The position numbers were made by a program, and so were the translations under genes. From positions 1 to 64,000 of the forward strand of contig VGRF01000009.1 in NCBI GenBank assembly GCA_016875395.1: a stretch of DNA of 64,000 bases. The letters run 5' to 3'. The notes beneath the pieces were generated by a model. The model saw nothing but the letters and a program-made list of their open reading frames with translations. It ran no database searches and was not told the DNA's origin. Shown one piece after another: positions 1-64,000 of the stretch. The DNA is from Deltaproteobacteria bacterium (GTDB taxonomy: Bacteria > Myxococcota_A > UBA9160 > UBA6930). The first letter of the stretch is position 1; every line of letters starts with the position of its first letter.

Positions 1-172
1 ACACCGTCCGTCCGCACTCGAGTCTCGGCAATCTCACGCCGGCAGAGTTTGCCGCGCGAGGTCGATCAACAGAGCAACCAGGGGCCGTTCTCTAGAGACC
101 GTTGGTCCGAGAAATGCCAGCAGGTCAGCGCCGCGATATCGTGAGCCGACCTGACGACGCGAGGCACACGCG

Positions 173-589
173 ATGATGACTGGACTCGAAGGCAAAGTTT
201 CGACCGACGCACTGCCGTGGATCGACCTCGGCACGGGGCTCGAAGGCAATCGCATCAAGGTCTTGCGCGTGAGCGAGGAGACCGGCGCCTACAGCCTGCT
301 GATCCACGCGCGCGCGGGCACCGTGAATCAAGCCCACGTGCACTCGGGGCCCGCGGACTTCTACATCCTGAGCGGGCGACTCGAGTACCGCCTCGGCGAG
401 GCGAAGGCCGGCGACTGGATGTACGAGCCGGCGGGCGCGGTGCACGATGCGACCACCGCGACCGAAGACACGCTCTATCTCGCCAACGTGTACGGCGCGA
501 TCCTCTTCTACAAGCCCGACGGATCGCTCGACTACGTGCAGGACTGGCGCACGATCAAGAGCCTCGCGGAGAGCGCGCGCAAGACCTGA
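173..589 (+). CDS. cupin-domain protein, 2,4'-dihydroxyacetophenone dioxygenase-like
   Basis: This 138-residue protein is a single cupin barrel. The first cupin motif covers residues about 55-73 (HVHSGPADFYILSGRLEYR) with His55 and His57 as likely metal ligands, and the second has His91 in PAGAVHD. The spacing and the ADFYILSG stretch resemble the small 2,4'-dihydroxyacetophenone dioxygenase/ChrR-type cupins, which bind iron or zinc in the cytoplasm. The substrate cannot be told. The start is one of two adjacent ATG codons at 173 and 176, with a weak purine-rich GAGG upstream. It ends 11 nt from the convergent FMN-binding gene. Bases 1-172 upstream show no supported gene and probably contain its promoter. 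Confidence 0.8.
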   Translation: MMTGLEGKVSTDALPWIDLGTGLEGNRIKVLRVSEETGAYSLLIHARAGTVNQAHVHSGPADFYILSGRLEYRLGEAKAGDWMYEPAGAVHDATTATEDTLYLANVYGAILFYKPDGSLDYVQDWRTIKSLAESARKT

Positions 590-600
590 GCTTCCCGCGC

Positions 601-1194
601 TCAGTCGATGCCGAGCTTGCGCAGCTCCTCCGGCATGCGCTTCGCGTCGGCTTCGAGCAGCGGACCGCGCTCTTCGTCCGTGAGCTGGCCCGCCGTGTCC
701 TTCGCCATCTTGTCGCTGTCGAGCTCGATGAACTTCTCGGGCACGATCTCGACGATCACGCGCAGCGGCGAGTCGAGGCGCTTCTCGAACGCGGAAGCCT
801 GCGCCTCCGCCTCGGGCGTGAGCGCACCGCCGGCGCGCCCGTAAGGGCCACGCGCGAGTGCGGGATAGAACCAGCGCTTGGTCGCTTCGTCGTCGTGAAT
901 GATCGCGCGGCCCTTGATCGTGATGGCGCCGTTCGGGCCGCCCTCCGCGGCGATTCCGCTCACCACGACCGAGCAGCGCGGATCGCGCCGCAGCGCCGCG
1001 ATGCGATGGCGATGCCGCCCGCACGTGATCCACGCGCGCCCGTTCTTCCACACGAACGCGTGCACGACGCCCACGGGCCAGCCGTCCTTCGTGCTCCAGT
1101 TGAAGACGCACTCGCGCGCCTTGCTGAGCAGCTCTTCGCGCTTCGCGGGCGAGAACGGATAGATCGAGACTTGTTCGTGGTCCTTGTCGGACAT
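601..1194 (-). CDS. pyridoxamine 5'-phosphate oxidase-related FMN-binding protein
   Basis: This 197-residue protein has the split-barrel flavin-binding layout of the pyridoxamine-phosphate-oxidase-like superfamily. It contains a WPVGVVHAFVWKNGRAWIT strand pair, then RIAALRRDPRCSVVVSG and an ITIKGRAIIHDD segment that usually closes the barrel. Members bind FMN or F420 and reduce or bind small molecules, so the substrate is open. The reading frame is open further upstream to 1365, but that part has shadow-like arginine-rich composition. The ATG at 1194 (MSDKDHEQ) starts the conserved part and is preferred. A second PPOX-like gene lies at 32195-32668 but is not close in sequence by eye. Confidence 0.78.
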   Translation of the reverse strand: MSDKDHEQVSIYPFSPAKREELLSKARECVFNWSTKDGWPVGVVHAFVWKNGRAWITCGRHRHRIAALRRDPRCSVVVSGIAAEGGPNGAITIKGRAIIHDDEATKRWFYPALARGPYGRAGGALTPEAEAQASAFEKRLDSPLRVIVEIVPEKFIELDSDKMAKDTAGQLTDEERGPLLEADAKRMPEELRKLGID

Positions 1195-1346
1195 CGCGCG
1201 GCTCCCGCAGAGTCGAGATGAGAACGCGCAGCGACCGTATCGCAGCGCGCCGCGCAGCCGCTCAGTTGCGGGGGCTGCTCGCGCCGGTCGAGAATGCGCG
1301 CCATCGGCAATGAGCGCGCCGCGAACCCTGCGCTCGAGGACGAACC

Positions 1347-1631
1347 ATGATCGCACTGATCGCACGACTGAACGTGGCGGAAGGCAAGGGCGCGTAGTTC
1401 GAGAAGGCCATGCTGGCGCTCGCCGGCCAAGTGCGCGCGAACGAGCCCGGCAATCAGCTCTACACGCTCTGCAAGGACTCCGACGGCAAGTACCTCGTGC
1501 TCGAGCTCTACAAGGACGAAGCGGCGCTCGCCGCGCACGGACAGAGCGCGCACTTCAAGGCCTCGGGCGCGTCGTTCAAGGGGCTGATGGCCGGCGCGCC
1601 GCAGATTCAGCGGCTGCAGGTGATTGGCTGA
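1347..1631 (+). pseudogene. antibiotic-biosynthesis-monooxygenase (ABM) domain protein with in-frame amber stop
   Basis: From the ATG at 1347 the frame reads MIALIARLNVAEGKGA, then TAG at 1395-1397, then FEKAMLALAGQVRANEPGNQLY and on to a normal stop at 1631. Read through, the 94-codon product matches the small dimeric alpha/beta-barrel ABM family (YgiN-like quinol monooxygenases), including the usual start MIALIA.L.V..GKG and the later YLVLELYKDEAALAAH. The TAG falls where the family commonly has Glu, so a single G-to-T change from GAG explains it. A shorter restart at ATG 1410 would lack the first beta strand. It may be a nonsense mutation or a sequencing error; I see no signal for amber decoding. 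Confidence 0.72.
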
Positions 1632-1818
1632 GCGCGGCGTCGCGCGAGTCGACAAGACTTCGATGTCCGCGGACGGATGGCACGAGCTTCACCGCCGAAG
1701 GCGCCTCGCCGTCGCGGAGCCACCAGCGCTTGTCCTACACATCTTCCGACGAACGCGCGCCGCTGCGTCGATTCGCATGTTGTGATCGACGCGGGCGCAC
1801 GCGCCGCCAGAGGGCTCC

Positions 1819-3073
1819 ATGATGCTGCTCCGCCACTCGCGCCTCGCTGCGCTCCTGCTGCTCGCACTCACGCTCGCGACGACGGCGCACGCAAACCCGC
1901 GCGGACCGCGCTGGGTCACGACCTGGGCCACCGCATCGAAGACCCCCACGATCTTCGATCGCGCGCTCCCCACGCTCGACGACGTCACGCTGCGTCAGAT
2001 CGCGCATGTGAGCCTCGGCGGTCCGCGCGTGCGCGTGTGGCTTACGAACGAGTTCGGTAGCGCCCCGCTGCGAGTCGGCGCGGCGACGGTGGCGCTGCGC
2101 GCTTCGGGCGGAAGCATTGCGCCGGAGTCGCTGCGCACGCTCACGTTCGGCGGCGCCGCATCGATCGTGATCGCACCGGGTGCGCGCGTCGTGAGCGACG
2201 CGGTGAGCCTGCGCGTGCCGAGTCGCGCCGACCTCGCGATCAGCGTGCATCTCCCCGACGACGTGACCGGCTCGGGCTCGCCCGTCACGTATCACGTGCG
2301 CGCGCTGCAGACGAACTACATCGCGAGCGGCGACCAAACCGCGGCGACTCACCTGATCGCCGCTTCCAGCGAGACGTCATGGGTTTTATTCGCCGGCGTC
2401 GACGTGATCACCACGCCGGGCACGTGGGGCGTCGCCGCGATCGGAGACTCGATCACTGACGGCGATCAGGTGGCGTTCCCGAACGAGCCCGTCGACCTGA
2501 ACGCGCGTTACACCGATTTTCTGGCGGAGCGGTTGCTCGCCGAGCGGCGCGCTGGCGTGCTCAACGCGGGCATCTCGGGCAACCAAGTGACGCGCACCTT
2601 CTTGGGCGACAACGTGCAAGCGCGCCTCGACCGCGACGTGCTGGCGAGAACGGGCGTGACGCATGTGATCGTGACTGCGGGCATCAACGACATCGGGCTG
2701 CCCGGACTGCTCACGGTGATCGGAATTCCCACGCCACCCGTTGCGGTGACGGACATCATCTCGGGCCTCCAGCAAACCGCGGCCCGCGCGCGCGCGCGGC
2801 CTCGTGGTGATCGGCGGCACGCTCTCCCCGTCGGGAGGAAGCCTTCCGGGCTACTCCGGCGCAGCAGCCGAGTCGGCTCGGCAAGCCCTGAATGCGTGGA
2901 TCCGCACCACGGAAGCCTTCGATGCGGTGGTCGACTTCGACGCCGTGCTGCGCGACCCCGCGAATCCGACGGTGATGCAAGCCGGCCTCACGGCCGACAA
3001 CCTGCACCCGAACACGGAGGGCTACCGCCGCATGGCGGACGCTGCCTTCGCGGTGTTGACCGGCGCGCCGTAG
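1819..3073 (+). pseudogene. secreted SGNH/GDSL hydrolase, frameshifted
   Basis: The first frame begins with a Sec signal peptide (MLLRHSRLAALLLLALTLA then TTAHA) and contains SGNH block I, AAIGDSITDG, with nucleophile Ser211, then the GISGN block and GINDIG block. At about 2780-2800, within a run of CG dinucleotides, the frame shifts. The second frame supplies VIGGTLSPSGG and the last block DNLHPNTEGYRRMA with the catalytic Asp and His. All conserved blocks are therefore present across two frames, about 417-418 residues in total. The shift equals loss of two bases or gain of one, as expected of CG-run slippage or read error. The original frame runs on to 3168 as non-homologous sequence. Likely an exported esterase or lipase-like enzyme. 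Confidence 0.78.
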
Positions 3074-3198
3074 GCGCGGCTGCGCTGGGTCGCCTCCGAG
3101 GAGTCGCGCGCTTAGGCGCGCGAGCGGCGCAGCGAGCGCTGACGCGGCGAGTCGCGCCGTTGACCTAGCGTGGCGCGCTTGCAGCCAAGGAGAAGCAC

Positions 3199-4224
3199 GT
3201 GCCGCGCACGAGGACCGAACGCAATGCCACACTCCATCTCGCGCGCGTCCCGAGTGGCGAAGCAGGCCCGGGCGACTTCGAAGTGCGCGAATCCGCGATT
3301 CCGAGGCCGCACGGCGGCGAGGTGCTGATTCGCACGCACTACGTAGGCATCGATGCGGCGCTGCGTCTGATCGTGCGCGACTCGAGCGACTTCCTGTTCC
3401 GCGTGAAGCCCAGAGACGTGGTACACGGATCGGGCGCCGGTGAAGTCCTCGAGAGCCGACACCCCGACTACCGCGTCGGCGACGCGGTGATCGGCTCGTT
3501 CGGCGTGCAGCGCTACGCGATCTCCGATGGCAGCGGCCTCGAGCGCTGCGACACGTCGCTCGCGCCGCTCTCGACGTGGCTCGGCCCGATGGGTGTCTCC
3601 GGTCTCACCGCGTACTTCGCGATGTTCGACGAGTGCAAGCCGCAGCCCGGGCAGACCGTGCTCGTCACCGGCGCCGCCGGCGCGGTGGGCTCGATCGCCG
3701 GACAACTCGCGCGGCTCGCCGGGGCGCGCACGATCGGCCTAACAAGCACGGATCCGAAGTGCCGCTGGCTCGAGTCGGAACTCGGCTACCACGTCGCGAT
3801 CAACTACCGCGCCCCGGACTTTCGCGAGCAACTCGAGCGCGCGGCGCCGGAACGCATCGACGCGATCTTCGACAACGTGGGCGGCGCGGTGCTCGACGAG
3901 AGCCTGCGCCTGATCGGCATGCGAGGCTGCGTGCTGCTGTGCGGCTCGACCTCGCAATACCCCGCCGAAACGATGCAAGGCCCGAGCAACTACATCTGGC
4001 TCGGCACGATGCGCGCGCGCATGCAGGGCTTCGTCGTGTTCGACTACGCCGCTCGCTACGGCGAGGGGCGCCGACGCCTCGCAGCGTTCGCGAAGGCGGG
4101 TTCGCTGAAAATGCCGGAGCACATCGTTCGCGGTGACGTGAGCGACTTCCCCGCCGCGCTGCGCTCGCTCTATCGCGGCGAGAACAAGGGGAAGATGGTG
4201 CTGCGGCTCCCGGCCGCGGGCTGA
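3199..4224 (+). CDS. NADP-dependent medium-chain oxidoreductase (CurA/prostaglandin-reductase type)
   Basis: This 341-residue protein has no zinc-ligand pattern and belongs to the zinc-independent medium-chain reductases that reduce alpha,beta-unsaturated ketones with NADPH. Visible signs are LGPMGVSGLTAYF (129-140), the nucleotide-binding VTGAAGAVGSIAGQLA (156-171), a FDNVGGAVLDESL segment and GSTSQYP near the active-site loop, all typical of the leukotriene-B4 12-hydroxydehydrogenase/CurA group. A good AAGGAG ribosome site precedes the GTG start at 3199. It stands alone, with a 125-nt gap after the SGNH hydrolase and convergent to the aldo/keto reductase. A detoxifying or catabolic enone reductase is likely; the exact substrate is unknown. 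Confidence 0.85.
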   Translation: MPRTRTERNATLHLARVPSGEAGPGDFEVRESAIPRPHGGEVLIRTHYVGIDAALRLIVRDSSDFLFRVKPRDVVHGSGAGEVLESRHPDYRVGDAVIGSFGVQRYAISDGSGLERCDTSLAPLSTWLGPMGVSGLTAYFAMFDECKPQPGQTVLVTGAAGAVGSIAGQLARLAGARTIGLTSTDPKCRWLESELGYHVAINYRAPDFREQLERAAPERIDAIFDNVGGAVLDESLRLIGMRGCVLLCGSTSQYPAETMQGPSNYIWLGTMRARMQGFVVFDYAARYGEGRRRLAAFAKAGSLKMPEHIVRGDVSDFPAALRSLYRGENKGKMVLRLPAAG

Positions 4225-4301
4225 CGCTGATGCTGAACGTGAAAGATCCACAGGGATGGACCTCGCGATTCATGCGTCCGCTGTGAGCGGTCGCGGGCTG
4301 C

Positions 4302-5405
4302 CTACGACTTCCCGCGCGCCTCTCTGTATGCCTCGATGTTCCGCACCGTCTCGCGCGCGGGCTCGTGCGCGGCCTTCAGCGCGGCGCGCCGTCTGAGCTT
4401 CGCGTCGCTGATCTCGGGCGCGACGTAGCCGTCGTCGTCACGGCTCACCGTCACGCCTGGCGCGACGATGCGGTCGATCGCGTCGAGCACGTCGTCCGAA
4501 AGCGTGACGTCCGCGCCAGCGAGTAGGCCGTCGAGCTGCTCGAGCGTGCGTGGTCCGATGATCGACGACGTCACCGCGGGGTGCGCGCACGTGAACGCGA
4601 TCGCCATGTGCATGAGCGAGATGCCGGCCTCCGCCGCGACGGCGGCGAGCGCCTCCACGAGGTCGAGCTTGCGCTGGTTATCAGGGCGATTCATGTCGTA
4701 GAGGTGCGGCTGCAGCTTCTGGCGATTCGTGTCGGTCGCCTGCGCGCCGCGCCGCCATTTCCCCGTGAGCCAGCCTTGTGAAAGTGGGCTCCACACGACG
4801 ACGCCCATGCCGTAGCGCTGGCAGGTGGGCAGCACGTCGGCCTCGATGCGGCGCGCGAAGATCGAGTAGGGCGGCTGCTCCACGCGGAAGCGCTCGCGCC
4901 CGCGCTCCTTCGCGACCCACTGCGCCTCGACGATTTGCTCCGCCGGAAACGTGGAGGAGCCGAGCATGCGCACCTTGCCCGCGCGCACGAGGTCGCTGAG
5001 CGCGCCCAGCGTCTCGTCGATGTCGGTCGCGTCGTCGGGTCGGTGCACCTGATAGAGGTCGATGTAGTCCGTGCCGAGTCGCCGCAGGCTGCTCTCGCAC
5101 TCGCGCACGATCCAGCGCCGCGAGTTGCCCTTGTGATTCGGGTTCGCGTCCATCGGCAGGCTGAACTTCGTGGCGAGCACGACTTCGTCGCGCACCCCGG
5201 CAAGCGCCTTGCCGAGGATCGTTTCCGACTCGCCGTGCGAGTACACGTCGGAGGTGTCGAAGTAGTTGATGCCCGCGTCGAGCGCGCGCCGGACCATGCG
5301 CGTGCAGTGCGCTTCATCCTCGTTGCCGAAGTAGCCGAACATGCCGGCGCCGAAGCACAGCTTGCTCACCCGCACGCCGGTGCGGCCTAACGCTCGCAGC
5401 TCCAC
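4302..5405 (-). CDS. aldo/keto reductase
   Basis: This 367-residue protein has the (beta/alpha)8 aldo/keto reductase fold. The catalytic tetrad is visible: Asp50 and Tyr55 in YFDTSDVYSHGESE, Lys80 in VLATKF, and His121 in YQVHRPDD. The C-terminal region carries the NADPH-binding SIIGPRTLEQLDGLLAG stretch. The family reduces carbonyls to alcohols in the cytoplasm. It resembles the YajO/potassium-channel-beta-like branch, which often appears as broad-range reductases. It is the last gene of a three-gene minus-strand unit (6925 to 4302), starting only 12 nt after the zinc alcohol dehydrogenase, so both probably handle the same alcohol/aldehyde pool. Confidence 0.9.
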   Translation of the reverse strand: MELRALGRTGVRVSKLCFGAGMFGYFGNEDEAHCTRMVRRALDAGINYFDTSDVYSHGESETILGKALAGVRDEVVLATKFSLPMDANPNHKGNSRRWIVRECESSLRRLGTDYIDLYQVHRPDDATDIDETLGALSDLVRAGKVRMLGSSTFPAEQIVEAQWVAKERGRERFRVEQPPYSIFARRIEADVLPTCQRYGMGVVVWSPLSQGWLTGKWRRGAQATDTNRQKLQPHLYDMNRPDNQRKLDLVEALAAVAAEAGISLMHMAIAFTCAHPAVTSSIIGPRTLEQLDGLLAGADVTLSDDVLDAIDRIVAPGVTVSRDDDGYVAPEISDAKLRRRAALKAAHEPARETVRNIEAYREARGKS

Positions 5406-5417
5406 GGAGTCTCCTCG

Positions 5418-6527
5418 TCAGCGCATGCGCAGGATCGGCTTGATCACTTCACCCGTGACCGCCGAGTCGTGCACTGCGCGGTTGATGTCGGCGAAGTCGT
5501 AGAACTTCACGAAGCGATCGAACGGAAGGCGCCCGTCACGGAACAGCTCGGCCAGGTAGGGCACGAACGTCTGCGCGACGGCATCGCCCATCACGACGCC
5601 GCGGATGCCGCGCCCCATCCCGATGCGGTCCATGCTGAACGCGATCTCGATGCCGCCTGGCGTCGCGCCCACTTGCGCGCACCAGCCCGGGCGGCCGAGG
5701 CAATCGACTGCCTGCCGGACGGCCGCTGGCACGCCAGAGCACTCGACAGAGAAATCCGCACCCGCGCGCGTCAGCGCTCGAATCGACGCGACGGCATCTT
5801 CGCGCGAGGCGTCCACGACGTGGGTCGCGCCGACCGCGAGAGCCATCTCGAGCCGCGAGGGCCGCAGGTCGACCGCGATGATGCGCGCGCATCCTGTCGC
5901 CCGAGCCCCCATCACCGCTGCGAGGCCGACGGTGCCGACGCCGAACACGGCGACGCTCGAGCCCGGCCGCGGCGCGAGCGCGTTCACGACGGTGCCGAAA
6001 CCCGTGGTGAGACCGCAGCCGAGGGGCCCCATGAGCTCGAGCGGCAGGTCGCGCGCGATCTTCACGACGCTGCGCGCTGGCGCGATCGAGTGGGTGGCGA
6101 AGGACGATTGACCGACGAAGCGGCCGCGCAGCGGCGCTCCGCGGCACGAAAGCGGCGAGCTCCCGTCCGCGCGAAGGCCGGTGAGGTTGCGCGTGACGAA
6201 CTCGTCGCAGTAGGCCGGCGCACCTCGGTGACAGGCGGGGCACGTCCCGCACGAGTCCCCGCTCAGCACGACGTGGTCGCCCACCGCGACGTGGCGTACG
6301 GCGTCGCCGATCGCCTCGACGACGCCCGAGCCTTCGTGCCCGAGCACCATCGGGAGCGGGATGTCGATGTCCTGATTGCGAACGGCGATGTCGGTGTGAC
6401 AGATCCCGCTCGCGACGATGCGGACGAGCACCTCGTCCGCGCGCGGCGCACCCAGCGAGACGTCCTCGAGCACGAACTCGCCTCGAGCCGAGCGCACCAC
6501 GGCAGCTCGCGCGGACGCCCCCGTCAT
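5418..6527 (-). CDS. zinc-dependent alcohol dehydrogenase, aryl-alcohol-dehydrogenase-like
   Basis: This 369-residue medium-chain dehydrogenase has catalytic zinc ligands Cys43 (GICHTD) and His64-Glu65 (GHEGSGVVEAIG). The structural zinc cysteines are Cys93, Cys96, Cys99 and Cys107 (CGTCPACHRGAPAYC). The Rossmann motif is VFGVGTVGLAAVMGA. The order and the GCGLTTGFGTVVN segment match benzyl/aryl-alcohol dehydrogenases of the class-III-like group, which oxidise alcohols to aldehydes with NAD. The frame is open up to 6857 but that part is the shadow of the next gene, so ATG 6527 is chosen. It lies 20 nt behind the alpha/beta-barrel gene and 12 nt before the aldo/keto reductase, probably one operon. 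Confidence 0.88.
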   Translation of the reverse strand: MTGASARAAVVRSARGEFVLEDVSLGAPRADEVLVRIVASGICHTDIAVRNQDIDIPLPMVLGHEGSGVVEAIGDAVRHVAVGDHVVLSGDSCGTCPACHRGAPAYCDEFVTRNLTGLRADGSSPLSCRGAPLRGRFVGQSSFATHSIAPARSVVKIARDLPLELMGPLGCGLTTGFGTVVNALAPRPGSSVAVFGVGTVGLAAVMGARATGCARIIAVDLRPSRLEMALAVGATHVVDASREDAVASIRALTRAGADFSVECSGVPAAVRQAVDCLGRPGWCAQVGATPGGIEIAFSMDRIGMGRGIRGVVMGDAVAQTFVPYLAELFRDGRLPFDRFVKFYDFADINRAVHDSAVTGEVIKPILRMR

Positions 6528-6547
6528 CGACGCAACCCTCCCGCCCG

Positions 6548-6925
6548 CTACGCCTTCGGTCCGTCGAACGACTTCAGCAGCTCGTACCAGCCGGAGCCGA
6601 CGACCTTGAGCGGCATGCCCTTCATGCGCGCCGCCGTCTCGGTGTGCTTCGTGCGCCCGGCCCACGCGTTCGGATCGCGCTGCCACTCGTTCAGCACGCG
6701 CTCCGCTTCTTCGTAGCTCGGCGCTTCGACCTCGTAGAGAGAGAGGTACTGCGAGACCGGCGAGCTGCCGAGGTGCCCGCCCGCGAGCTTGAACACGCGG
6801 CCGCGGATGAAGTTCGGGCAGTGCGCGGTGTCTTCGATGTGCTGGTCGACGAACCACTCGTCGAACTGCGCCTGCTTGTCGGGGCTGGGCGGTTCGCAGA
6901 GACCGATCAAGACGAATTGCGGCAT
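6548..6925 (-). CDS. small dimeric alpha/beta-barrel-like protein, function unknown
   Basis: The 125-residue product starts MPQFVLIGLCEPPSPDKQ and has QFDEWFVDQHIEDTAHCPNF, a pattern of the dimeric alpha/beta-barrel (ferredoxin-like) proteins that resemble EthD and DUF4286 families. These are often associated with catabolic clusters, but a reaction cannot be given. The ATG at 6925 has a GAGGA ribosome site at the right distance. The longer ATG at 6961 (MSHSHFNPRTE) would place that site inside the gene and is less likely. It is the first gene of the minus-strand unit ending with the aldo/keto reductase. Confidence 0.65.
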   Translation of the reverse strand: MPQFVLIGLCEPPSPDKQAQFDEWFVDQHIEDTAHCPNFIRGRVFKLAGGHLGSSPVSQYLSLYEVEAPSYEEAERVLNEWQRDPNAWAGRTKHTETAARMKGMPLKVVGSGWYELLKSFDGPKA

Positions 6926-7122
6926 GGGTTCAGTCCTCGGGTTGAAGTGCGAATGACTCATCGCGCGAAGACGACGATGAAGAGGGTGAGACGGCTGCGG
7001 TGCTCTTCACGTGGCGCGACTCCGGGCTTTGGGGTGCCCACGATATCTCGCTGCGTGAAGTCGCGGGCGCGGGCGGAATGGCCTGTGGGCGAGGCACTCG
7101 TTCGCGACATCATGCGCGCCGA

Positions 7123-8502
7123 ATGTCTGCGCCCACGCCGCCGCTCGCCCCGCGCACGCTCGCTGCCTACGCGCTCACGGAGCTGCCGCTGAGCATGGCG
7201 GCCACGCCGATCGCGCTCTTCATCACGCCCTTCTACGCGCGCGACATGGGTCTCTCGCTCGCGGCGATCGGCACGATCCTGATGCTCGCGCGCATCAGCG
7301 ACGTGATCACGGATCCACTCGTCGGCCAAGCGAGCGACCGCACGCGCACGCGCTTCGGGCGACGGAAGCCGTGGATCCTGCTCGGCGCGCCGCTCACGAT
7401 GCTGTCGGTGTGGATGCTGTTCGTGCCGAGCGGCGTCGTCGGAAACGCCTACTTCGCCTTCTGGCTCGTGACGCTGTGGCTCGGCTGGACGCTCGTCGCC
7501 ATTCCTTACTACGCCTGGGGCGCCGAGCTCTCGCAGGACTATCACGAGCGCACGCGTATCGCGTCGCTGCGCACGGCGCTCGGCGTGACCGGCACGCTCA
7601 CCGCGATCTGCCTGCCGCTGCTCGCGGAGCCGCTGTTCGGCTACGGCGAGCCGCTCCCCGAGTCGCTGCACTTGATCGCGACTGCCGCGCTCACGCTCTT
7701 CGCCGTCGCGATGATGGCGTTGTGGCGGGTGCCCGAAGGCGCGCCGATCGAGTCGCGCCGCATCACGCTTGCCGACGGCTTCCGCGTGATGGCGCGCAAC
7801 GGCCCGTTCTTGCGCCTGATGATCGGCTTCACGCTCGCCGCCGCGGGCCCCGCGATCGGGGGCCCGCTCTACGTGCTCTACGTCGTGCACGTGCTCGAAG
7901 CGAGCGTGTCGAGCTACGTCGTGCTGCTCGCCTTCTACCTCTCGAACCTCGCGGGCGTGGTGCTCTGGAACGCCGTCGCGCGCCGCCTCGGCAAGCGCAA
8001 CGCGTGGCTGATGGGCATGGGCGTCGCGCTCGTCGCGCAGCCGGGCTACGCGTTGTTAGGCCCCGGCGACCTCTACTGGATGATGCTCGTGTTCGTCGTG
8101 CTCGGGATCGGCATCGGCAGCTTCGCGGCGCTGCCCGCCGCGATGAAGGCCGACGTCGTCGACCTCGACCGCCTGCGCAGCGGCGAGGACCGCACCGCGC
8201 TCTTCTTCTCGATGTGGTCGCTCGCGAACAAGGCCGTGCTCGCCGTCTCCGCGGGCTTCGCGCTGAACGTGGTCTCGTGGTTCGGGTTTCGCGCGAACGG
8301 CGAGAACGGTCCAGAGCAGCTGCTCGCACTGAAGGTCGTGTTCATCTGGGTGCCCGTGGTGTTCTACGTCATCGCGCTCGCGGTGATGTGGGGCTACCCG
8401 ATCAGCGAGGAACGCCAGCGGCGGCTCGTGGGCTTCCTGCAGCGCAGGACCGCGCGGCGCGAGCGGCGCCGCCTCGAACAAGGAGACGGCCATGGAGTTT
8501 GA
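7123..8502 (+). CDS. MFS transporter, glycoside-pentoside-hexuronide (MelB-like) family
   Basis: This 459-residue polytopic membrane protein has about 12 hydrophobic segments. The loop between helices 2 and 3 reads DPLVGQASDRTRTRFGRRKPW, the signature of the GPH/MelB sodium:sugar symporter branch, followed by ILLGAPLTMLSVW. The last ten codons overlap the start of the KstD-like gene (8492), so the two are translationally coupled. The coupling suggests import of a steroid-, terpenoid- or glycoside-like substrate for the flavoprotein, but this is inference. The frame is open from 7000. ATG 7123 (MSAPTPPLAPRTLAAY) starts just before the first helix. The 197-nt gap to the divergent gene at 6925 should contain both promoters. 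Confidence 0.85.
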   Translation: MSAPTPPLAPRTLAAYALTELPLSMAATPIALFITPFYARDMGLSLAAIGTILMLARISDVITDPLVGQASDRTRTRFGRRKPWILLGAPLTMLSVWMLFVPSGVVGNAYFAFWLVTLWLGWTLVAIPYYAWGAELSQDYHERTRIASLRTALGVTGTLTAICLPLLAEPLFGYGEPLPESLHLIATAALTLFAVAMMALWRVPEGAPIESRRITLADGFRVMARNGPFLRLMIGFTLAAAGPAIGGPLYVLYVVHVLEASVSSYVVLLAFYLSNLAGVVLWNAVARRLGKRNAWLMGMGVALVAQPGYALLGPGDLYWMMLVFVVLGIGIGSFAALPAAMKADVVDLDRLRSGEDRTALFFSMWSLANKAVLAVSAGFALNVVSWFGFRANGENGPEQLLALKVVFIWVPVVFYVIALAVMWGYPISEERQRRLVGFLQRRTARRERRRLEQGDGHGV

Positions 8503-10177
8503 CCTCGACACCGACGTGCTCGTTCTCGGCTCCGGCGCCTGCGGCCTCACCGCCGCGGTGGCGGCGGCAGACGCCGGCGCGCGCGTCGTCGTGCTCGAAC
8601 GCAGCGACGCGATCGGCGGTACGAGCGCGGTCTCGGGCGGCATCGTGTGGGTGCCTAACAACCACCTGGCGCCCGCACTCGGGATCGCGGACTCGCGCGA
8701 GCAGGCGCTCGCGTACCTCGAGTCGCTCTCGCTCGGCGTGATGGACATGGAGCTCGCGACGGCGTTCGTCGACCGCGCGCCGGAGATGGTCCGCTTCCTC
8801 GAGGCGCGCACGCCGCTGCGCTTCCACATCGCAGAGAACTACCCCGACTATCACCCCGAGCGCCCGGGCGGCCTGGCGGGCGGCGGCCGCTCGCTCGATC
8901 CCGACATGTTCTCGTTCGCGCAGCTCGGCGAGTGGGCAGGGCGCATCCGGCAGGCGCGCACGGACCTTCACCCGCAAGCGCCGATTCAGCGCTTCACGCT
9001 CACCGAGGGACTCGAGAAGCGCGTGCCGCCCGCGGAGGTGCTCGCCGCGCGCGCAAGCCGCGACGAGCGCGGGCTCGGGGAGGCGCTCGTGGGCGCGCTG
9101 CTGCGCGGCTGCCTCGATCGCGGCGTGGACGTGCGCCTGGGCGTGCGCGCACGCGAGCTCGTGCGCGCGGGTCGCGCGGTCGTCGGCGTGCGCGCGGAGC
9201 AGGGCGAGCGCGACGTGCTCGTGCGCGCGCGCGCCGTAGTGCTCGCGACGGGCGGCTTCGAGTGGAACGCGGAGCTCGTTCGCGCGTTCCTGCGCGGGCC
9301 GCTGATCGGTCCGGCCTCGCCGCCGGAGCTCGAGGGCGACGGCCTGCTGATGGCGATGGAGGCAGGCGCGCAGCTTGCGAACATGAGCGAAGCGTGGTGG
9401 ATGCCGACGATCCCGATCCCCGGCGACGGCGTGGCGGGCGGGAAGCCGCTGTATCGCCTCTGCCTCGCGGAGCGCACGTTGCCCGGCTCGCTGATCGTGA
9501 ACCGCCGCGGGAAGCGCTTCGTGAACGAGGCCGCCAACTACAACGACGTCGGGCGCGCGTTCCACACGTTCGATCCCACGCACTTCAGCTTCGCCAACGC
9601 CGAGGCGTGGCTCGTGTTCGACGACACTTATTACGCGAGGTACCCGCTCGCAGGCTTCTCTCCGCGCGCGCCGAAGCCCGCGGGTTTTCTGTTCAGCGGC
9701 GCGTCGGTCGAAGAGCTCGCGCGCGCGATCGAGGTCGATCCGGACGCGCTCGCCGCGACCGTCGCGCGCTTCAACGAGTTCGCCGCGCAGGGCGAGGACC
9801 CCGACTTCCAGCGTGGCCGCAGCGTGTACGACTCCTACAACGGCGACCGCTCGCGCCCGCGCCCGTTCACGACGCTCGGTGCGCTCACGCGCGCGCCGTT
9901 CCACGCGATCAAGCTGGTGGCCGGCGCGCTCGGCACGAAGGGCGGCGCCAAGACGAACACGTCTGCGCAGGTGCTCGACCCGCGCGGGCGGGTGATTCCC
10001 GGCCTCTACGCCGTGGGCAACGCGATGGCCGGCGCGACCGGGCTCGTCTACGGCGGCGCCGGCGGCACGCTCGGGCCCGGCATGACCTACGGCTACATCG
10101 CCGGCTGCGAGGCTGCGAAGGAGCTTTCGCCGGCGTCCGGTAGAACTCGAGTCAGCGCGGCGTGCTCGCTTCCATGA
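8492..10177 (+). CDS. FAD-binding dehydrogenase, 3-ketosteroid-delta1-dehydrogenase-like
   Basis: This 561-residue flavoprotein begins with the FAD Rossmann motif VLVLGSGACGLTAAVAAADA (G13, G15, G18). It contains IGGTSAVSGGIVWVPNN and ends with GLYAVGNAMAGATGLVYGG and GGTLGPGMTYGYIAG, the closing FAD motif of the fumarate-reductase/KstD superfamily. Motif order and length match 3-ketosteroid dehydrogenases, which introduce a C1-C2 double bond in the steroid A ring. Related enzymes act on other cyclic ketones, so the substrate is not proven. It overlaps the upstream GPH transporter by 11 nt (ATGGAGTTTGA) and is preceded by AAGGAG. No signal peptide, so cytoplasmic. Confidence 0.82.
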   Translation: MEFDLDTDVLVLGSGACGLTAAVAAADAGARVVVLERSDAIGGTSAVSGGIVWVPNNHLAPALGIADSREQALAYLESLSLGVMDMELATAFVDRAPEMVRFLEARTPLRFHIAENYPDYHPERPGGLAGGGRSLDPDMFSFAQLGEWAGRIRQARTDLHPQAPIQRFTLTEGLEKRVPPAEVLAARASRDERGLGEALVGALLRGCLDRGVDVRLGVRARELVRAGRAVVGVRAEQGERDVLVRARAVVLATGGFEWNAELVRAFLRGPLIGPASPPELEGDGLLMAMEAGAQLANMSEAWWMPTIPIPGDGVAGGKPLYRLCLAERTLPGSLIVNRRGKRFVNEAANYNDVGRAFHTFDPTHFSFANAEAWLVFDDTYYARYPLAGFSPRAPKPAGFLFSGASVEELARAIEVDPDALAATVARFNEFAAQGEDPDFQRGRSVYDSYNGDRSRPRPFTTLGALTRAPFHAIKLVAGALGTKGGAKTNTSAQVLDPRGRVIPGLYAVGNAMAGATGLVYGGAGGTLGPGMTYGYIAGCEAAKELSPASGRTRVSAACSLP

Positions 10178-10264
10178 GATGGTGCTTGGCGTCGGCGCGC
10201 GAGCGCGTAAGGTCGGTCCGCGGCAACACCAGGCGCGTCCGCGCCGCGCCCCGGGAGATTGGTC

Positions 10265-10534
10265 ATGACGAGACGACGACTCGCTCTCCTCACTCTTGCC
10301 CTCGCCACCGCGTTCGCATCCCCCGCGCTTTCCGACCCTGCCCCGACCGCCCCTACGCCGGAGCAAGGCGCCGCAACGGAGGAAGACTCCGGCGACGAGG
10401 TCGTGTGCAAGAAAGAGCGACCCACGGGATCGCGCATCCCGCGCGTGGTGTGTCGTACGAAGTCGCAGATCAAAGACTCCGAAGCGGCGGGGAAGTGGCT
10501 GATCAATCGCCCAAAGCACGGCACGCGCGGCTAG
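10265..10534 (+). CDS. small secreted protein with paired cysteines, function unknown
   Basis: The 89-residue product has a clear Sec signal peptide (MTRRRLALLTLALATAF then ASPALS), an acidic linker, and a conserved-looking tail VVCKKERPTGSRIPRVVC followed by RTKSQIKDSEAAGKWLI. The pattern C.....TGSR....VCRT is familiar from small uncharacterised periplasmic proteins of proteobacteria. The two cysteines may form a disulfide. ATG 10265 is preferred over a TTG six bases earlier because GGGAG lies at normal spacing. It follows the KstD-like gene by 87 nt and is convergent to the MFS gene. No function is known. Confidence 0.7.
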   Translation: MTRRRLALLTLALATAFASPALSDPAPTAPTPEQGAATEEDSGDEVVCKKERPTGSRIPRVVCRTKSQIKDSEAAGKWLINRPKHGTRG

Positions 10535-10537
10535 CGC

Positions 10538-11758
10538 TCACGCCCGCATCTGCCTGACGTCTCGCACCGCGAGCACCGCGGCGGTGGGCACTACGATCAG
10601 CACGGCGCAAACGACTGCGCTCGGTGCGGCGCCGATGCTGGCCGCGGCGAGGCCCGCCAGCGCTTCGCCGACCGGCACGAGCGCGATCGAGCCCATCGCG
10701 TCGTAGGCGGACACGCGCGAGAGTGCCTCTGGTGCCACGCGCTTGTGCAGCTCGGTGTTCCACAGCACGCCGAACGCGCCGAACGCGACCCCCGCGACGA
10801 AGCTCGCGGCGGCGATCAGCGGGGTCGGCGCAGGGATCGATAACAACAAGGGCACGCCCGAGATCGGGAAGCAGAAGAGCGTCGCGGCGAGCATCGTACG
10901 CGCGAAGTGGACGCGCAGCGCGAGCAGGCCGCCGGCGACGAGGCCAAGCCCCTCGGCGCCGACGATGCGCCCCCAGGCTTCGGCGCCGCCGAGCGACTCC
11001 TTGGCGATTACGGGCCCGAGCACCGCGAACGCGCCGAACCAGCCCATCAGCATCACGGAGAACTGCACCACGATCGTCCACAGCCAGGTGTGTGCGGTGA
11101 ACTCGCGTAAGCCTTCGCGCAGCTCGCGCACGAGGCTCTTGCCCGCGGACCGCGCTTGAGGCGCGGCGCGGATGCCGAGCACGAGCAGCGCGCTCGCGGC
11201 GAAGGTGGCGGCGTCGATCGCGAGCTCGGCGCCGGCGCCCGCGAACGCCGCGATGATCCCCGCGCTCACCGCGCCGAGCGCATAGGCGGTGGAGTTCGCG
11301 ATTCCGAGCAGCGCGTTGGCGGCTTGCAGGCGCTCGCGCGGTGCGACGAGCGGCACGAGCCCGACATGCGCGGGTTGGTGCAACGCCATCGCGACGGAGG
11401 CGATCACGACCAATGCGACCAGCGTGGGGAAGCTCGCGCTGCGCGTCAGTAACAACACTGCAATCGCGCCCTGCGCGAGTGCCGCCACGCTGTCGGCGCC
11501 GATCATCTGGCGTTGCCGCGAGCCGCGATCCGCGAGGGCGCCGCCGAGCAGCAACGTGGCGACTTGCATCGCGGAGCCAGCGCCGACGAGCAGTCAGACC
11601 TGCGCTGCATCGCCCTGAAGATCCTCGAGCACCGCGAACGGCAGCGCGATCGGCGTCATCGCGGTGCCGAAGGTCGAGACGAGCCGCGCCGCTGCGAGGC
11701 GCGCGAAGCTCGGATCGCGCAGCAGCGTGAGCGCGTCGCGCGCGCGGTCCGAGGACAT
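10538..11758 (-). pseudogene. MFS exporter (EntS/MFS_3-like) with in-frame TGA
   Basis: From ATG 11758 the frame gives MSSDRARDALTLLRDPSFAR, a cytoplasmic tail typical of the EntS-like MFS_3 exporters, and continues through helix 1. It then meets TGA at 11594-11596, between AVLEDLQGDAAQV and LLVGAGSAMQVATLLLGGAL. After the stop the same frame continues as a normal MFS protein with ADRGSRQRQMIGADS after helix 2 and ten more hydrophobic segments. Read through, it is about 406 codons, the expected family length. One base change, for example from GGA or CGA, explains the stop. Starting at 11569 would drop helix 1. It is divergent from the kinase-like gene at 11842. Confidence 0.75.
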
Positions 11759-11841
11759 CGCGGCATCTTCGCAGAGCGGCGCACGCGTGCGAGCGGTGCG
11801 TGCGGTCGCGTAGCGTCGCGGGCTCCCGAACGAGGCAAGCC

Positions 11842-12879
11842 ATGGCCGAAGTGATCGACGTTCGCGCGCAGCACCGCTTCGACGAAGCGCGCCTCGACCG
11901 CTTCCTCGCCGCGAACGTCGCAGGCTACGCCGGGCCCCTCACCGTTCGTCAATTCGAGGGCGGTCAGTCGAACCCGACGTACCTGCTCGCGACGCCGGGT
12001 GCGCGCTACGTGCTGCGCCGCAAGCCGCCCGGCGCGCTCGTGAAGTCCGCGCACCAAGTGGACCGCGAGTACCGCGTGATCCGCGCGCTGAACGCGACGA
12101 GCTTCCCCGTGCCTAAGGCGCTCGTGCTTTGCGAGGACGAGGCGGTGATCGGCACCGCGTTCTTCGTGATGAGCCACGTCGCGGGCGAGCCGGTCTACGA
12201 CGTCTCGATGCCGAGCCTCGCGCCGGCGCAGCGCACTGCGCTCGTGAACTCCTACGTCGACACGCTCGCGGATCTGCATCGCTTCGATCCCGAGGCGCTC
12301 GGCCTCGGCGACTTCGGCCGCGCGGGGAACTACTTCGCGCGCCAGGTCTCGCGCTGGGGGCGCCAGTTCGACGAGACGGAGACCGAGCCGATCCCGGAGA
12401 TGCGCGAGCTCGGCGCATGGCTCGAGAAGTCGATTCCGCCCGAGAGCGCGGTCGCGATCGCGCACGGCGACTACAGCTTCAACAACGTGCTGCGGCACCC
12501 GAGCGAGCCGCGCGTGGTGGCGGTGCTCGACTGGGAGCTCTCGACGCTCGGGGACCCGCTCGCAGACTTCACCTACTTCACGCAGGCGTGGTTCGGCGTC
12601 CCGGGAGACCGCACGTTCGCGGGCCGCGATCTCGGGGCGCTCGGCGTCCCTACTTATGAAGCGGTGCGTGCGCGTTACTGCGAACGAGTCGGGCGGCCCG
12701 TGTGGACGAACGAGGGCTTCTACCGCGCGTTCCACGCCTTCCGCAGCAGCGCGATTCTGCAGGGAATCATCAAGCGCGTCGCCACCGGCACCAACGCGAG
12801 CGCGACCGCGCTGCAGTTCTCTCCGCGCGACGTACGCGCGGGAGCACGGCGCGGGCTCGAGCACGCAGCGAGGAATTAG
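11842..12879 (+). CDS. phosphotransferase-family protein (ACAD10/11-type kinase-like)
   Basis: This 345-residue protein has the aminoglycoside-phosphotransferase/choline-kinase fold. The catalytic loop is HGDYSFNNVLRH with Asp210 and Asn215, and the metal-binding DWELSTLGDP has Asp230. The N-terminal FEGGQSNPTYLL glycine loop and YVLRRKPPG with the ATP-binding lysine region match the kinase-like proteins related to the N-terminal domain of ACAD10/ACAD11, which phosphorylate hydroxy-acyl-CoAs in beta-oxidation. ATG 11842 (MAEVIDVRAQHRFD) follows GAGGCAAGC. The SDR gene begins nine bases after its stop, so the pair is likely an operon for an oxidised acyl chain. The exact substrate is unknown. 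Confidence 0.84.
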   Translation: MAEVIDVRAQHRFDEARLDRFLAANVAGYAGPLTVRQFEGGQSNPTYLLATPGARYVLRRKPPGALVKSAHQVDREYRVIRALNATSFPVPKALVLCEDEAVIGTAFFVMSHVAGEPVYDVSMPSLAPAQRTALVNSYVDTLADLHRFDPEALGLGDFGRAGNYFARQVSRWGRQFDETETEPIPEMRELGAWLEKSIPPESAVAIAHGDYSFNNVLRHPSEPRVVAVLDWELSTLGDPLADFTYFTQAWFGVPGDRTFAGRDLGALGVPTYEAVRARYCERVGRPVWTNEGFYRAFHAFRSSAILQGIIKRVATGTNASATALQFSPRDVRAGARRGLEHAARN

Positions 12880-12888
12880 GAGCTTCCG

Positions 12889-13770
12889 ATGCGAGAGTTC
12901 AAGGGCAAGACCGCAGTCGTTACGGGCGCTGCGAGCGGGATCGGGCGTGCGCTGGCAGAGCGCTTCGCGCAGGAGGGCATGCGCGTCGTGCTCGCCGACA
13001 TCGAGGCGAATGCGCTCGCTCGTGCGGTGAGCGAGCTCGAGGCGCAAGGGCACCGCGCGATCGGGGTCGTGACGAACGTGATGGAGCGCGCCTCGGTCGA
13101 CGCGCTCGCGGCGCGCGCGACCCGCGAGTTCGGCGCAGTGCACGTCTTGTGCAACAACGCCGGCGTGCTCGCGCGCAGCGAAGGCGCGGGCGCGATCTGG
13201 GAGCTGCCGCCGCAAGACTGGGACTGGGTGCTCGGCGTGAATCTGATGGGCGTGCTGCACGGCGTGCAGGCGTTCGTGCCGCAGATGGTCGCGCACGGCG
13301 GCGAGGGCCACGTCGTGAACACCGCCTCGGTCGTGGCGTTCTTCCCCGGCGGCGGCCCGTACGGCGTGACGAAGCAGGGCGTGCTCTCGCTGAGCGAGAG
13401 CTTGTGGGGCGATCTGAAAGCGCGCGGCGCGAAGATCGGCGCCTCGGTGCTGTGCCCCGGCTGGGTGGACACGAGCCTCGCGAGCGCCGAGCGCAATCGA
13501 CCCGCGCAGCTCGCGAGCGAGGCGGTCGGCGATCTCGCGACGGGAACCGCGGGCCGCGCGCAGCACACGCTGCGCGGCGCGATGCCGCCCGCGAAGGTGG
13601 CGGACGCGGTGGTCGCGTCGATCCGCGAGGAGCGCTTCTACATCCTCCCGCACTCGGGCTGGGATGCTTTCCTGCGCGCCCGCTTCGAGGCGGTGATGGC
13701 GCGCGGTACGCCGCCGCGCATGGATCCCGCGGACATCGAGCGGCGCCGCGCGGCGGGCGAGGTGTTTTGA
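12889..13770 (+). CDS. short-chain dehydrogenase/reductase
   Basis: This 293-residue classical SDR has the cofactor motif TGAASGIG (12-19), NNAG (89-92), the active-site serine near 147 (VVNTASVVAFF) and YGVTK with Tyr158 and Lys162. Asp37 at the end of strand 2 (VVLADIEAN) suggests NAD preference. The extended C-terminus with FYILPHSGWDAFLRARFEAV is common in SDRs of acyl-CoA and terpenoid catabolic clusters. The ribosome site is TTAGGAG. It is probably cotranscribed with the kinase-like gene ending 9 nt upstream. A 205-nt gap follows before the TonB receptor; it includes a T-rich stretch near 13825 but no convincing terminator hairpin. Confidence 0.88.
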   Translation: MREFKGKTAVVTGAASGIGRALAERFAQEGMRVVLADIEANALARAVSELEAQGHRAIGVVTNVMERASVDALAARATREFGAVHVLCNNAGVLARSEGAGAIWELPPQDWDWVLGVNLMGVLHGVQAFVPQMVAHGGEGHVVNTASVVAFFPGGGPYGVTKQGVLSLSESLWGDLKARGAKIGASVLCPGWVDTSLASAERNRPAQLASEAVGDLATGTAGRAQHTLRGAMPPAKVADAVVASIREERFYILPHSGWDAFLRARFEAVMARGTPPRMDPADIERRRAAGEVF

Positions 13771-13975
13771 GCGACGTGGAGCTGCGCGAGGCTCATCGCG
13801 TTTCGGCACGGCGGCGTTCGCGAGTTTTTTCGCGCAGGCATGGAACAGCGCGCGACTGCTGTGGTAACTCGGCGTCACGGGGGGAGGGCGGAGGCCAAGG
13901 TCTCTCCGAAGGCTGAGCGTTCGAGGGAACGCACAGTCGGAGCGCACGACGGCGCTACCCACATCGGAGAAGATC

Positions 13976-16609
13976 ATGCATCGCAACTCTCTGGCGCGAG
14001 TTCTCGCGCCGTTGCTCGTGGTGTCGGCGGCGACGCCGATCTGGGCGCAGGACGCTGCGCCGGCGCCGGCGGAAGACCGCGGCGGCGTCGAAGAGATCAT
14101 CGTGACCGCGCAGAAGCGCGAAGAGAACATCAACGACATCGGCATGTCGATTCAGGCCGCGACCGGCGAGCAGCTCTCGGAGCTGGGCATCACCGACCCA
14201 TCGCAGCTCGACCGCGTGGTGACCGGTTTCAACGCCAACGTCACCTACTACGGAACGCCGATCTACACGATCCGCGGCGTGGGCTTCCAGGACACGGCGC
14301 TCGCCTCAGGCCCGACCGTGAGCATCTACATCGACCAGATGCCGTTGCCGTTCGCCGTGATGGCTCAGGGAACCTCGCTCGATCTCGAGCGCGTGGAAGC
14401 GCTGAAGGGCCCGCAGGGCACCCTGTTCGGTCAGAACGCTACCGGCGGTGCCGTGAACTACATCGCCAACAAGCCGACCGAGGGCTTCGAGGCGGGCTTC
14501 GACGCGAGCTACGGCCGCTTCAACACGGTCGACCTGATGGGCTACGTGAGCGGGCCGCTCGCGGACACGCTGAGCGCGCGCTTTGCGGGCCGCATCATCA
14601 ACTCGGGCCCGCACCAAAAGAGCTACACGCGAAACTCGACGCCCGCGCCCGATCCGTACTGGATCACGGGTGGCCGCAATCGGGCGTACAACCGCGACAC
14701 CGAGAGCGGCGACCAGGACTTCGTGAACCTGCGCGGCTCGCTGCTGTGGGAGCCCACGGATCAACTGTCCGCCCTCTTCACCGCGAGCGGCTTCATCGAC
14801 AAGGGCGACTCGCAGATGCCGCAGCTCTTCGGCATCGCGACGCTCAACCAGGTGAGCGGCCTGCGACCGGAGATCGCGAACTACCCATTCTCGCCCAAGA
14901 ACAACCGCTCTGCGGATTGGGGTCCGTGCGTGAACATCACGGGCGGCACGCCGGCGAACGTCACCGGCAACCTCGACTACGAGGGCGAGCTGGAGAATCT
15001 CTCGAACCGTCTCTACGACAACTGTGAGCCGGCCGAGCGAGACAACTCGTTCTACTCGACCACTCTGCGCGTCGACTTCGAGATCAACGACGACCTGACG
15101 CTGACTTCGTTGACGAGCTGGTCGAAGTTCGACCGCCACGCGACGCTCGAAAGCGACGGGACGTACTACCAAGACTACGAGTCGTTCCAGCAGGGCTTCC
15201 TGAAGGCGGCGTATCAGGAGCTGCGCCTCGCCGGAAGCATCATGGGCGAGGGCAACTGGGTCGTCGGCGCGAACTACGAGTGGACCTCGACCTGGGATTC
15301 CTTCATGCAGACCTACGGCATCTCGAGCGCCGTGCCGACGGTGGTGTTCACGCGCACGCCGCTGGGTCCAACCAACCCGAACAGCCGCCAGAAGACCGAC
15401 ACCTACGCGATCTTTGCCAACCTCGAGTACCCGGTCCTCGATTGGCTGACGGTTCAAGGCGGCGTGCGGTACACGAACCAGAAGCGTGATTACCGCGGCT
15501 GCGGCTCAGACGGCGGGGATGGGACCTGGGCCGACATCTCGGCGGAGATCCAGACGCTGCTGCAGATCCTCGGCGGCTTCCCGGTCGTCGGCGGGCTCGA
15601 CGCTGGCCCCGGCAACTGCGCGAGCTTCGGTCCTGGGCCGACGTTCTTCCCCGAGCCCGCGGGCTTCACGAACGAGCTCGATGAGGACAACGTCTCCTGG
15701 CGCGTCGGCGCAAACGCCGCGGTCACCGATGAGATCCTGCTCTACGCGAACGTCAGCAAGGGCTACAAGTCGGGCAGCTTCCCGACCGTCGCCAGCGCGG
15801 CGTTCTATCAGCTCGAGCCGGCGACGCAGGAAGAGTTGTTGGCGTACGAGATCGGCGCCAAGACGAGCTGGCTGGACGGAACGCTGCAGCTGAACGGCGC
15901 CGCGTTCTACTACGACTACACGGACAAGCAGATTCTCAGCGCGGTCGCGGACATCATTTTCGGCTCGCTGCCGGCCTTGGTGAACGTGCCCGAGTCACAC
16001 GTGGTGGGCTTCGAGCTCGCCGGCGTGTGGGAGCCCATCGCGGGGCTGAGGCTCGCGCCCTCGGTGAGCTACGCCAAGAGCGAGGTCGATGGCACGTTCC
16101 GAAACTTCGATCCGTTCTTCAACACCGCGAACAACGGTGCGACGAAGGACTTCTCGGGGCTTCCGTTCCCGAACGCTCCGGACTGGCAGGTGAACTTCGA
16201 CAGCCAGTATGAGTGGTCGGTCGGGAGCGATTGGACCGCCTTCGTTGGAGCCAACGTGAACTACCAGGCTGCGACGAAGGGATTCTTCCACGATCGCTGC
16301 GACGAACCGATCGGTGCGATCGACTCCGTAACCGGCCGTCCCATTCAGTGCACGAAGGACTACATCTCCAGCATTCCGGCGGCGAGCCGGAACAGCCCGA
16401 ACGCGACGGACCTCGTGATCAATGCGCGCGCACTGCTCGACGTACGGGCGGGCATCGAGCGCGGTCCGTGGCGCGCTTGGGTCTGGGGCCGAAACATCAC
16501 CGACAAGCACTACTGGAATGCGGCCAGCCACGTGAACGACGTGCTGCTCCGCTACACCGGCATGCCCGCCACGTATGGCGCGACGGTGACCTACAGCTTC
16601 GGGCGATAG
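13976..16609 (+). CDS. TonB-dependent outer-membrane receptor
   Basis: This 877-residue outer-membrane protein has a signal peptide ending near residue 24 (TPIWAQ). A TonB-box region VEEIIVTAQKREENIND lies at 38-54. A plug domain contains YTIRGVGFQD, VSIYIDQMPLP and VEALKGPQGTLFGQNATGGAVNYI, followed by a beta-barrel rich in aromatic residues. It belongs to the broad receptor group common in sphingomonads and related steroid or terpenoid degraders, which move large hydrophobic substrates using proton-motive force through TonB-ExbBD. The ribosome site is GGAGAAGATC. A strong hairpin terminator follows directly. Neighbouring CoA-transferase, SDR and BVMO genes suggest uptake of a compound degraded through CoA esters; the ligand is not known. 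Confidence 0.92.
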   Translation: MHRNSLARVLAPLLVVSAATPIWAQDAAPAPAEDRGGVEEIIVTAQKREENINDIGMSIQAATGEQLSELGITDPSQLDRVVTGFNANVTYYGTPIYTIRGVGFQDTALASGPTVSIYIDQMPLPFAVMAQGTSLDLERVEALKGPQGTLFGQNATGGAVNYIANKPTEGFEAGFDASYGRFNTVDLMGYVSGPLADTLSARFAGRIINSGPHQKSYTRNSTPAPDPYWITGGRNRAYNRDTESGDQDFVNLRGSLLWEPTDQLSALFTASGFIDKGDSQMPQLFGIATLNQVSGLRPEIANYPFSPKNNRSADWGPCVNITGGTPANVTGNLDYEGELENLSNRLYDNCEPAERDNSFYSTTLRVDFEINDDLTLTSLTSWSKFDRHATLESDGTYYQDYESFQQGFLKAAYQELRLAGSIMGEGNWVVGANYEWTSTWDSFMQTYGISSAVPTVVFTRTPLGPTNPNSRQKTDTYAIFANLEYPVLDWLTVQGGVRYTNQKRDYRGCGSDGGDGTWADISAEIQTLLQILGGFPVVGGLDAGPGNCASFGPGPTFFPEPAGFTNELDEDNVSWRVGANAAVTDEILLYANVSKGYKSGSFPTVASAAFYQLEPATQEELLAYEIGAKTSWLDGTLQLNGAAFYYDYTDKQILSAVADIIFGSLPALVNVPESHVVGFELAGVWEPIAGLRLAPSVSYAKSEVDGTFRNFDPFFNTANNGATKDFSGLPFPNAPDWQVNFDSQYEWSVGSDWTAFVGANVNYQAATKGFFHDRCDEPIGAIDSVTGRPIQCTKDYISSIPAASRNSPNATDLVINARALLDVRAGIERGPWRAWVWGRNITDKHYWNAASHVNDVLLRYTGMPATYGATVTYSFGR

Positions 16610-16627
16610 ACGCCGCCCATCCCAACG

Positions 16628-16659
16628 AAGCGCCGGCGTTCGCGAGAACGCCGGCGCTT
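16628..16659 (+). terminator. intrinsic terminator after the TonB receptor
   Basis: A perfect 14-bp inverted repeat (16628-16641 with 16646-16659) closes on a GCGA tetraloop and is followed by TTTCGCTTT. It starts 18 bp after the receptor stop codon. The T tract is short, as is usual in GC-rich genomes. The same GCGA loop is used in the hairpin at 43886-43915. Confidence 0.85.
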
Positions 16660-16727
16660 TCGCTTTGGCGCGCGCGAAGTGCGCGACGCTGCACGCGCGA
16701 GGAATACTGCGCGCCTCGGAGTTCCTG

Positions 16728-19151
16728 ATGCCCGCCGTCCTCGAAGGCACTCGCGTCCTCGACCTCACGAGCGGCCCCGTCGGCGGCGTCGCGACGGCGG
16801 TGCTCGCGGACTTCGGTGCCGACGTCGTGAAGATCGAGCCGCCGCGCGGCGACCGCTTCCGTGCGCTCGCCGCGGCGCCGCTGTGGCTGCGCGGGAAGCG
16901 CAGCGTCGCGCTCGACCTGACCATCGAGGCCGATTGTGCGCGGCTCGCCCCCCTCGTCGCGAGCGCCGATGTGCTCGTCGTCTCGGGTCCGCCCGGCCGC
17001 GCGGCGCGCTTCGGCGTCGATGCGGAGCGCGCACTTGCGGCGAATCCTCAGCTCGTGCACGCGAGCCTCACGCCCTTCGGCCCGCGCGGGCCGTACGCCG
17101 AGATTCCGGGCTACGAGGGCATCGTCGCGGCGCTGGGCGGGCGCATGGCGGTGTTCGCGCGCCAGGTGCGCCGCGACGGACCGGGCTTCGCGGCGGTGAG
17201 CATCGCGAGCCACGCGTGCGCAATGGGCGTGGTGCAGGGCGTTGTCGCGGCGCTCTATGCGCGCGAACGCACGGGGCGCGGGCAGCGCGTCGAGTCCAGC
17301 CTGCTGCAGGCGCTGCTCCCGTACGACCTCGTCTCGCTGCTGCTCGTGCAGCTCGCGGCGCGCGAGGGAAAGCCGCCGCCGGATCCGTACGCCGTGGGCG
17401 GCGACATGCCCACGCTCAACTACCACCCGATCCTCACGCAGGACGGGCGCTGGCTGCAGTGCGGGAACCTGCTCGAGCACCTGTTCCTCTCGTTCCTCGA
17501 CTCGATCGATTTGTTGGGCGAGCTGCTCGCCGAGGAGCGCTTCGCGGCGCCGCCCGGGGCGTGGGACGCCGCGACGATCGAGGCCGCGCGGGATCGCATC
17601 CTGCTGCGCGTGCTCGAGCGCACGGCGGACGAGTGGATGCAGCGCTTCCACGCGAACGGGAACGTGGCGGCGGAGCCGTATCTCACGCCCACGCAGGCGC
17701 TCGCGCACCCCGACCTCGTCGCGAACGGCAGCGTCGTCACGCTGCGCGATCCCGAGCGTGGCGACGTGAAGCAGGTGGGCCCGATCGCGCGCCTCGTCGC
17801 GACGCCCGCGCGCATCGCGAAGCCTGCGCCGCGCGTGGGCGAGCACGGGCGCGAGGTGCTCGCCGAGCAGCGCTCGCTCCCGCCGCGAGTTGTTACGGGC
17901 GACACGCCGCCGGGACAGCCCCTCGCGGGCGTCACCATCCTCGAGCTCGCGACGATCATCGCGGCGCCACTCGGCACGACGTTCCTCGCGGACCTCGGCG
18001 CACGCGTGATCAAGATCGAGGCCATCGACGGCGACCCGTACCGCCAGTTCCTCACGCGCGGGCTCTTGGCCGTGAAGACCAACGCGGGCAAGGAGTCGAT
18101 CTGCCTCGACCTGAAGAGCGCCGACGGTCGCGCGATCGCGCATGACCTCGTGCGGCGCGTCGATGTGCTCGTGCACAACTACCGCCCCGGCGTACCCGAG
18201 CGCCTCGGGATCGACTACGCGAGCGCACGCGCGCTGAATCCGCAGCTGATCTGGGTCTCCGCGAACGGCTACGGCCCCGACGGCCCGAGCGCACGGCGGC
18301 CGGTGACGCATCCCGTCGCGGGCGCCGCAGCCGGTGGCGCGGGACACCAAGGCGCGCCGACGCTCGCGCGCGCGCACGAAACGCTCGCGGAGATTCGCGA
18401 GGGCGCGCGCCAGTTGATGCGCGCGAACGAGGCGAACCCGGATCCGAACACCTCCGTCGTCCTCGCGGCTGCGATCGCTCTGGGCCTCCTTGCGCGCCAG
18501 CGCTTCGGCATCGCACAGCCGATCTACACCGACATGTTCAGCGCGAACGCGTGGGCGAACGCCGACGACTTCCTCGACTACGCCGGCAAGCCCGCGCGCC
18601 CGCGCGTCGACGACGCGTTGCTCGGCTTCGCGCCTACGTACCGGCTCTACGAGACGCGCGAGGGCTGGGTGTTCCTTGCGCTCACGTGCGACGCCGAGTG
18701 GCGGCGCTTCTGCGCGATGGCGGAGCGCGAGTCGCTAGGGAGCGACCCTCGGTTCGCGAGCGAGGCCGCGCGTGCGCAGAACGCAGATGCGCTCGTGCGC
18801 GAGATCGGTACCGCACTGAAGGCGCGCGGCGCCGCCGAGTGGCAGCAGCGCGCGCTCGCCGCGCGCGTACCGCTCGTGCGCGCGGACGCGACCGACCCGG
18901 GGCACCTGTGGGCGCACGATGCGCACGTGCGCGAGAACGGCTTCGTGCAGCCGTGCCGCCACGCGCGTTTCGGGGACGTGCTGCGCTGGGGCGCGCTCGT
19001 CACGGTGAACGGCGCCGCGGAGCGCTACGGCGCCGGCGCGCTCGCCGGCGACTGCACCGACGCGCTGCTGCGCGAGCTCGGGCGCAGCGACACGGAGATC
19101 GCGCGGCTGCGCGAGCAGCGGGTCGTCGCGTCGGAGCCCATCGCGGGCTGA
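16728..19151 (+). CDS. double-length CaiB/BaiF (family III) CoA-transferase
   Basis: The 807-residue protein contains two complete CoA-transferase III units, about 1-385 and 398-807. Each begins with the family's LEGTRVLDLTSGPVGG or LAGVTILELATIIAAP strand and FGADVVKIEPP or LGARVIKIEA. By hand alignment to formyl-CoA transferase, the catalytic Asp is replaced by Ser161 in unit 1 (AAVSIASHACAMG). Unit 2 keeps an Asp at 572 (NPDPNTSVV). Members move CoA between acyl groups. One active and one degenerate unit in a single chain may mimic the interlocked dimer. ATG 16728 has GGAG upstream. The neighbouring receptor and BVMO suggest activation of a catabolic acid. The frame is open from 16665 but lacks a good start. 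Confidence 0.85.
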   Translation: MPAVLEGTRVLDLTSGPVGGVATAVLADFGADVVKIEPPRGDRFRALAAAPLWLRGKRSVALDLTIEADCARLAPLVASADVLVVSGPPGRAARFGVDAERALAANPQLVHASLTPFGPRGPYAEIPGYEGIVAALGGRMAVFARQVRRDGPGFAAVSIASHACAMGVVQGVVAALYARERTGRGQRVESSLLQALLPYDLVSLLLVQLAAREGKPPPDPYAVGGDMPTLNYHPILTQDGRWLQCGNLLEHLFLSFLDSIDLLGELLAEERFAAPPGAWDAATIEAARDRILLRVLERTADEWMQRFHANGNVAAEPYLTPTQALAHPDLVANGSVVTLRDPERGDVKQVGPIARLVATPARIAKPAPRVGEHGREVLAEQRSLPPRVVTGDTPPGQPLAGVTILELATIIAAPLGTTFLADLGARVIKIEAIDGDPYRQFLTRGLLAVKTNAGKESICLDLKSADGRAIAHDLVRRVDVLVHNYRPGVPERLGIDYASARALNPQLIWVSANGYGPDGPSARRPVTHPVAGAAAGGAGHQGAPTLARAHETLAEIREGARQLMRANEANPDPNTSVVLAAAIALGLLARQRFGIAQPIYTDMFSANAWANADDFLDYAGKPARPRVDDALLGFAPTYRLYETREGWVFLALTCDAEWRRFCAMAERESLGSDPRFASEAARAQNADALVREIGTALKARGAAEWQQRALAARVPLVRADATDPGHLWAHDAHVRENGFVQPCRHARFGDVLRWGALVTVNGAAERYGAGALAGDCTDALLRELGRSDTEIARLREQRVVASEPIAG

Positions 19152-19190
19152 TCGCGCGAACCGACCGGGGCGTGCGGGCAAGAGTGAGAG

Positions 19191-19790
19191 ATGGAGCCGG
19201 GCTCGGACGCGGACATCATCGAGCGCTCCCTGGGCGAGCCGGCCGCGTTCGCCTCGCTCTACGACCGGCACGCGGCAGTTCTCTATCGCTTTCTCGTGCG
19301 CCGCATTGGGCCGTCCGCGGCTGACGGCCTACTCGGCGACACCTTCCGCATCGCATTCGAGCGGCGCGCGAGCTTCGATCGCGGCCACGAGAGCGCGCGC
19401 CCGTGGCTCTACGGAATTGCGACGCGCGTACTCGCGCATCACCGCCGCGCAGAGGCACGCCGCATGCGCGCAGCTGCGGTGCTCGTCGCCAGCCGCGAGG
19501 CGCCCATCGATCCAGCGCAGCGCGCCGCAGCTTCGCACGACGCGCGCGAGCTGTGGCCGCTCGTGGCCGACGCGATCTCGGCGCTGCCTGTCGGCGAGCG
19601 AGATGCACTTCTCCTGCACGTGTGGGAGGACCTTGCTTACGACGAGATCGCGCGCGCGCTCGGAGTTCCGATCGGGACGGTGCGCTCGCGCATCAACCGC
19701 GCGCGCAGGCGCCTGCGCGAACTGACGGCGCAGAGCGGGCAACAAGCAGCGACACGGAGCGCAGCCGGACGTGGGAAGATCGAGTCATGA
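19191..19790 (+). CDS. ECF-type RNA polymerase sigma factor
   Basis: This 199-residue protein has sigma region 2 at about 8-80 (FASLYDRHAAVLYRFLVRR, then GDTFRIAFERRASFD and ARPWLYGIATRVLAHHRR). Region 4 is at about 128-178 (ISALPVGERDALLLHVWEDL, DEIARALGVPIGTVRSRINR). There is no region 1 or 3, the mark of extracytoplasmic-function sigma factors. It redirects RNA polymerase to a small regulon. Its TGA stop overlaps the next gene's start (ATGA at 19787-19790), so the two are translationally coupled, as is usual for a sigma factor and its regulator. It starts 39 nt after the CoA-transferase. ECF subgroup cannot be assigned by eye. Confidence 0.9.
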   Translation: MEPGSDADIIERSLGEPAAFASLYDRHAAVLYRFLVRRIGPSAADGLLGDTFRIAFERRASFDRGHESARPWLYGIATRVLAHHRRAEARRMRAAAVLVASREAPIDPAQRAAASHDARELWPLVADAISALPVGERDALLLHVWEDLAYDEIARALGVPIGTVRSRINRARRRLRELTAQSGQQAATRSAAGRGKIES

Positions 19791-20356
19791 GCGACGACCT
19801 CGACCGGCTGCGGCGGCTCCGCCCCGACCGCTTGCAACCGCACGATCCGATGGACCCGAAGGTCCTGATGGACGAGAAGGAGCGACTCATGTCCGCCATC
19901 GAGCAGTCCGCCGCGAGTGTGCACGCGGCGACACGCATGCCGTCGATCTATCCGCGCCTCGCCTATCGCGATGTCCTCCGCGCGCTCGACTTTCTCACGC
20001 GCGCGTTCGGCCTCCGCGAGCGCCGCGAGGCGCGCCTCGAGCATCCCGACGGAGTGCTCGCGTGGCTCGAGATCGGCGATGGCGTCGTCATGATCGGTCA
20101 GTCGGGCGCGGCCCATCACGAGCTCTACAGCCCCGCGGAGCTCGGGCGCACGACCGGTATGGTGATGGTCTCGGTCCACGACATCGACGCCCATCATGGG
20201 CGAGCCGTCGCCGCCGGGGCTCGTGTCGTGATGCCGCTCGAGGACATGTTCTGGGGCGACCGCCGCTACGAGGCGCTCGACCTCGACGGGCATCGCTGGC
20301 ACTTCAGTGAGCGCCTAGCGGACATCGAGCGGCGGCGCGGAAAGAGCGCCGAGTAG
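19787..20356 (+). CDS. anti-sigma-like head fused to a VOC/glyoxalase domain
   Basis: The 189-residue product starts at an ATG overlapping the sigma factor stop. Residues 1-45 (MSDDLDRLRRLRPDRLQPHD, then PMDPKVLMDEKERLMSAIE) resemble the short N-terminal heads that precede a membrane helix in anti-sigma-like proteins next to ECF genes. Here no membrane segment follows. Instead, residues 51-180 form a vicinal-oxygen-chelate domain (YPRLAYRDVLRALDFLTRAF, AWLEIGDGVVMIGQSG, ALDLDGHRWHFSER) like PhnB/glyoxalase-type proteins. I infer a soluble regulator that binds the sigma factor with its head and a small ligand or metal with its VOC domain. A plain enzyme with an unrelated N-terminal extension is the alternative. 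Confidence 0.78.
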   Translation: MSDDLDRLRRLRPDRLQPHDPMDPKVLMDEKERLMSAIEQSAASVHAATRMPSIYPRLAYRDVLRALDFLTRAFGLRERREARLEHPDGVLAWLEIGDGVVMIGQSGAAHHELYSPAELGRTTGMVMVSVHDIDAHHGRAVAAGARVVMPLEDMFWGDRRYEALDLDGHRWHFSERLADIERRRGKSAE

Positions 20357-20418
20357 CAGCGGCGAGGCGGAGAGAGCGTTCGAGCGGATAGCATCGCGGG
20401 ATCAACACCGGAGCCGCC

Positions 20419-22128
20419 ATGCCCGAGCCCGTTCGCGACGCCGCTTACTACGACGCGATCAGGCGCCGCTTCGCCGAAGAGCGCGACCTACGCCTGCGCT
20501 ACCGGCCCGAGGGCACGTCGCAGTACACGTCAGAGCTGACGGGCGCGCTCGAGAAGTACGCGCGCGATCCCTACGGCGGGGAGATCGCACCGCGCGCGCC
20601 GATTCGCGACGAGGTGGAGGTGCTCTTCATCGGCGGCGGCTTCTCGGCGCTGCTCACGTCCGCGCGCTTGCGCGAGAAGGGCGTCGAGTCGATCCGCATC
20701 GTCGAGCGCGGCGCCGACGTCGGCGGCACCTGGTACTGGAACCGCTACCCCGGCGTCGCCTGCGACGTCGTCTCCTACGACTACCTCCCGCTGCTCGACG
20801 AGATGGCGTACGTGCCGACGCGCCACTACGCCGGCGGCCAGGAGATCCTCGACCACTGCCGCGCGATCGCGCGCCGCTACGACCTCTACAAGCTCGCCGT
20901 GTTCCAGACGACCGTGACGAGCACGGTCTGGAACGAGCGCGAGCGCGTGTGGGAGATCGGCACGGATCGGGGCGACGCGATGCGCGCGCGCTTCGTCGTG
21001 TGCGCGAACGGCACGCTCTCGAAGCCGAAGCTCTCCAAGATCGCGGGCATGGAAAAGTTCCGCGGCCACTCCTTCCACACCTCGCGCTGGGACTACGACT
21101 ACACCGGCGCGAACCTCGAGAAGCTGCGCGACAAGGTCGTCGGCATCATCGGCACCGGCGCGACGGCGGTGCAGGCCGTACCCGGCCTCGGCGCGAACGC
21201 GAAACAACTCTTCGTCTTCCAGCGCACGCCCAGCTCGATCGACGTGCGCGACGACTGGCCCACCGATCCGAAGTGGGCGGCGTCGCTGAAGCCAGGCTGG
21301 CAGGCCGAGCGGCGCGCGAAGGCGCTCGCGGAGCCGATGCTCACGCTCGGTGGACGCGCGGCGCCTGGCGAGACGCGCGAGCAGAAGATCGAGCGCCAGG
21401 AGCGCGCGAACATCGACTACATGATGCGCATCCACCGGCGCATCGAGAAGATCGTCGCGGATCCCGCCACCGCCGAGGCGCTGAAGCCTTGGTACATGTT
21501 CATGTGCAAGCGCCCGTGCTTCCACGAGGACTACCTGCCCACGTTCAACCGCCCGAACGTGCGGCTCGTCGATACGCGCGGGAAGGGCATCACCGAGATC
21601 GACGAGCGCGGCCCCGTGTTCGAGGGCAAGACCTACGAGCTCGACCTGCTGATCTACGCGACGGGCTTCGAGGTGCAGAAGACGGGCATCTGGAACCGCA
21701 TCGTGGGGAAGGGCGGCGTCGACCTCGAAGCGAAGTACGCAGACGGCATTCGCACCTTGTTAGGGATCCACACGCGCGGCTTCCCGAACTTGTTCATCAT
21801 GGGCGGCTATCAGGCCTCGTTCCAGTTCAATCTCACGGACATGCTGCAGACGCAGGGCGACCACATCGCCGAGTGCATCGCGCACGTGCGCAGTCGCGGC
21901 TTCACGACGATCGACCCCACCGAGGCCGCCGAGGAGTGGTGGGTGCAAGAAGTGATCGCGCACCGCGGCAAGACCTCGCGCAATCACGACTGCACGCCCG
22001 GCTACTACAACTTCGAGGGCGAGTCGAACCGCCGCCAAGACGGCAACTACAACGGCGGCTTCCGGCAGTACTGGCTGCACCAAGGCGAGGTGCGCGGGCG
22101 GATGGAGGAGAGCTTCGAGCTGGAGTGA
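20419..22128 (+). CDS. flavin-containing Baeyer-Villiger monooxygenase
   Basis: This 569-residue protein has two nucleotide-binding motifs, FIGGGFSALLTSARL (70-84) for FAD and GIIGTGATAVQ (242-252) for NADPH. Between them is the Baeyer-Villiger fingerprint FRGHSFHTSRWD (214-225), matching FxGxxxHxxxWD. The GGTWYWNRYPGVACD stretch (102-116) is also typical. These enzymes insert one oxygen atom next to a ketone to make an ester or lactone, for example in steroid or cyclic-terpenoid ring cleavage. The C-terminal LLIYATGFEVQKTGIW is the conserved ATGF motif. A GGAG site precedes ATG 20419. It is monocistronic by spacing (62 nt after the VOC gene, convergent to an SDR). Confidence 0.92.
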   Translation: MPEPVRDAAYYDAIRRRFAEERDLRLRYRPEGTSQYTSELTGALEKYARDPYGGEIAPRAPIRDEVEVLFIGGGFSALLTSARLREKGVESIRIVERGADVGGTWYWNRYPGVACDVVSYDYLPLLDEMAYVPTRHYAGGQEILDHCRAIARRYDLYKLAVFQTTVTSTVWNERERVWEIGTDRGDAMRARFVVCANGTLSKPKLSKIAGMEKFRGHSFHTSRWDYDYTGANLEKLRDKVVGIIGTGATAVQAVPGLGANAKQLFVFQRTPSSIDVRDDWPTDPKWAASLKPGWQAERRAKALAEPMLTLGGRAAPGETREQKIERQERANIDYMMRIHRRIEKIVADPATAEALKPWYMFMCKRPCFHEDYLPTFNRPNVRLVDTRGKGITEIDERGPVFEGKTYELDLLIYATGFEVQKTGIWNRIVGKGGVDLEAKYADGIRTLLGIHTRGFPNLFIMGGYQASFQFNLTDMLQTQGDHIAECIAHVRSRGFTTIDPTEAAEEWWVQEVIAHRGKTSRNHDCTPGYYNFEGESNRRQDGNYNGGFRQYWLHQGEVRGRMEESFELE

Positions 22129-22152
22129 TCGAGCCCTCCTCCTTCGCTGCGC

Positions 22153-22842
22153 TCACCAGCCGTGCGCTTCTCCGTTCCACTTCGTGAACGTGCCCGTCGT
22201 CTCCATCGAGCCCTTGTCGATCACCGACAGGATTCCCGACGCGCTCTCGTCGACCGTGATCTCCGCGTTGGGGCCGCCCATGTCGGTCTTCACGAAGCCG
22301 GGATGGATCAGCATCACGCTGATGCCTTCCTTCTTGAGCGCCTCGGACGCCATCTTCATCGCCTTGTTCACGGCGCCTTTGCTCGTGCAGTAGGCGTACA
22401 TCACGGGGAAGCCCCACACGATCGCGCCCATCTGGCTCGTGATCGTGACGGCGCGCGGGTTGGTGCCGGCCTTCAAGTTGTTACGGAAGGCCTGCAGCAT
22501 GCGGAACGGCGCCATCGTGTTGACCGCGAACGTGTCCGCCCAGCCGTCGAAGTCCATGTTCTCGAGCGACTGGTTCTGGAACGCGGGACCCGCTTGGCCG
22601 GCGTTGTTGAGCAGCACGTCGATGGGGCGGTCGCCGAGCTTCTCCTTCAACGCCGCGACCGACTTGCCATCGGCCACGTGCACGCCGAGCACCGTGACGT
22701 TCTTGCCGGCGAGCGCCTGCAGCGCGGAAGCCTTCTGCGGGTCGCGGCAGCACGCGAGCACGTGGTCGCCGCGAGCGGCGATGCGCTTCGTCAGTTCGAG
22801 GCCGATGCCGCGGTTCGCGCCGGTGATCAAGAAGGTCTGCAT
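22153..22842 (-). CDS. C-factor-like short-chain dehydrogenase
   Basis: This 229-residue SDR has TGANRGIG at 7-14, LLNNAG near 79-84, an active-site serine in VTITSQMGAI and YCTSK with the Tyr-x-x-x-Lys pair. The compact length and the ending TFTKWNGEAHGW match the CsgA/C-factor subgroup of SDRs. In myxobacteria this subgroup includes the cell-contact signal protein, but most members are plain oxidoreductases. The cofactor is probably NADP because Arg follows the glycine motif. It is convergent with the BVMO (24-nt gap) and divergent from the nos operon with a 241-nt spacer. Confidence 0.85.
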   Translation of the reverse strand: MQTFLITGANRGIGLELTKRIAARGDHVLACCRDPQKASALQALAGKNVTVLGVHVADGKSVAALKEKLGDRPIDVLLNNAGQAGPAFQNQSLENMDFDGWADTFAVNTMAPFRMLQAFRNNLKAGTNPRAVTITSQMGAIVWGFPVMYAYCTSKGAVNKAMKMASEALKKEGISVMLIHPGFVKTDMGGPNAEITVDESASGILSVIDKGSMETTGTFTKWNGEAHGW

Positions 22843-23027
22843 GGTCGTGCTCCTGTGATTCGAAGTGGGAAGAGGCCCACGTTACGACAGCTTCGCGCCG
22901 CGCGTGAAACGGGCGGCGCATGTGGCGTGCTGTCCCCTGCCGCCACGAAATCGGGAGAAACCGGCAGCCGGGGTGGGGCGGATTGGGCGCGTGGCCGCGC
23001 GCCGCGCCCGCAGCAGCGCTTCTGCCG

Positions 23028-23042
23028 TGGCACAACGCTTGC
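23028..23042 (+). promoter_or_regulatory. sigma-54 (-24/-12) promoter of the nos operon
   Basis: The sequence TGGCACAACGCTTGC matches the RpoN consensus TGGCAC-N5-TTGC exactly in both boxes, with GG and GC separated by ten bases. Transcription would start near 23054, about 30 nt before the cytochrome c start codon. No FNR-type TTGAT....ATCAA box was seen in the 241-nt intergenic region. If real, it means the operon needs an enhancer-binding activator. Confidence 0.68.
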
Positions 23043-23083
23043 GGAACGAGCGCGCCAAACGCCCACTCATTAGGGAGATCTCG

Positions 23084-23554
23084 ATGCTTCGGGTTCGCGC
23101 GCTGCAGGTCGCGGTGATGACCGCGGCTGCACTCTGGTTGGCCTGCGGTGGAGACACGGAGAAGCCCAGCGGCACGGCGAGCGGGCCCGAAGTCGCAGCG
23201 AAAGAAGCAGAGTCGGCAGACGGCGGCGACGACGAGGCCGAGGAGGTCGCCAAAGCGGACGACGGCGCGACCGAAACGGCGAAGCAGATCTTCGGATCGC
23301 GCTGCTTCACCTGTCACGGCGCGGAGGGCGCTGGCGACGGCCCCGGCTCCGCGGCGCTGAACCCCAAGCCCCGCGACTTCCGCGACGCCTCGTGGCAAGA
23401 CTCCGTCAGCGACGACCACATCGCGAACATCGTGAAGTTCGGCGGCGCCGCCGTCGGGAAGAGCCCGACGATGCCGGGCAACCCCGACCTGATGAGCAAG
23501 CCCGAAGTCGTCGCGGCGCTCGTCGCGCACGTGCGCAGCCTGCGCGCGCAGTAA
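23084..23554 (+). CDS. lipoprotein mono-haem cytochrome c of the nos cluster
   Basis: This 156-residue protein has a lipoprotein-type signal (MLRVRALQVAVMTAAALWLA then Cys21). An acidic Ala/Glu/Asp-rich linker spans 25-65. One haem-binding CFTCH (74-78) sits in a class-I cytochrome c fold, with a likely axial Met near 129 (SPTMPGNPDL). It is placed on the periplasmic face of a membrane and probably hands electrons to NosZ, as do the NosC-type cytochromes of atypical nos clusters. ATG 23084 follows AGGGAG. The frame is open upstream to 22865 but that part has no signal peptide. nosZ starts 18 nt after the stop. Confidence 0.87.
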   Translation: MLRVRALQVAVMTAAALWLACGGDTEKPSGTASGPEVAAKEAESADGGDDEAEEVAKADDGATETAKQIFGSRCFTCHGAEGAGDGPGSAALNPKPRDFRDASWQDSVSDDHIANIVKFGGAAVGKSPTMPGNPDLMSKPEVVAALVAHVRSLRAQ

Positions 23555-23572
23555 CAACTCGTGGAGGGACCC

Positions 23573-25527
23573 ATGCGCACTCGTTCCCATGCTCTCGCTT
23601 CGCTCGCCGCCGCGGCGTTCGTGCTCGCGTGTACGCCGCAGTCCGAGCTCGAATCCGCCGGCGGCGGCGGGGGCGCCGACGTCGCGGCGCTGATGAAGGC
23701 GCGCAATCTCACGGATGAGCACGTCGCCGCCGCGCTGAAGACCTACACGCCCACTGGCGTGCACGACGAGTACTACACGTTCGCGTCGGGCGGACACGGC
23801 GGGCAGGTGCTCGTGATCGGCTTGCCGAGCATGCGCGCATCCTCAAGGTGATCGCGGTGTTTGCGCCGGAGCCGTGGCAAGGCTTCGGCTACGGCGACCA
23901 GACCGACGCGCTGCTCGACTCCGGCAACGCCGACGGGAAGAAGCTGCGCTGGGCCGACACGCACCACCCCGCGCTGTCCGAGACCGCGGGTGACTACGAC
24001 GGCCAGTACTTGTTCATCAACGACAAAGCCAACGCGCGCATGGCCGTGATCAATCTCGAGGACTTCGTCACGACCCAGATCGTGCGCAGCGGGCTGATTC
24101 AGTCCGACCACGGCGGCGCGTTCGTCACGCCGAACACCGAATACGTGATCGAGGCGACGCAGTACGCGGCGCCGCTCGGCGGTGGGTACGCGGACGTCAC
24201 GGAGTACAACGAGAAGTACCGAGGGGCGATCATCCTGTGGAAGTTCGATCGCGAGAAGGGCGCGATCGATCGCGCGAAGTCGTTCGCGATCGAACTCCCG
24301 CCATACGGCCAAGACCTCGCGGACGCCGGCAAGCTCGCGAGCGACGGCTTCATCTTCCTCAACTCGTTCAACACCGAGCGCTCGTACGGCGACATCGCCG
24401 CGGGCAACCCGCCGATGGAGTCGGGCGCGTCGCAGAACGACACGGACTTCATGCACGTGATCGACTGGCACAAGGCCGAGGCCGCTGTCGCCGCAGGCAA
24501 GACGCGCACGATCGCGAACATGCCCGTGATCCCGCTCGCGAGCGCGGTGTCCGAGGGAATCCTCCACCTGATTCCCGAGCCGAAGAGCCCGCACGGCGTC
24601 GACGTCTCGCCGGACGGCCAAGACATCGTCGTCGCGGGCAAGCTCGACACTCACGCCCCCGTCTACAGCATCGAGAAGATCAAGGCGCTGATCGGCGCAA
24701 AGAAGTACGCCGGCAACGACGACTACGGCGTGCCGATTCTGCCCTTCGAAGAGTCGATCCGCGGCCAGGTCGAGATCGGACTCGGGCCGCTCCACACGCA
24801 GTTCGGCCCCGACGGCTTCGCCTACACGTCCGTCTTTCTCGAGTCCGTCGTCGCGAAGTGGAACCTCAAAGACCTGAAGACCGTGAACAAGCTGCCAGTC
24901 CACTACAACATCGGGCACTTGACGGCTGCCGAGGGCGACACGGTGAGCCCCGACGGCGGCTACCTGATCGCGATGAACAAATGGGCGATCGATCGCTTCG
25001 GCAAAGTCGGCCCGCTGCTGCCGCAGAACTTCCAGCTCGTCGACATCAGCGGCGCGGAGATGAAGCTGCTCTACGACATGCCGCTGCCGATCGGCGAACC
25101 GCACTACGCGCAGACGATCAAGGCCGACAAGCTGAAGCCGATCGACGTGTACCCGGTCGGTACCGATCCGATCGCGAAGCGCATCGACCCGAACGCGGTC
25201 GAGGCCGGCAAGGAGCGCGTCGAGCGGCGGGACGACGGCGTTCACGTGTGGATGACCGCCGTGCGCAGCCACTTCACGCCGGATGTCGTGCGCGTGAAGG
25301 AAGGCGACACCGTGCACCTCCACCTCACGAACACGGAGCAAGCCTACGACGCGACGCACGGCTTCGCGCTCGGCTCGCACAACGTGAACGTGAGCATCGA
25401 GCCGGGCGAGCACGCCAACGTGACGTTCAAGGCGGACCGCGCAGGCGTGTTCCCGATGTACTGCACCGAGTTCTGCTCGGCGCTGCACTTGGAGATGGCG
25501 GGCTACTTGCTGGTGGAACCGAAGTAA
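23573..25527 (+). CDS. nosZ: nitrous-oxide reductase NosZ, atypical type, with one frameshift
   Basis: NosZ reduces N2O to N2 in the periplasm with the CuA and CuZ copper sites. CuZ-type histidines are visible in DTHHPALSETAGDYDGQYL, QSDHGGAF, SPHGVDVSPDG, GPLHTQFGPDG and HYNIGHL. CuA is in ATHGFAL and CTEFCSALHLEMAG. No twin-arginine signal is present; the start MRTRSHALASLAAAAFVLAC looks like a Sec lipoprotein signal, as in atypical (clade II) enzymes. At 23833-23840 an extra GC in a GCGC run shifts the frame. Removing it restores GLPSMR-ILKVIAVFAPEPWQ and a 650-residue protein. GGAGG precedes ATG 23573. The gene either is inactive or carries a sequence error. Confidence 0.92.
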
Positions 25528-25533
25528 CCCGAG

Positions 25534-26797
25534 ATGCTCGCGCGCGCCGTCGTGTTCACGTGCATGGCAGCGCTCGCGAGCGCGGAGACGGCGGCCGCGT
25601 CGGAGGCGACTCCGGCGCGGCCGCTCGCTTGCCTCGCGGTGGAGTCCGGCGCGCGGCTTCAGGCTGCACTCGACGCAGCGCAGCCCGGCGATGCGCTCTG
25701 TCTCGCGCCCGGCGAATACGCCGGTCCGCTCGTCGTCGCAAAGCGCATCACGCTCTGGGGTCCGCGATCCGCGAGCGTCGTCACGCGCGGGGTGGGCAGC
25801 ACGATCCGCGTCACCGGCGCGGGCGCCTCATTGCTCGGCTTTCGCGTCGACGGCAGTGGCTCGCGCTTCGAGCGTGCGGACGCGGCGGTGCGAGTCGAGG
25901 CCGACGACGTTCGCGTCGAGCGCCTCGCGATCGAGAACGCGCTGTTCGGAATCCTCGCGGAGCGCGCGAATCGCCTGCGCATCGCGCACAACGATGTCGC
26001 CGGCATCGCGACGACCGCGCTGGGCCTACGCGGCGACGCGATCCGGCTTTGGGAGGTGCGGCACTCGCGCGTCGAAGGCAATCGCGTGCGCGACGCGCGC
26101 GACATCGTCGCCTGGTACGCGCCTGGCAACTCGTTCGTCGCGAACGAGATCGAGCGCGGCCGCTACGGCATGCACTTCATGTACAGCCACGATTGCCGGG
26201 TCGAGCGCAATCGCTTCGATCGCAACGTGGTGGGCGTGTTCGTGATGTACAGCCGCGGCGTCGAGATCGTCGGGAACGAGATGCTGCGCGCGGGGGGGCG
26301 CCGCGGGCATGGGAATCGGCGCGAAGGAGTCGGGCCTGCTCGTGATCGATGGCAACCGGCTCGTCGGAAACACCATCGGCGTCTACCTCGACCAGAGCCC
26401 GCTCGACCCGCGCGAAGAAAATCGCATCGAACGCAACGTCATCGCCGGCCACGACCGCGCGATCGTGATCCACGGCGGCTCTGCGCGGAACCACCTCGTT
26501 GCGAACGAGCTGCGCGCCAACGACGTGCAGGTGGCGCTCGAAGGCGGCGGCAACGCGCGCGCCGCAGAGTGGCGTGGGAATTACGACGACTATCGCGGCT
26601 ACGACCTCGATCGCGACGGCATCGGCGACCTGCCGCACGAGCAGCGCAGCCTCGCGGCGGCGTGGACGCAGCGCGCGCCCGCGCTCGCGCTCTTCCGCGG
26701 CACGCCGGCGCTCGCACTTGCAGAGTGGCTCGGCGAGACCGTGCCGCTGTTCCGCCCCGAGACGCTCTTCGTCGACGAGACGCCCCGTGCGCATTGA
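25534..26797 (+). CDS. nosD: NosD periplasmic maturation protein, with one frameshift
   Basis: NosD is a periplasmic right-handed beta-helix protein needed with NosF and NosY for copper-site assembly in NosZ. It has a signal peptide (MLARAVVFTCMAALASAETA), then parallel beta-helix repeats such as RLRIAHNDVAGI, NSFVANEIERGRYGMHFMYS and VVGVFVMYSRGVEIVGNEML. Near 26291-26297 a run of seven G shifts the frame. With six G the sequence reads LRAGGAAGMGIGAKESGLLV, exactly the NosD pattern. The corrected protein is about 420 residues, ending in NYDDYRGYDLDRDGIGDLPH and a C-terminal segment. It starts 7 nt after the nosZ stop and its tail overlaps nosF. Confidence 0.88.
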
Positions 26798-27671
26798 GGC
26801 GCGCGACGTGCGCAAACGCTTCGGCGCCACTGCCGCGCTGCAGGGCGTGTCGTTCGCGGTCGAGCCCGGCGCGCGCGTGGCGCTGATCGGCCCCAACGGG
26901 TCGGGCAAGTCGACGCTGAACCGCGCGCTGCTCGGGCTGCTTCGCTGCGAAGGCGAGCTGCGCGTCGACTCGCGCGACCCCGCACGCGAGCGAGCGCACC
27001 TCGCACGCGAGATCGCCTACGTGCCGCAGGCCGCGCCGCAGCTCGCGGCGAGCGCGGGCGAGGTGGTCGCTGCGGTGTGCGGGGTGCGCGGCATCGCGGG
27101 CTCACGCGTGGATGCGCTTGCGCAGCGGCTTGGGCTCACGCTCGGCGAGATCGCCGCGCGCCCGTTCCGCGGACTCTCGGGCGGGATGAAGCAGAAGCTG
27201 CTCGTCGCGCTCGCGCTCGCAGCTTCGCCGCGCTTGCTGGTGCTCGACGAGCCGACCGGCAGCCTCGACGCCGAGAGCCGCGCGCGCGTGCTCGAGGCGA
27301 TCGCCGAGCAGCCGCGCGAGACCACGCTCGTGCTGTGCTCGCATCGCCTCGAAGAAGTGCGCCAGCTCGCGAGCGAGGTGCTGGTGCTGGAAGAGGGCCG
27401 CGTCGCGCGGCGCGGCGCGCTGAGCGACTACCTCGACGACACGCTCGTGAGCGTCCTCGACGTGACCCTCGCCGCGCCGCCGAAGGGCGAGGCCGAGTTG
27501 ATCGCGCGCGGCTTCAAGCCACTCGGCGAGGGGCGCTACTCGCGGCTCGCGTCGCGGCGCGAGAAGGCGCGCGTCGTGGCCGAGCTCGCACAGCTGTTAG
27601 GCGCGCAGCTCGGCGACCTCGAGGTGCGCGACGTCGAGCACGGCACGGCTGCGGAGCCGCGCGATGCGTGA
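26787..27671 (+). CDS. nosF: NosF ABC-transporter ATPase
   Basis: This 294-residue ABC ATPase has Walker A GPNGSGKST (35-43), signature LSGGMKQK (about 131-138), Walker B LLVLDEPTGSLD and the switch His in LCSHRLEEVR. The start is a GTG at 26787 overlapping the last 11 nt of nosD; the frame is open further upstream but is the shadow of nosD. In the Nos system this cytoplasmic ATPase works with the NosY permease and NosD to deliver a sulfur species for the CuZ site. The C-terminal 70 residues after the ATPase core are the usual NosF tail. It overlaps nosL by 8 nt, giving a tightly coupled operon. Confidence 0.9.
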   Translation: MRIEARDVRKRFGATAALQGVSFAVEPGARVALIGPNGSGKSTLNRALLGLLRCEGELRVDSRDPARERAHLAREIAYVPQAAPQLAASAGEVVAAVCGVRGIAGSRVDALAQRLGLTLGEIAARPFRGLSGGMKQKLLVALALAASPRLLVLDEPTGSLDAESRARVLEAIAEQPRETTLVLCSHRLEEVRQLASEVLVLEEGRVARRGALSDYLDDTLVSVLDVTLAAPPKGEAELIARGFKPLGEGRYSRLASRREKARVVAELAQLLGAQLGDLEVRDVEHGTAAEPRDA

Positions 27672-28092
27672 GCGCGCGCTGCGACTGCTGGCGCTCGCGG
27701 GGGTGCTCGCCGTGCTCGGCGCCGCCGCGTGGTGGCTCGCGCGCCCGAGCGAGGGGCCGGCGCCCGTCGCCTACGACCGCGTCGCGTGCGCGCACTGCCG
27801 CATGCTCGTCTCGGAGCCGCGCTTCGCGGCGCAGCTGCGGCGCGGCACGGGCGAAGTGCTCTTCTACGACGACCCGGGCTGCTTGTTGTTGCACCGCCTG
27901 CAGCTTGCCGACCCCGAGTCGCACGCCTGGTTCCACGACTCGCGCAGCGATCGCTGGCTGGACGACGAGGCGGTCGCGTTCCTGCGCGTTGCCGAGTCGC
28001 CGATGGGCTACGGCTTCGCGGCAGTTCCGCGGGACACCGAGGGCGCCGAGGATGGCGGAGCAGCGCTCGCGCACATCGAGTCGGGCCGATGA
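27664..28092 (+). CDS. nosL: NosL-like copper chaperone
   Basis: This 142-residue protein has an N-terminal hydrophobic anchor (ALRLLALAGVLAVLGAAAWW) and the copper-binding motif CAHCRM with Cys42, Cys45 and Met47. This is followed by LVSEPRFAAQL and LFYDDPGCLL, the conserved NosL pattern. NosL carries Cu(I) to NosZ in the periplasm. Members are usually lipoproteins; here I see a membrane anchor but no lipobox cysteine. It starts inside the end of nosF and its stop overlaps the nosY start (ATGA at 28089-28092), showing full translational coupling. Confidence 0.86.
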   Translation: MRERALRLLALAGVLAVLGAAAWWLARPSEGPAPVAYDRVACAHCRMLVSEPRFAAQLRRGTGEVLFYDDPGCLLLHRLQLADPESHAWFHDSRSDRWLDDEAVAFLRVAESPMGYGFAAVPRDTEGAEDGGAALAHIESGR

Positions 28093-28931
28093 GCGCGGCG
28101 CCCGCCGACTTCCTCGCGATGGCGCGGCTCGACGCCGCGGAGCTGCGGCGCTCGCGCTGGCCGCTCTTCAGCCTCGCGCTCTACGCCGCGCTCGCCGCGG
28201 GCTTCGTCTACTTCGGCATGCGCGAGTCGAGCGTGGTCGCGTTCACCGGCATGGGCCGCGTGCTGTTCTCGCTCAGCCACGCGCTCGTGTTCTTCCTGCC
28301 GCTGCTCGCGCTCGGCGTCACGGGGCAGGCGATCAATCGCGCGCGCGAGGACGGCTCGCTCGAGCTGTGGATGAGCCTGCCCGTGCGCCGCGGCAGCTAC
28401 CTCGCCGCAGTCACCGGCGTGCGCGCGCTCGCGCTGATCGTGCCGGCGCTCGTCGCCTTCGCCGCGCTCGCCGCGATCGGACGCTTCGCCTTCGCGCAGC
28501 CGGTGCCGTGGCAGTTCCTCGCGCGCAGTGCCGCGATCAGCACGTGCTTGCTGCTCGCGTACGCGGCCCTCGGTGTCGCGATCTCCGCGGCGGCGCGCAC
28601 GCAGGCGCGCGCGCTGGCGGGCTGGCTGCTCGCGTGGCTCGCCTCCGTCGCGCTGCTCGACTTCGGGTTGATCGCGGTGCTGCTCCACACCGCACTCCCG
28701 CCGCGCCTCGTGTTCTTCCTCGCCGCGCTGAACCCGGTCGAGTGCGCGCGCCTCGCGCTGCTCTCGGGCGCGCAGCCCGATCTCGCGACGCTCGGGCCCG
28801 TCGGCTTCTACCTCGCCTCGGAGCTCGGGCCGAGCTTGTTGTTCGCGCTCGGCCTCGCCTGGCCGCTCGCCTTCGGCGCGCTCGCCTTCGCGTATGCGTG
28901 GCGGGCGTTCGGCCGGGATGACTTGATCTAG
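28089..28931 (+). CDS. nosY: NosY ABC-2 permease
   Basis: This 280-residue membrane protein has about six hydrophobic segments and the ABC-2/NosY elements INRAREDGSLELWMSLPVRR after helix 2 and LNPVECARLALLSGAQPDL before the last helices. It partners with the NosF ATPase. ATG 28089 overlaps the NosL stop; the frame upstream is a shadow of nosL. In the known NosDFY complex the permease signals through NosD for CuZ maturation. A TAGGAGG ribosome site sits just at its end and serves the next gene. Confidence 0.9.
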   Translation: MSAAPADFLAMARLDAAELRRSRWPLFSLALYAALAAGFVYFGMRESSVVAFTGMGRVLFSLSHALVFFLPLLALGVTGQAINRAREDGSLELWMSLPVRRGSYLAAVTGVRALALIVPALVAFAALAAIGRFAFAQPVPWQFLARSAAISTCLLLAYAALGVAISAAARTQARALAGWLLAWLASVALLDFGLIAVLLHTALPPRLVFFLAALNPVECARLALLSGAQPDLATLGPVGFYLASELGPSLLFALGLAWPLAFGALAFAYAWRAFGRDDLI

Positions 28932-28941
28932 GAGGTTCGCA

Positions 28942-29571
28942 ATGGACCGCTGGCTGACTTCCTTGAATCGCGCGCTCGCGACGCCGCTCTCGCTGCGAAC
29001 GCGCCTGCTCGCCCTCGCGCTGCTGGCGCCGCTCGCGCTCGCCGCGTTTGCGCCGCTCTGGACGCTCGAGATGGTGGCGCCGCAGTACCCGAAGGGCCTC
29101 ACGCTCGACATCTATCCCTACACGGTCGAGGGCGACATCCAGGAAGTGAACACGCTGAACCACTACATCGGCATGGCGCGGATCGACCGCGCGGCGCTCT
29201 CCGACCTCGACTGGTTGCCGTTCGCGCTCGGCGTCGCGGCGCTGCTGTTGTTACGGGTCGCGGCGATCGGCGACCTGCGCGCCCTCGTCGATCTCGTCGC
29301 GCTCTACACCTACTTCGGCCTGTTCTCGTTCGCGCGCTTTGCCTACACGCTCTACGTGTTCGGCCACAACCTCGCGCCCGACGCGCCGTTCACGGTCGAG
29401 CCGTTCACCCCCGTGGTCTTCGGCACGGGCCAAGTGGCGAACTTCACGATCACGAGCTTGCCGTCGACCGGGGCACTCGCTCTGAGCGCGATCGGCATTG
29501 CGCTCGTCGGCATGCTGCTCGCCACCGCGGCGTCCGCACTGCGCGGGACGCGCTTGGCGCCCGCGGCGTAG
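28942..29571 (+). CDS. conserved membrane protein of nos clusters, function unknown
   Basis: This 209-residue protein has four to five hydrophobic segments. After the first helix comes a strongly patterned periplasmic stretch, YPKGLTLDIYPYTVEGDIQE, then VNTLNHYIGMARI, rich in Tyr, Asp, Glu, Asn and one His-Tyr pair. Later the FGHNLAPDAPFTVEPFTPVV loop precedes the last helix. I recall similar membrane proteins beside nosY in other atypical nos clusters but cannot name a role. It starts 10 nt after nosY with its own AGGAGG, so it is the last gene of the operon. Candidate roles are copper handling or electron delivery; neither is shown. Confidence 0.7.
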   Translation: MDRWLTSLNRALATPLSLRTRLLALALLAPLALAAFAPLWTLEMVAPQYPKGLTLDIYPYTVEGDIQEVNTLNHYIGMARIDRAALSDLDWLPFALGVAALLLLRVAAIGDLRALVDLVALYTYFGLFSFARFAYTLYVFGHNLAPDAPFTVEPFTPVVFGTGQVANFTITSLPSTGALALSAIGIALVGMLLATAASALRGTRLAPAA

Positions 29572-29622
29572 AAGCGCGCGCCGCGCTGGCGCATGATCGC
29601 GCCTCTTGCGGGAGGAGCGCGC

Positions 29623-30378
29623 ATGAATCCCTTCGATCTCACGGGCCGCGTCGCCGTCGTCACCGGCGCGGGCAAAGGCATCGGCCGCGGCATCGCGCTG
29701 GCGCTCGCGCGCGCGGGCGCCGACGTCGCGCTCGCGGCGCGCAGTGCGAGCGATCTCGAAGAGGTCGCGCGCGAAGCTCGCGCACTCGGCCGCCGCGCCA
29801 TCGCGGTGCCGACCGACGTGACGGACGGCGACCAGCTCGAGCGGCTTGCAACACGCGCGGTCGCCGAGCTCGGCGGCCTCGACGTTTGGGTGAGCAACGC
29901 CGGCGGCCTGCCCGACGCGACGCCGCGCTACCTCACGCGCACGCCGGAAGATCGCTGGGACGCGCAGCTCGATCTCAACCTCAAGTCCGTGTGGGCGAGC
30001 GCCGTGATCGCAGCCAAGCACATGGGCGACAAGGGCGGGGCGATCGTGAACATCTCGTCTCGCGCTGCGCAGGGCGGGGCGCTCAAGAACGGCCCCTACG
30101 CCGCCTCGAAGGCTGCGGTGAACTCGCTCACCGCGACGCTCGCGCTCGAGCTCGCGCCGAAGATCCGCGTGAACGCCGTCGCGCCCGGCCCGATCCCGAC
30201 CGAGAACTTCAACGCGTCGACGAAGTTCCCGGAAGGGAAGCCGCTCGAGAAGCTGTTAGGAGTTCCGCTCGCGCGCCTCGGCACGCCCGACGACATCGGC
30301 AACGCCGTCGTGTTCATGGCGAGCAGTGCTTCGAGCTGGGTGACGGGGCAGTGCCTTTATGTGACGGGCGGGCTGTAA
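29623..30378 (+). CDS. short-chain dehydrogenase/reductase
   Basis: This 251-residue SDR has TGAGKGIG near 14-21, VSNAGG near 88-93, an active-site serine in VNISSRAA and YAASK with the catalytic Tyr and Lys. The end WVTGQCLYVTGGL is the typical SDR C-terminus (usually TG..I.VDGG). Arg after the second strand (ALAARSASDL) suggests NADP. ATG 29623 has GGAGGAG at good spacing; the longer start at 29593 lacks one. It lies 51 nt after the nos operon and is probably separate from it. The 194-nt region 30379-30572 that follows holds weak inverted repeats but no gene. Confidence 0.87.
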   Translation: MNPFDLTGRVAVVTGAGKGIGRGIALALARAGADVALAARSASDLEEVAREARALGRRAIAVPTDVTDGDQLERLATRAVAELGGLDVWVSNAGGLPDATPRYLTRTPEDRWDAQLDLNLKSVWASAVIAAKHMGDKGGAIVNISSRAAQGGALKNGPYAASKAAVNSLTATLALELAPKIRVNAVAPGPIPTENFNASTKFPEGKPLEKLLGVPLARLGTPDDIGNAVVFMASSASSWVTGQCLYVTGGL

Positions 30379-30572
30379 CGCGATCGCGTCGAGCGCGGCG
30401 ACGAGCCTTCCTCGCGCGCAATCGCGGGCACCGTTTCGGCGACTCGCTCCGCAGAGAACGCGTCGGTGCGCGCACGGCAGCAGGGCCTGTCGGCGCCGGG
30501 GTGGGACCTGGTTCGCACGCACAAAGCAGTGCGAATGCGAGGGGGCTCACGAGTCGGGCGTTGCGGCCCCCC

Positions 30573-31355
30573 TCAATGCGATTTTCGCAGGGCATCGATG
30601 TGCGCGTAGCGCTTCGTGGCGGGAGTCACGAGTCGCTTCAGCAGGTGACGCTCGACCTTCGCGAACATTTTCAGCTTCGAGAGAAACGACACTCTCGCCG
30701 GCACGATCTCGGATTGATTCTGCGAGGGGTAGTAGACACTGACGTTGACTTGGCCCAGCTCACCGCAGCTCTCGGTGCGGAGCTCTGCGGGTTTCTCGTC
30801 GAGATCGCCGAGAAGAGCATGCATGCTCTCAGTCACGAGGACGTGTTCCCGCCGCTCGATCGGAACCTTCAGCAACATGTGAGCGAGAATCACGTCCTCG
30901 CCTGAGAGCTTGGTGAACTGCTGCACCTGCGTGAAGACGGCGTTCCCGTGGTGGACGACTGCCTTCATCGAGAGGCGCCCCACCGTCCGGCACGCGTCGC
31001 ACGTGCAGATCCCGCACTCGCTGACGAGCACGGCCTCTCTTTCGCGAAAGGCCGCGAGACTGCGGTGCACCTGGGCGACGATCTCTTGCGCCATCTCTCG
31101 AGTGCTATCCGAGACCGCGTAGAAGAACACGGCGTCGCCTTCCAGCTCCTGCAACACGAGCGGTGGACGAGACTCAGCGATGACTCGCTCGAGCAGCTCG
31201 TCGATGATCCGCTCGGCGTGGATCAGGCTCACCTTGTGGAACTTGATGAAGCGCGTGTACCCGCTGATGTCGAGCAGCACCAGGAATACCTTCTGCAGCT
31301 GTGTCAACGGCGAGTCCTCGGCGATCGCGAGTGGATCGGCGCTCGGTGCCAGCAA
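30573..31355 (-). CDS. DUF2652 family protein (adenylate-cyclase-like fold)
   Basis: This 260-residue protein starts with FLVLLDISGYTRFIKFH and has LQELEGDAVFFYAV, the paired strands of the class-III-cyclase-like domain found in DUF2652 proteins. A cysteine cluster CGICTCDAC (Cys114, 117, 119, 122) follows and may bind a metal. The usual cyclase catalytic residues are not obvious. The C-terminus is polyketide-cyclase/START-like in many relatives. The function is unknown. It is the farthest of three minus-strand genes on the far side of the integron integrase. The 259-nt region 31356-31614 upstream of it contains no supported gene. Confidence 0.72.
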   Translation of the reverse strand: MLAPSADPLAIAEDSPLTQLQKVFLVLLDISGYTRFIKFHKVSLIHAERIIDELLERVIAESRPPLVLQELEGDAVFFYAVSDSTREMAQEIVAQVHRSLAAFREREAVLVSECGICTCDACRTVGRLSMKAVVHHGNAVFTQVQQFTKLSGEDVILAHMLLKVPIERREHVLVTESMHALLGDLDEKPAELRTESCGELGQVNVSVYYPSQNQSEIVPARVSFLSKLKMFAKVERHLLKRLVTPATKRYAHIDALRKSH

Positions 31356-31614
31356 GGTCCGGATGCGTCACGCACCTTATCGCGGTTGATCGGACCTGGG
31401 TGCTCGCAAGCAGACCCTCGTGCAAGCAGTCACCTCAGCACGACGCTACCGGCGGCGCGGTCCGCGTTCGGCTGACAGCTCGGTGCCACGTCGTGCTCGT
31501 GCACAAAAGGTCACTCGTGCGAGCGTGCGCACCGGACTGCGGGAGTCCCCCACTACGCGTGAGGCCGCGGTAGGCGCGACTTCCATCGCCACCAGAGATC
31601 ACCGTGAACGAGCG

Positions 31615-32097
31615 CTATGCCCGCGAGCGGCCCCGCAGCAGCAAGATCCAGCACGCGACGTGACAGACCACGAGCGGCGCACCGGCGAAGACGGGCACGT
31701 ACCACTGCGCGGCCATGTGCTCGATTGCGCCGATCGACGCCGCGTGCGGAAATGCGACGAGCAAGTCCGCCGTGCCGATGACCGTGCACGCCCACGCGAG
31801 CCCGCGCGCTCCGCGCCAGTCGCGCCGCAGCGCGACGAACGCGGCGGCTGCGAGCAGCGCGGTGAGGCTGTCCGCGAGCGCGGTCGGAACCGCGAACTCG
31901 AGGGGCATCCCCGGCGAGAGGTTCGGCACGAGCAGCCCGACGCCGAGCACGCGGAACATCTCCGGTGCGATGAAGAGGCTGAGGCGCGCGTTCGGCGAGA
32001 GCCCCGCGGAGAGCGGCCATAACAAGAAGTAGGTGAGGAGCGACCACGCGAACAGGAACCAGAGGAACTGGAGGACGAAGAACGCGATCGGGGGCAT
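31615..32097 (-). CDS. membrane protein, function unknown
   Basis: The 160-residue product has four or five hydrophobic segments: FFVLQFLWFLFAWSLLTYFL, an amphipathic loop SAGLSPNARLSLFIAPEMFR, ADSLTALLAAAAFVALRR, WACTVIGTADLLVAF and VCHVACWILLLRG. I do not recognise a family with certainty. The start ATG 32097 is the first in frame. On the minus strand it sits downstream of the FMN-binding gene and of an attC-like half-site, so it could be an integron cassette gene, which often encode unknown membrane proteins. No complete attC follows it. Confidence 0.65.
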   Translation of the reverse strand: MPPIAFFVLQFLWFLFAWSLLTYFLLWPLSAGLSPNARLSLFIAPEMFRVLGVGLLVPNLSPGMPLEFAVPTALADSLTALLAAAAFVALRRDWRGARGLAWACTVIGTADLLVAFPHAASIGAIEHMAAQWYVPVFAGAPLVVCHVACWILLLRGRSRA

Positions 32098-32176
32098 TGG
32101 TGCGGCCTCGTTGCGGTGCGCCGGCCGGGCGCTCGCGGAGTATGTCTACCGAGGTACGTCGGTCCGGCCCTCGACT

Positions 32177-32200
32177 GTCAGCTGAAGCGCCTGGTTAGGC
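32177..32200 (-). other. attC-like half-site (R'' and L'') at the end of the FMN-binding gene
   Basis: Read on the minus strand, GCCTAAC (fits RYYYAAC) is followed by CAGGCGCTTCAGCTGAC, the layout of the left half of integron attC sites. The gene's TAA stop lies inside the core. The matching right half with a GTTRRRY core was not found within the next 100 bases, so it is a remnant at best or chance similarity. Confidence 0.4.
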
Positions 32201-32668
32201 CACACCCTCGTTCGAGGACCAATGCCGAGAGATCGGCTTCGTGTCAGGCTGCCAGAAGCGTTCCCAGGACACCCAGAGCGCGCGCTCGACGGAGAGCCGA
32301 AAGACCGGATCGGTCGTCTTGAAGGCGGGGAAGGGAATCGCTGAATGGACTGCGGCACGCTCGGCCGCGTCGGAGACTTCGAGGGCGCGCCCAGCGACCT
32401 GGAACTCCTCGTCCTTCGCTCCGAGGAACGCATGAAGGACGTATCGGCCCGAGGCGCGGAGGTCGGCCGCCTTGGGCGTGTGCGCTCCCGCGCTGATGTA
32501 GAGATGGGCATCGCAGAAGATGGGGCAGACAGGTGAGAGGTGAGGCACGCCATGGGCACCGACGGTGGCGACGAAGCCGATGGCAACTCCGTCTGGCCCG
32601 ACGAGGAGCCTGCGCCCCGCCGCACCGAAGTCGGGAGCGGCCTTGTTGAATTGGGACCAACTCGCCAT
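32195..32668 (-). CDS. pyridoxamine 5'-phosphate oxidase-like FMN-binding protein
   Basis: The 157-residue product has AIGFVATVGAHGVPHLSPVCPI, DAHLYISAGAHTPKAADLRA and SGRYVLHAFLGAKDEEFQVA, the split-barrel flavin-binding pattern. It binds FMN or a related flavin; the substrate is not known. ATG 32668 has AAGAGG upstream. The frame is open up to 33052 but that stretch is arginine-rich shadow. It is the gene nearest to the integron integrase and is divergent from it, the position of a first cassette, and its stop codon lies within an attC-like core. Confidence 0.78.
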   Translation of the reverse strand: MASWSQFNKAAPDFGAAGRRLLVGPDGVAIGFVATVGAHGVPHLSPVCPIFCDAHLYISAGAHTPKAADLRASGRYVLHAFLGAKDEEFQVAGRALEVSDAAERAAVHSAIPFPAFKTTDPVFRLSVERALWVSWERFWQPDTKPISRHWSSNEGVA

Positions 32669-33230
32669 GCGACCCTCTTGGCGCGGCCTGACGTCGAGGC
32701 AACAAGCACGCGGGAGCAAGCGGCGTAGGGCCGCGCTGCGAGGAGAGTACGAAGTGCCACAGTGCGGCCCTAGGCTGCTTGCCGTATCGGGTCCGCTTGA
32801 CCAAATGGGTAGACCGGTAGGCTCCTCCTCGATTCGCTCGATGATCTCGTGCTCGATGATCACGGCTGTCCAACGGCTCGGCAATAAGCTGCCGGCCGCC
32901 GCGAACCTACCACGCGTGCTCCGGAGACCGGCCGCGTGACGACCCCGAACCGGCCGGCCGACGGCCCCGCTCGTTGCACGCCTGACCGACCAGCCTCCGC
33001 CGCGTCGGTCCTCGTTCCGGCCGATTCTCTCCCCACAAACACTGCGGCGCAATGACGTTCTCCTGCGTCGCGGCGTCGTCCGCTGGCGTCTCGCACTCGC
33101 TCTGCAGCCTTTCCTCGCAGCGTTTGTTCTCGCAGCGTTTCAGACGAAAGGCTGCGAGGGCGCGCGTCGGTGATTAGCTTCGCGGATCGCCCCAAAGCGC
33201 CGCGTCGTCCCGCGCGGCGAGGTCGTTGCG
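32669..33230 (-). other. 562-nt non-coding region between FMN-binding gene and integrase
   Basis: No frame in this stretch looks coding: the open frames here are arginine/proline-rich shadows. It should contain the divergent promoters. Near the integrase it holds the inverted and direct repeats annotated at 33104-33155. A GTTGGAC (fits the GTTRRRY core) is present on the minus strand at 32868-32874, which is too weak to call alone. Confidence 0.6.
33104..33155. repeat. inverted plus direct repeats in front of the integrase, candidate attI
   Basis: GCAGCCTTTC (33104-33113) pairs with GAAAGGCTGC (33146-33155). Between them are two exact copies of CTCGCAGCGTTT (33114-33125 and 33129-33140), 15 bp apart. 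The cluster ends 75 bp before the integrase start. In integrons attI contains extra integrase-binding direct repeats at this position, but no clear GTTRRRY simple site was found next to them. Confidence 0.5.
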
Positions 33231-34214
33231 ATGACCACGAAGCCTGCGGCCGCGGGGCCGCGCTTGCTCGATCGGGTGCGCGAGCGGCTGCGCGTGTTGC
33301 AACGGAGTCCGCGCACGGAGCGGAGCTACGTCGATTGGATTCGGCGCTTCATCTTGTTCCACGGCAAGCGGCATCCCGCAGAGCTCGGCGCCGAAGAGAT
33401 CGCCGCGTTCCTCACTCACCTCGCGGTCGACGCGAAGGTGTCGGCGTCGACCCAGAACCAGGCTCTGAACGCGCTGGTGTTCCTCTATCGCGAGGTGCTT
33501 GCTCGAGAGCTGGGTGAGATCCCCGGGGTCGTGCGCGCGCGTACCTCGCAGCACTTGCCGGTCGTGCTCACGCGCGGCGAGGTGCACGCGCTGCTCGCTG
33601 GGCTACGTGGCGTCGAGTGGCTGGTCGCTGCGCTTCTCTACGGCGCAGGTTTGCGCCTCCTCGAGGCGCTCACGCTTCGCGCGAAGGACCTGGACTTCGA
33701 GCGGCGCGAGCTGCGGTTGCGGCAGACCAAGGGCGGCAAGGAGCGCGTCGCGCCACTACCCCAAACGGTCATCGAACCGCTTCGCGAGCACTTGCGCGCC
33801 GTGCGCGCGCTCCATGCGCGCGACCTCGCCGCGGGTTTCGGCGCGGCCGCGTTGCCGAGCGCGCTCGCATCCAAGTACCCGAACGCGGCTCGCGAATGGG
33901 TGTGGCAATGGGTGTTCCCCGCGACGCGCCGCTACTTCGACGCCAGCGCGGGCACGGAGCGCCGCCATCACCTCCACGAGACGGTGATTCAGCGCGCGGT
34001 GAAGCAGGCCGTCGCGCGCGCTGGCATCGCGAAGCGTGCGAGCTGTCACACGCTGCGCCACAGCTTCGCAACGCACTTGCTCGAATCGGGCACCGACATC
34101 CGCACGCTGCAGGAGCTACTCGGCCATACGAGTGTGTCGACCACGATGATCTACACGCACGTGCTGAACCGCGGCGCCGCGGGTGTGAGAAGCCCGCTCG
34201 ACTTCACTTCGTGA
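33231..34214 (+). CDS. intI: integron integrase (IntI-type tyrosine recombinase)
   Basis: The 327-residue protein has the tyrosine-recombinase catalytic set Arg142 ([10 protein letters not shown]), Lys170 region (TKGGKERV), His273 and Arg276 ([13 protein letters not shown]), His299 ([10 protein letters not shown]) and Tyr308 (MIYTHV). The integron-specific insertion is present at about 215-262 ([20 protein letters not shown] and [18 protein letters not shown]), and the end GVRSPLD is characteristic. It would recombine attC and attI sites to capture gene cassettes. The gene is intact and starts with ATG 33231. Its stop overlaps the convergent DUF1330 gene by 11 nt. No obvious LexA box was seen upstream. 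Confidence 0.95.
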
Positions 34215-34611
34215 GCGCGAGCTTCGAGTACGCCTCGTGCGTCGCCAGAATCACGTGCTTCTCGCACCCGTTCTCACGGTGCAGGTTGCCGCGCGCGTAG
34301 TCAGCTGACTTCATCATGTCGAGAAACGCGTCGGGTCGCGGGTAGTACACGAGCGCGGCGTAGTCCCACTCACCGGCACCGAGCGGGCCGAGTGCGAGCG
34401 TCCTCACGTCTCCGGTCCACAGGATCGTGGCGCCCCGCGCCTTGAGCAGCGGCGAGGTGTTCTTGCTGTATCGCAGGTACGCGTCCCAGCCGGTGCCGTC
34501 GCCGTCGAGCGAGCGCGCGCGGAACTTCATCAGGTTGAGCATCACCACGGGCTTCGCGGGGTCGAGCCCCGCGACCGCCGCTTCGTGCAGCTCCTCGCGC
34601 AGCGCGCTCAC
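34204..34611 (-). CDS. DUF1330 family protein
   Basis: The 135-residue product has [40 protein letters not shown] and [18 protein letters not shown], the pattern of DUF1330 proteins, small dimeric alpha/beta-barrel proteins of unknown function related to ABM and EthD domains. It starts with GTG at 34611 overlapping the TGA of the CoA-transferase (GTGA), so it is translationally coupled to that gene and probably acts in the same pathway. Its 3' end overlaps the integrase stop by 11 nt. Confidence 0.75.
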
Positions 34612-37073
34612 TGAATCGCCCCGCTGCCCATCACGCGCGCCACGTCGTCGTCGCTCAGTCCCAGCACCTCGGTCAACACCTGATAACTGTGCTCGCCGAT
34701 GCACGGTGCGGGGAAGCGCGGGCCGTTGTCGTAGTGGGAGATCTTGTACGAGTGGCCCTCGTACGGGACGAGGCCCATCTCGGGGTGTTCGAGGGGGCGG
34801 AAGAACTTGCGGTGCGCGAGCTGCGGGTCGCGCTGGTGGTCGCTCGAGCGCTGCGCCATGCCGGCCGGTACGCCCGCGGCTTGTAACAACTCCATCAGCG
34901 CGCGCGGCTCGTGCTGCGCGGTGAACTCGGCGAGGTGCTTGTCGACGAGCTGCGCGTTCGCCTGCCGACCCGCGAGCGTGGCGAGCTCGCCGCGCATCGC
35001 CCACGCGGGCTCGCCGAGCGCGCGGCGCAGTGCGCGCCAGTGCGCGTCGGTCTCCACCGCGATCGCGCACCACTCGTCGCGGCCCTTGCACGGGTACGCG
35101 TCGTGCGGCGCAGCCGTCGGCGAGTGGTTGCCTGCGCGCCTCGGGCTCTTCCCGGTGAGCTGCACGTTCAGCAGCTCGGGCGCGAGGAAGTGGAGGGCGC
35201 TCTCCATCTGCGCCTGATCGATGTACTGCCCCTCGCCCGTGCGGCGGCGGTGGTCGAGCGCGGCCATCAGGATCGTGGCGAGGAAGCGCGGCGCGATCGT
35301 GTCGGTGTAGGCGTTGAAGGGGCCGCCCGGCGCGCGGTCGTTCCAGCCCGTCACTTCGAAGAAGCCGCTCACCGCGGCGGCGTGGTAGCCGTAGCCGCCG
35401 AGGCGCGCAGCGGGCCCCGTCTGCCCTAACAAGCAGGTCGTCGCCATGATGAGGTTCGGGTTGAGCTTCTTCGCCACGTCGTAGCCGATGCCGAGCTCGT
35501 TCATCGTGCCGGCGGTGAACGAGTCGAGCGCGACGTCGCACCAGGCGAGCAGCTTCTTCGCGATCTCGATGCCCTCGGGCGTCTTCAGGTTGAGCGCGAG
35601 CGAGAGCTTCGAGGTGTTGAACGAGCCGAAGAACTGGCAGCGGTTGATCCCCGCGATGCCGTCCTTGAACGGGCCGACGAGGCGCAGGCGATCGGCGGGG
35701 TTCTCGGTCTCGATGTGCACGACCTGCGCGCCGTGGTCGGCGAGCGCCTTGGCGGTGATCGGGCCGACGCCGATCCACGAGAAGTCGGCGATCTTCACGC
35801 CGGCGAGCGGCAGCTTCGGATCCTCCGCGGCGCCGGGGCCGCTCACGGGCACGGCGCGCGCGGCGCTGAGCGCCGGCTTCGGCGCGAGATTCCCGAGCAC
35901 CTCGGCCGTGTGCTCGCCCGCGCGCGGCGCGGGGCGCGTGAACGCGATCGGCGTGCGCGAGAGCTTCGCGAACGGGCCGGGCGCCTTCAGCTCGCGCGCG
36001 CTTGTTAGGGCGAGGGGCCGCCAGTAGTCGCGCGCTGCGAGCTGCTGCATCGCCACCACATCCGCGGCGGTGTTCACCGGCGCGAGGGTGATTTCGCGCG
36101 CGACGCCGCCCTCGAACAGCGCCTGCTTCGTCTGAGACAGGGTGAACGCGGTGATCCTTTCGCGCACGTGCGCGACCGAGTGCGCGAGGGCCTGCCCCGT
36201 GAGCATGCGCACTTCGTACGAGCTCCAGTCCTCGGCGGCGGCCCATTCCTCGGTGATCGCGCCAGCGCTCAGCATCCACGGAATCAGCTGCTGCAGCGTC
36301 GCCTTGGTCGCGATCAGCACGACTTCGCCGTCTGCGCACGGGTAGACGAGCGGCGACGTCATCGTCGCGAGCTGGAGAACCGTTCCGTCGCGCTCGATGT
36401 TCTTGCCCTGGATCGGGTGCGCGAGCATCGCGTTGAGCCCGGTCCAGAACACCGAGGCCTGCACGCTCACGTCGACGAACTGCGCCTCGCCCGTCTTGAG
36501 CCGCCGGTGATGTGCCGCCATCGCCGCGAGCGCGCCGTCGACCGCGGCGTGGTACCAGGTCTGCGGCACCGTGATGCGCACGGGCCGCCGGTCGGGCTCG
36601 CCGTTCAGGATCATCGCGCCGCCCATTGCGGAAAGTGTTAGGTCCGTGGCGAGATGCTTCGCGTACGGGCCGTCCTGCCCGAACGGCGTGATCGCCACGT
36701 AGACGAGATCGGGCCGCACGGCGCGCAGCGCGGCGAAGCCGAAGCCGCGCGCGTCCATCTCGCCGGGCGCGGCGTTCTCGAACACGAAATCCGCAGTTGC
36801 CGCGAGCCGCAAGAAGTCGGCGCGGCCCTGAGAAGTCTCGAGGTCGAGCGCCACGCTGCGCTTGCCGCGGTTGAACGCGAGGAAGCGCAGGCTCGCGAGC
36901 TCCGCGGGCTCGCCGGCCGCGAGCGGCTCCGCGCGCCGCGATTCGGAGCCGCCGGGCGGCTCCACCTTGATGACGTCGGCGCCGAGACCCACGAGCACCT
37001 GCGGGCCGAGCTCGGCGCGCGTGTCGGTGAGGTCGAGGACGCGGTACGGAGAGAGGGCTGCGGGTGCGCTCAT
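34608..37073 (-). CDS. double-length CaiB/BaiF (family III) CoA-transferase
   Basis: This 821-residue protein is a tandem of two CoA-transferase III units, about 8-398 and 421-821. Unit starts are YRVLDLTDTRAELGPQVLVG with LGADVIKVEPPGG, and LAGVKIADFSWIGVGPITAK with HGAQVVHIETENP. In unit 1 the catalytic Asp position is Pro170 or Gln171 (RITVPQTWYHAAVDG). In unit 2 Asp591 is kept (NAYTDTIAPRF), followed by TGEGQYIDQAQMES. This is the same pattern as the other tandem enzyme at 16728. Reaction: transfer of CoA to a carboxylic acid. It is coupled to a DUF1330 gene. The substrate is unknown. Confidence 0.87.
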   Translation of the reverse strand: MSAPAALSPYRVLDLTDTRAELGPQVLVGLGADVIKVEPPGGSESRRAEPLAAGEPAELASLRFLAFNRGKRSVALDLETSQGRADFLRLAATADFVFENAAPGEMDARGFGFAALRAVRPDLVYVAITPFGQDGPYAKHLATDLTLSAMGGAMILNGEPDRRPVRITVPQTWYHAAVDGALAAMAAHHRRLKTGEAQFVDVSVQASVFWTGLNAMLAHPIQGKNIERDGTVLQLATMTSPLVYPCADGEVVLIATKATLQQLIPWMLSAGAITEEWAAAEDWSSYEVRMLTGQALAHSVAHVRERITAFTLSQTKQALFEGGVAREITLAPVNTAADVVAMQQLAARDYWRPLALTSARELKAPGPFAKLSRTPIAFTRPAPRAGEHTAEVLGNLAPKPALSAARAVPVSGPGAAEDPKLPLAGVKIADFSWIGVGPITAKALADHGAQVVHIETENPADRLRLVGPFKDGIAGINRCQFFGSFNTSKLSLALNLKTPEGIEIAKKLLAWCDVALDSFTAGTMNELGIGYDVAKKLNPNLIMATTCLLGQTGPAARLGGYGYHAAAVSGFFEVTGWNDRAPGGPFNAYTDTIAPRFLATILMAALDHRRRTGEGQYIDQAQMESALHFLAPELLNVQLTGKSPRRAGNHSPTAAPHDAYPCKGRDEWCAIAVETDAHWRALRRALGEPAWAMRGELATLAGRQANAQLVDKHLAEFTAQHEPRALMELLQAAGVPAGMAQRSSDHQRDPQLAHRKFFRPLEHPEMGLVPYEGHSYKISHYDNGPRFPAPCIGEHSYQVLTEVLGLSDDDVARVMGSGAIQ

Positions 37074-37214
37074 GCGCGCATCTTCTCATCGCCCCGCGCG
37101 CTCGGGCAACTCGCCCCGCGGCTGCGGCGCATTGCTGCGACGCCGCGGTCGAGATCGCTGACGCGCACTCGCGGGAGGCACGCGGCTTGCGATGCCTTCG
37201 CTGGGGGATCTCCG

Positions 37215-37745
37215 ATGCGATGGACGAAGGCCGTCTCGTTGATCGTGCTGATCGCCTGTGGGCGCGCACTCGCGCAGTCGGTGCCGTTTCCCACGCCCGC
37301 CGGCGACGGCTCGCTCTCGGGGAGCGCCGTCGTGCGCGTGAAGGGCTGCGGGCGCGCCACGATTCCATTCGGCGCGAGCTTCGCTCTGGAGAGCGACGGC
37401 ACCTGGAGCCTCGACGCTCCCGTCGCCATCGGCGGCGCGTCGCGCAGCCGCCTCACCTGGGGAGCGTTCTACACGCGCCTCCGCGTGAAGACGCTGCTCG
37501 CGCCGTCGTCGGCGAGTCTCGCGGCGCTCGGCCTCGACGCGGAGGCGCGCGCCTCGGCGCTGTGCAGAGAGCCGGTAGTGCTCGCGCCCCTCGCGCTGCG
37601 CAAGGGCACGCTCAAGCTGAACAAGCGCTGGACGCTCGCGCGGCTGCGTCTCTCGTTGCGCGCCTCCGCCAGCGCTGCGTCCGCAACGCGCGGCGTGCGC
37701 GTTCGCTGGGACGCCACGGGTCCTTGGATCCCGGAAGAGGACTGA
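37215..37745 (+). CDS. secreted protein, function unknown
   Basis: The 176-residue product has a Sec signal peptide (MRWTKAVSLIVLIACGRALA) and then a beta-rich domain: GSLSGSAVVRVKGCGRATIP, FALESDGTWSLDAP and LTWGAFYTRLRVKTLL. The end is basic (LNKRWTLARLRLSLRA). The pattern of Gly-Thr-Trp strands recalls extracellular repeats, but I do not recognise a family. ATG 37215 is preceded by GGGGGATCTCC. It lies 141 nt from the divergent CoA-transferase and 10 nt from the convergent permease. Confidence 0.68.
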   Translation: MRWTKAVSLIVLIACGRALAQSVPFPTPAGDGSLSGSAVVRVKGCGRATIPFGASFALESDGTWSLDAPVAIGGASRSRLTWGAFYTRLRVKTLLAPSSASLAALGLDAEARASALCREPVVLAPLALRKGTLKLNKRWTLARLRLSLRASASAASATRGVRVRWDATGPWIPEED

Positions 37746-37755
37746 GCTGCGCGCG

Positions 37756-39030
37756 CTACGCGGCCTTGCGTCGCCACCACAGCACGCCACCCACTGCCAA
37801 CGCGAGCGCACCGGCGACGAGATTCGCGCGCGTGGCGGCGCTCGCGAGCACGAGGCACACCGCGACCGCGGCGAGCGGGATCGCGGGGCCGAACGGGAGC
37901 CGCAGCGTGCGCGGAGTCGACGGCATGCGGCGTCGCAACACGATCACGGCCGCGGCGGTGCTCACGTAAGTGACGAGCCGCGCGATCACCGAGAGCGCGG
38001 CGAGCTCCGCGAACGAGCCCGTGAGCGCGAGCGGCAGCGAAACGACGCACTGCACCACGATCGCGAGATGCGGCGTGCGGAAGCGCGGGTGGATGCGCGC
38101 GAGCCAGCTCGGGAGCGCGCCGCTGTGCGCGATCGCGTAGAGGTACCGCGGGCCCGCGAGGATCGTGCCGGCGTTCGTACCCGCGATCGAGACGAGCGCG
38201 CCGAGCCCGAGCAGCGCGGCGCCCGCGGGCCCGACCAGCGCGCCCATCGCGTCCGCGAGCGGGCTCGCGGACTTCTCAGGCTCCGCGAGCACGCCCACCA
38301 CGACGAGTTGCACGAGCGCGTAGAGCGCGGTCACGACACCGATCTGCACGAGCAGCGCGAACGGCACGTCGCGGCGCGGGTCTCGGTGTTCCCCGGCGGC
38401 GGCCGCGGTGTTTTCGAAGCCGGCGTACGCGAATAACAACAGCAGCGCTGCCTCGCGCAGGCCCGCGAGCGAAGGCGCGCTCGCCTCTTCGAAGCGCGAC
38501 CACTCGATCGCGAACACGCCGCACGCGATCAGCGCCACGAGGGGCAGCAGCTTCGCGAGCGCGAGCACCCACGCAGCGCGCGCCCCGGCCTTCACGCCAA
38601 TCACGTTGAGCGCACCGAGCCCCGCGATGAGCACGACGATCACCGCGCTGCGCAGCGGCTCGCTCTGCGCCGCGGGCCAGAGCGCGCCCAGCGCCTGCGC
38701 GAAGCCGGCGCTCAGCGAGCCCACCGAGGCGACGCGCGCGAGCCACGTCATCCACCCCACCTGCCAGCCCGCGAGCTCCCCGAACGCTTCGCGGGCGTAG
38801 ACCGCGCCCGAGCCGGGCGCGTCGAACAAGCTCGCGGCCTCGGCGAAGCACAGCACGATCAGCAGCACCGCGAAGCCCGCGAGCAGCACCGCGAGCGGGC
38901 TCGCGCCGCCTAACAATGCGGCGGCGGTTGCGGGCAAGAGGTACACGCCGCTGCCGATCACGTCGTTGATCGCGAGCGCGACCACCTCCCAGCGCGAGAC
39001 GACGCGGCGGAGCTGGGGCGGTGCGCTCAC
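37756..39030 (-). CDS. APC-family amino-acid permease
   Basis: The 424-residue protein has about 12 hydrophobic segments. It begins with the APC unwound helix 1, VVALAINDVIGSGVYLLPAT, and has CFAEAASLFDAPGSGAVYAR, AYAGFENTAAAAGEHRDPRR (helix 6 and loop) and SIAGTNAGTILAGPRYLYAI, all typical of amino-acid/polyamine/organocation transporters. It imports or exchanges amino acids across the inner membrane. The start is a GTG at 39030 (VSAPPQLRRVVSRWEV), immediately before the conserved first helix. The longer frame to 39573 is shadow-like. Confidence 0.87.
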   Translation of the reverse strand: MSAPPQLRRVVSRWEVVALAINDVIGSGVYLLPATAAALLGGASPLAVLLAGFAVLLIVLCFAEAASLFDAPGSGAVYAREAFGELAGWQVGWMTWLARVASVGSLSAGFAQALGALWPAAQSEPLRSAVIVVLIAGLGALNVIGVKAGARAAWVLALAKLLPLVALIACGVFAIEWSRFEEASAPSLAGLREAALLLLFAYAGFENTAAAAGEHRDPRRDVPFALLVQIGVVTALYALVQLVVVGVLAEPEKSASPLADAMGALVGPAGAALLGLGALVSIAGTNAGTILAGPRYLYAIAHSGALPSWLARIHPRFRTPHLAIVVQCVVSLPLALTGSFAELAALSVIARLVTYVSTAAAVIVLRRRMPSTPRTLRLPFGPAIPLAAVAVCLVLASAATRANLVAGALALAVGGVLWWRRKAA

Positions 39031-39279
39031 CCGCGGGCGCCGTCCACGAGCACGAACCAAGCGAGCGCATACCCCGAGTAGCGACTCCCGAGCTCGGGGG
39101 CGCGATCCACGGCGGTGGGGGCGGACGCTGACATCTGTTAGGGAGCTTCCGCTGGCGCGCCGCGCGCCGTCAAGCTCCGAATGCGACGACGGGATCCTGG
39201 CGCGGACCTTGCGAGTGCGCGGCGTGGAAACGCGGCCGCGAACCGGCGAGGCGTTACGGAGCACGGGAGGGGCGAGGCA

Positions 39280-40242
39280 GTGGCGCGTTTGGACATCACG
39301 ATGCTGCTCGCTGCCGCAGCGATGCTGGTGAGCGCGTGTGGCGTGAGCCTGCGGGTCACGCGGCCGAAGGCGGTGGAGGAGCAGGCGCGACGCAGCGCGG
39401 CAATCGTGGCTCGCGAGACCACACGCAGCGCGGTCCACGCGGCGCTCGGTGCACCTTGGCTCGCGAGCCGGGAGTGGAACATCGAGGCGTTTCGTGCGGA
39501 CGCCGAGCAGCGCGAGATCGGCTTCATCGTGCTCTTCACGCCACCGATTCCGATCGCTGCGCCGCGCGAGCACGTGACCGGCTTCGTGCTCGTGTCGTAC
39601 GCACCCGACGATGTCGTCGCGGAAGTTCGCGCTGGCAGCGCACCGTCGGGCGACCCGCGCGGAGTGCTGCTGCGCGTGGGAGCGGTGTCACTCGGCATCG
39701 AGGGCGTGGAGCCACGTGGTGCTCAGCTGTTCGCGGAGGCATCCGCGTGGCCGCAGTGGCTCGCGGCGAGGCGCGCCTCGCATGCGTGCACGCTGTTGCT
39801 CGCGTGTGAGCCGAGCGCGCGCGATCGTTGGCTCGACGAGAGCTGCCCGGATCGCGCGAGTGTCGACGGCGCCGAAGCGCTCGACTTGCGCGGCTATCTC
39901 GTCGCGTGCGACGGCGGCAACTGTCCCGAGGGCGCGCGCGAAGGCGGCAGCTTCGCGCGCATCCCGCTCGCGGTGCCGGTCTCTCTCGCGCCCGGCAGCC
40001 ACGTGCTCGCGCTCGCGAGCTCGACCTATCTGGGCCGCAGCGAGCAGGCGTTCAGCTGCGCCGCGGGCAACGTGCGCTTCGCGCTCGTGCGCGGCGACGT
40101 GAAGCGCCATTGGTGGGGGCCGAGCAAGAGCACGCTCGAGGCGCGCGCGGAGATCAGCGACGCGCCCGACTCGCTCGGAGCGCGCCGCATCTTGCTCTAC
40201 CGCGGCGCGCGCTGGCTCATGGAGCCCGAGCCGGCGCCGTAA
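39280..40242 (+). CDS. lipoprotein, function unknown
   Basis: From the GTG at 39280 the product is 320 residues with a lipoprotein signal, LLAAAAMLVSAC with Cys20. A central stretch, ETTRSAVHAALGAPWLASRE and IEAFRADAEQREIGFIVLF, resembles SmpA/BamE-like small lipoprotein domains in its T..V...LG.P pattern. Later parts contain several cysteines (CTLLLACEP, SCPDRASVDG, VACDGGNC, FSCAAGNV). It is probably outer- or inner-membrane attached in the periplasm. GGGAGGGG precedes the GTG; ATG 39301 is an alternative. It is convergent with the dehydrogenase (4-nt gap). No function is known. Confidence 0.7.
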   Translation: MARLDITMLLAAAAMLVSACGVSLRVTRPKAVEEQARRSAAIVARETTRSAVHAALGAPWLASREWNIEAFRADAEQREIGFIVLFTPPIPIAAPREHVTGFVLVSYAPDDVVAEVRAGSAPSGDPRGVLLRVGAVSLGIEGVEPRGAQLFAEASAWPQWLAARRASHACTLLLACEPSARDRWLDESCPDRASVDGAEALDLRGYLVACDGGNCPEGAREGGSFARIPLAVPVSLAPGSHVLALASSTYLGRSEQAFSCAAGNVRFALVRGDVKRHWWGPSKSTLEARAEISDAPDSLGARRILLYRGARWLMEPEPAP

Positions 40243-40246
40243 TCAC

Positions 40247-41311
40247 TCACGGCTTCAGCACGACCTTCAGCACGTCCTCCGCGTGCGCGTCGAACACCTG
40301 ATAACCGCGCACGCCGTCCGCAAGCGGCAGCCGATGCGTGATGATCTCGGTGGGATCGAGGCGACCCTGCTCGATCAACGGCAGCAGCTTCGTGATCTGG
40401 TTCTGCGGATTCACGAGGCCGGAGCGCAGCGTCAGGTTCTTGCCCATCAGGCCGCGCAGGAATGGAACCGGCACGGCCTCCGCGTCCGCGACGACGCCGA
40501 TCACCGCGACGCGTCCGCCCGCGCGCACGATCTCGATCGCGCTCAGCACGAGCTCGCTGCGGCCCACGGCTTCGATCGCGGCGTCGGCGCCGCGCCCGCT
40601 CGTGAGCGCGTTCACCACTTCGCGCAGGTCCTGGCGCTTCGGATTCAGCGGGATGCAGCCGCGCGCCTTCGCCTTCGCGAGGCGGCCCTCGTCGAGGTCG
40701 ACCGCGACCACCGCAGCGGCGCCACGGATCAGGGCGGAACGCTGGGCGAAGGTTCCGACGGGACCGCAGCCGAACACGACGACCACTTCGCCCGGCCCGA
40801 CTTCCGCGAGCTCCGCGCCCATGTAGCCCGTGGGCAGGATGTCGGTGAGGAAGAGGGCGTGCTCGTCGTCGACGGCGTCGGGCAGCTTGAAGAGGTTGGT
40901 GTTCACGAACGGCACGCGCGCCGCTTCAGCTTGGCCGCCGTTCAGCGAGGGGTGCCCGAAGCCGAACACGTTCGAGGCGGGCGCGCCGGCCGCGAGCGTC
41001 TGGCAGCCCGAGTACTCGCGGCGGCGGCAGAGCGCGCACTCGCCGCAGCCCGCGGTGCACGAGACCGCGACGCGATCGCCGCGCTTCACGCGCGTCACGC
41101 CCGAGCCCACGTCTTCCACCACGCCCACGAACTCGTGCCCCACCGCGAAGCCCGTCAGCGCGGACGGCATGCCGTGCCAGAGGTGCAGGTCCGAGCCGCA
41201 GATCGCGGTGCGCGTGATGCGCACGAGCGCGTCCTGCTCGTGCACGAGCTTCGGGTCCGCGACCTGTTCGACGCGGAAGTCCTTGGGGCCGTGGTAGACG
41301 ATGGCGCGCAT
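40247..41311 (-). CDS. zinc-dependent alcohol dehydrogenase
   Basis: This 354-residue medium-chain dehydrogenase has catalytic zinc ligands Cys38 (ICGSDLHLWHG) and His59-Glu60 (VGHEFVGVVEDVG). The structural zinc cysteines are Cys89, 92, 95 and 103 (CGECALCRRREYSGC), and the NAD motif is VVFGCGPVGTFAQ. The FLTDILPTGYMGAELA segment is typical of the formaldehyde-dehydrogenase/threonine-dehydrogenase-like branch. It oxidises an alcohol or hemithioacetal; the substrate is not clear. ATG 41311 has GGAG at good distance. It is divergent from the ATPase gene across an AT-rich repeat region. Confidence 0.88.
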   Translation of the reverse strand: MRAIVYHGPKDFRVEQVADPKLVHEQDALVRITRTAICGSDLHLWHGMPSALTGFAVGHEFVGVVEDVGSGVTRVKRGDRVAVSCTAGCGECALCRRREYSGCQTLAAGAPASNVFGFGHPSLNGGQAEAARVPFVNTNLFKLPDAVDDEHALFLTDILPTGYMGAELAEVGPGEVVVVFGCGPVGTFAQRSALIRGAAAVVAVDLDEGRLAKAKARGCIPLNPKRQDLREVVNALTSGRGADAAIEAVGRSELVLSAIEIVRAGGRVAVIGVVADAEAVPVPFLRGLMGKNLTLRSGLVNPQNQITKLLPLIEQGRLDPTEIITHRLPLADGVRGYQVFDAHAEDVLKVVLKP

Positions 41312-41351
41312 GGGGTCTCCTTCAGGAGTCACGATAGACCGGCCGAAATGC

Positions 41352-41400
41352 TCCGGATAATCCAATTCGCCACATTCGATTATCTGGATAATCTCAATCA
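41352..41400. promoter_or_regulatory. AT-rich direct and inverted repeats, candidate operator
   Basis: Two copies of TCYGGATAATC start at 41352 and 41383, 31 bp (about three helix turns) apart. The second copy also lies in a 16-bp palindrome GATTATC-TG-GATAATC (41378-41393). The region is far more AT-rich than its surroundings. It ends right before ATG 41402, so a bound protein could block transcription or translation of the ATPase gene. Confidence 0.55.
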
Positions 41401-41401
41401 G

Positions 41402-42556
41402 ATGTTCAAGCGATCCTTGCCACTCCCAGCCCCAGGAACGGAGACGTTCTTTCTGTGGGGCCCCCGCCAAACAGGAAAATCAACGCTGCTCGCGGAGGCA
41501 TACCCCGACGCGATTCGAGTCGACTTGCTGCGGGCAGACGACTTTCGCCGCTACCTCGAGCGGCCCGAGTTGCTTCGCGCGGAGCTCGCGGCGCTCGCGG
41601 GCACGAAGAGGCCGCAGGTCGTCATCGACGAAGTGCAGAAGGTGCCCGCTCTACTCGACGAAGCGCATTGGCTGCACGAGAACGCGGGAGTGCGATTCGC
41701 GCTGTGCGGATCGAGTGCGCGCCGCGTGAAGCGCGGCCAGGCCAATCTGCTCGGCGGGCGCGCCGTGCGCTACGAGCTGCACGGCCTCACCGCGGGTGAA
41801 ATCGGGCGGGAGTTCGACCTCACGCGCGCGCTCAACCACGGCTACTTGCCGCGGATCTATCTCGCCGAACGTCCCCAGCGCCTGCTCGCGGCCTACGTCG
41901 GCGACTACCTGAAGGAGGAGATCGCGGGCGAAGGTCTCGTGCGCAATCTGCCTGTCTTCTCGGAGTTCCTCTCGATCGCGGCGCTGTCGGACACCGAGCT
42001 GGTGAACTTCACCAACATCGCACGAGAGTGCGGAGTCTCGAGCACGGCGGTGAAGGGGTACTTCAGCATCCTCGAGGACACGTTGTTATGGCGCTGGCTG
42101 CCGGCGTACCGAAAGCGCCCGAAGCGTCGGGTGATCGGCGCGCCGAAGTTGTACTTCGCGGACGTGGGCGTGGTGAACCAACTTGCGCGACGTGGGCGGC
42201 TCGAGCCCGGCGCGCAGCTCTACGGCAAGGCCTTCGAGAACTGGGTCTTTCACGAGCTGTGCGCGCACAACGCATACAGCGAGGCCTTCGCGCAGCTCTC
42301 TTACTGGCGCCTCGCGAGCGGCATCGAGGTCGATTTCATCGTGAACGACATGGCGCTCGCGATCGAAGCGAAGGCCACGCGCAAGGCCACGAGCGACCAC
42401 CTGCGTGGCCTGCGCGAGCTCGCGAAGGATCAGCCGCGGGTCAAGCAGCGCGCGCTCGTCTGCCTCGAAGCGAAGGCGTACGAGACCGATGACGGGATCT
42501 GGGTTCTTCCGGCGAAAGAGTTCGTCGCGCGGCTCGCTGCGGGGGATCTGTTCTAG
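41402..42556 (+). CDS. AAA-type ATPase with DUF4143 nuclease-like C-terminus
   Basis: The 384-residue protein has Walker A GPRQTGKST (20-28), Walker B VVIDEVQKVP (73-82), a sensor region ALCGSSARRVKRGQANLLGG and a C-terminal DUF4143 domain (GKAFENWVFHELCAHN, VDFIVNDMALAIEAKATRKA). The latter resembles PD-(D/E)xK-type folds (D, then E-A-K). Such proteins are common, often horizontally spread, and of uncertain role, possibly in defence or stress. I choose ATG 41402 because the upstream in-frame ATG 41348 would put the AT-rich repeat region into the protein. It is monocistronic and divergent from the dehydrogenase. Confidence 0.86.
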   Translation: MFKRSLPLPAPGTETFFLWGPRQTGKSTLLAEAYPDAIRVDLLRADDFRRYLERPELLRAELAALAGTKRPQVVIDEVQKVPALLDEAHWLHENAGVRFALCGSSARRVKRGQANLLGGRAVRYELHGLTAGEIGREFDLTRALNHGYLPRIYLAERPQRLLAAYVGDYLKEEIAGEGLVRNLPVFSEFLSIAALSDTELVNFTNIARECGVSSTAVKGYFSILEDTLLWRWLPAYRKRPKRRVIGAPKLYFADVGVVNQLARRGRLEPGAQLYGKAFENWVFHELCAHNAYSEAFAQLSYWRLASGIEVDFIVNDMALAIEAKATRKATSDHLRGLRELAKDQPRVKQRALVCLEAKAYETDDGIWVLPAKEFVARLAAGDLF

Positions 42557-42634
42557 CCGCGCCCCGCTGGCGTCCTCCCCGCTCAGAGTGCCACGATGCG
42601 CGCTTCCGCAAATCCAACACTCGAAGGAACTCCC

Positions 42635-43867
42635 ATGACACGCGAAGCCTGGATCATCGACGCGGTTCGCTCACCGCGCGGCGCTGGTAAGCCCGGCAAG
42701 GGCGCACTCTCGCACCTCCATCCGCAGCTCGTGCTCGCGCAGGTGCTGGAGGGGCTGCAGAAGAAGGCGGGCTTCGATCCGCGCGATCTCGACGACGTGG
42801 TTTGCGGCAACGGCTCGCACGCGGGCGATCACGCCCACGACATCGGGCGCATGGCGGTGCTCGATGCGGGTTGGCCGATCTCGGTGCCCGGCGTGACGCT
42901 GAACCGCTTCTGCGGCTCGGGTCAGCAGGCGGTGACGTTCGCGGCGATGGGCATCGCGGCGTGCCATCAGGACCTCGTGATCGGCTGCGGCGTCGAGCAC
43001 ATGAGCCGCGGCGCGCGCAACGGCACCGACGGCTTCCACGCCAATAACAAGCACCTACTCGAACGGCACCCGCAGGTGCCCCAGGGCCTCAGCGCGGACC
43101 TGATCGCGACGGTCGACGGCTGGACGCGCGAGCAGTGCGACGCGCTCGGCCTCGAGAGCCAGAAGCGCGCCGCGGCGGCGCTCGCGGCGAAGCGCTTCGA
43201 TCAGAGCCTCGTCACGATCAAGAACGAGGACGGCTCGGTCGCGCTCGATCACGAGGAGTACCCGCGGCCGAGCACGACGATGGAAGGGCTCGCTAAGCTC
43301 GAGCCGAGCTTCCCGAAGATGACCGGCTTCAAGTTCGAGCAGTCCGAGAAAGACATGCTCGCGCTGATCAAGCAGGTGTATCCGCAGGTCGCGCAGCTGA
43401 ACCACGTGCACCACGCGGGCAACAGCTCCGGCGTCGTCGACGGCGCGGGCGCGGTGGTGCTCGCTTCGCCCGACTACGCGAAGGCGCACGGCCTGAAGCC
43501 GCGCGCGCGCATCAAGATGACGGCTGTCGCCGCGGACGAGCCGCTGATCATGCTGACCGCGCCGGGCCCGGCGGCGAACAAGTGCCTCAAGCGCGCGGGC
43601 ATGACGATGAAGGACATCGACCTGCTCGAGGTGAACGAGGCATTCGCGTCGGTGGTGCTGCGCTTCTTCCGCGACACCGGCGCCGATCCGGCCAAGGTGA
43701 ACGTGAACGGCGGCGCGATCGCGCTCGGTCACCCGATCGGCGCGACCGGCGCGATGCTGATCGGCACGCTCGTGGACGAGCTCGAGCGCCAGAACAAGAC
43801 GACCGGCCTCGTGGCGATGTGCACGGGCGGCGGAATGGGCACGGCGACGATCGTCGAGCGCGTCTGA
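42635..43867 (+). CDS. thiolase (acetyl-CoA acetyltransferase family)
   Basis: This 410-residue thiolase has the nucleophile Cys93 ([12 protein letters not shown]), His366 in GHPIGATGA and Cys396 in CTGGGMG. The family catalyses thiolytic cleavage of 3-ketoacyl-CoA or the reverse condensation. The inserted segments [20 protein letters not shown] and [20 protein letters not shown] are seen in steroid/fatty-acid FadA-type thiolases. ATG 42635 has GAAGGAA upstream. A strong hairpin follows the stop. Together with the CoA-transferases and the acyl-CoA dehydrogenase at the window end, it supports beta-oxidation-like catabolism. Confidence 0.9.
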
Positions 43868-43885
43868 CGACCGCTCTTGTTAGGG

Positions 43886-43915
43886 GCGGGCGAGCGGCGC
43901 GAGCCGCTCGCCCGC
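43886..43915. terminator. bidirectional hairpin terminator
   Basis: A perfect 13-bp stem (43886-43898 with 43903-43915) closes on a GCGA loop. It lies between the convergent thiolase and DUF1993 genes. It has TT after the stem on the plus side, so it may act as a terminator for both, though with a weak U tract. Confidence 0.72.
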
Positions 43916-43923
43916 TTCGCGTT

Positions 43924-44433
43924 TCAGCGCACCGCGCCGAGGTAATCCATCTTGCCCACGTCGACGCCGCCCTGGCGCAGCAGCGCGTAGGCCATCGTCA
44001 CGTGGAAGTAGAAGTTCGGCAGCGAGAAGCCCGTGAGGAAGCGCTCGCCGCTCATCTTCAGCGGCCCGCGCGGCGTCGGCAGCACGATCTCGCGCGACTC
44101 GGCGCCCTCGAGCTGGGCGGGGGTGATCGTCGCAGCGAACTCGAGCGCCTTGCGGATGCGCGCGCGCAGCTCTTCGATCGTCTTCTCGTCGTCCGACCAC
44201 TTCGGCGGCTCCTGGCCGGCGAGCCGCGCGAGGCAGCCCTTCACGTGGTCGGTCGCGATCTGGATTTGGCGCTCGAACGGCAGCATGTCGGGCGAGAGCC
44301 GCATGCCGACGAACTTGTTCGCGTCGAACTTCTTGGCGGCGGCGTGCGCCTCGGCCTTGTCGAGCCAGCCCACTAGGTTTGTCAGCATCTGCGTGAAGAC
44401 GGGCGCGCTGGCGGCGTGCATCGAGAACGGCAT
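43924..44433 (-). CDS. DUF1993 family protein
   Basis: The 169-residue product starts MPFSMHAASAPVFTQMLTNL and has LDKAEAHAAAKKFDANKFVG, RLSPDMLPFERQIQIATDHV and LPNFYFHVTMAYALLRQGGV, which match DUF1993, a helical protein family of the DinB-like superfamily. The family has His residues that may bind a metal, but no reaction is known. A good AGGAGG precedes ATG 44433. It is monocistronic, sharing the hairpin at 43886 with the thiolase. Confidence 0.82.
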   Translation of the reverse strand: MPFSMHAASAPVFTQMLTNLVGWLDKAEAHAAAKKFDANKFVGMRLSPDMLPFERQIQIATDHVKGCLARLAGQEPPKWSDDEKTIEELRARIRKALEFAATITPAQLEGAESREIVLPTPRGPLKMSGERFLTGFSLPNFYFHVTMAYALLRQGGVDVGKMDYLGAVR

Positions 44434-44471
44434 CGGGGCCTCCTGTGGTGGAAGAGCACGGTAACGCGGGC

Positions 44472-45344
44472 TCACACGCAGTCGCGCGCAAGCGCCTCGC
44501 CAGCTTTCGCGCGCCGCCACGGGTAGGCGAGCTGGCGCCAGATGCCTGCGGGCACCGGCTCGTCGCCTGCGCCGAACTCGGTGGGCACGCGCCCAGCCGG
44601 CATGTGGAGCGTGCCGAATAACAAGTCCCACACCGGCAACAGGCCCGCGAAGTTCTTGTCGCGGCCCTCGCTCTCGCTCGTGTGGTGCCAGCGATGGAAG
44701 CGCGGCGTCGCGATCAGCCAGCGCAGTGGCCCGAAGTCGAAGCGCACGTTGGCGTGCACGAAGATCGCGTAGAAGGTGAGCAGGGGCGCGACCGCCGCGA
44801 ACACGCGCGGGTCGAAGCCGAGCCATAGGAGCGGCAGCGCCTGGGCCACGTTCATCGCGGCTTGATTCAGCGGATGAAGGCGGACGGAGGAGAGCCAGTC
44901 GAGCCGCGGTGGTGAGTGGTGGATCGCGTGGAGGCCCCACAGCGGACCTGCGTGGAAGGCGCGGTGCATCCAGTACGAGATGAAGTCCGCGACGGCGAGG
45001 CCGAGCGCGAGCTGCAGCGCGAACGGCAGCGCGCGCAGCGCGTCGCGGCCGATCGTCCAGCCGAGCTCCGGCGCGCGGCCCGCGGCGAGGTCGGCGCGCA
45101 GCGCGGCGATGGAGCCGCCGCTCGCGAGCACGGCCGCGACGACCGCGAGGCCGACCACGATGCGCGTGAAGCTGCGCGACACGAGCGGCGTGAAGAGCCA
45201 GTACGCGAGATCGGTGCGGAAGTCGCGGCGGCGAAAGAAGAGCGGCGCCGGAGCACTCGCGAAGCGCGATTCGAGCAGCGCGAACAGTGCGCCGAGCAGC
45301 ACGAACGCGATCGCGAGGCCGATCAGCGTGGGTCCTTCTCGCAC
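44472..45344 (-). CDS. sterol desaturase / fatty-acid hydroxylase family protein
   Basis: The 290-residue membrane protein carries the di-iron histidine motifs of the fatty-acid hydroxylase superfamily: HRAFH (127-131), HAIHH (139-143) and HRWHH (217-221), plus NQAAMN and FVHANVRFDFG between helices. It oxidises a sterol, carotenoid or fatty-acyl chain at the membrane using O2. The start is GTG 45344 with GGAGGAG upstream; the longer open frame belongs to shadows. It starts 14 nt after the GyrI-like gene and is likely cotranscribed. The substrate is unknown. Confidence 0.86.
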   Translation of the reverse strand: MREGPTLIGLAIAFVLLGALFALLESRFASAPAPLFFRRRDFRTDLAYWLFTPLVSRSFTRIVVGLAVVAAVLASGGSIAALRADLAAGRAPELGWTIGRDALRALPFALQLALGLAVADFISYWMHRAFHAGPLWGLHAIHHSPPRLDWLSSVRLHPLNQAAMNVAQALPLLWLGFDPRVFAAVAPLLTFYAIFVHANVRFDFGPLRWLIATPRFHRWHHTSESEGRDKNFAGLLPVWDLLFGTLHMPAGRVPTEFGAGDEPVPAGIWRQLAYPWRRAKAGEALARDCV

Positions 45345-45358
45345 GCGGCTCTCCTCCG

Positions 45359-45883
45359 TTACTTCACGATCGGCTGCACGTACAGAATCGTGTCTCCGAG
45401 GTTCAACGTGTAGGACGCGGCGTCCTGATAACCGTGCGCTTCGCGGTGCAGCTCGAGCGCAGGCACGACCTTGAAGTAGCCGACTACGAACGACGCCGGG
45501 TGCTTCCACGGAAACTCGACGACGAGGCTCGGCGCGGCGGGAATCGTCCGCTGCCGCAGCGAGGAGTCGAGCGCCGCGAGCTTCGCGGCGTCTCCGTCTC
45601 CGATCGCCCAGCCGATCTCGTTCGGCTCGCGCGCGCCAGCGGGGTAGAAGAGATCGAGCGGCTGGCGCTGCGTGATGCCCGCCGCATCGAGTGCGCGCGC
45701 GATCTCGTCCGTGATCGCGCCGACTTGTTGGGGATCGGCGCCGATCATCGTGCGATAGACGAAGCGATGGGGGCCGACTTCGCGTTCCTCGACCGCGATG
45801 CGCGCGAACGCGCCCAGCCATGCCGCCGCGCCGAGCACGGCCGCGAGCACGAGCAGGAACACGATGACCAGGATGCGAAGCAT
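45359..45883 (-). CDS. membrane-anchored GyrI-like small-molecule-binding protein
   Basis: The 174-residue product has an N-terminal anchor (LRILVIVFLLVLAAVLGAAA) followed by a GyrI/SOUL-like domain: ARIAVEEREVGPHRFVYRTM, GAITDEIARALDAAGI, LDLFYPAGAREPNEIGWAIG and ending VVGYFKVVPALELH. In related proteins this fold binds hydrophobic compounds. ATG 45883 has GGAGG at good spacing. The second gene of the unit is the sterol desaturase, which suggests a lipid or sterol link; that is inference. Confidence 0.7.
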   Translation of the reverse strand: MLRILVIVFLLVLAAVLGAAAWLGAFARIAVEEREVGPHRFVYRTMIGADPQQVGAITDEIARALDAAGITQRQPLDLFYPAGAREPNEIGWAIGDGDAAKLAALDSSLRQRTIPAAPSLVVEFPWKHPASFVVGYFKVVPALELHREAHGYQDAASYTLNLGDTILYVQPIVK

Positions 45884-45950
45884 GCGCCGGGCCTCCACGC
45901 TGGCATCCTCTCACGCTCGCGGCGCGAAATCGCGCGGGCATAATCGCGCG

Positions 45951-46604
45951 ATGCGTCTCTCCCTTCGCCGTCTCGCGCGCACATTCGTCACGGGCTCGGT
46001 CGCCGCGCTGCCGCTGGTCGCGACCGTCTCGATCCTCACGTGGACCATCGGCTTCGTGTTCGCGTGGCTCGGGCCCGACAGCTTGGTCGGCGGTGCGCTC
46101 GGCCAACTCGGCATCGCGATCGGCGGCTCGCGGCTCGCGGGCTACGCGCTCGGCATCGCGCTGATGCTGCTCGCGATCCTCGCGCTCGGCCTCGTGGTCG
46201 AGCGCGGCGCGCAGGCGGGCCTCGAAGCCGCGGTCGAGAGCGTGGTGCAGCGCATTCCGATCGTGCGCAACGTCTACGACACGATCGAGCGCTTCGTGGA
46301 GATGCTCTCGCGGCGCGATCAAGAGGGCCTGCTCTCGATGAGCCCCGTGTGGTGCCACTTCGGCGGCCCCGGCGGCGCGACGGTGTTGGGGCTGCTCTCG
46401 ACCCCGGAGCCGGTGCCGATCGGCGGCAAACTGTTTCGCGCCGTGCTGATCCCGACCGCCCCCGTGCCGATAGGCGGCGCGCTGATCTACGTGCCCGACG
46501 AGTGGGTCACGCCCGCGAACGTCGGCATGGAGGCGCTCACGAGCGTGTACGTCTCGATGGGTGTCACCTCGGCGCAGTACCTCGGCGGCGGCCAGAAGAA
46601 GTGA
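45951..46604 (+). CDS. DUF502 family membrane protein
   Basis: This 217-residue protein has two hydrophobic helices (TFVTGSVAALPLVATVSILT and ALGIALMLLAILALGLVVER). They are followed by the DUF502 core: VESVVQRIPIVRNVYDTIER, VWCHFGGPGGATVLGLLSTP and VPIGGALIYVPDEWVTPANV. DUF502 proteins are found in bacteria and plants (COV-like) and have an unknown role at the membrane. ATG 45951 starts it. It is translationally coupled to the glycosyltransferase-like gene (GTGA at 46601-46604). Confidence 0.86.
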   Translation: MRLSLRRLARTFVTGSVAALPLVATVSILTWTIGFVFAWLGPDSLVGGALGQLGIAIGGSRLAGYALGIALMLLAILALGLVVERGAQAGLEAAVESVVQRIPIVRNVYDTIERFVEMLSRRDQEGLLSMSPVWCHFGGPGGATVLGLLSTPEPVPIGGKLFRAVLIPTAPVPIGGALIYVPDEWVTPANVGMEALTSVYVSMGVTSAQYLGGGQKK

Positions 46605-48148
46605 ACGGCGACGACGCAAGCGGAGCGCGCAGCGAGCCGCAGGCGAGTGAAGCAGCACGCAGCGACCGCCGGATCGCACTGCGGCTCGGCGTGCTCGTAG
46701 CCGTGGTGCTGGCGCTCTTCCATCGCGGGCACTTCATGTCGACCGACGAGCTCGGGGTGTTCTTTCAGGCGAAGTCGATCTCCGAGGATTTCTCGCTGGC
46801 CGTTCCGCCGCGCGTTCACATGGCGTTCCGCGGCCGCGACGTGCGCAGCTACAGCCAGTACGTCGTCGGGCAGTCGCTGCTCGCCGCGCCGTTCTACGCC
46901 GCGGGTGATCTCGTCGATCCGCTCCTCACGCCCCGGATGCGCGCGACCCTGGCGGGGCCGATCGGGCGGCAGAGCTGGCTCGGGGAGCCGCCCGTCGGAT
47001 CGAGCGCGTTCAGCGTGCTGTTCTATCCGCCGATCGTCGCCGGCGCGCTCGCGGGACTCTTCTTCCTGTTCGAGCGCCGACTCGGCGCGTCGCAGGGGAG
47101 CGCGCTCGCTGCCGCGCTCGCGCTCGCGCTGTGTACGCACATGGCGCTGATGGGCACGTTGTTCCTGCAGCACGGCACCGAGACGCTGCTCGCGCTCGCT
47201 GCGTTCTATTTCTGGCATCGCTTCCGCGCGTCCGGCTCTCCGCGCGACTTGTTATGGGGCGCAGCCTGCGCGGCGTTCATCTTCAACGTGCGGGCGGCGG
47301 GCGCGCTGAACGGGCTCGCGCTCGGCGGCTATCTCGCGTTCGTGCTCGCGGAGCGCTTCCGCCGCGAGCGCGACGTCGCGCGCCTCGTGCGCAGCCTTGC
47401 GCTCGCGGCGGCCCCGCTCGCGGCGTCCGCGGCGTTCTATGTCGCGATGAACTGGCTCAAGTGGGGCTCGCTGCTCGAGTCGCCGCAGATGCTGGAACGC
47501 AGCACGCTCGGCAGCGACCCCCGGCGCGCGCTGCTCGGCTTTCTCGCGAGCCCTGGCATGAGCGTGTTCCTCTACACGCCGCTGCTCGCGCTCGCGCCGC
47601 TCGGCCTCGCGCGCCTCTGGCGCACACAGCGCGTCGAAGTGGTCACGGTGATCGCGCTGTTCGCGACGACGCTCGGGCTCTACTCCACGTACGAGCTCTG
47701 GACGGGGCTCTTCTCGTGTCCCGGGCCGCGGTACCTCGTCACGCCGATGGTGTTCGCGCTGCTCGGCCTCGGGCCCTGGCTCGACCACGCGCGGAGCTTG
47801 GCAGCACACGCGACTTTCGCTGGGCTCGCGGCTGCGGGCGCCGTCGCGCAGCTCGCGTCGATCTGTGTTTCGTGGGCGCGCCTGACGACCGGCGGCGCGT
47901 GGGCGACCTGGCAGCCGCCGTTCGGCTTCGTGTTCGAGTGGCACGCTGCACCCTTGCCGCTCGCGCTCTCGCGCTTGTTCGACCCCACGTTCGCGGACGT
48001 GTGGCTCGCGCGCGTGGCGCTCGGCTGGCCGGGCTTTCCGGGCCGCCCGCTCTTCGCGGCGGCGGCGTTCGCGCTTTGGGCGCTCGCCTTCGCGGCGAGC
48101 CTCGCGTGGCTGCGACGCGGGCTCACGCAGGCGGACGCGCCTCGCTAG
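46601..48148 (+). CDS. membrane glycosyltransferase-like protein (GT39/ArnT type)
   Basis: The 515-residue protein has about ten hydrophobic segments. After the first helix comes GHFMSTDELGVFFQAKSISE, with an acidic pair like the catalytic loop of lipid-linked sugar transferases (GT39/ArnT/PMT). The protein probably transfers a sugar from a polyprenyl carrier to a lipid or protein at the membrane's outer face. The start is GTG 46601 overlapping the DUF502 stop. Its N-terminal 20 residues derive from a 23-bp sequence that recurs at 49363. Family assignment is by topology and motif only. The end overlaps the convergent GT2 gene by 4 nt. Confidence 0.66.
   Translation: MNGDDASGARSEPQASEAARSDRRIALRLGVLVAVVLALFHRGHFMSTDELGVFFQAKSISEDFSLAVPPRVHMAFRGRDVRSYSQYVVGQSLLAAPFYAAGDLVDPLLTPRMRATLAGPIGRQSWLGEPPVGSSAFSVLFYPPIVAGALAGLFFLFERRLGASQGSALAAALALALCTHMALMGTLFLQHGTETLLALAAFYFWHRFRASGSPRDLLWGAACAAFIFNVRAAGALNGLALGGYLAFVLAERFRRERDVARLVRSLALAAAPLAASAAFYVAMNWLKWGSLLESPQMLERSTLGSDPRRALLGFLASPGMSVFLYTPLLALAPLGLARLWRTQRVEVVTVIALFATTLGLYSTYELWTGLFSCPGPRYLVTPMVFALLGLGPWLDHARSLAAHATFAGLAAAGAVAQLASICVSWARLTTGGAWATWQPPFGFVFEWHAAPLPLALSRLFDPTFADVWLARVALGWPGFPGRPLFAAAAFALWALAFAASLAWLRRGLTQADAPR
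46614..46636 (+). repeat. 23-bp direct repeat, copy 1
   Basis: This stretch (begins ACGCAAGCGGAGCG, ends CGCAGCGAG) is identical to 49363-49385. It lies within the first codons of the membrane glycosyltransferase gene and encodes ASGARSE. Confidence 0.75.
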
Positions 48149-49320
48149 GCGCGCGGGCCGCCGTCGCGACGGCGAATGCCGAGCATGCTGTAGACGAACG
48201 ACGCGAGGATCGTCTGCACGCCCACGGCGACGAGCACGCCGCCCACGATGCTCGGGCGCAGCACGGCGGCGGCGTCGGGGATCTCCCAGCCCGACTGCGC
48301 CCAAGACCACACCTGGCCTGCGAGCAGCGCGCCGCCCACGAGCGTCGCGAGCGCGCCGGCAGCGAGGCCGCGCTCGAGCGTGAGAAACGCGAACGAGCGC
48401 TCGAGCCGCGGCGCCGGAGGCCCGAGCTCCTCCACCAGCGCGAAGATGCGCATCGCGAAGGCGGTGGTGATCGCGGCGTAGCCGGTCGAGATCAGCACGC
48501 TGCCGACCAGCATGCGATTCACGGCGCGCGCCGGACCGCCCGCGGCCACGTCGTCGAACCAGCCCGCCAGCATCAGCGCCGTCCCTAACAACACGAACGC
48601 GGCGCCCGGCGCCATCAGCGTCCAGCGCGGCGAGAGCGTGAGCAGGAAGCGCAAGTGGCGCCAGCCGTCGCGCCAGGTCCGCAAATGCGGCGGACGCCCG
48701 CGGCCATCGGGGCGCAGCGTCACCGGCGCCTCCGCGACCCGCAGCTTCCTCACGCCGGCCTTCACCACCATCTCGCTCGCGAACTCCATGCCGGTCGTGC
48801 GCAGCTCCATCGCCTGATACGCGCGCTTGGTGAGTGCGCGCAGGCCGCAGTGGAAGTCGGAGATCGGCACGCGGAAGAAGCGGCGGCCGACGAACGAGAG
48901 CATGGGATTGCCGAGGTAGCGATGGAGGAACGGCATCGCGCCGGGCTCGATGCGGCACCGGAAGCGCGATCCCATCGCGAGGTCGGCGCCATCGCGCAGC
49001 TTCGCGAGCAGGCGCGGCGCCTCGCGGAAGTCGTAGGAGAGGTCGCTGTCGCCCATCACGAGGTAGTCCCCGCGCGCGGCGTCGAAGCCCGCCATGAGCG
49101 CCGCGCCGTAGCCGCGCTGGGTGGCGTGCACGACGCGCGCGCCCGCGGCTTCCGCGATCGCCTGCGAGCCGTCGCTCGAGCCGTTGTCGGCGACCACGAT
49201 CTCGGCGTCGAGGCCGTGCTCGCGGATGCACGCCTGCACCTCGCGAATGCAGGCTTCGAGCGTGCGCGCCTCGTTCAGGCACGGCAGCACGAACGAGACG
49301 AGGGCGCGCGCTTCCGACAC
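48145..49320 (-). CDS. family 2 glycosyltransferase with C-terminal membrane helices
   Basis: This 391-residue protein has an N-terminal GT2 (GT-A) domain: VSFVLPCLNEARTLEACIRE, VVADNGSSDGSQ, and the DxD-like GDSDLSYDF (Asp91, Asp93), then FLHRYLGNPMLSFVGRRFFR and DFHCGLRALTKRAY. About four hydrophobic helices follow. The pattern fits polyprenyl-phosphate sugar transferases (dolichol-phosphate-mannose-synthase-like), which could charge the lipid carrier for the neighbouring membrane glycosyltransferase. The start is a GTG at 49320. Direction is opposite to its neighbours, so coupling is only by position. Confidence 0.86.
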   Translation of the reverse strand: MSEARALVSFVLPCLNEARTLEACIREVQACIREHGLDAEIVVADNGSSDGSQAIAEAAGARVVHATQRGYGAALMAGFDAARGDYLVMGDSDLSYDFREAPRLLAKLRDGADLAMGSRFRCRIEPGAMPFLHRYLGNPMLSFVGRRFFRVPISDFHCGLRALTKRAYQAMELRTTGMEFASEMVVKAGVRKLRVAEAPVTLRPDGRGRPPHLRTWRDGWRHLRFLLTLSPRWTLMAPGAAFVLLGTALMLAGWFDDVAAGGPARAVNRMLVGSVLISTGYAAITTAFAMRIFALVEELGPPAPRLERSFAFLTLERGLAAGALATLVGGALLAGQVWSWAQSGWEIPDAAAVLRPSIVGGVLVAVGVQTILASFVYSMLGIRRRDGGPRA

Positions 49321-49362
49321 GTCCCCATTATGTCGCCGCGGGGCACCCACGCGTGGCAAAGA

Positions 49363-49385
49363 ACGCAAGCGGAGCGCGCAGCGAG
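49363..49385 (+). repeat. 23-bp direct repeat, copy 2
   Basis: Identical to 46614-46636. It lies 34 bp before the methyltransferase start codon. The sequence after it (GCGAAGCCGAGCGAAGG) continues a similar AGCG-rich pattern. Confidence 0.75.
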
Positions 49386-49418
49386 GCGAAGCCGAGCGAA
49401 GGCGGCAAGGATGAAGCA

Positions 49419-50198
49419 ATGAGCTCGCAGCTCGAAGGCGACGCACGCGCGCGGGTCGAAGACGACGAGCGCGCGTTCTTCGCGCGCTACTACGCCGAGC
49501 AGCAATACAACGCGCTCGGCTGGCGGCTGCGCATGCGGCGCGACCTGCGCGTGCTGCTGGCGGCAGCGGGCGAGAAGGGCCCCGGGCGCGTGCTCTCGAT
49601 CGGCTGCGGCGACGGCGCGTTCGAGCTGCTGCTCGCGCAGCACGCCGAGCACGTCGTCGCGCTCGATCTCTCGCCCGAGGCGATCGCCGTGGCGCAGCGC
49701 GCGCAGGCGCGGGACGGAGTGCGCAACGTCGAGTTCCGCTGCATGTCGTTCCGCGACCTCGCATGGAGCGAGCGCTTCGACACGATCGTGTGCCTCGCAT
49801 TCCTGCATCACGTCGCCGAGGCGGAGCTGCCGGGCTTCCTGCGCGACTGCGTGGCGCACCTCGAGCCGGGCGGGCTCTTCTTCTCGCAGGACCCCAACGT
49901 GAACGGCGCGCTCCGCGCAGTCGGCCGCGTGTTGTTAGGCCGCAAGTACCACGCGTTTCACACGCCCGACGAGCGCGAGCTCGATCCCGACGCGACGCGA
50001 CGGCAACTGCAGGGCGCCGGCCTCGAGGGCGTCGCGCTGCGCCACGTCGATCTCACGCTGATCCCCGCGTCCTACGTGCTGAAGCGCGGCCCCGATTTCG
50101 CGCTGCGCGTGCTCAGCTGGATCGACCGCGCGTGGTGCGCGACGCCTCTCGCGCCTTGGGCCAGCGGATTCGCCGCGTGGGGGCGACGGCCTCGTTAG
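49419..50198 (+). CDS. SAM-dependent methyltransferase
   Basis: The 259-residue protein has class-I methyltransferase motif I VLSIGCGDGAFELLL, an acidic residue after strand 2 (VVALDLSPEAIAVAQR) and motif IV FDTIVCLAFLHHVAEAELPG. It transfers a methyl group from SAM to an unknown substrate. The ATG at 49419 (MSSQLEGDARARVEDDERAF) has AAGGA upstream; the frame is open back to a GTG at 49353, but this would include the repeat region. The position next to GT2 suggests modification of a glycolipid or polymer; that is inference. Confidence 0.82.
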   Translation: MSSQLEGDARARVEDDERAFFARYYAEQQYNALGWRLRMRRDLRVLLAAAGEKGPGRVLSIGCGDGAFELLLAQHAEHVVALDLSPEAIAVAQRAQARDGVRNVEFRCMSFRDLAWSERFDTIVCLAFLHHVAEAELPGFLRDCVAHLEPGGLFFSQDPNVNGALRAVGRVLLGRKYHAFHTPDERELDPDATRRQLQGAGLEGVALRHVDLTLIPASYVLKRGPDFALRVLSWIDRAWCATPLAPWASGFAAWGRRPR

Positions 50199-50205
50199 CG
50201 CGGTG

Positions 50206-52701
50206 CTACTGCGGCGTTTGCGGATAGATCTTCGCGCGCTCGCGCTCCGGCAGCAGTGGATCGAGGATTACGCGCCGCTTCGCGGCATCCGCAGGGAAAG
50301 CCTCCGCGGAGCTCGGGAAGCGCAGCCGCGTGTACTTCCCCGTCGCCCACAGCGCGAGCTGGTCCGCGTAGTGCGGGCTCGCGGGGTCGCCGCTCTGGCC
50401 GCCGGGGTAAGCGCCCACGCTCCGGTCGAGAGCGCCGAGGTCGACGACCTGGCGCCAAGATGCTCCGCTCGAGACCGCGCCGCCTTTGCCGCCGGGGTTG
50501 AGCGTGAACGGCCCGCCGCGCAGCTCGGGCGCTGGGCTGCTCGCCGTAACAACTGGTGAGAGCTGTTCCGCCGCGAAGCGGTTGCGCGCGCCCCAGCGCC
50601 AGGTCGCGACGTCGGGGCCGAGCTCGCGCGAGAGCTCGCGCACGGCGGCGCGGAACGTGGAGAACATCAGCTCGTCGCGGCTCTCGCGCTGCGGCGTCGT
50701 CCGATCGTCGAACCAGATCGCGTGCGGCTTCTCGCGCGTGATGTACTCGAGCACCTCGAGCGCGGGCTCGCGCTCGTTGTCGCCGCTGTAGCCCCAGCTG
50801 CCCGCGGGCTGCACGATTCCGCGCGAGCGCCACTCGTCGTCCCAGACGGCGTCGCGGTACAGCGCGAACCAGCGGTTCCAAATCGTGCCCGCCACCGTGT
50901 CGGGCGTGAACTCGAAGCGCCACCCGCGCAGCGCCTCGCGCGCGGCGATCTCCGTGCTCTCAGTAGGAGGCGTCTCTTCGAGCACCGCGAGCAGCACCGG
51001 CGTGAACACTTCCGCGGCGAGATCGTGCGCATCGAGCTGGAAGGCGCGCATCTCCGCGACCGTAAGCGCCCCGCCGCGCGCGAGCAGCTCGTGGATGCGG
51101 CGCGTGCGATAGCTCGGGTCCCACATCCAGCCGAGGTAGTGCGGGTAGCCCACCGGCGCGGGCCGGCCGTTCGCGCTCGCGAGCCAGCCGCGCGCGGGAT
51201 TGATCGAGAGCGGCATCGCATCGCGCGGGACGAGGCCCACCCAGTCGTACTCGCCGCTCGCGCCGTCGACGGGCACGCGGCCGTGACCGCGCGCGCGCAG
51301 CGGGAGATCGCCCCACGGCGCCATCGCGATGTTCCCCTCGATGTCGGCGTAAGCGACGTTCATCGGCGGCGTGTCGAGCACGCGCATCGCCTCGATGAAG
51401 TCGCGTAGGCCGCGGGCGTTGTTGAGGCGCGCGATCGCGAGTGCCTCGCGCGTCGGGCGCAGCCCGGTCCACGCGATCGCCACGACCTTCTCGCCCACCT
51501 CCAGCGTCGGTCCGTGCACGGTGCTGCGAATGGTGAGCGTGACGGGCGCCTCCCCGCGCACGTGGATCAGCTCGCTGCGCGCCTCGAACTCTTTCCACGC
51601 GCCGCGGTGGCGGTACTGGTTCGGGTTCGCGGGGTTGACGGTCTCGACGAAGTAGTCGACCGCATCCGCCTGCATGTTGGTGAAGCCCCAAGCGATGCGG
51701 TCGTTGTGTCCGAGCGTGACGAAGGGTTGGCCGGGGAAGGTCACGCCGATCACGTTCAGTCCGGGCGCGACGATGTGCGCCGTGTACCAGAGCGACGGCA
51801 GGGTGAAGCCGAGGTGGGGATCGTTCGCGAGCAGCGGCTTGCCGCTCTGCGTGAGTGCGCCCGAGACGACCCAGTTGTTACTGCCGAACGCGCCGCCGCG
51901 ATCGTCGCGCGCGGCGGCCGCGAGCCGCGCGATCAGCGCGCTCGACTCCTGCGCATCGACGCGGCCGCCGCTGCGCGCGGCGAGCGCCGCGACATCGGCG
52001 GAGACTTCGCGCCGCGCAGCTTCGAGAGAGCGGCGCGCGCCTTCTTCGATCGCGCCGTCCGCCGGAATCGTGGGGAGCTCGTAGGGGCGATCGAGCGGCC
52101 ACAGCTCGCCCACCGCTTCCGCGCCGAGCTTCTCGACCATCATGCCGAGCCAGAGGTCGGCGTCGCTGCCGCTCTGGTCCCAGCCCATGTACTTGCTGAA
52201 CGCTGCGCTGTCGCCCGGCGTCCACGGCGCGGGCGTCGCGCCGAGCGCCTTGAATTCCGCAGGGAGCCCGTCGCTGCCGAGCTCGCTCAGCTTCGCGTTC
52301 ACGCCCTCCGCGTAGGCCCCGAGCCAGCGCGGCACGTCCGGGCCCGCGAGACCGCTCGCGAGGGCTTCCTCCGCCGTGCGCCGGATCCCGAGCCGGCGCA
52401 CGAGCTTGTCGGACTCGAGCCCGTCCGGGCCGATCAGCTCCGCGAGCGTTCCCGACGCGCGCCGCCGTAACAACTCCATCTGCCACAGCCGCTCGCCCGC
52501 GTGCAGCCAGCCGAGCGCGCGGTAGGCGTCCTCGGGGCTCCTCGCGTAGATGTGCGGCACGTCGTGCGCGTCGAACACGATCTCGACGCGACCGCTCGCG
52601 GCGGAGAAGTGCAGCGACTGCACGGGGGGCGCCTCCGCGAACGCCGCCGTCGCCGCGAGCGAGACGAGGCAGAGGGCGAGCACTGCAGCGAGCGATGGCA
52701 T
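50206..52701 (-). CDS. penicillin-acylase family N-terminal-nucleophile hydrolase
   Basis: The 831-residue precursor has a signal peptide (MPSLAAVLALCLVSLAATAA then FAEA). The alpha-chain region has VEIVFDAHDVPHIYARSPED, and the autocatalytic cleavage point GSNNWVVSG has the nucleophile Ser274. It continues with PLLANDPHLGFTLPSLWYTA. These periplasmic enzymes cut themselves into two chains and hydrolyse amides such as penicillins or acyl-homoserine lactones. The substrate cannot be told; quorum-signal acylase is one possibility. A good AGGAG precedes ATG 52701. It is divergent from the M20 peptidase gene (125-nt gap). Confidence 0.9.
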   Translation of the reverse strand: MPSLAAVLALCLVSLAATAAFAEAPPVQSLHFSAASGRVEIVFDAHDVPHIYARSPEDAYRALGWLHAGERLWQMELLRRRASGTLAELIGPDGLESDKLVRRLGIRRTAEEALASGLAGPDVPRWLGAYAEGVNAKLSELGSDGLPAEFKALGATPAPWTPGDSAAFSKYMGWDQSGSDADLWLGMMVEKLGAEAVGELWPLDRPYELPTIPADGAIEEGARRSLEAARREVSADVAALAARSGGRVDAQESSALIARLAAAARDDRGGAFGSNNWVVSGALTQSGKPLLANDPHLGFTLPSLWYTAHIVAPGLNVIGVTFPGQPFVTLGHNDRIAWGFTNMQADAVDYFVETVNPANPNQYRHRGAWKEFEARSELIHVRGEAPVTLTIRSTVHGPTLEVGEKVVAIAWTGLRPTREALAIARLNNARGLRDFIEAMRVLDTPPMNVAYADIEGNIAMAPWGDLPLRARGHGRVPVDGASGEYDWVGLVPRDAMPLSINPARGWLASANGRPAPVGYPHYLGWMWDPSYRTRRIHELLARGGALTVAEMRAFQLDAHDLAAEVFTPVLLAVLEETPPTESTEIAAREALRGWRFEFTPDTVAGTIWNRWFALYRDAVWDDEWRSRGIVQPAGSWGYSGDNEREPALEVLEYITREKPHAIWFDDRTTPQRESRDELMFSTFRAAVRELSRELGPDVATWRWGARNRFAAEQLSPVVTASSPAPELRGGPFTLNPGGKGGAVSSGASWRQVVDLGALDRSVGAYPGGQSGDPASPHYADQLALWATGKYTRLRFPSSAEAFPADAAKRRVILDPLLPERERAKIYPQTPQ

Positions 52702-52826
52702 GAGCGTCTCCTGGGAGCGCGACTGTATGCGAGTCGTGCGCTCGCGAACTCGGATCGCACCGGAAGAAATCCCTGAGAGCGGAGGCGCCTGGACTGATTC
52801 GCGCGCGGCGTCCATAAACTGTCGCG

Positions 52827-54230
52827 ATGCGCTCACTCCGAATCGCCTGCGCCGTGCTCGCCGCGTTTGCCGGCTCGTCTCTCGCCGCCGCAGATCCTGC
52901 GGCGGACCGGGACGAAGCGAGCCAGTTGCTCGCGGAGCTCGTCGCGATCGACACCACTCAGGCGGGCAGCACCGGCCCGGCGGTCGATCGCATCGCCTCG
53001 TACTTGCGCGCGGCCGGCTTCCGCGACGAGGAGCTGCTCGTGCTGGGCCCGCGGCCGGACCGCATGAACCTCGTGGTGCGCTTGCCAAGCGCGCGGCGGG
53101 CGCAAGCGAAGCCGATCGTGTTCATGGCGCACCTAGACGTCGTGGAGGCGAATGCGCGCGAGTGGTCGACGCCGCCGTTCACGCTCACCGAAAGGGACGG
53201 CTTTTATTACGGGCGCGGCGCCGTCGACATCAAGAACGAGGTCGCCGACCTGGTCGCGAATTTCGCGCGGCTGCGGCGCGAGGGCTTCGTGCCGAAGCGA
53301 GATCTTCTGCTGGCGCTCACCGCGGACGAGGAGGAGGGCGACGCGAACGGCGTGGCGTGGCTGCTCGCGAACCGGCCCGACCTGATGGACGTGGCCTATG
53401 CGATCAATCTCGACGCCGGCGGGCTCCATCAGCAGCGCGGGCGCTTCGTGCGCATGCCGATTCAAACTGCCGAGAAGCTCTACTTGTTGTTCCGGATCGA
53501 AGCGACGAGCCTCGGGGGCCACGGCTCGCTGCCGACGCGCGAGAACGCGATCTACCGCCTCGGCGCTGCGCTCGCGCGGCTCGACGGCATCGAGTTTCCC
53601 GCGCGCATCACCGCGACGACGCGCCCGTACCTCGAGCAGCTCGCGGAGAGCGAGACGGGCGAGCTCGGTGCGGCGCTGCGCGGCGTGCTCGCCGAGCCGC
53701 CGGACGCGGCGGGGCTCGCGAAGCTGAGCGCGATCCCGTTCTACAACGGCACGCTGCGCTCGGTGTGCACGCCGACGCTGATCGCGGGCGGGCACGCCGA
53801 GAACGCGCTGCCCGAGCGCGCGACCGCGACGCTCCAGTGCCGCCTGATGCCCGAAGATGATCCCGCGGAGATCGAGCGTCGCATCGTGGAGCGCATCGCC
53901 GACCCGCTCGTGCGCGTGACGCGCGGCGGGGGCGAGCTCGTCGTGGCCCCAGCGTCCGAACCGAACCCACGCCTCTTCGCTCACGTCGCCGCCGTCTCGC
54001 GCGAGTTCTGGCCCGGCGTGCCGGCGGTGCCGCTGATGGACCCGTGGATGAGCGACGCCGCCTACACGCGCCGCGCGGGAATTCCCACCTACGGTATGTC
54101 GGGCATGTACTTCGACATCGACGACTACCGCGCCCACGGCAAGGACGAGCGCATCGCGGTGGAGGCGTTCGAGCAGGGGCTCGAGTTCACGCGCCGCTTG
54201 TTGTTGCGCCTCGGCCGCGATGCCCGCTGA
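52827..54230 (+). CDS. M20-family metallopeptidase, exported
   Basis: The 467-residue protein has a signal peptide (MRSLRIACAVLAAFAGSSLA) and the zinc-site pattern of M20 peptidases: His102-x-Asp104 (MAHLDVV), Asp134 (GRGAVDIKN), Glu168-Glu169 (ADEEEGD) and the late His in YRAHGKDERI. It hydrolyses an amide or peptide bond in the periplasm with two zinc ions. The opposite-strand neighbour is a penicillin-acylase-family hydrolase, so both may trim acyl-amino compounds. Its end overlaps the VOC gene start by 11 nt. Confidence 0.9.
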   Translation: MRSLRIACAVLAAFAGSSLAAADPAADRDEASQLLAELVAIDTTQAGSTGPAVDRIASYLRAAGFRDEELLVLGPRPDRMNLVVRLPSARRAQAKPIVFMAHLDVVEANAREWSTPPFTLTERDGFYYGRGAVDIKNEVADLVANFARLRREGFVPKRDLLLALTADEEEGDANGVAWLLANRPDLMDVAYAINLDAGGLHQQRGRFVRMPIQTAEKLYLLFRIEATSLGGHGSLPTRENAIYRLGAALARLDGIEFPARITATTRPYLEQLAESETGELGAALRGVLAEPPDAAGLAKLSAIPFYNGTLRSVCTPTLIAGGHAENALPERATATLQCRLMPEDDPAEIERRIVERIADPLVRVTRGGGELVVAPASEPNPRLFAHVAAVSREFWPGVPAVPLMDPWMSDAAYTRRAGIPTYGMSGMYFDIDDYRAHGKDERIAVEAFEQGLEFTRRLLLRLGRDAR

Positions 54231-54603
54231 CTTCACGCTCGCCTACGTGCGCGTGTTCGTGCGCGATTTCGACCGCGCCGTCTCCTTCTACACGGACGCG
54301 CTCGGGATGAAGCTCGCGCAGCGCAGCGACGAGTTCGGCTGGGCCGAGCTCGCGACGGGCGATGCGAAGCTCGCGCTAGAGCGCGTTGCGCCCAGCGACG
54401 CGGAAGGCGAGGCGCTCGTCGGCCGCTTCGTCGGCGTGTCGCTCGCAGTGGCGGACGTCGAGGCGACCTACGCGCGTCTGCGCGAACGCGGCGTCGCGTT
54501 CGAGGCGCCGCCCGAGCACATGCCGTGGGGCGGCGTGCTCGCGCACTTCCGCGATCCCGACGGCAACGTGCTCACGCTCGTGAGCGCGGCTAGTTCGCGC
54601 TGA
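54220..54603 (+). CDS. VOC-family protein (glyoxalase-I-like)
   Basis: The 127-residue product has the single VOC module: [37 protein letters not shown] and [15 protein letters not shown], with the [13 protein letters not shown] segment of glyoxalase-like metal sites. It binds a divalent metal and may isomerise, or bind, a small molecule. It starts inside the M20 gene, coupling the two, and its last 14 nt overlap the convergent PEPCK gene. Confidence 0.85.
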
Positions 54604-56389
54604 GCCGCTTCTCCAGCGCGTCCAGCTCCGCGTTCAGCTCGCGCGGCATGCGCGCGCCGAAGCTGGCGTAGTACTCGCGGATCAGCGGCACTTCGTTCGC
54701 CCAGCCCTCGCGGTCGACGGCGAGCAGCTCGTTCATGTCGTCTTCGTCGAGTGCGAGCCCGCCGAGGTCGATGTCGCTCGCGCGCGGCACCACGCCGATC
54801 GGCGTCTCGACGCCGTGCGCCTTGCCGGCGCAGCGCTCGAACACCCATTTCAGCACGCGGCCGTTGTCGCCGAAGCCGGGCCACAGGAACTCGCCGGCGG
54901 CGTTCTTGCGGAACCAGTTCACGTAGTAGACGCGCGGCATCTTCGCGCCTTGAGCGCGGCCCATCTTCAGCCAGTGCGCCCAATAACTCGCCATGTTGTA
55001 TCCGCAGAACGGAAGCATGGCCATCGGATCGCGGCGCAGGTTGCCGACCTTGCCGGCCTGCGCGGCCGTCGTCTCGCTCGAGATGATCGAGCCGAGGAAC
55101 GTGCCGTGCTGCCAGTCGCGCGCTTCGTGCACGAGCGGCACCACCGTCGCGCGGCGGCCGCCGAACAGGATCGCGCTGATCGGCACGCCGTTCGGGTCTT
55201 CCCACTCTTTCGCGATCACCGGGCACTGGCTCGCGGGCGCGGTGAAGCGCGCGTTCGGGTGCGCGGCGGGCGTCTTCGACTCGGGCGTCCAGTGCTTGCC
55301 CTGCCAGTCGATCAGGTGAGCGGGCCTTTTGCTCATCTGCTCCCACCAGATGTCGCCGTCGTCCGTCTTGCCGACGTTCGTGAAGATCACGTTGCCGTGA
55401 AGCCCGCGCATCGCGTTCGGGTTCGACTGCATGCTCGTGCCGGGCGCGACGCCGAAGAAGCCGGCCTCGGGATTGATCGCGTAGAGCTGGCCGTCCTTGC
55501 CGAACTTCATCCACGCGATGTCGTCGCCGACCGTCTCCACCTTCCAGCCCGAGATCGTCGGCTCGAGCATCGCGAGATTGGTCTTGCCGCACGCGCTCGG
55601 GAACGCGGCGGCGACGTACTTCACCTCATTCGCGGGCGACGTGAGCTTCAGGATCAGCATGTGCTCGGCGAGCCAACCCTCGTCGCGCGCCATCGTCGAG
55701 GCGATGCGCAGCGCGAAGCACTTCTTGCCGAGCAGCGCGTTGCCGCCGTAGCCCGAGCCGAACGACCAGATCTCGCGCGTCTCCGGGAAGTGCACGATGT
55801 ACTTGTTGTCGGCGTTGCACGGCCACGCCACGTCCTGCTGCCAGGGCTGGAGCGGGGCGCCGACGCTGTGCAGGCACGGCACGAACTCGCCGTTCTCACC
55901 GAGCACGTCGAGCACCTTCTTCCCCATGCGCGTCATGATGCGCATGTTCGCCACCACGTACGGCGAATCGCTGAGCTCGACGCCGATGTGCGCGATGTGC
56001 GAGCCGAGCGGGCCCATCGAGAAGGGCACGACGTACATCGTGCGGCCGCGCATCGCGCCGCGGAAGAGCCCCGTCAGCGTGGCGCGCATCTCGGCGGGAG
56101 CGCGCCAGTTGTTATTCGGGCCGGCGTCTTCCTGATTCTCCGAGCACACGAACGTGCGGTCTTCGACGCGCGCCACGTCCGCGGGGTCCGACAGCACGAG
56201 ATAGGAGTTGGGGCGCTTCTGCTCGTTCAGCTTCTGGGCGGTTCCGCTCGCGACCATCAGGCGGAACATTTCGTCGTACTCGGCCTGCGAACCGTCGCAC
56301 CAGTGGATCGAATCGGGCTGGGTGAGGGCTGCCACCTCTTGCACCCAGGCGAGGAGCTTCTGGTTACGCGTCGGAGCCGTCGTGCCCAT
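54590..56389 (-). CDS. pckG: phosphoenolpyruvate carboxykinase, GTP-type
   Basis: This 599-residue enzyme converts oxaloacetate plus GTP to phosphoenolpyruvate, CO2 and GDP, the first step of gluconeogenesis. It has the GTP-type P-loop [12 protein letters not shown] with Cys267 and Lys269, the substrate loop [20 protein letters not shown], and [17 protein letters not shown]. Length matches the family. ATG 56389 ([16 protein letters not shown]) is chosen; the frame is open to 57058 but is a shadow of the next gene. A gluconeogenic enzyme is expected in an organism living on lipids or steroids. Confidence 0.96.
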
Positions 56390-56690
56390 GTCGATTCGTC
56401 GCCTTTCCGAAATGCGCGATCTCTGGGTATCGGGCGCCAAGCTCCGATCCCAAAGCCGGTGGACGTGAAGACTGAGTGACCGCGGGAGGCCCGGCCGTAA
56501 CGGCCGATCACCCCCGGCGCCCAGCTCGAGCGGCATCCGCCGTCGCCGGGGGGTGGAGATTTGCACAATTGCCGCGAGGGGAAACGCGGAATTTTGCGTT
56601 CGATTTACCGGCGCGGCCTTTCGCAGCGCCCGCCGTCGGATTTGCTCTCTCCCATACGCGCGGCCTGCTGCCGCGCAGGGGAGAAACGAA
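56390..56690. other. 301-nt divergent promoter region between PEPCK and VWA genes
   Basis: No gene is supported here. It must hold both promoters. A 15-bp palindrome CGGCCGT-A-ACGGCCG lies at 56492-56506 and could be an operator. An AT-richer stretch near 56560-56610 (TTTGCACAATTGCC, GGAATTTTGCG) may contain the VWA gene promoter, but no clear -35/-10 pair is called. Confidence 0.5.
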
Positions 56691-58484
56691 ATGGCACGGC
56701 GTTTGGTCGTTCTCGGAATGGGCTTTGCGGTCGCGGTCTTGGCGCTTGGCTGCGCAATGAAGGAGTCGGCCCCGGTGAGCGAGCGGCGTTTGCCCTCGCC
56801 CCAGGCGGAAGCGGCGCCGGCGGACGAGCTCTCGCGGAGCGAGATGGAGTCGGCGCCTGCGCCCGCCGGGCGGCGGCGAGACGCGAAGGCCGCTCGGCAA
56901 GCGCCCGAGGCGGCGGCAGACAGCGCGGTGGAGTCGATCGTGGTGACCGCGCATCGCCGCGAAGAATCGATCCAGGAAGTGCCGATCGCGGTGGAGTCGT
57001 CCGGCCTCGAGTTCGCGGTCCCGTCGCCCTCGATCGCCGCGCAGCCCGAGCTCGACACGGAGGGCTACGCGCGCATCGACGAGAGCGATTTCCGCGCGGC
57101 GGCGACCGCGCCGCTCTCCACGTTCTCGATCGACGTCGACACCGCGTCCTACGCGAACGTGCGCCGCTTCCTCACGAGCGGCGAGCTGCCTCCCGCCGAC
57201 GCGGTGCGCATCGAGGAGCTCGTGAACTACTTCCCGTACGAGTACGAACGCCCGCAGCGCGCGCCCTTCGCGGTGCACGTGGACGTGACGGAGGCGCCGT
57301 GGCGCCCCGAGCACAAGCTCGTGCGCATCGCGCTCGCAGCGCGCGAGATCCCGCAAGCCGAGCGGCCCGCGAGCAACCTCGTGTTCCTGATCGACGTCTC
57401 GGGCTCGATGCAGGACGAGAACAAGCTGCCGCTCGTGAAGCGCGCGCTGTCGTTGTTGGCCGAGCAGCTCGGCGAGCGCGATCGCGTCGCGATCGTGGTG
57501 TACGCCGGCGCGGCGGGTGTCGTGCTCGAGCCGGTGCGCGGCGATCAGCGGCATGCGATCACGCGCGCCATCGAGCAGCTCGAAGCCGGCGGCTCGACCA
57601 ACGGCGGGCAGGGCATCGAGCGCGCCTACGCGCTCGCGCGTGCGGGGCATCGCGCGGGCGTGGCGAGCCGCGTCGTGCTCGCGACCGACGGCGACTTCAA
57701 CGTCGGCGTCACCAGCGAGGGCGAGCTCACGCGCCTGATCGAGCGCGAGGCGAAGTCGGGCGTGTTCCTGAGCGTGCTCGGCTTCGGCATGGGGAATTAT
57801 CAGGACGCGACGCTCGAGCAGCTCGCGGACCGCGGCAACGGCAACTACGCGTACGTCGACACGCTCGCGGAAGCGCGCAAGGCGCTCGTCGAGCAGATGA
57901 CCGGCACGCTGCTCACGGTCGCGAAGGACGTGAAGATTCAGGTCGAGTGGAACCCTGCGCAGGTCGGCGAGTACCGACTGCTCGGCTACGAGAACCGCGC
58001 GCTGCGCGATGAAGACTTCCTCGACGACGCGAAGGACGCGGGCGAGATCGGCGCGGGCCACACCGTGACCGCGCTCTACGAAGTCGCGCCGCCGGGCTCG
58101 GGGACGAAGGGCGGGAAGGTCGAGCCGCTGAAGTACCAGACGCGGCGCGCGCCGAGCGACGCCGCCTTCGGCGGCGAGCTCGCGACGGTGAAGCTGCGCT
58201 GGAAGGCGCCCGACGCGGAGGCGAGCGACGGCTTCGCGGTGACGGTGGACAGCGCAGTGACGCCGCTCGCGCGCGCACCCGAGGACGCGCGCTTCGCCGC
58301 CTCGGTCGCCGCATTCGGCATGCTGCTGCGCGCCAGCGAGCACCGCGGCGGCGCGACCTGGGCGGACACGATCGCGCTCGCCGAGAGCGCGCTCGGCCGC
58401 GACGCGCAGGGCTACCGCGCCGAGTTCGTGGCGCTCGTCCGCCGCGCGCAGGCGCTCAGCGCCCAGCACGCGCGCGCGAACTGA
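56691..58484 (+). CDS. VWA-domain lipoprotein (YfbK family) with a TonB-box-like segment
   Basis: The 597-residue protein has a lipobox (VLALGC, Cys21) and a Pro/Ala linker. At 81-101 is [20 protein letters not shown], closely matching the TonB-box start of TonB receptors. Next comes the YfbK N-terminal domain ([37 protein letters not shown]). The von Willebrand A domain follows, with MIDAS DVSGSM (235-240), [17 protein letters not shown] and [11 protein letters not shown], and then a DUF3520-type tail. VWA domains bind metal and partner proteins. The protein is anchored in a membrane, likely outer. GGGGAG precedes ATG 56691. Confidence 0.88.
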
Positions 58485-58526
58485 CGGCTGAGCGCGAGTC
58501 GGCGCGAAGCGACCTCCGTAACGCCA

Positions 58527-58591
58527 GCGTCAGACGCGGGCGTGGCGATCGCGAAACCGCGCGCGGGCGCTGCGGTTCCAGGGTCTGACGC
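58527..58591. repeat. 9-bp inverted repeat between VWA and TPR genes
   Basis: GCGTCAGAC (58527-58535) and GTCTGACGC (58583-58591) are exact inverted copies around a GC-rich 47-bp loop that can also pair in part. It lies 42 bp after the VWA stop and may be a terminator-like or processing element. No T tract follows. Confidence 0.45.
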
Positions 58592-58656
58592 CGCATCTCG
58601 GGTGTGCGCCCGGGAGGGCGCGCGTCTACGGTCGCGCGCATCTCAGGAGGGTTCGC

Positions 58657-59349
58657 ATGCGTCGCCTTCACGTGCCCGCAGCGCTCGTCGTGCTCGTGTT
58701 CGCTTCGGCCTCGTTCGCCGCGGGCGGTGGTGGCGGCGGAGGCGGGGGCGGCGGCTTCGGTGGCGGGAGCTCGCCGCAGGAGATCGCGCTGGGGCATTTC
58801 GAAGCCGGCGAGAAGGCGCGCAAGCAGGCGCTCGATCTCTTCGTCGAGGCGCAGGCCGCGACCGACCCGAAGGCGCGCGCGAAGGCGGTCGAGAGCGCGA
58901 ACGCGAAGCTGAAGCGCGCGCAGCGCTCCTACAAGGAGGCGACGCGCGCGGATGGCCGCGCGTTCTACGCGTGGAACGGCATTGGCTTCTGCCAGCGCAT
59001 GCTCGGTGACAACGAGGCGGCGCTCGCTTCGTATGACAAGGCGCTGAAGATCGAGCCGGGCTTCCCGCAGGCGGTCGAGTACCGCGGCGAGGCGTACATG
59101 AATCTCGGCAAGCTCGACGAGGCGAAGGCGGCGTACATGGATTTGTTCGCCCGCGAGCGCGCGCTCGCCGACATGCTGCTGAAGAAGATGCAGGCGTGGG
59201 TCGCTGCGGCGAAGCAGAACTCGCAGACGCCCGGCGCACAGGCGCGCCTCGACGAGTTCGCGAAGTGGGTCGACGAGCGCGCGGCGCTCGCCCAGGAGAC
59301 CGCGAGCCTCGCGGCGCCCGGCTCGGGAGCCGAGATCGCGAGCTGGTAG
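58657..59349 (+). CDS. exported TPR-repeat protein
   Basis: The 230-residue product has a signal peptide (MRRLHVPAALVVLVFASASF) followed by a striking run of glycines at about 23-37 and then two or three TPR-like helix pairs (YAWNGIGFCQRMLGDNEAAL, FPQAVEYRGEAYMNLGKLDE). It is a periplasmic or lipid-free surface protein-binding scaffold. A perfect AGGAGG precedes ATG 58657. The di-haem gene starts 28 nt after its stop, suggesting an operon. The partner is unknown. Confidence 0.84.
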   Translation: MRRLHVPAALVVLVFASASFAAGGGGGGGGGGGFGGGSSPQEIALGHFEAGEKARKQALDLFVEAQAATDPKARAKAVESANAKLKRAQRSYKEATRADGRAFYAWNGIGFCQRMLGDNEAALASYDKALKIEPGFPQAVEYRGEAYMNLGKLDEAKAAYMDLFARERALADMLLKKMQAWVAAAKQNSQTPGAQARLDEFAKWVDERAALAQETASLAAPGSGAEIASW

Positions 59350-59377
59350 GCGCACCGCTCGCGCGCCGCTCGCTCGC

Positions 59378-60436
59378 GTGAACCGCTGGTTGTTAGGGGC
59401 GGTCGCGCTGCTGCTGTGCGCGCACGCGCAAGCCGAAGCTGCCTGGCGCTGGCAGATGCCGCCCGGGATGCCCGCGCCACGGGTTCCAGCGGACAACCCC
59501 ATGTCCGCGCGCAAAGTGGAGCTCGGGCGCCGGCTCTTCTACGACACGCGCCTATCGTCGACCGGCGCCTACTCCTGCGCGTCGTGCCACCAGCAGGCGC
59601 GCGCGTTCACCGATGGCCGCGCGCGCGCGCTCGGCGCCACGGGCGAGCTGCACCCGCGCAGCGCGATGTCGCTCGCGAACGTCGCCTACAACGCGCGCTT
59701 CGGCTGGGAGGATCCGGACACCGCATCGCTCGAAGCGCAGGCCGCGATCCCCATGCTCAACACCGCGCCGATCGAGCTCGGCGTCGCGGGGAACGAGGCG
59801 CGCATCCTCGCCGCGCTGCAGCGGGATCGCTTCTACGCGCGCGAGTTTCCGCGCGTGTTTCCTGAGTCACGGCGCGGACTTCGGCTCGAACACGTGCAGA
59901 AAGCGCTCGCCGCGTTCGAGCGCACCCTGATCTCCGGCAGCTCCGCGTACGACCGTGCCGTGTACGGGGACGACGCCAGCGCGCTCTCGCCACTCGCGCG
60001 CCGCGGCCTGCGCCTCTTCACCTCGCCCGAGCTCGCGTGCAGCTCGTGCCACGGAGGGCCAGCGTTCGCGGGCGACGGCGCGAGCTTCCACCACAACGGC
60101 CTCACGCCTCCCGCGGCGCTCGCCGGATTGTTCGCGCGCACGCGGCGGCCGGATGACGCGGGCAGGTTCCGCGCGCCCGGGCTGCGCAACATCGCGCTGA
60201 CCGCGCCTTACATGCACGACGGCCGCCTGGCGACGCTGCGCGAAGTGATCGCGCACTACGCGAGCGGCGGCGTGCACGCGCCGCAGCAGAGCGAGCGCGT
60301 GCGCGGCTTCACGCTGCGCGAGGGCGATGCGGATGCGCTCGTCGCGTTCCTCGAAGCGCTCACGGACGAAGCGTTCGTGCGCGATCCGCGCTTTGCGGAC
60401 CCGTTTGTGATCGCGGGCGATCGCCGCGCGCGCTGA
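59378..60436 (+). CDS. di-haem cytochrome c peroxidase / MauG family protein
   Basis: The 352-residue protein has a signal peptide (NRWLLGAVALLLCAHAQAEA) and two haem-binding motifs, CASCH (67-71) and CSSCH (221-225). Family elements are VELGRRLFYDTRLSSTG, MLNTAPIELGV, FERTLISGSSAYDR and LRNIALTAPYMHDGRLATLR. Members reduce peroxide or, as MauG, modify protein residues in the periplasm. The start is GTG 59378. It follows the TPR gene by 28 nt. Nearby genes do not tell which reaction applies. Confidence 0.92.
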   Translation: MNRWLLGAVALLLCAHAQAEAAWRWQMPPGMPAPRVPADNPMSARKVELGRRLFYDTRLSSTGAYSCASCHQQARAFTDGRARALGATGELHPRSAMSLANVAYNARFGWEDPDTASLEAQAAIPMLNTAPIELGVAGNEARILAALQRDRFYAREFPRVFPESRRGLRLEHVQKALAAFERTLISGSSAYDRAVYGDDASALSPLARRGLRLFTSPELACSSCHGGPAFAGDGASFHHNGLTPPAALAGLFARTRRPDDAGRFRAPGLRNIALTAPYMHDGRLATLREVIAHYASGGVHAPQQSERVRGFTLREGDADALVAFLEALTDEAFVRDPRFADPFVIAGDRRAR

Positions 60437-60440
60437 CCGC

Positions 60441-60959
60441 TCAGCGCTTGCGCTTCGACCATTCCACGATGCCTTGCACGATCTCCCAGATCGTTCCGAC
60501 CTGATCGATCACCTGCGCGATCGGCGTGACGGGATCGACCGCCGCGGCGGCGCGCATCGGGTCGTTCATCATGTTGTCGACGGTCTTGCGGAACTCGCGA
60601 AAGCTGCGGTCGAACGAAGCCGCGGCCTGCTTCGCGCGCTTGACACCGGCCGGCAAGTCGGCCGTCGACTGGAACGAGGCGGGCCTCCCGGGAGAGATCT
60701 TGCGGGGCGGGCGGCCGATGCCGGTGGCGCGCAGCGCGCTCGCCTCGCTCTCGAGCTTCGCGAGCGAGTCGAGCAGCTTCTTCGCTTGACCCGCGACGTC
60801 GACCTGCACGTCGAGCAAGGCGCTCGGGACTTGCTGCCACGACGCCGCGCTGTCGTTGAGCATCCGGCAATGCCCCGCGAGTGCGCCTAGCTGCGCTTCG
60901 ATCGCCGGCAGCCGCTTGCGGACGTTTTGTAAGCGCACCTGGTCGACGTGCTTGGCCAT
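60441..60959 (-). CDS. helical protein, function unknown
   Basis: The 172-residue product is mostly helical and charged: VRLQNVRKRLPAIEAQLGAL, then LDVQVDVAGQAKKLLDSLAK with heptad-like spacing, a basic middle (GIGRPPRKISPGRP) and SFREFRKTVDNMMNDPMRAA. No signal peptide or membrane helix. I recognise no family. The ATG at 60959 has a GGAG upstream; the longer frame to 61229 is shadow. It is divergent from the CoA-transferase with a 39-nt gap. Confidence 0.62.
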   Translation of the reverse strand: MAKHVDQVRLQNVRKRLPAIEAQLGALAGHCRMLNDSAASWQQVPSALLDVQVDVAGQAKKLLDSLAKLESEASALRATGIGRPPRKISPGRPASFQSTADLPAGVKRAKQAAASFDRSFREFRKTVDNMMNDPMRAAAAVDPVTPIAQVIDQVGTIWEIVQGIVEWSKRKR

Positions 60960-60998
60960 CGCGTTCTCCGTGCTCCGGTTCTGCGCGATCATCGCACG

Positions 60999-62201
60999 AT
61001 GAACGCCGCACAAGGCCCGCTCTCGGGCCAGCTCGTCCTCGACCTCGGCCAGGTTTATCAGGGTCCGTATGCGGGCTTGCTGTTCGCGCAGGCCGGCGCG
61101 CGCGTGATCAAGATCGAGCCGCCGAGCGGCGAGCCGCTGCGCGCGCGCGAGCTGACCGGGCGCAAGACGCTGCCCGCGATGGCGACGCTCAACCAGCACA
61201 AGCGCGGCATCACGCTCAACCTGAAGCACCCGCGCGGCCGCGAGTTGTTATTGGCGCTGGCGGGCAAGGCCGACGTGCTGATCGAGAACTACGCGCCCGG
61301 CGTGATGGATCGCCTCGGAGTGGGCGCCGCCGTGCTGATGGCCGCGAACCCGCGCCTGATCTACGCGACGGGCACCGGCTACGGGTTGTCAGGCCCCGAT
61401 CGCGATCATCTCGCACTCGACTTCACGGTGCAGGCGGCTTCGGGCGCGATGAGCGTGACCGGCTTTCCCGATGGTCCGCCCGTGAAGGCGGGGCCTACGT
61501 GGATCGACTTCCTCTCCGGCACGCACGTCTACGCCGGCGTGATGACCGCGCTCTTCGAGCGCGAGCGCACGGGCCGCGGGCGGCTCGTCGAGGTCGCGAT
61601 GCTCGACGCCGCGATTCACACCGTCGCCTCACAGCTCGAGTGGGTCTACGACAAGGGCGAGGCGCCGCCGCGCGTCGGCAACCAGCAGGGCAGCTTCATG
61701 CTCGCGCCGTACAACGCGTATGCCACGAAGGACGGCGGCTTCATCGTGCTGCTCTGCCTCACGGAGCCGCACTGGAAGAACCTGTGCGAAGCGATGGGGC
61801 GACCGGAGCTCGCCCCCGACGAGCGCTACCGCACGACGCCGCGGCGCGTGAAGCGGCGCGATGAGGTGGACGCGCTCGTCGGCGCGTGGTGCGCGCAGCA
61901 CACGCGCGACGAGGCTGCCGCGCTGCTCGCCGCCGCGAAGGTGCCGAGCGCGCCCGTGCGCGACGTGCGCGAAGCGCTTCACCGCGAGCACCTCCACGAG
62001 CGCGGCGCGCTCGAGTGGTACGAGCACCCGAGCCTCGGCCGCATCGCGCTGCCGCAGAGCCCGCTCCGCCTCCACGGCGCGCCCGCTGTGCGCGGCGCGC
62101 GCAACCCGAACCTCGGCGAGCACAACGCGCAGGTGTACGGGGAGTTGTTGGGGATGAGAGCGGAGGAGGTAAAGGCGCTGCGCGCCGAGGGCGCGATCTG
62201 A
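60999..62201 (+). CDS. CaiB/BaiF (family III) CoA-transferase, single length
   Basis: The 400-residue protein has the full single-unit pattern: LSGQLVLDLGQVYQGPYAGL, AGARVIKIEPPSGEPLR, HKRGITLNLKHPRGRELLL, DVLIENYAPGVMDRLG and the catalytic Asp170 in GPTWIDFLSGTHVYAG, followed by ERTGRGRLVEVAMLDAAIHT. It transfers CoA between carboxylic acids in the cytoplasm. The start ATG 60999 is within a short divergent spacer. It is a useful comparison for the two double-length enzymes in this window, because its catalytic Asp is clear. Confidence 0.93.
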   Translation: MNAAQGPLSGQLVLDLGQVYQGPYAGLLFAQAGARVIKIEPPSGEPLRARELTGRKTLPAMATLNQHKRGITLNLKHPRGRELLLALAGKADVLIENYAPGVMDRLGVGAAVLMAANPRLIYATGTGYGLSGPDRDHLALDFTVQAASGAMSVTGFPDGPPVKAGPTWIDFLSGTHVYAGVMTALFERERTGRGRLVEVAMLDAAIHTVASQLEWVYDKGEAPPRVGNQQGSFMLAPYNAYATKDGGFIVLLCLTEPHWKNLCEAMGRPELAPDERYRTTPRRVKRRDEVDALVGAWCAQHTRDEAAALLAAAKVPSAPVRDVREALHREHLHERGALEWYEHPSLGRIALPQSPLRLHGAPAVRGARNPNLGEHNAQVYGELLGMRAEEVKALRAEGAI

Positions 62202-62218
62202 GGCCAGCGCCCTTGAAT

Positions 62219-63034
62219 CTACGACGACGGCGAGCCGCGCCGTGGGACCCGACGCAGGAGGCACGGTGCGAGCGCGCTCGCTGCCAACGCCAGCAGGGAA
62301 ACTGTGCTCGCCTCCGGCGTGGGAACGAGCGCAATCGTCGTCGAGATCGTGAAGTTGGACTGCGTGCGACGGCGCTCCGCGAAGAAGAGGTCGAAGTCGT
62401 AAGAGTTTCCCGGCGTGATGCCGAGCAGCGCCTGCACGGCCGGATTGGAGAGGTCGATCGTCGCTGTGCGTGGCAGGTGAACGCCGCCGACATCGACCGC
62501 CAGCACGCCGTTGATGAAGAGCCACAGATCGTCGTCACCGGTAAACGTGAAGACCTCGTCGCCCAGGAAGCCGAACGTCGTGTGGATCTCGTAGGTGAAG
62601 TGGTAGTTGTGGGAGAACCCTTGATCGCCGAACAGCATCCCGTCGATCGGGAAGAAGAAGTTGTTGCTGTACACGAACACGCGCGGGTCGGAGGAGGAAG
62701 AGTTGTCCAGCGTGATCGTGAGAGGCGCGCTCGTGTTGACGCCGGCAGTGTCCCGATACCACTGATCGAAGTTCGCCCGCCCCGACGTGGTCGGATTAGG
62801 CAGGCTCCCGCCGACGTACACGGGCTTCCCGTCCGTGCCGAGGGTCGTCGCCACGATCCCGGGATCGAAGCCGGTCCACGACACCTCGAAGTCGGGATGC
62901 GCGGAGCAAACGTTCGGAATCGCCGTCCAGCAGAAGTCTCGGATCGTCCCGGTGAGGGCGATCGTCGCAGCACCGGCCGGGGTACCCAGGAGTGCCAAGG
63001 CGGCGAACGCGGCCACGGGCCATCGCTGCGCCAT
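62219..63034 (-). CDS. fibro-slime domain protein with PEP-CTERM-like tail
   Basis: The 271-residue protein has a signal peptide (MAQRWPVAAFAALALLGTPA). Its fibro-slime domain contains FDQWYRDTAGVN, FTYEIHTTFGFLGDEVFTFT, DDDLWLFINGVLAVDVGGVH and YDFDLFFAERRRTQSNF. The end is a sorting-type tail: VPTPEAST, a hydrophobic helix LLALAASALAPCLL, then RRVPRRG. Such proteins are exported and cut by an exosortase, or sit on the surface. The usual PEP is here PEA. ATG 63034 is preceded by a double GGAGG in a palindrome. No exosortase gene is in the window. Confidence 0.86.
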   Translation of the reverse strand: MAQRWPVAAFAALALLGTPAGAATIALTGTIRDFCWTAIPNVCSAHPDFEVSWTGFDPGIVATTLGTDGKPVYVGGSLPNPTTSGRANFDQWYRDTAGVNTSAPLTITLDNSSSSDPRVFVYSNNFFFPIDGMLFGDQGFSHNYHFTYEIHTTFGFLGDEVFTFTGDDDLWLFINGVLAVDVGGVHLPRTATIDLSNPAVQALLGITPGNSYDFDLFFAERRRTQSNFTISTTIALVPTPEASTVSLLALAASALAPCLLRRVPRRGSPSS

Positions 63035-63035
63035 A

Positions 63036-63047
63036 GGAGGATCCTCC
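63036..63047 (-). promoter_or_regulatory. palindromic ribosome-binding site
   Basis: GGAGGATCCTCC is a perfect palindrome directly before the start codon of the fibro-slime gene (minus strand). In RNA one GGAGG could pair with CCTCC, though with no spare loop bases the hairpin would be tight or intermolecular. A second GGAGG lies just upstream and stays free. Confidence 0.5.
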
Positions 63048-63215
63048 CTCCGTGTAGTGGTCGCAATCGAGGTTGCGTGTCACGGGTTGCTGCGATTCCG
63101 CCCGGCCCGTCCCAGTGGACCTCACGGACCACTGGCACAAGGGACCTTCTGCCTCGGAGCGCAGGTACCGCATCGCACGTGTTAGGGGCAGTTGCGCCAG
63201 TGCAGTCCGTTTGGG

Positions 63216-64000
63216 TCAGCGCGCTTTACTGCGGCTCGCCTTCACCTCGCGGAACGGAATCTCGCGGTCGATCTCCGGCTCCTTCGGCAGACCGAGCACG
63301 CGCTCGCCGATGATGTTGCGCTGGATCTGGTCCGTGCCGCCGCCGATCGACGTGAAGTATGCGTTCAGCGTGAGGAAGTTCGCGTCCTCCGCGCGCGGAT
63401 GCTGCGGGCCCTCGAACAGGCTGCGCGCGCCGAGAATCGCGGTGCGCACGCGCGCCTCTTCGTGAAGGATGCGGCTCATCGCGAGCTTGCCGAGGCTGAC
63501 GACGGGCGACGAGGTGCCCTGCGCGAGGTCCGCCTTGGCGCGTAGCGAGTTGAGCGCATTCAGCTTCTTGTACGCGATCGCCTGCGCGATCTGCTGGCGC
63601 AGCGCGGCGTCGCCGAGCACGCCGGCCTCGCGCGCGAGCGCGATCAGCGGCTCTTCCTTCGTCGCTTCGGGAACGCCGCTGCGCGGGCCGCGCGCGTCGT
63701 CACCCATTACGGAGCGCTCGTAGGCGAGGGCGGTCTGCAGCACGCCCCAGCCGTGGTTCAGCGGGCCGAGCAGGTTCTCTGCCGGGATTCGCGCGTTCGT
63801 GAGGAACACCTCGTTGAAGTGGCTCTCGTTCGTGATCTGCCGCAGCGGGCGCACTTCGACGCCCGGCTGCTTCATCGGGCAGAAGAAGAAGCTGATGCCG
63901 CGGTGCTTCGGCGCATCCCAGTCAGTGCGCGCGATCAGCATTCCGTAGTCCGCGGTCGCCGCGCCGGACGTCCACACTTTCTGGCCGTTCACGACGAAGT
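63216..64000 (-). CDS. acyl-CoA dehydrogenase, 5' end outside the window
   Basis: The reading frame enters from beyond 64000 (codons FVVNGQKVWTSGA at the edge) and ends at 63216, giving about 261 C-terminal residues. FVVNGQKVWTSGA, ESHFNEVFLTNARIPAENLL and GWGVLQTALAYERS are the middle domain and first helices of acyl-CoA dehydrogenases. TSIGGGTDQIQRNIIGERVL is the usual end of the active-site domain. It oxidises an acyl-CoA to the enoyl-CoA with FAD, cytoplasmic. Arg/Gly-rich C-terminal helices match the catabolic FadE group. The N-terminus must be read from the next contig part. Confidence 0.93.
   Translation of the reverse strand, partial: FVVNGQKVWTSGAATADYGMLIARTDWDAPKHRGISFFFCPMKQPGVEVRPLRQITNESHFNEVFLTNARIPAENLLGPLNHGWGVLQTALAYERSVMGDDARGPRSGVPEATKEEPLIALAREAGVLGDAALRQQIAQAIAYKKLNALNSLRAKADLAQGTSSPVVSLGKLAMSRILHEEARVRTAILGARSLFEGPQHPRAEDANFLTLNAYFTSIGGGTDQIQRNIIGERVLGLPKEPEIDREIPFREVKASRSKAR

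Follow-up and report, generated by a model that had tools for sequence, protein, structure and literature searches.

An ECF sigma factor gene and a second gene overlapping it, whose product joins a short N-terminal head to a soluble VOC domain (head-VOC), were identified in the 64,000-nucleotide stretch of DNA analysed here (the window). Most ECF sigma factors are coupled to a sensor in the membrane, and it is unusual for an ECF sigma factor to have a single operon as its regulon. From comparative sequence evidence, head-VOC may well be a soluble ligand-sensing anti-sigma factor, so that the pair would form a cytoplasmic sense-and-sequester switch with its own operon as the main target; this reading is held to be somewhat better than evenly probable. 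A sigma switch of this kind would probably answer a chemical inside the cell and make more of its own binder. The system appears to be undescribed so far, in line with the sequence-only reading, which knew of no system of this form: a literature search, without many of the subscription papers and without the 2021 re-classification of ECF sigma factors, yielded no account of an ECF partner that carries a VOC sensor.

The sigma factor gene (19191..19790, plus strand) codes for a protein of 199 amino acids, and the head-VOC gene (19787..20356, plus strand) for one of 189 amino acids. The stop codon of the former and the start codon of the latter share the letters ATGA, and the two open reading frames bear out the overlap noticed earlier. 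The first protein is an ECF sigma factor by its content, as searches with Pfam and NCBIfam identified region 2 (residues 23-91, 19257..19463, plus strand; PF04542, Sigma70_r2, 1.6e-7) and region 4 (residues 125-175, 19563..19715, plus strand; PF08281, Sigma70_r4_2, 5.5e-17); no Pfam match to region 3 was obtained. The second protein was described in the sequence-only reading as a head of roughly 45 residues that carries a complete VOC domain in place of a membrane part, and this description was borne out. The Glyoxalase profile PF00903 matches residues 58-173 (7.7e-16, 59 bits against a cut-off of 20.6, profile positions 7-121 of 121) within a VOC domain which extends from about residue 54 to residue 175 (19946..20311, plus strand).

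The arrangement is more than chance, because the same pair recurs in other genomes. In total, the sigma factor with head-VOC was found in nine genomes, three from Myxococcota including the source of the window and six from Acidimicrobiia. In eight of them the pair is present as separate genes, with the same or another short overlap, and in one as a single fused open reading frame; sigma factors of the same group thus stand directly before head-VOC, or are fused to it, in eight genomes besides the source, as the proposed link to ECF genes had called for. Among 98 relatives and 379 genomes of the phylum, two further head-VOC genes were detected, in G006 and G082. The sigma genes immediately before them belong to the same group and are 49 and 56% identical to the sigma gene of the window; one of these two pairs has the identical 4-nt overlap. 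When named genomes were scanned with a sigma profile, an Acidimicrobiia MAG was identified with a sigma factor 53% and a head-VOC 52% identical to those of the window, and five more head-VOC pairs were present among 296 genomes of the class of this MAG. Overall, the sigma orthologs adjoining head-VOC are 49-61% identical to the sigma factor of the window. In the class to which the window belongs, the full system was identified in 3 of the 91 genomes searched. No head-VOC was detected in 346 Actinomycetes genomes at E 1e-40, and no relative in the viral contigs searched. Since sigma factor and VOC domain have diverged down to about 40-50% identity with the layout kept, the system is rare but old.

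For the head (residues 1-42, 19787..19912, plus strand), which is characterized by the motif LRxLRPD...DPxxLxxxKxRLMxxI, the first 45 residues or so gave no match in Pfam or NCBIfam, and none of the anti-sigma HMMs used covers it. A profile-profile comparison with hhalign revealed homology to the heads of CU044_5270 proteins (NF038083), with a probability of 95.8% and E 8e-9, and the heads of the VOC and membrane types can be aligned without large gaps. With a model built from membrane heads only, five of eight VOC heads scored above all 4000 shuffled heads; the head of the window reached 9.1 bits (E 0.24), a weak score when taken alone, but higher than any of 500 shuffles of the same head. 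When sigma-only and VOC-only rows were combined in one alignment, the heads were placed wrongly, and these alignments were discarded. Of the earlier description of this segment as an anti-sigma-like head, the part that stands is its homology to the heads of ECF partners of the CU044_5270 type; a match to a named anti-sigma family was not obtained.

In Actinomycetota, sigma orthologs that are 43-49% identical to the sigma factor of the window adjoin CU044_5270 genes with the same kind of short overlap, and in the partner the head is followed by a transmembrane helix and then by a domain on the outside. When six of these Actinomycetota partners were scanned with NF038083, four passed the cut-off, one stayed below it and one, L062, gave no match. 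No paper on CU044_5270 was found in the literature search; an anti-sigma role of these proteins is what we infer. The two systems have in common the homologous cytoplasmic head, the sigma group, the gene order, the overlap and the upstream motif, whereas the head precedes a transmembrane helix and an extracytoplasmic domain in CU044_5270 proteins and a soluble VOC domain in the window. Head-VOC was considered as a member of NF038083 and rejected: membership is defined by more than 100 bits with the curated model, together with the transmembrane helix and the extracytoplasmic domain, and head-VOC gave no NCBIfam match and has the head alone in common. One head found on two unrelated sensor parts, beside one sigma group, is what would be expected of a sigma-binding module, and the head may be read as such.

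The properties of the head were further compared with the known classes of anti-sigma domains. Class I or zinc anti-sigma domains comprise about 100 amino acids, with HxxxCxxC in the zinc members, and these features are absent from the head, which has about 45 amino acids, no cysteine and no Pfam match. An AlphaFold2 model of head-VOC, obtained from an alignment with three full-length rows and with a mean pLDDT of 65, predicted helices at residues 3-10 and 24-48 (block-mean pLDDT 63-77 over residues 1-40). With less than 50 amino acids and two helices predicted at moderate confidence, the head would fit class II in both length and helix content. The class II protein CnrY is membrane-bound, in contrast to the soluble head-VOC; the likeness lies in a short two-helix head without zinc motif, as judged by layout and not by sequence. 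Class II domains are defined as having less than 50 amino acids and two helices, and in CnrY helix 1 binds sigma region 4 and helix 2 binds region 2 (PMC7406223).

For a soluble anti-sigma factor, a precedent is ChrR from Rhodobacter sphaeroides (RpoE-ChrR, ECF11), in which an N-terminal sigma-binding domain is combined with a C-terminal cytoplasmic sensor domain (PMC8999054). The proposed role of head-VOC would share this working principle of a soluble anti-sigma factor with a C-terminal sensor. In contrast, ChrR is composed of a zinc anti-sigma domain, of the class with about 100 amino acids, and a cupin-like domain, and head-VOC of a 45-residue non-zinc head and a VOC domain. An assignment of head-VOC to the ChrR type was rejected, as neither a ZAS nor a cupin-like domain was found with Pfam.

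The nearest solved relative of the VOC domain is TioX (3itw), both by sequence (phmmer E 5e-20) and by fold, where it ranked first in Foldseek with a query model of low mean confidence. Further relatives are TnmS1, TnmS2, the bleomycin N-acetyltransferase and a mitomycin-binding protein. For TioX and the TnmS proteins, a possible sequestration of their antibiotics has been discussed (PMC6804068). The AlphaFold2 model is poor in the first half of the VOC domain and weak at residues 78-123; inspection of the alignment, with the model of this quality, revealed no conserved His, Glu or Gln in the first strand of either VOC half. As far as such an inspection goes, the lack of conserved metal ligands at these positions would speak for a VOC domain that binds its compound rather than converts it. 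TioX, TnmS1, TnmS2 and the mitomycin- and bleomycin-binding proteins share the VOC fold with head-VOC, but they are stand-alone sequestration proteins of antibiotic producers and carry no sigma-linked head. A second, distant VOC gene is located at 54208-54567 of the window, and its product is 29% identical to the VOC domain of head-VOC.

The similarity to TioX could also be taken to mean that the VOC domain is merely the output of the system, a drug-binding or detoxifying protein whose head is a tether or the leftover of a replaced membrane anti-sigma factor, with no sensing and with the sigma factor under transcriptional or other input. Such a reading, regarded as unlikely, has to explain why the head is conserved across the deep divergence seen in the trees of sigma factor and VOC domain alike, and why it is lost where the sigma factor is lost. 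The latter was seen for G049 and G004, whose VOC genes, placed with G006 and G082 in the tree, are without the first half of the head; the sigma group is absent from both genomes, where the best sigma factors belong to other groups. In G004 the sigma gene is gone, and the promoter-like motif described below stands twice in tandem upstream of the VOC gene (L004, about 1985-2065, minus strand). The retention of both copies suggests a deletion that removed the body of the sigma gene and left the promoters. A VOC protein that has lost head helix 1 and its sigma factor and still has both copies of the motif before its gene would fit a useful output; on the other side, no other regulator of the sigma factor is conserved near the pair across the loci, and sigma factor and VOC domain are fused in one genome.

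This fusion was identified in G402 (L131 946-2031), where a single frame of 361 residues, on a single metagenome contig, runs from the sigma factor through the second half of the head into the VOC domain. Both sigma regions and the VOC domain of the fusion were recognised by Pfam, and helix 1 of the head is missing. When proteins encoded side by side in other genomes are found fused, this is classically taken as evidence for a joint function. Its layout is also like that of ECF41- and ECF56-type sigma factors with a SnoaL C-terminal extension, where a soluble domain of a small-molecule fold controls an ECF sigma factor; these differ by another fold, while in the window the domain is encoded by a separate gene and the head lies between sigma factor and domain. 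The resemblance of the fusion to sigma factors with C-terminal regulatory extensions (PMC8999054) would fit head-VOC being a co-activator or chaperone, in which the ligand-bound VOC domain helps the sigma factor, partly like CorE-type or ECF41 extensions. We consider this improbable, since the homologous membrane form is laid out as a membrane anti-sigma factor with a short head, a transmembrane helix and an outside domain, and since the class II inhibitor CnrY is likewise built from two short helices (PMC7406223). A different extension was found in G524 (L127 1501-2676), where the head-VOC frame, beside a sigma gene, runs on into a TPMT/TehB-like methyltransferase, which is a detoxification-type enzyme.

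Just upstream of the sigma gene, a motif of the form CGAACCG-N11/12-CGGGmAA was present in all nine loci, with minor variants, the most divergent being that of G379. Its sequence resembles that of an ECF promoter with a -35 element of the GAAC type. In the window the predicted sigma-specific promoter P1 (19157..19181, plus strand; CGAACCG-N11-CGGGCAA) has its 3' end 9 nt upstream of the sigma start codon, and its transcript is predicted to be near-leaderless. The same motif precedes the sigma-CU044_5270 genes of Actinomycetota in L063, L064, L104 and L159, which implies that the promoter goes with the sigma factor and not with the VOC domain. In L068-L071 (Nocardia, Prescottella, Rhodococcus), a sigma-CU044_5270 promoter with the variant -10-like half GTGACAA was noticed, and a similar site seems to lie within the 3' end of the sigma gene.

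A predicted second promoter, P2 (19718..19742, plus strand; CGAACTG-N11-CGGGCAA), is located within the 3' end of the sigma gene, 44 nt before head-VOC. With a matrix built from the first sites, P1 scored 22.9 bits and P2 18.5 bits, followed by 14.3 bits for the next of about 128,000 positions in the window. P2 is present in seven of the eight unfused loci, where it also encodes the peptide LREL...SGK/RQ (LRER...VGKE in G006), and it does so with codons that are unusual for these GC-rich genes. Glu is encoded by GAA and Gly by GGG, followed by AAA or, where the residue is Arg, by AGA. In the pair of the window, GAA is absent from the 25 remaining Glu codons, and AGA is used for none of 125 Arg elsewhere in three of the gene pairs. 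The product of the codon frequencies at P2 over five lineages, with the residues taken as given, is about 2e-13, and this choice of rare codons shows that the DNA itself is under selection. In the fused G402 locus, where a separate promoter for the VOC domain would be pointless, the -10-like half of P2 is lost. P2 would allow production of VOC in excess of the sigma factor, which also suits a VOC domain that serves as output.

The strict motif has one exact match in the window, against none expected, and one in the whole genome of 4.5 Mb on 96 contigs, at the sigma/head-VOC operon. None of the single-mismatch sites outside the operon in the whole genome is convincingly placed before a gene, and the 162 two-mismatch sites, against 104 in a reversed control, are not far above background. 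Genomes without the system contain 0-3 exact matches, about the level of the reversed control, so that lone sites elsewhere mean little and the weight lies on where the motif stands, at the operon. This search for a regulon may have overlooked weaker sites.

For the sense-and-sequester switch, the following course of events is considered the most likely. Without ligand, the head would hold the ECF sigma factor off RNA polymerase, as presumed for the heads of the membrane partners. Binding of a small hydrophobic or electrophilic compound by the VOC domain in the cytoplasm would loosen the head from the sigma factor, and the freed sigma factor would then transcribe sigma and head-VOC from P1 and head-VOC alone from P2. 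Surplus head-VOC would soak up the compound, until unloaded binder shuts the sigma factor off again. The fuller proposal, to which a somewhat less than even chance is given, is that the VOC domain is both sensor and resistance product: the compound would free the sigma factor for the operon of its own binder, with one promoter before the sigma gene and one within it, and the membrane-sensor part of a CU044_5270-type partner would have been swapped for a TioX-like domain, or the reverse. The same sigma group and one conserved head occur with two unrelated sensor parts, one in the membrane and one in the cytoplasm, and a testable function is offered for the unexplained CU044_5270 family. The promoter sequence could be used directly in an orthogonal switch, and the system might possibly serve as a genetically encoded detector of antibiotic-like molecules.

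A gene for an FAD monooxygenase (20419-22128) is located 62 nt downstream of head-VOC, and no terminator was found between the two, so that read-through into the monooxygenase gene may occur. In G082, a monooxygenase of the same superfamily is encoded three genes downstream of the pair. These neighbours would fit a VOC domain that is a metabolic enzyme of a neighbouring catabolic cluster, with the ECF pair regulating this cluster upon its substrate; the sequence-only reading had likewise suggested a compound of the surrounding catabolic genes as the ligand. Such a link was not supported and is regarded as very improbable. The neighbours differ in all other loci, where a search for a shared neighbour gene gave practically nothing beyond the pair itself; the predicted promoter is present at the pair only, with no exact motif before any other gene of the genome, and FAD monooxygenases of this sort are common in such genomes. 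Directly upstream of the sigma gene, positions 16731-19151 of the window code for a CaiB-type protein of about 800 amino acids with two CoA-transferase family III stretches. Farther downstream, positions 22865-27671 look, as read from the translations, like a nitrous-oxide reductase cluster with a cytochrome-c-like protein, a NosZ-like reductase (23848-25527), a NosD-like repeat protein and an ABC ATPase.
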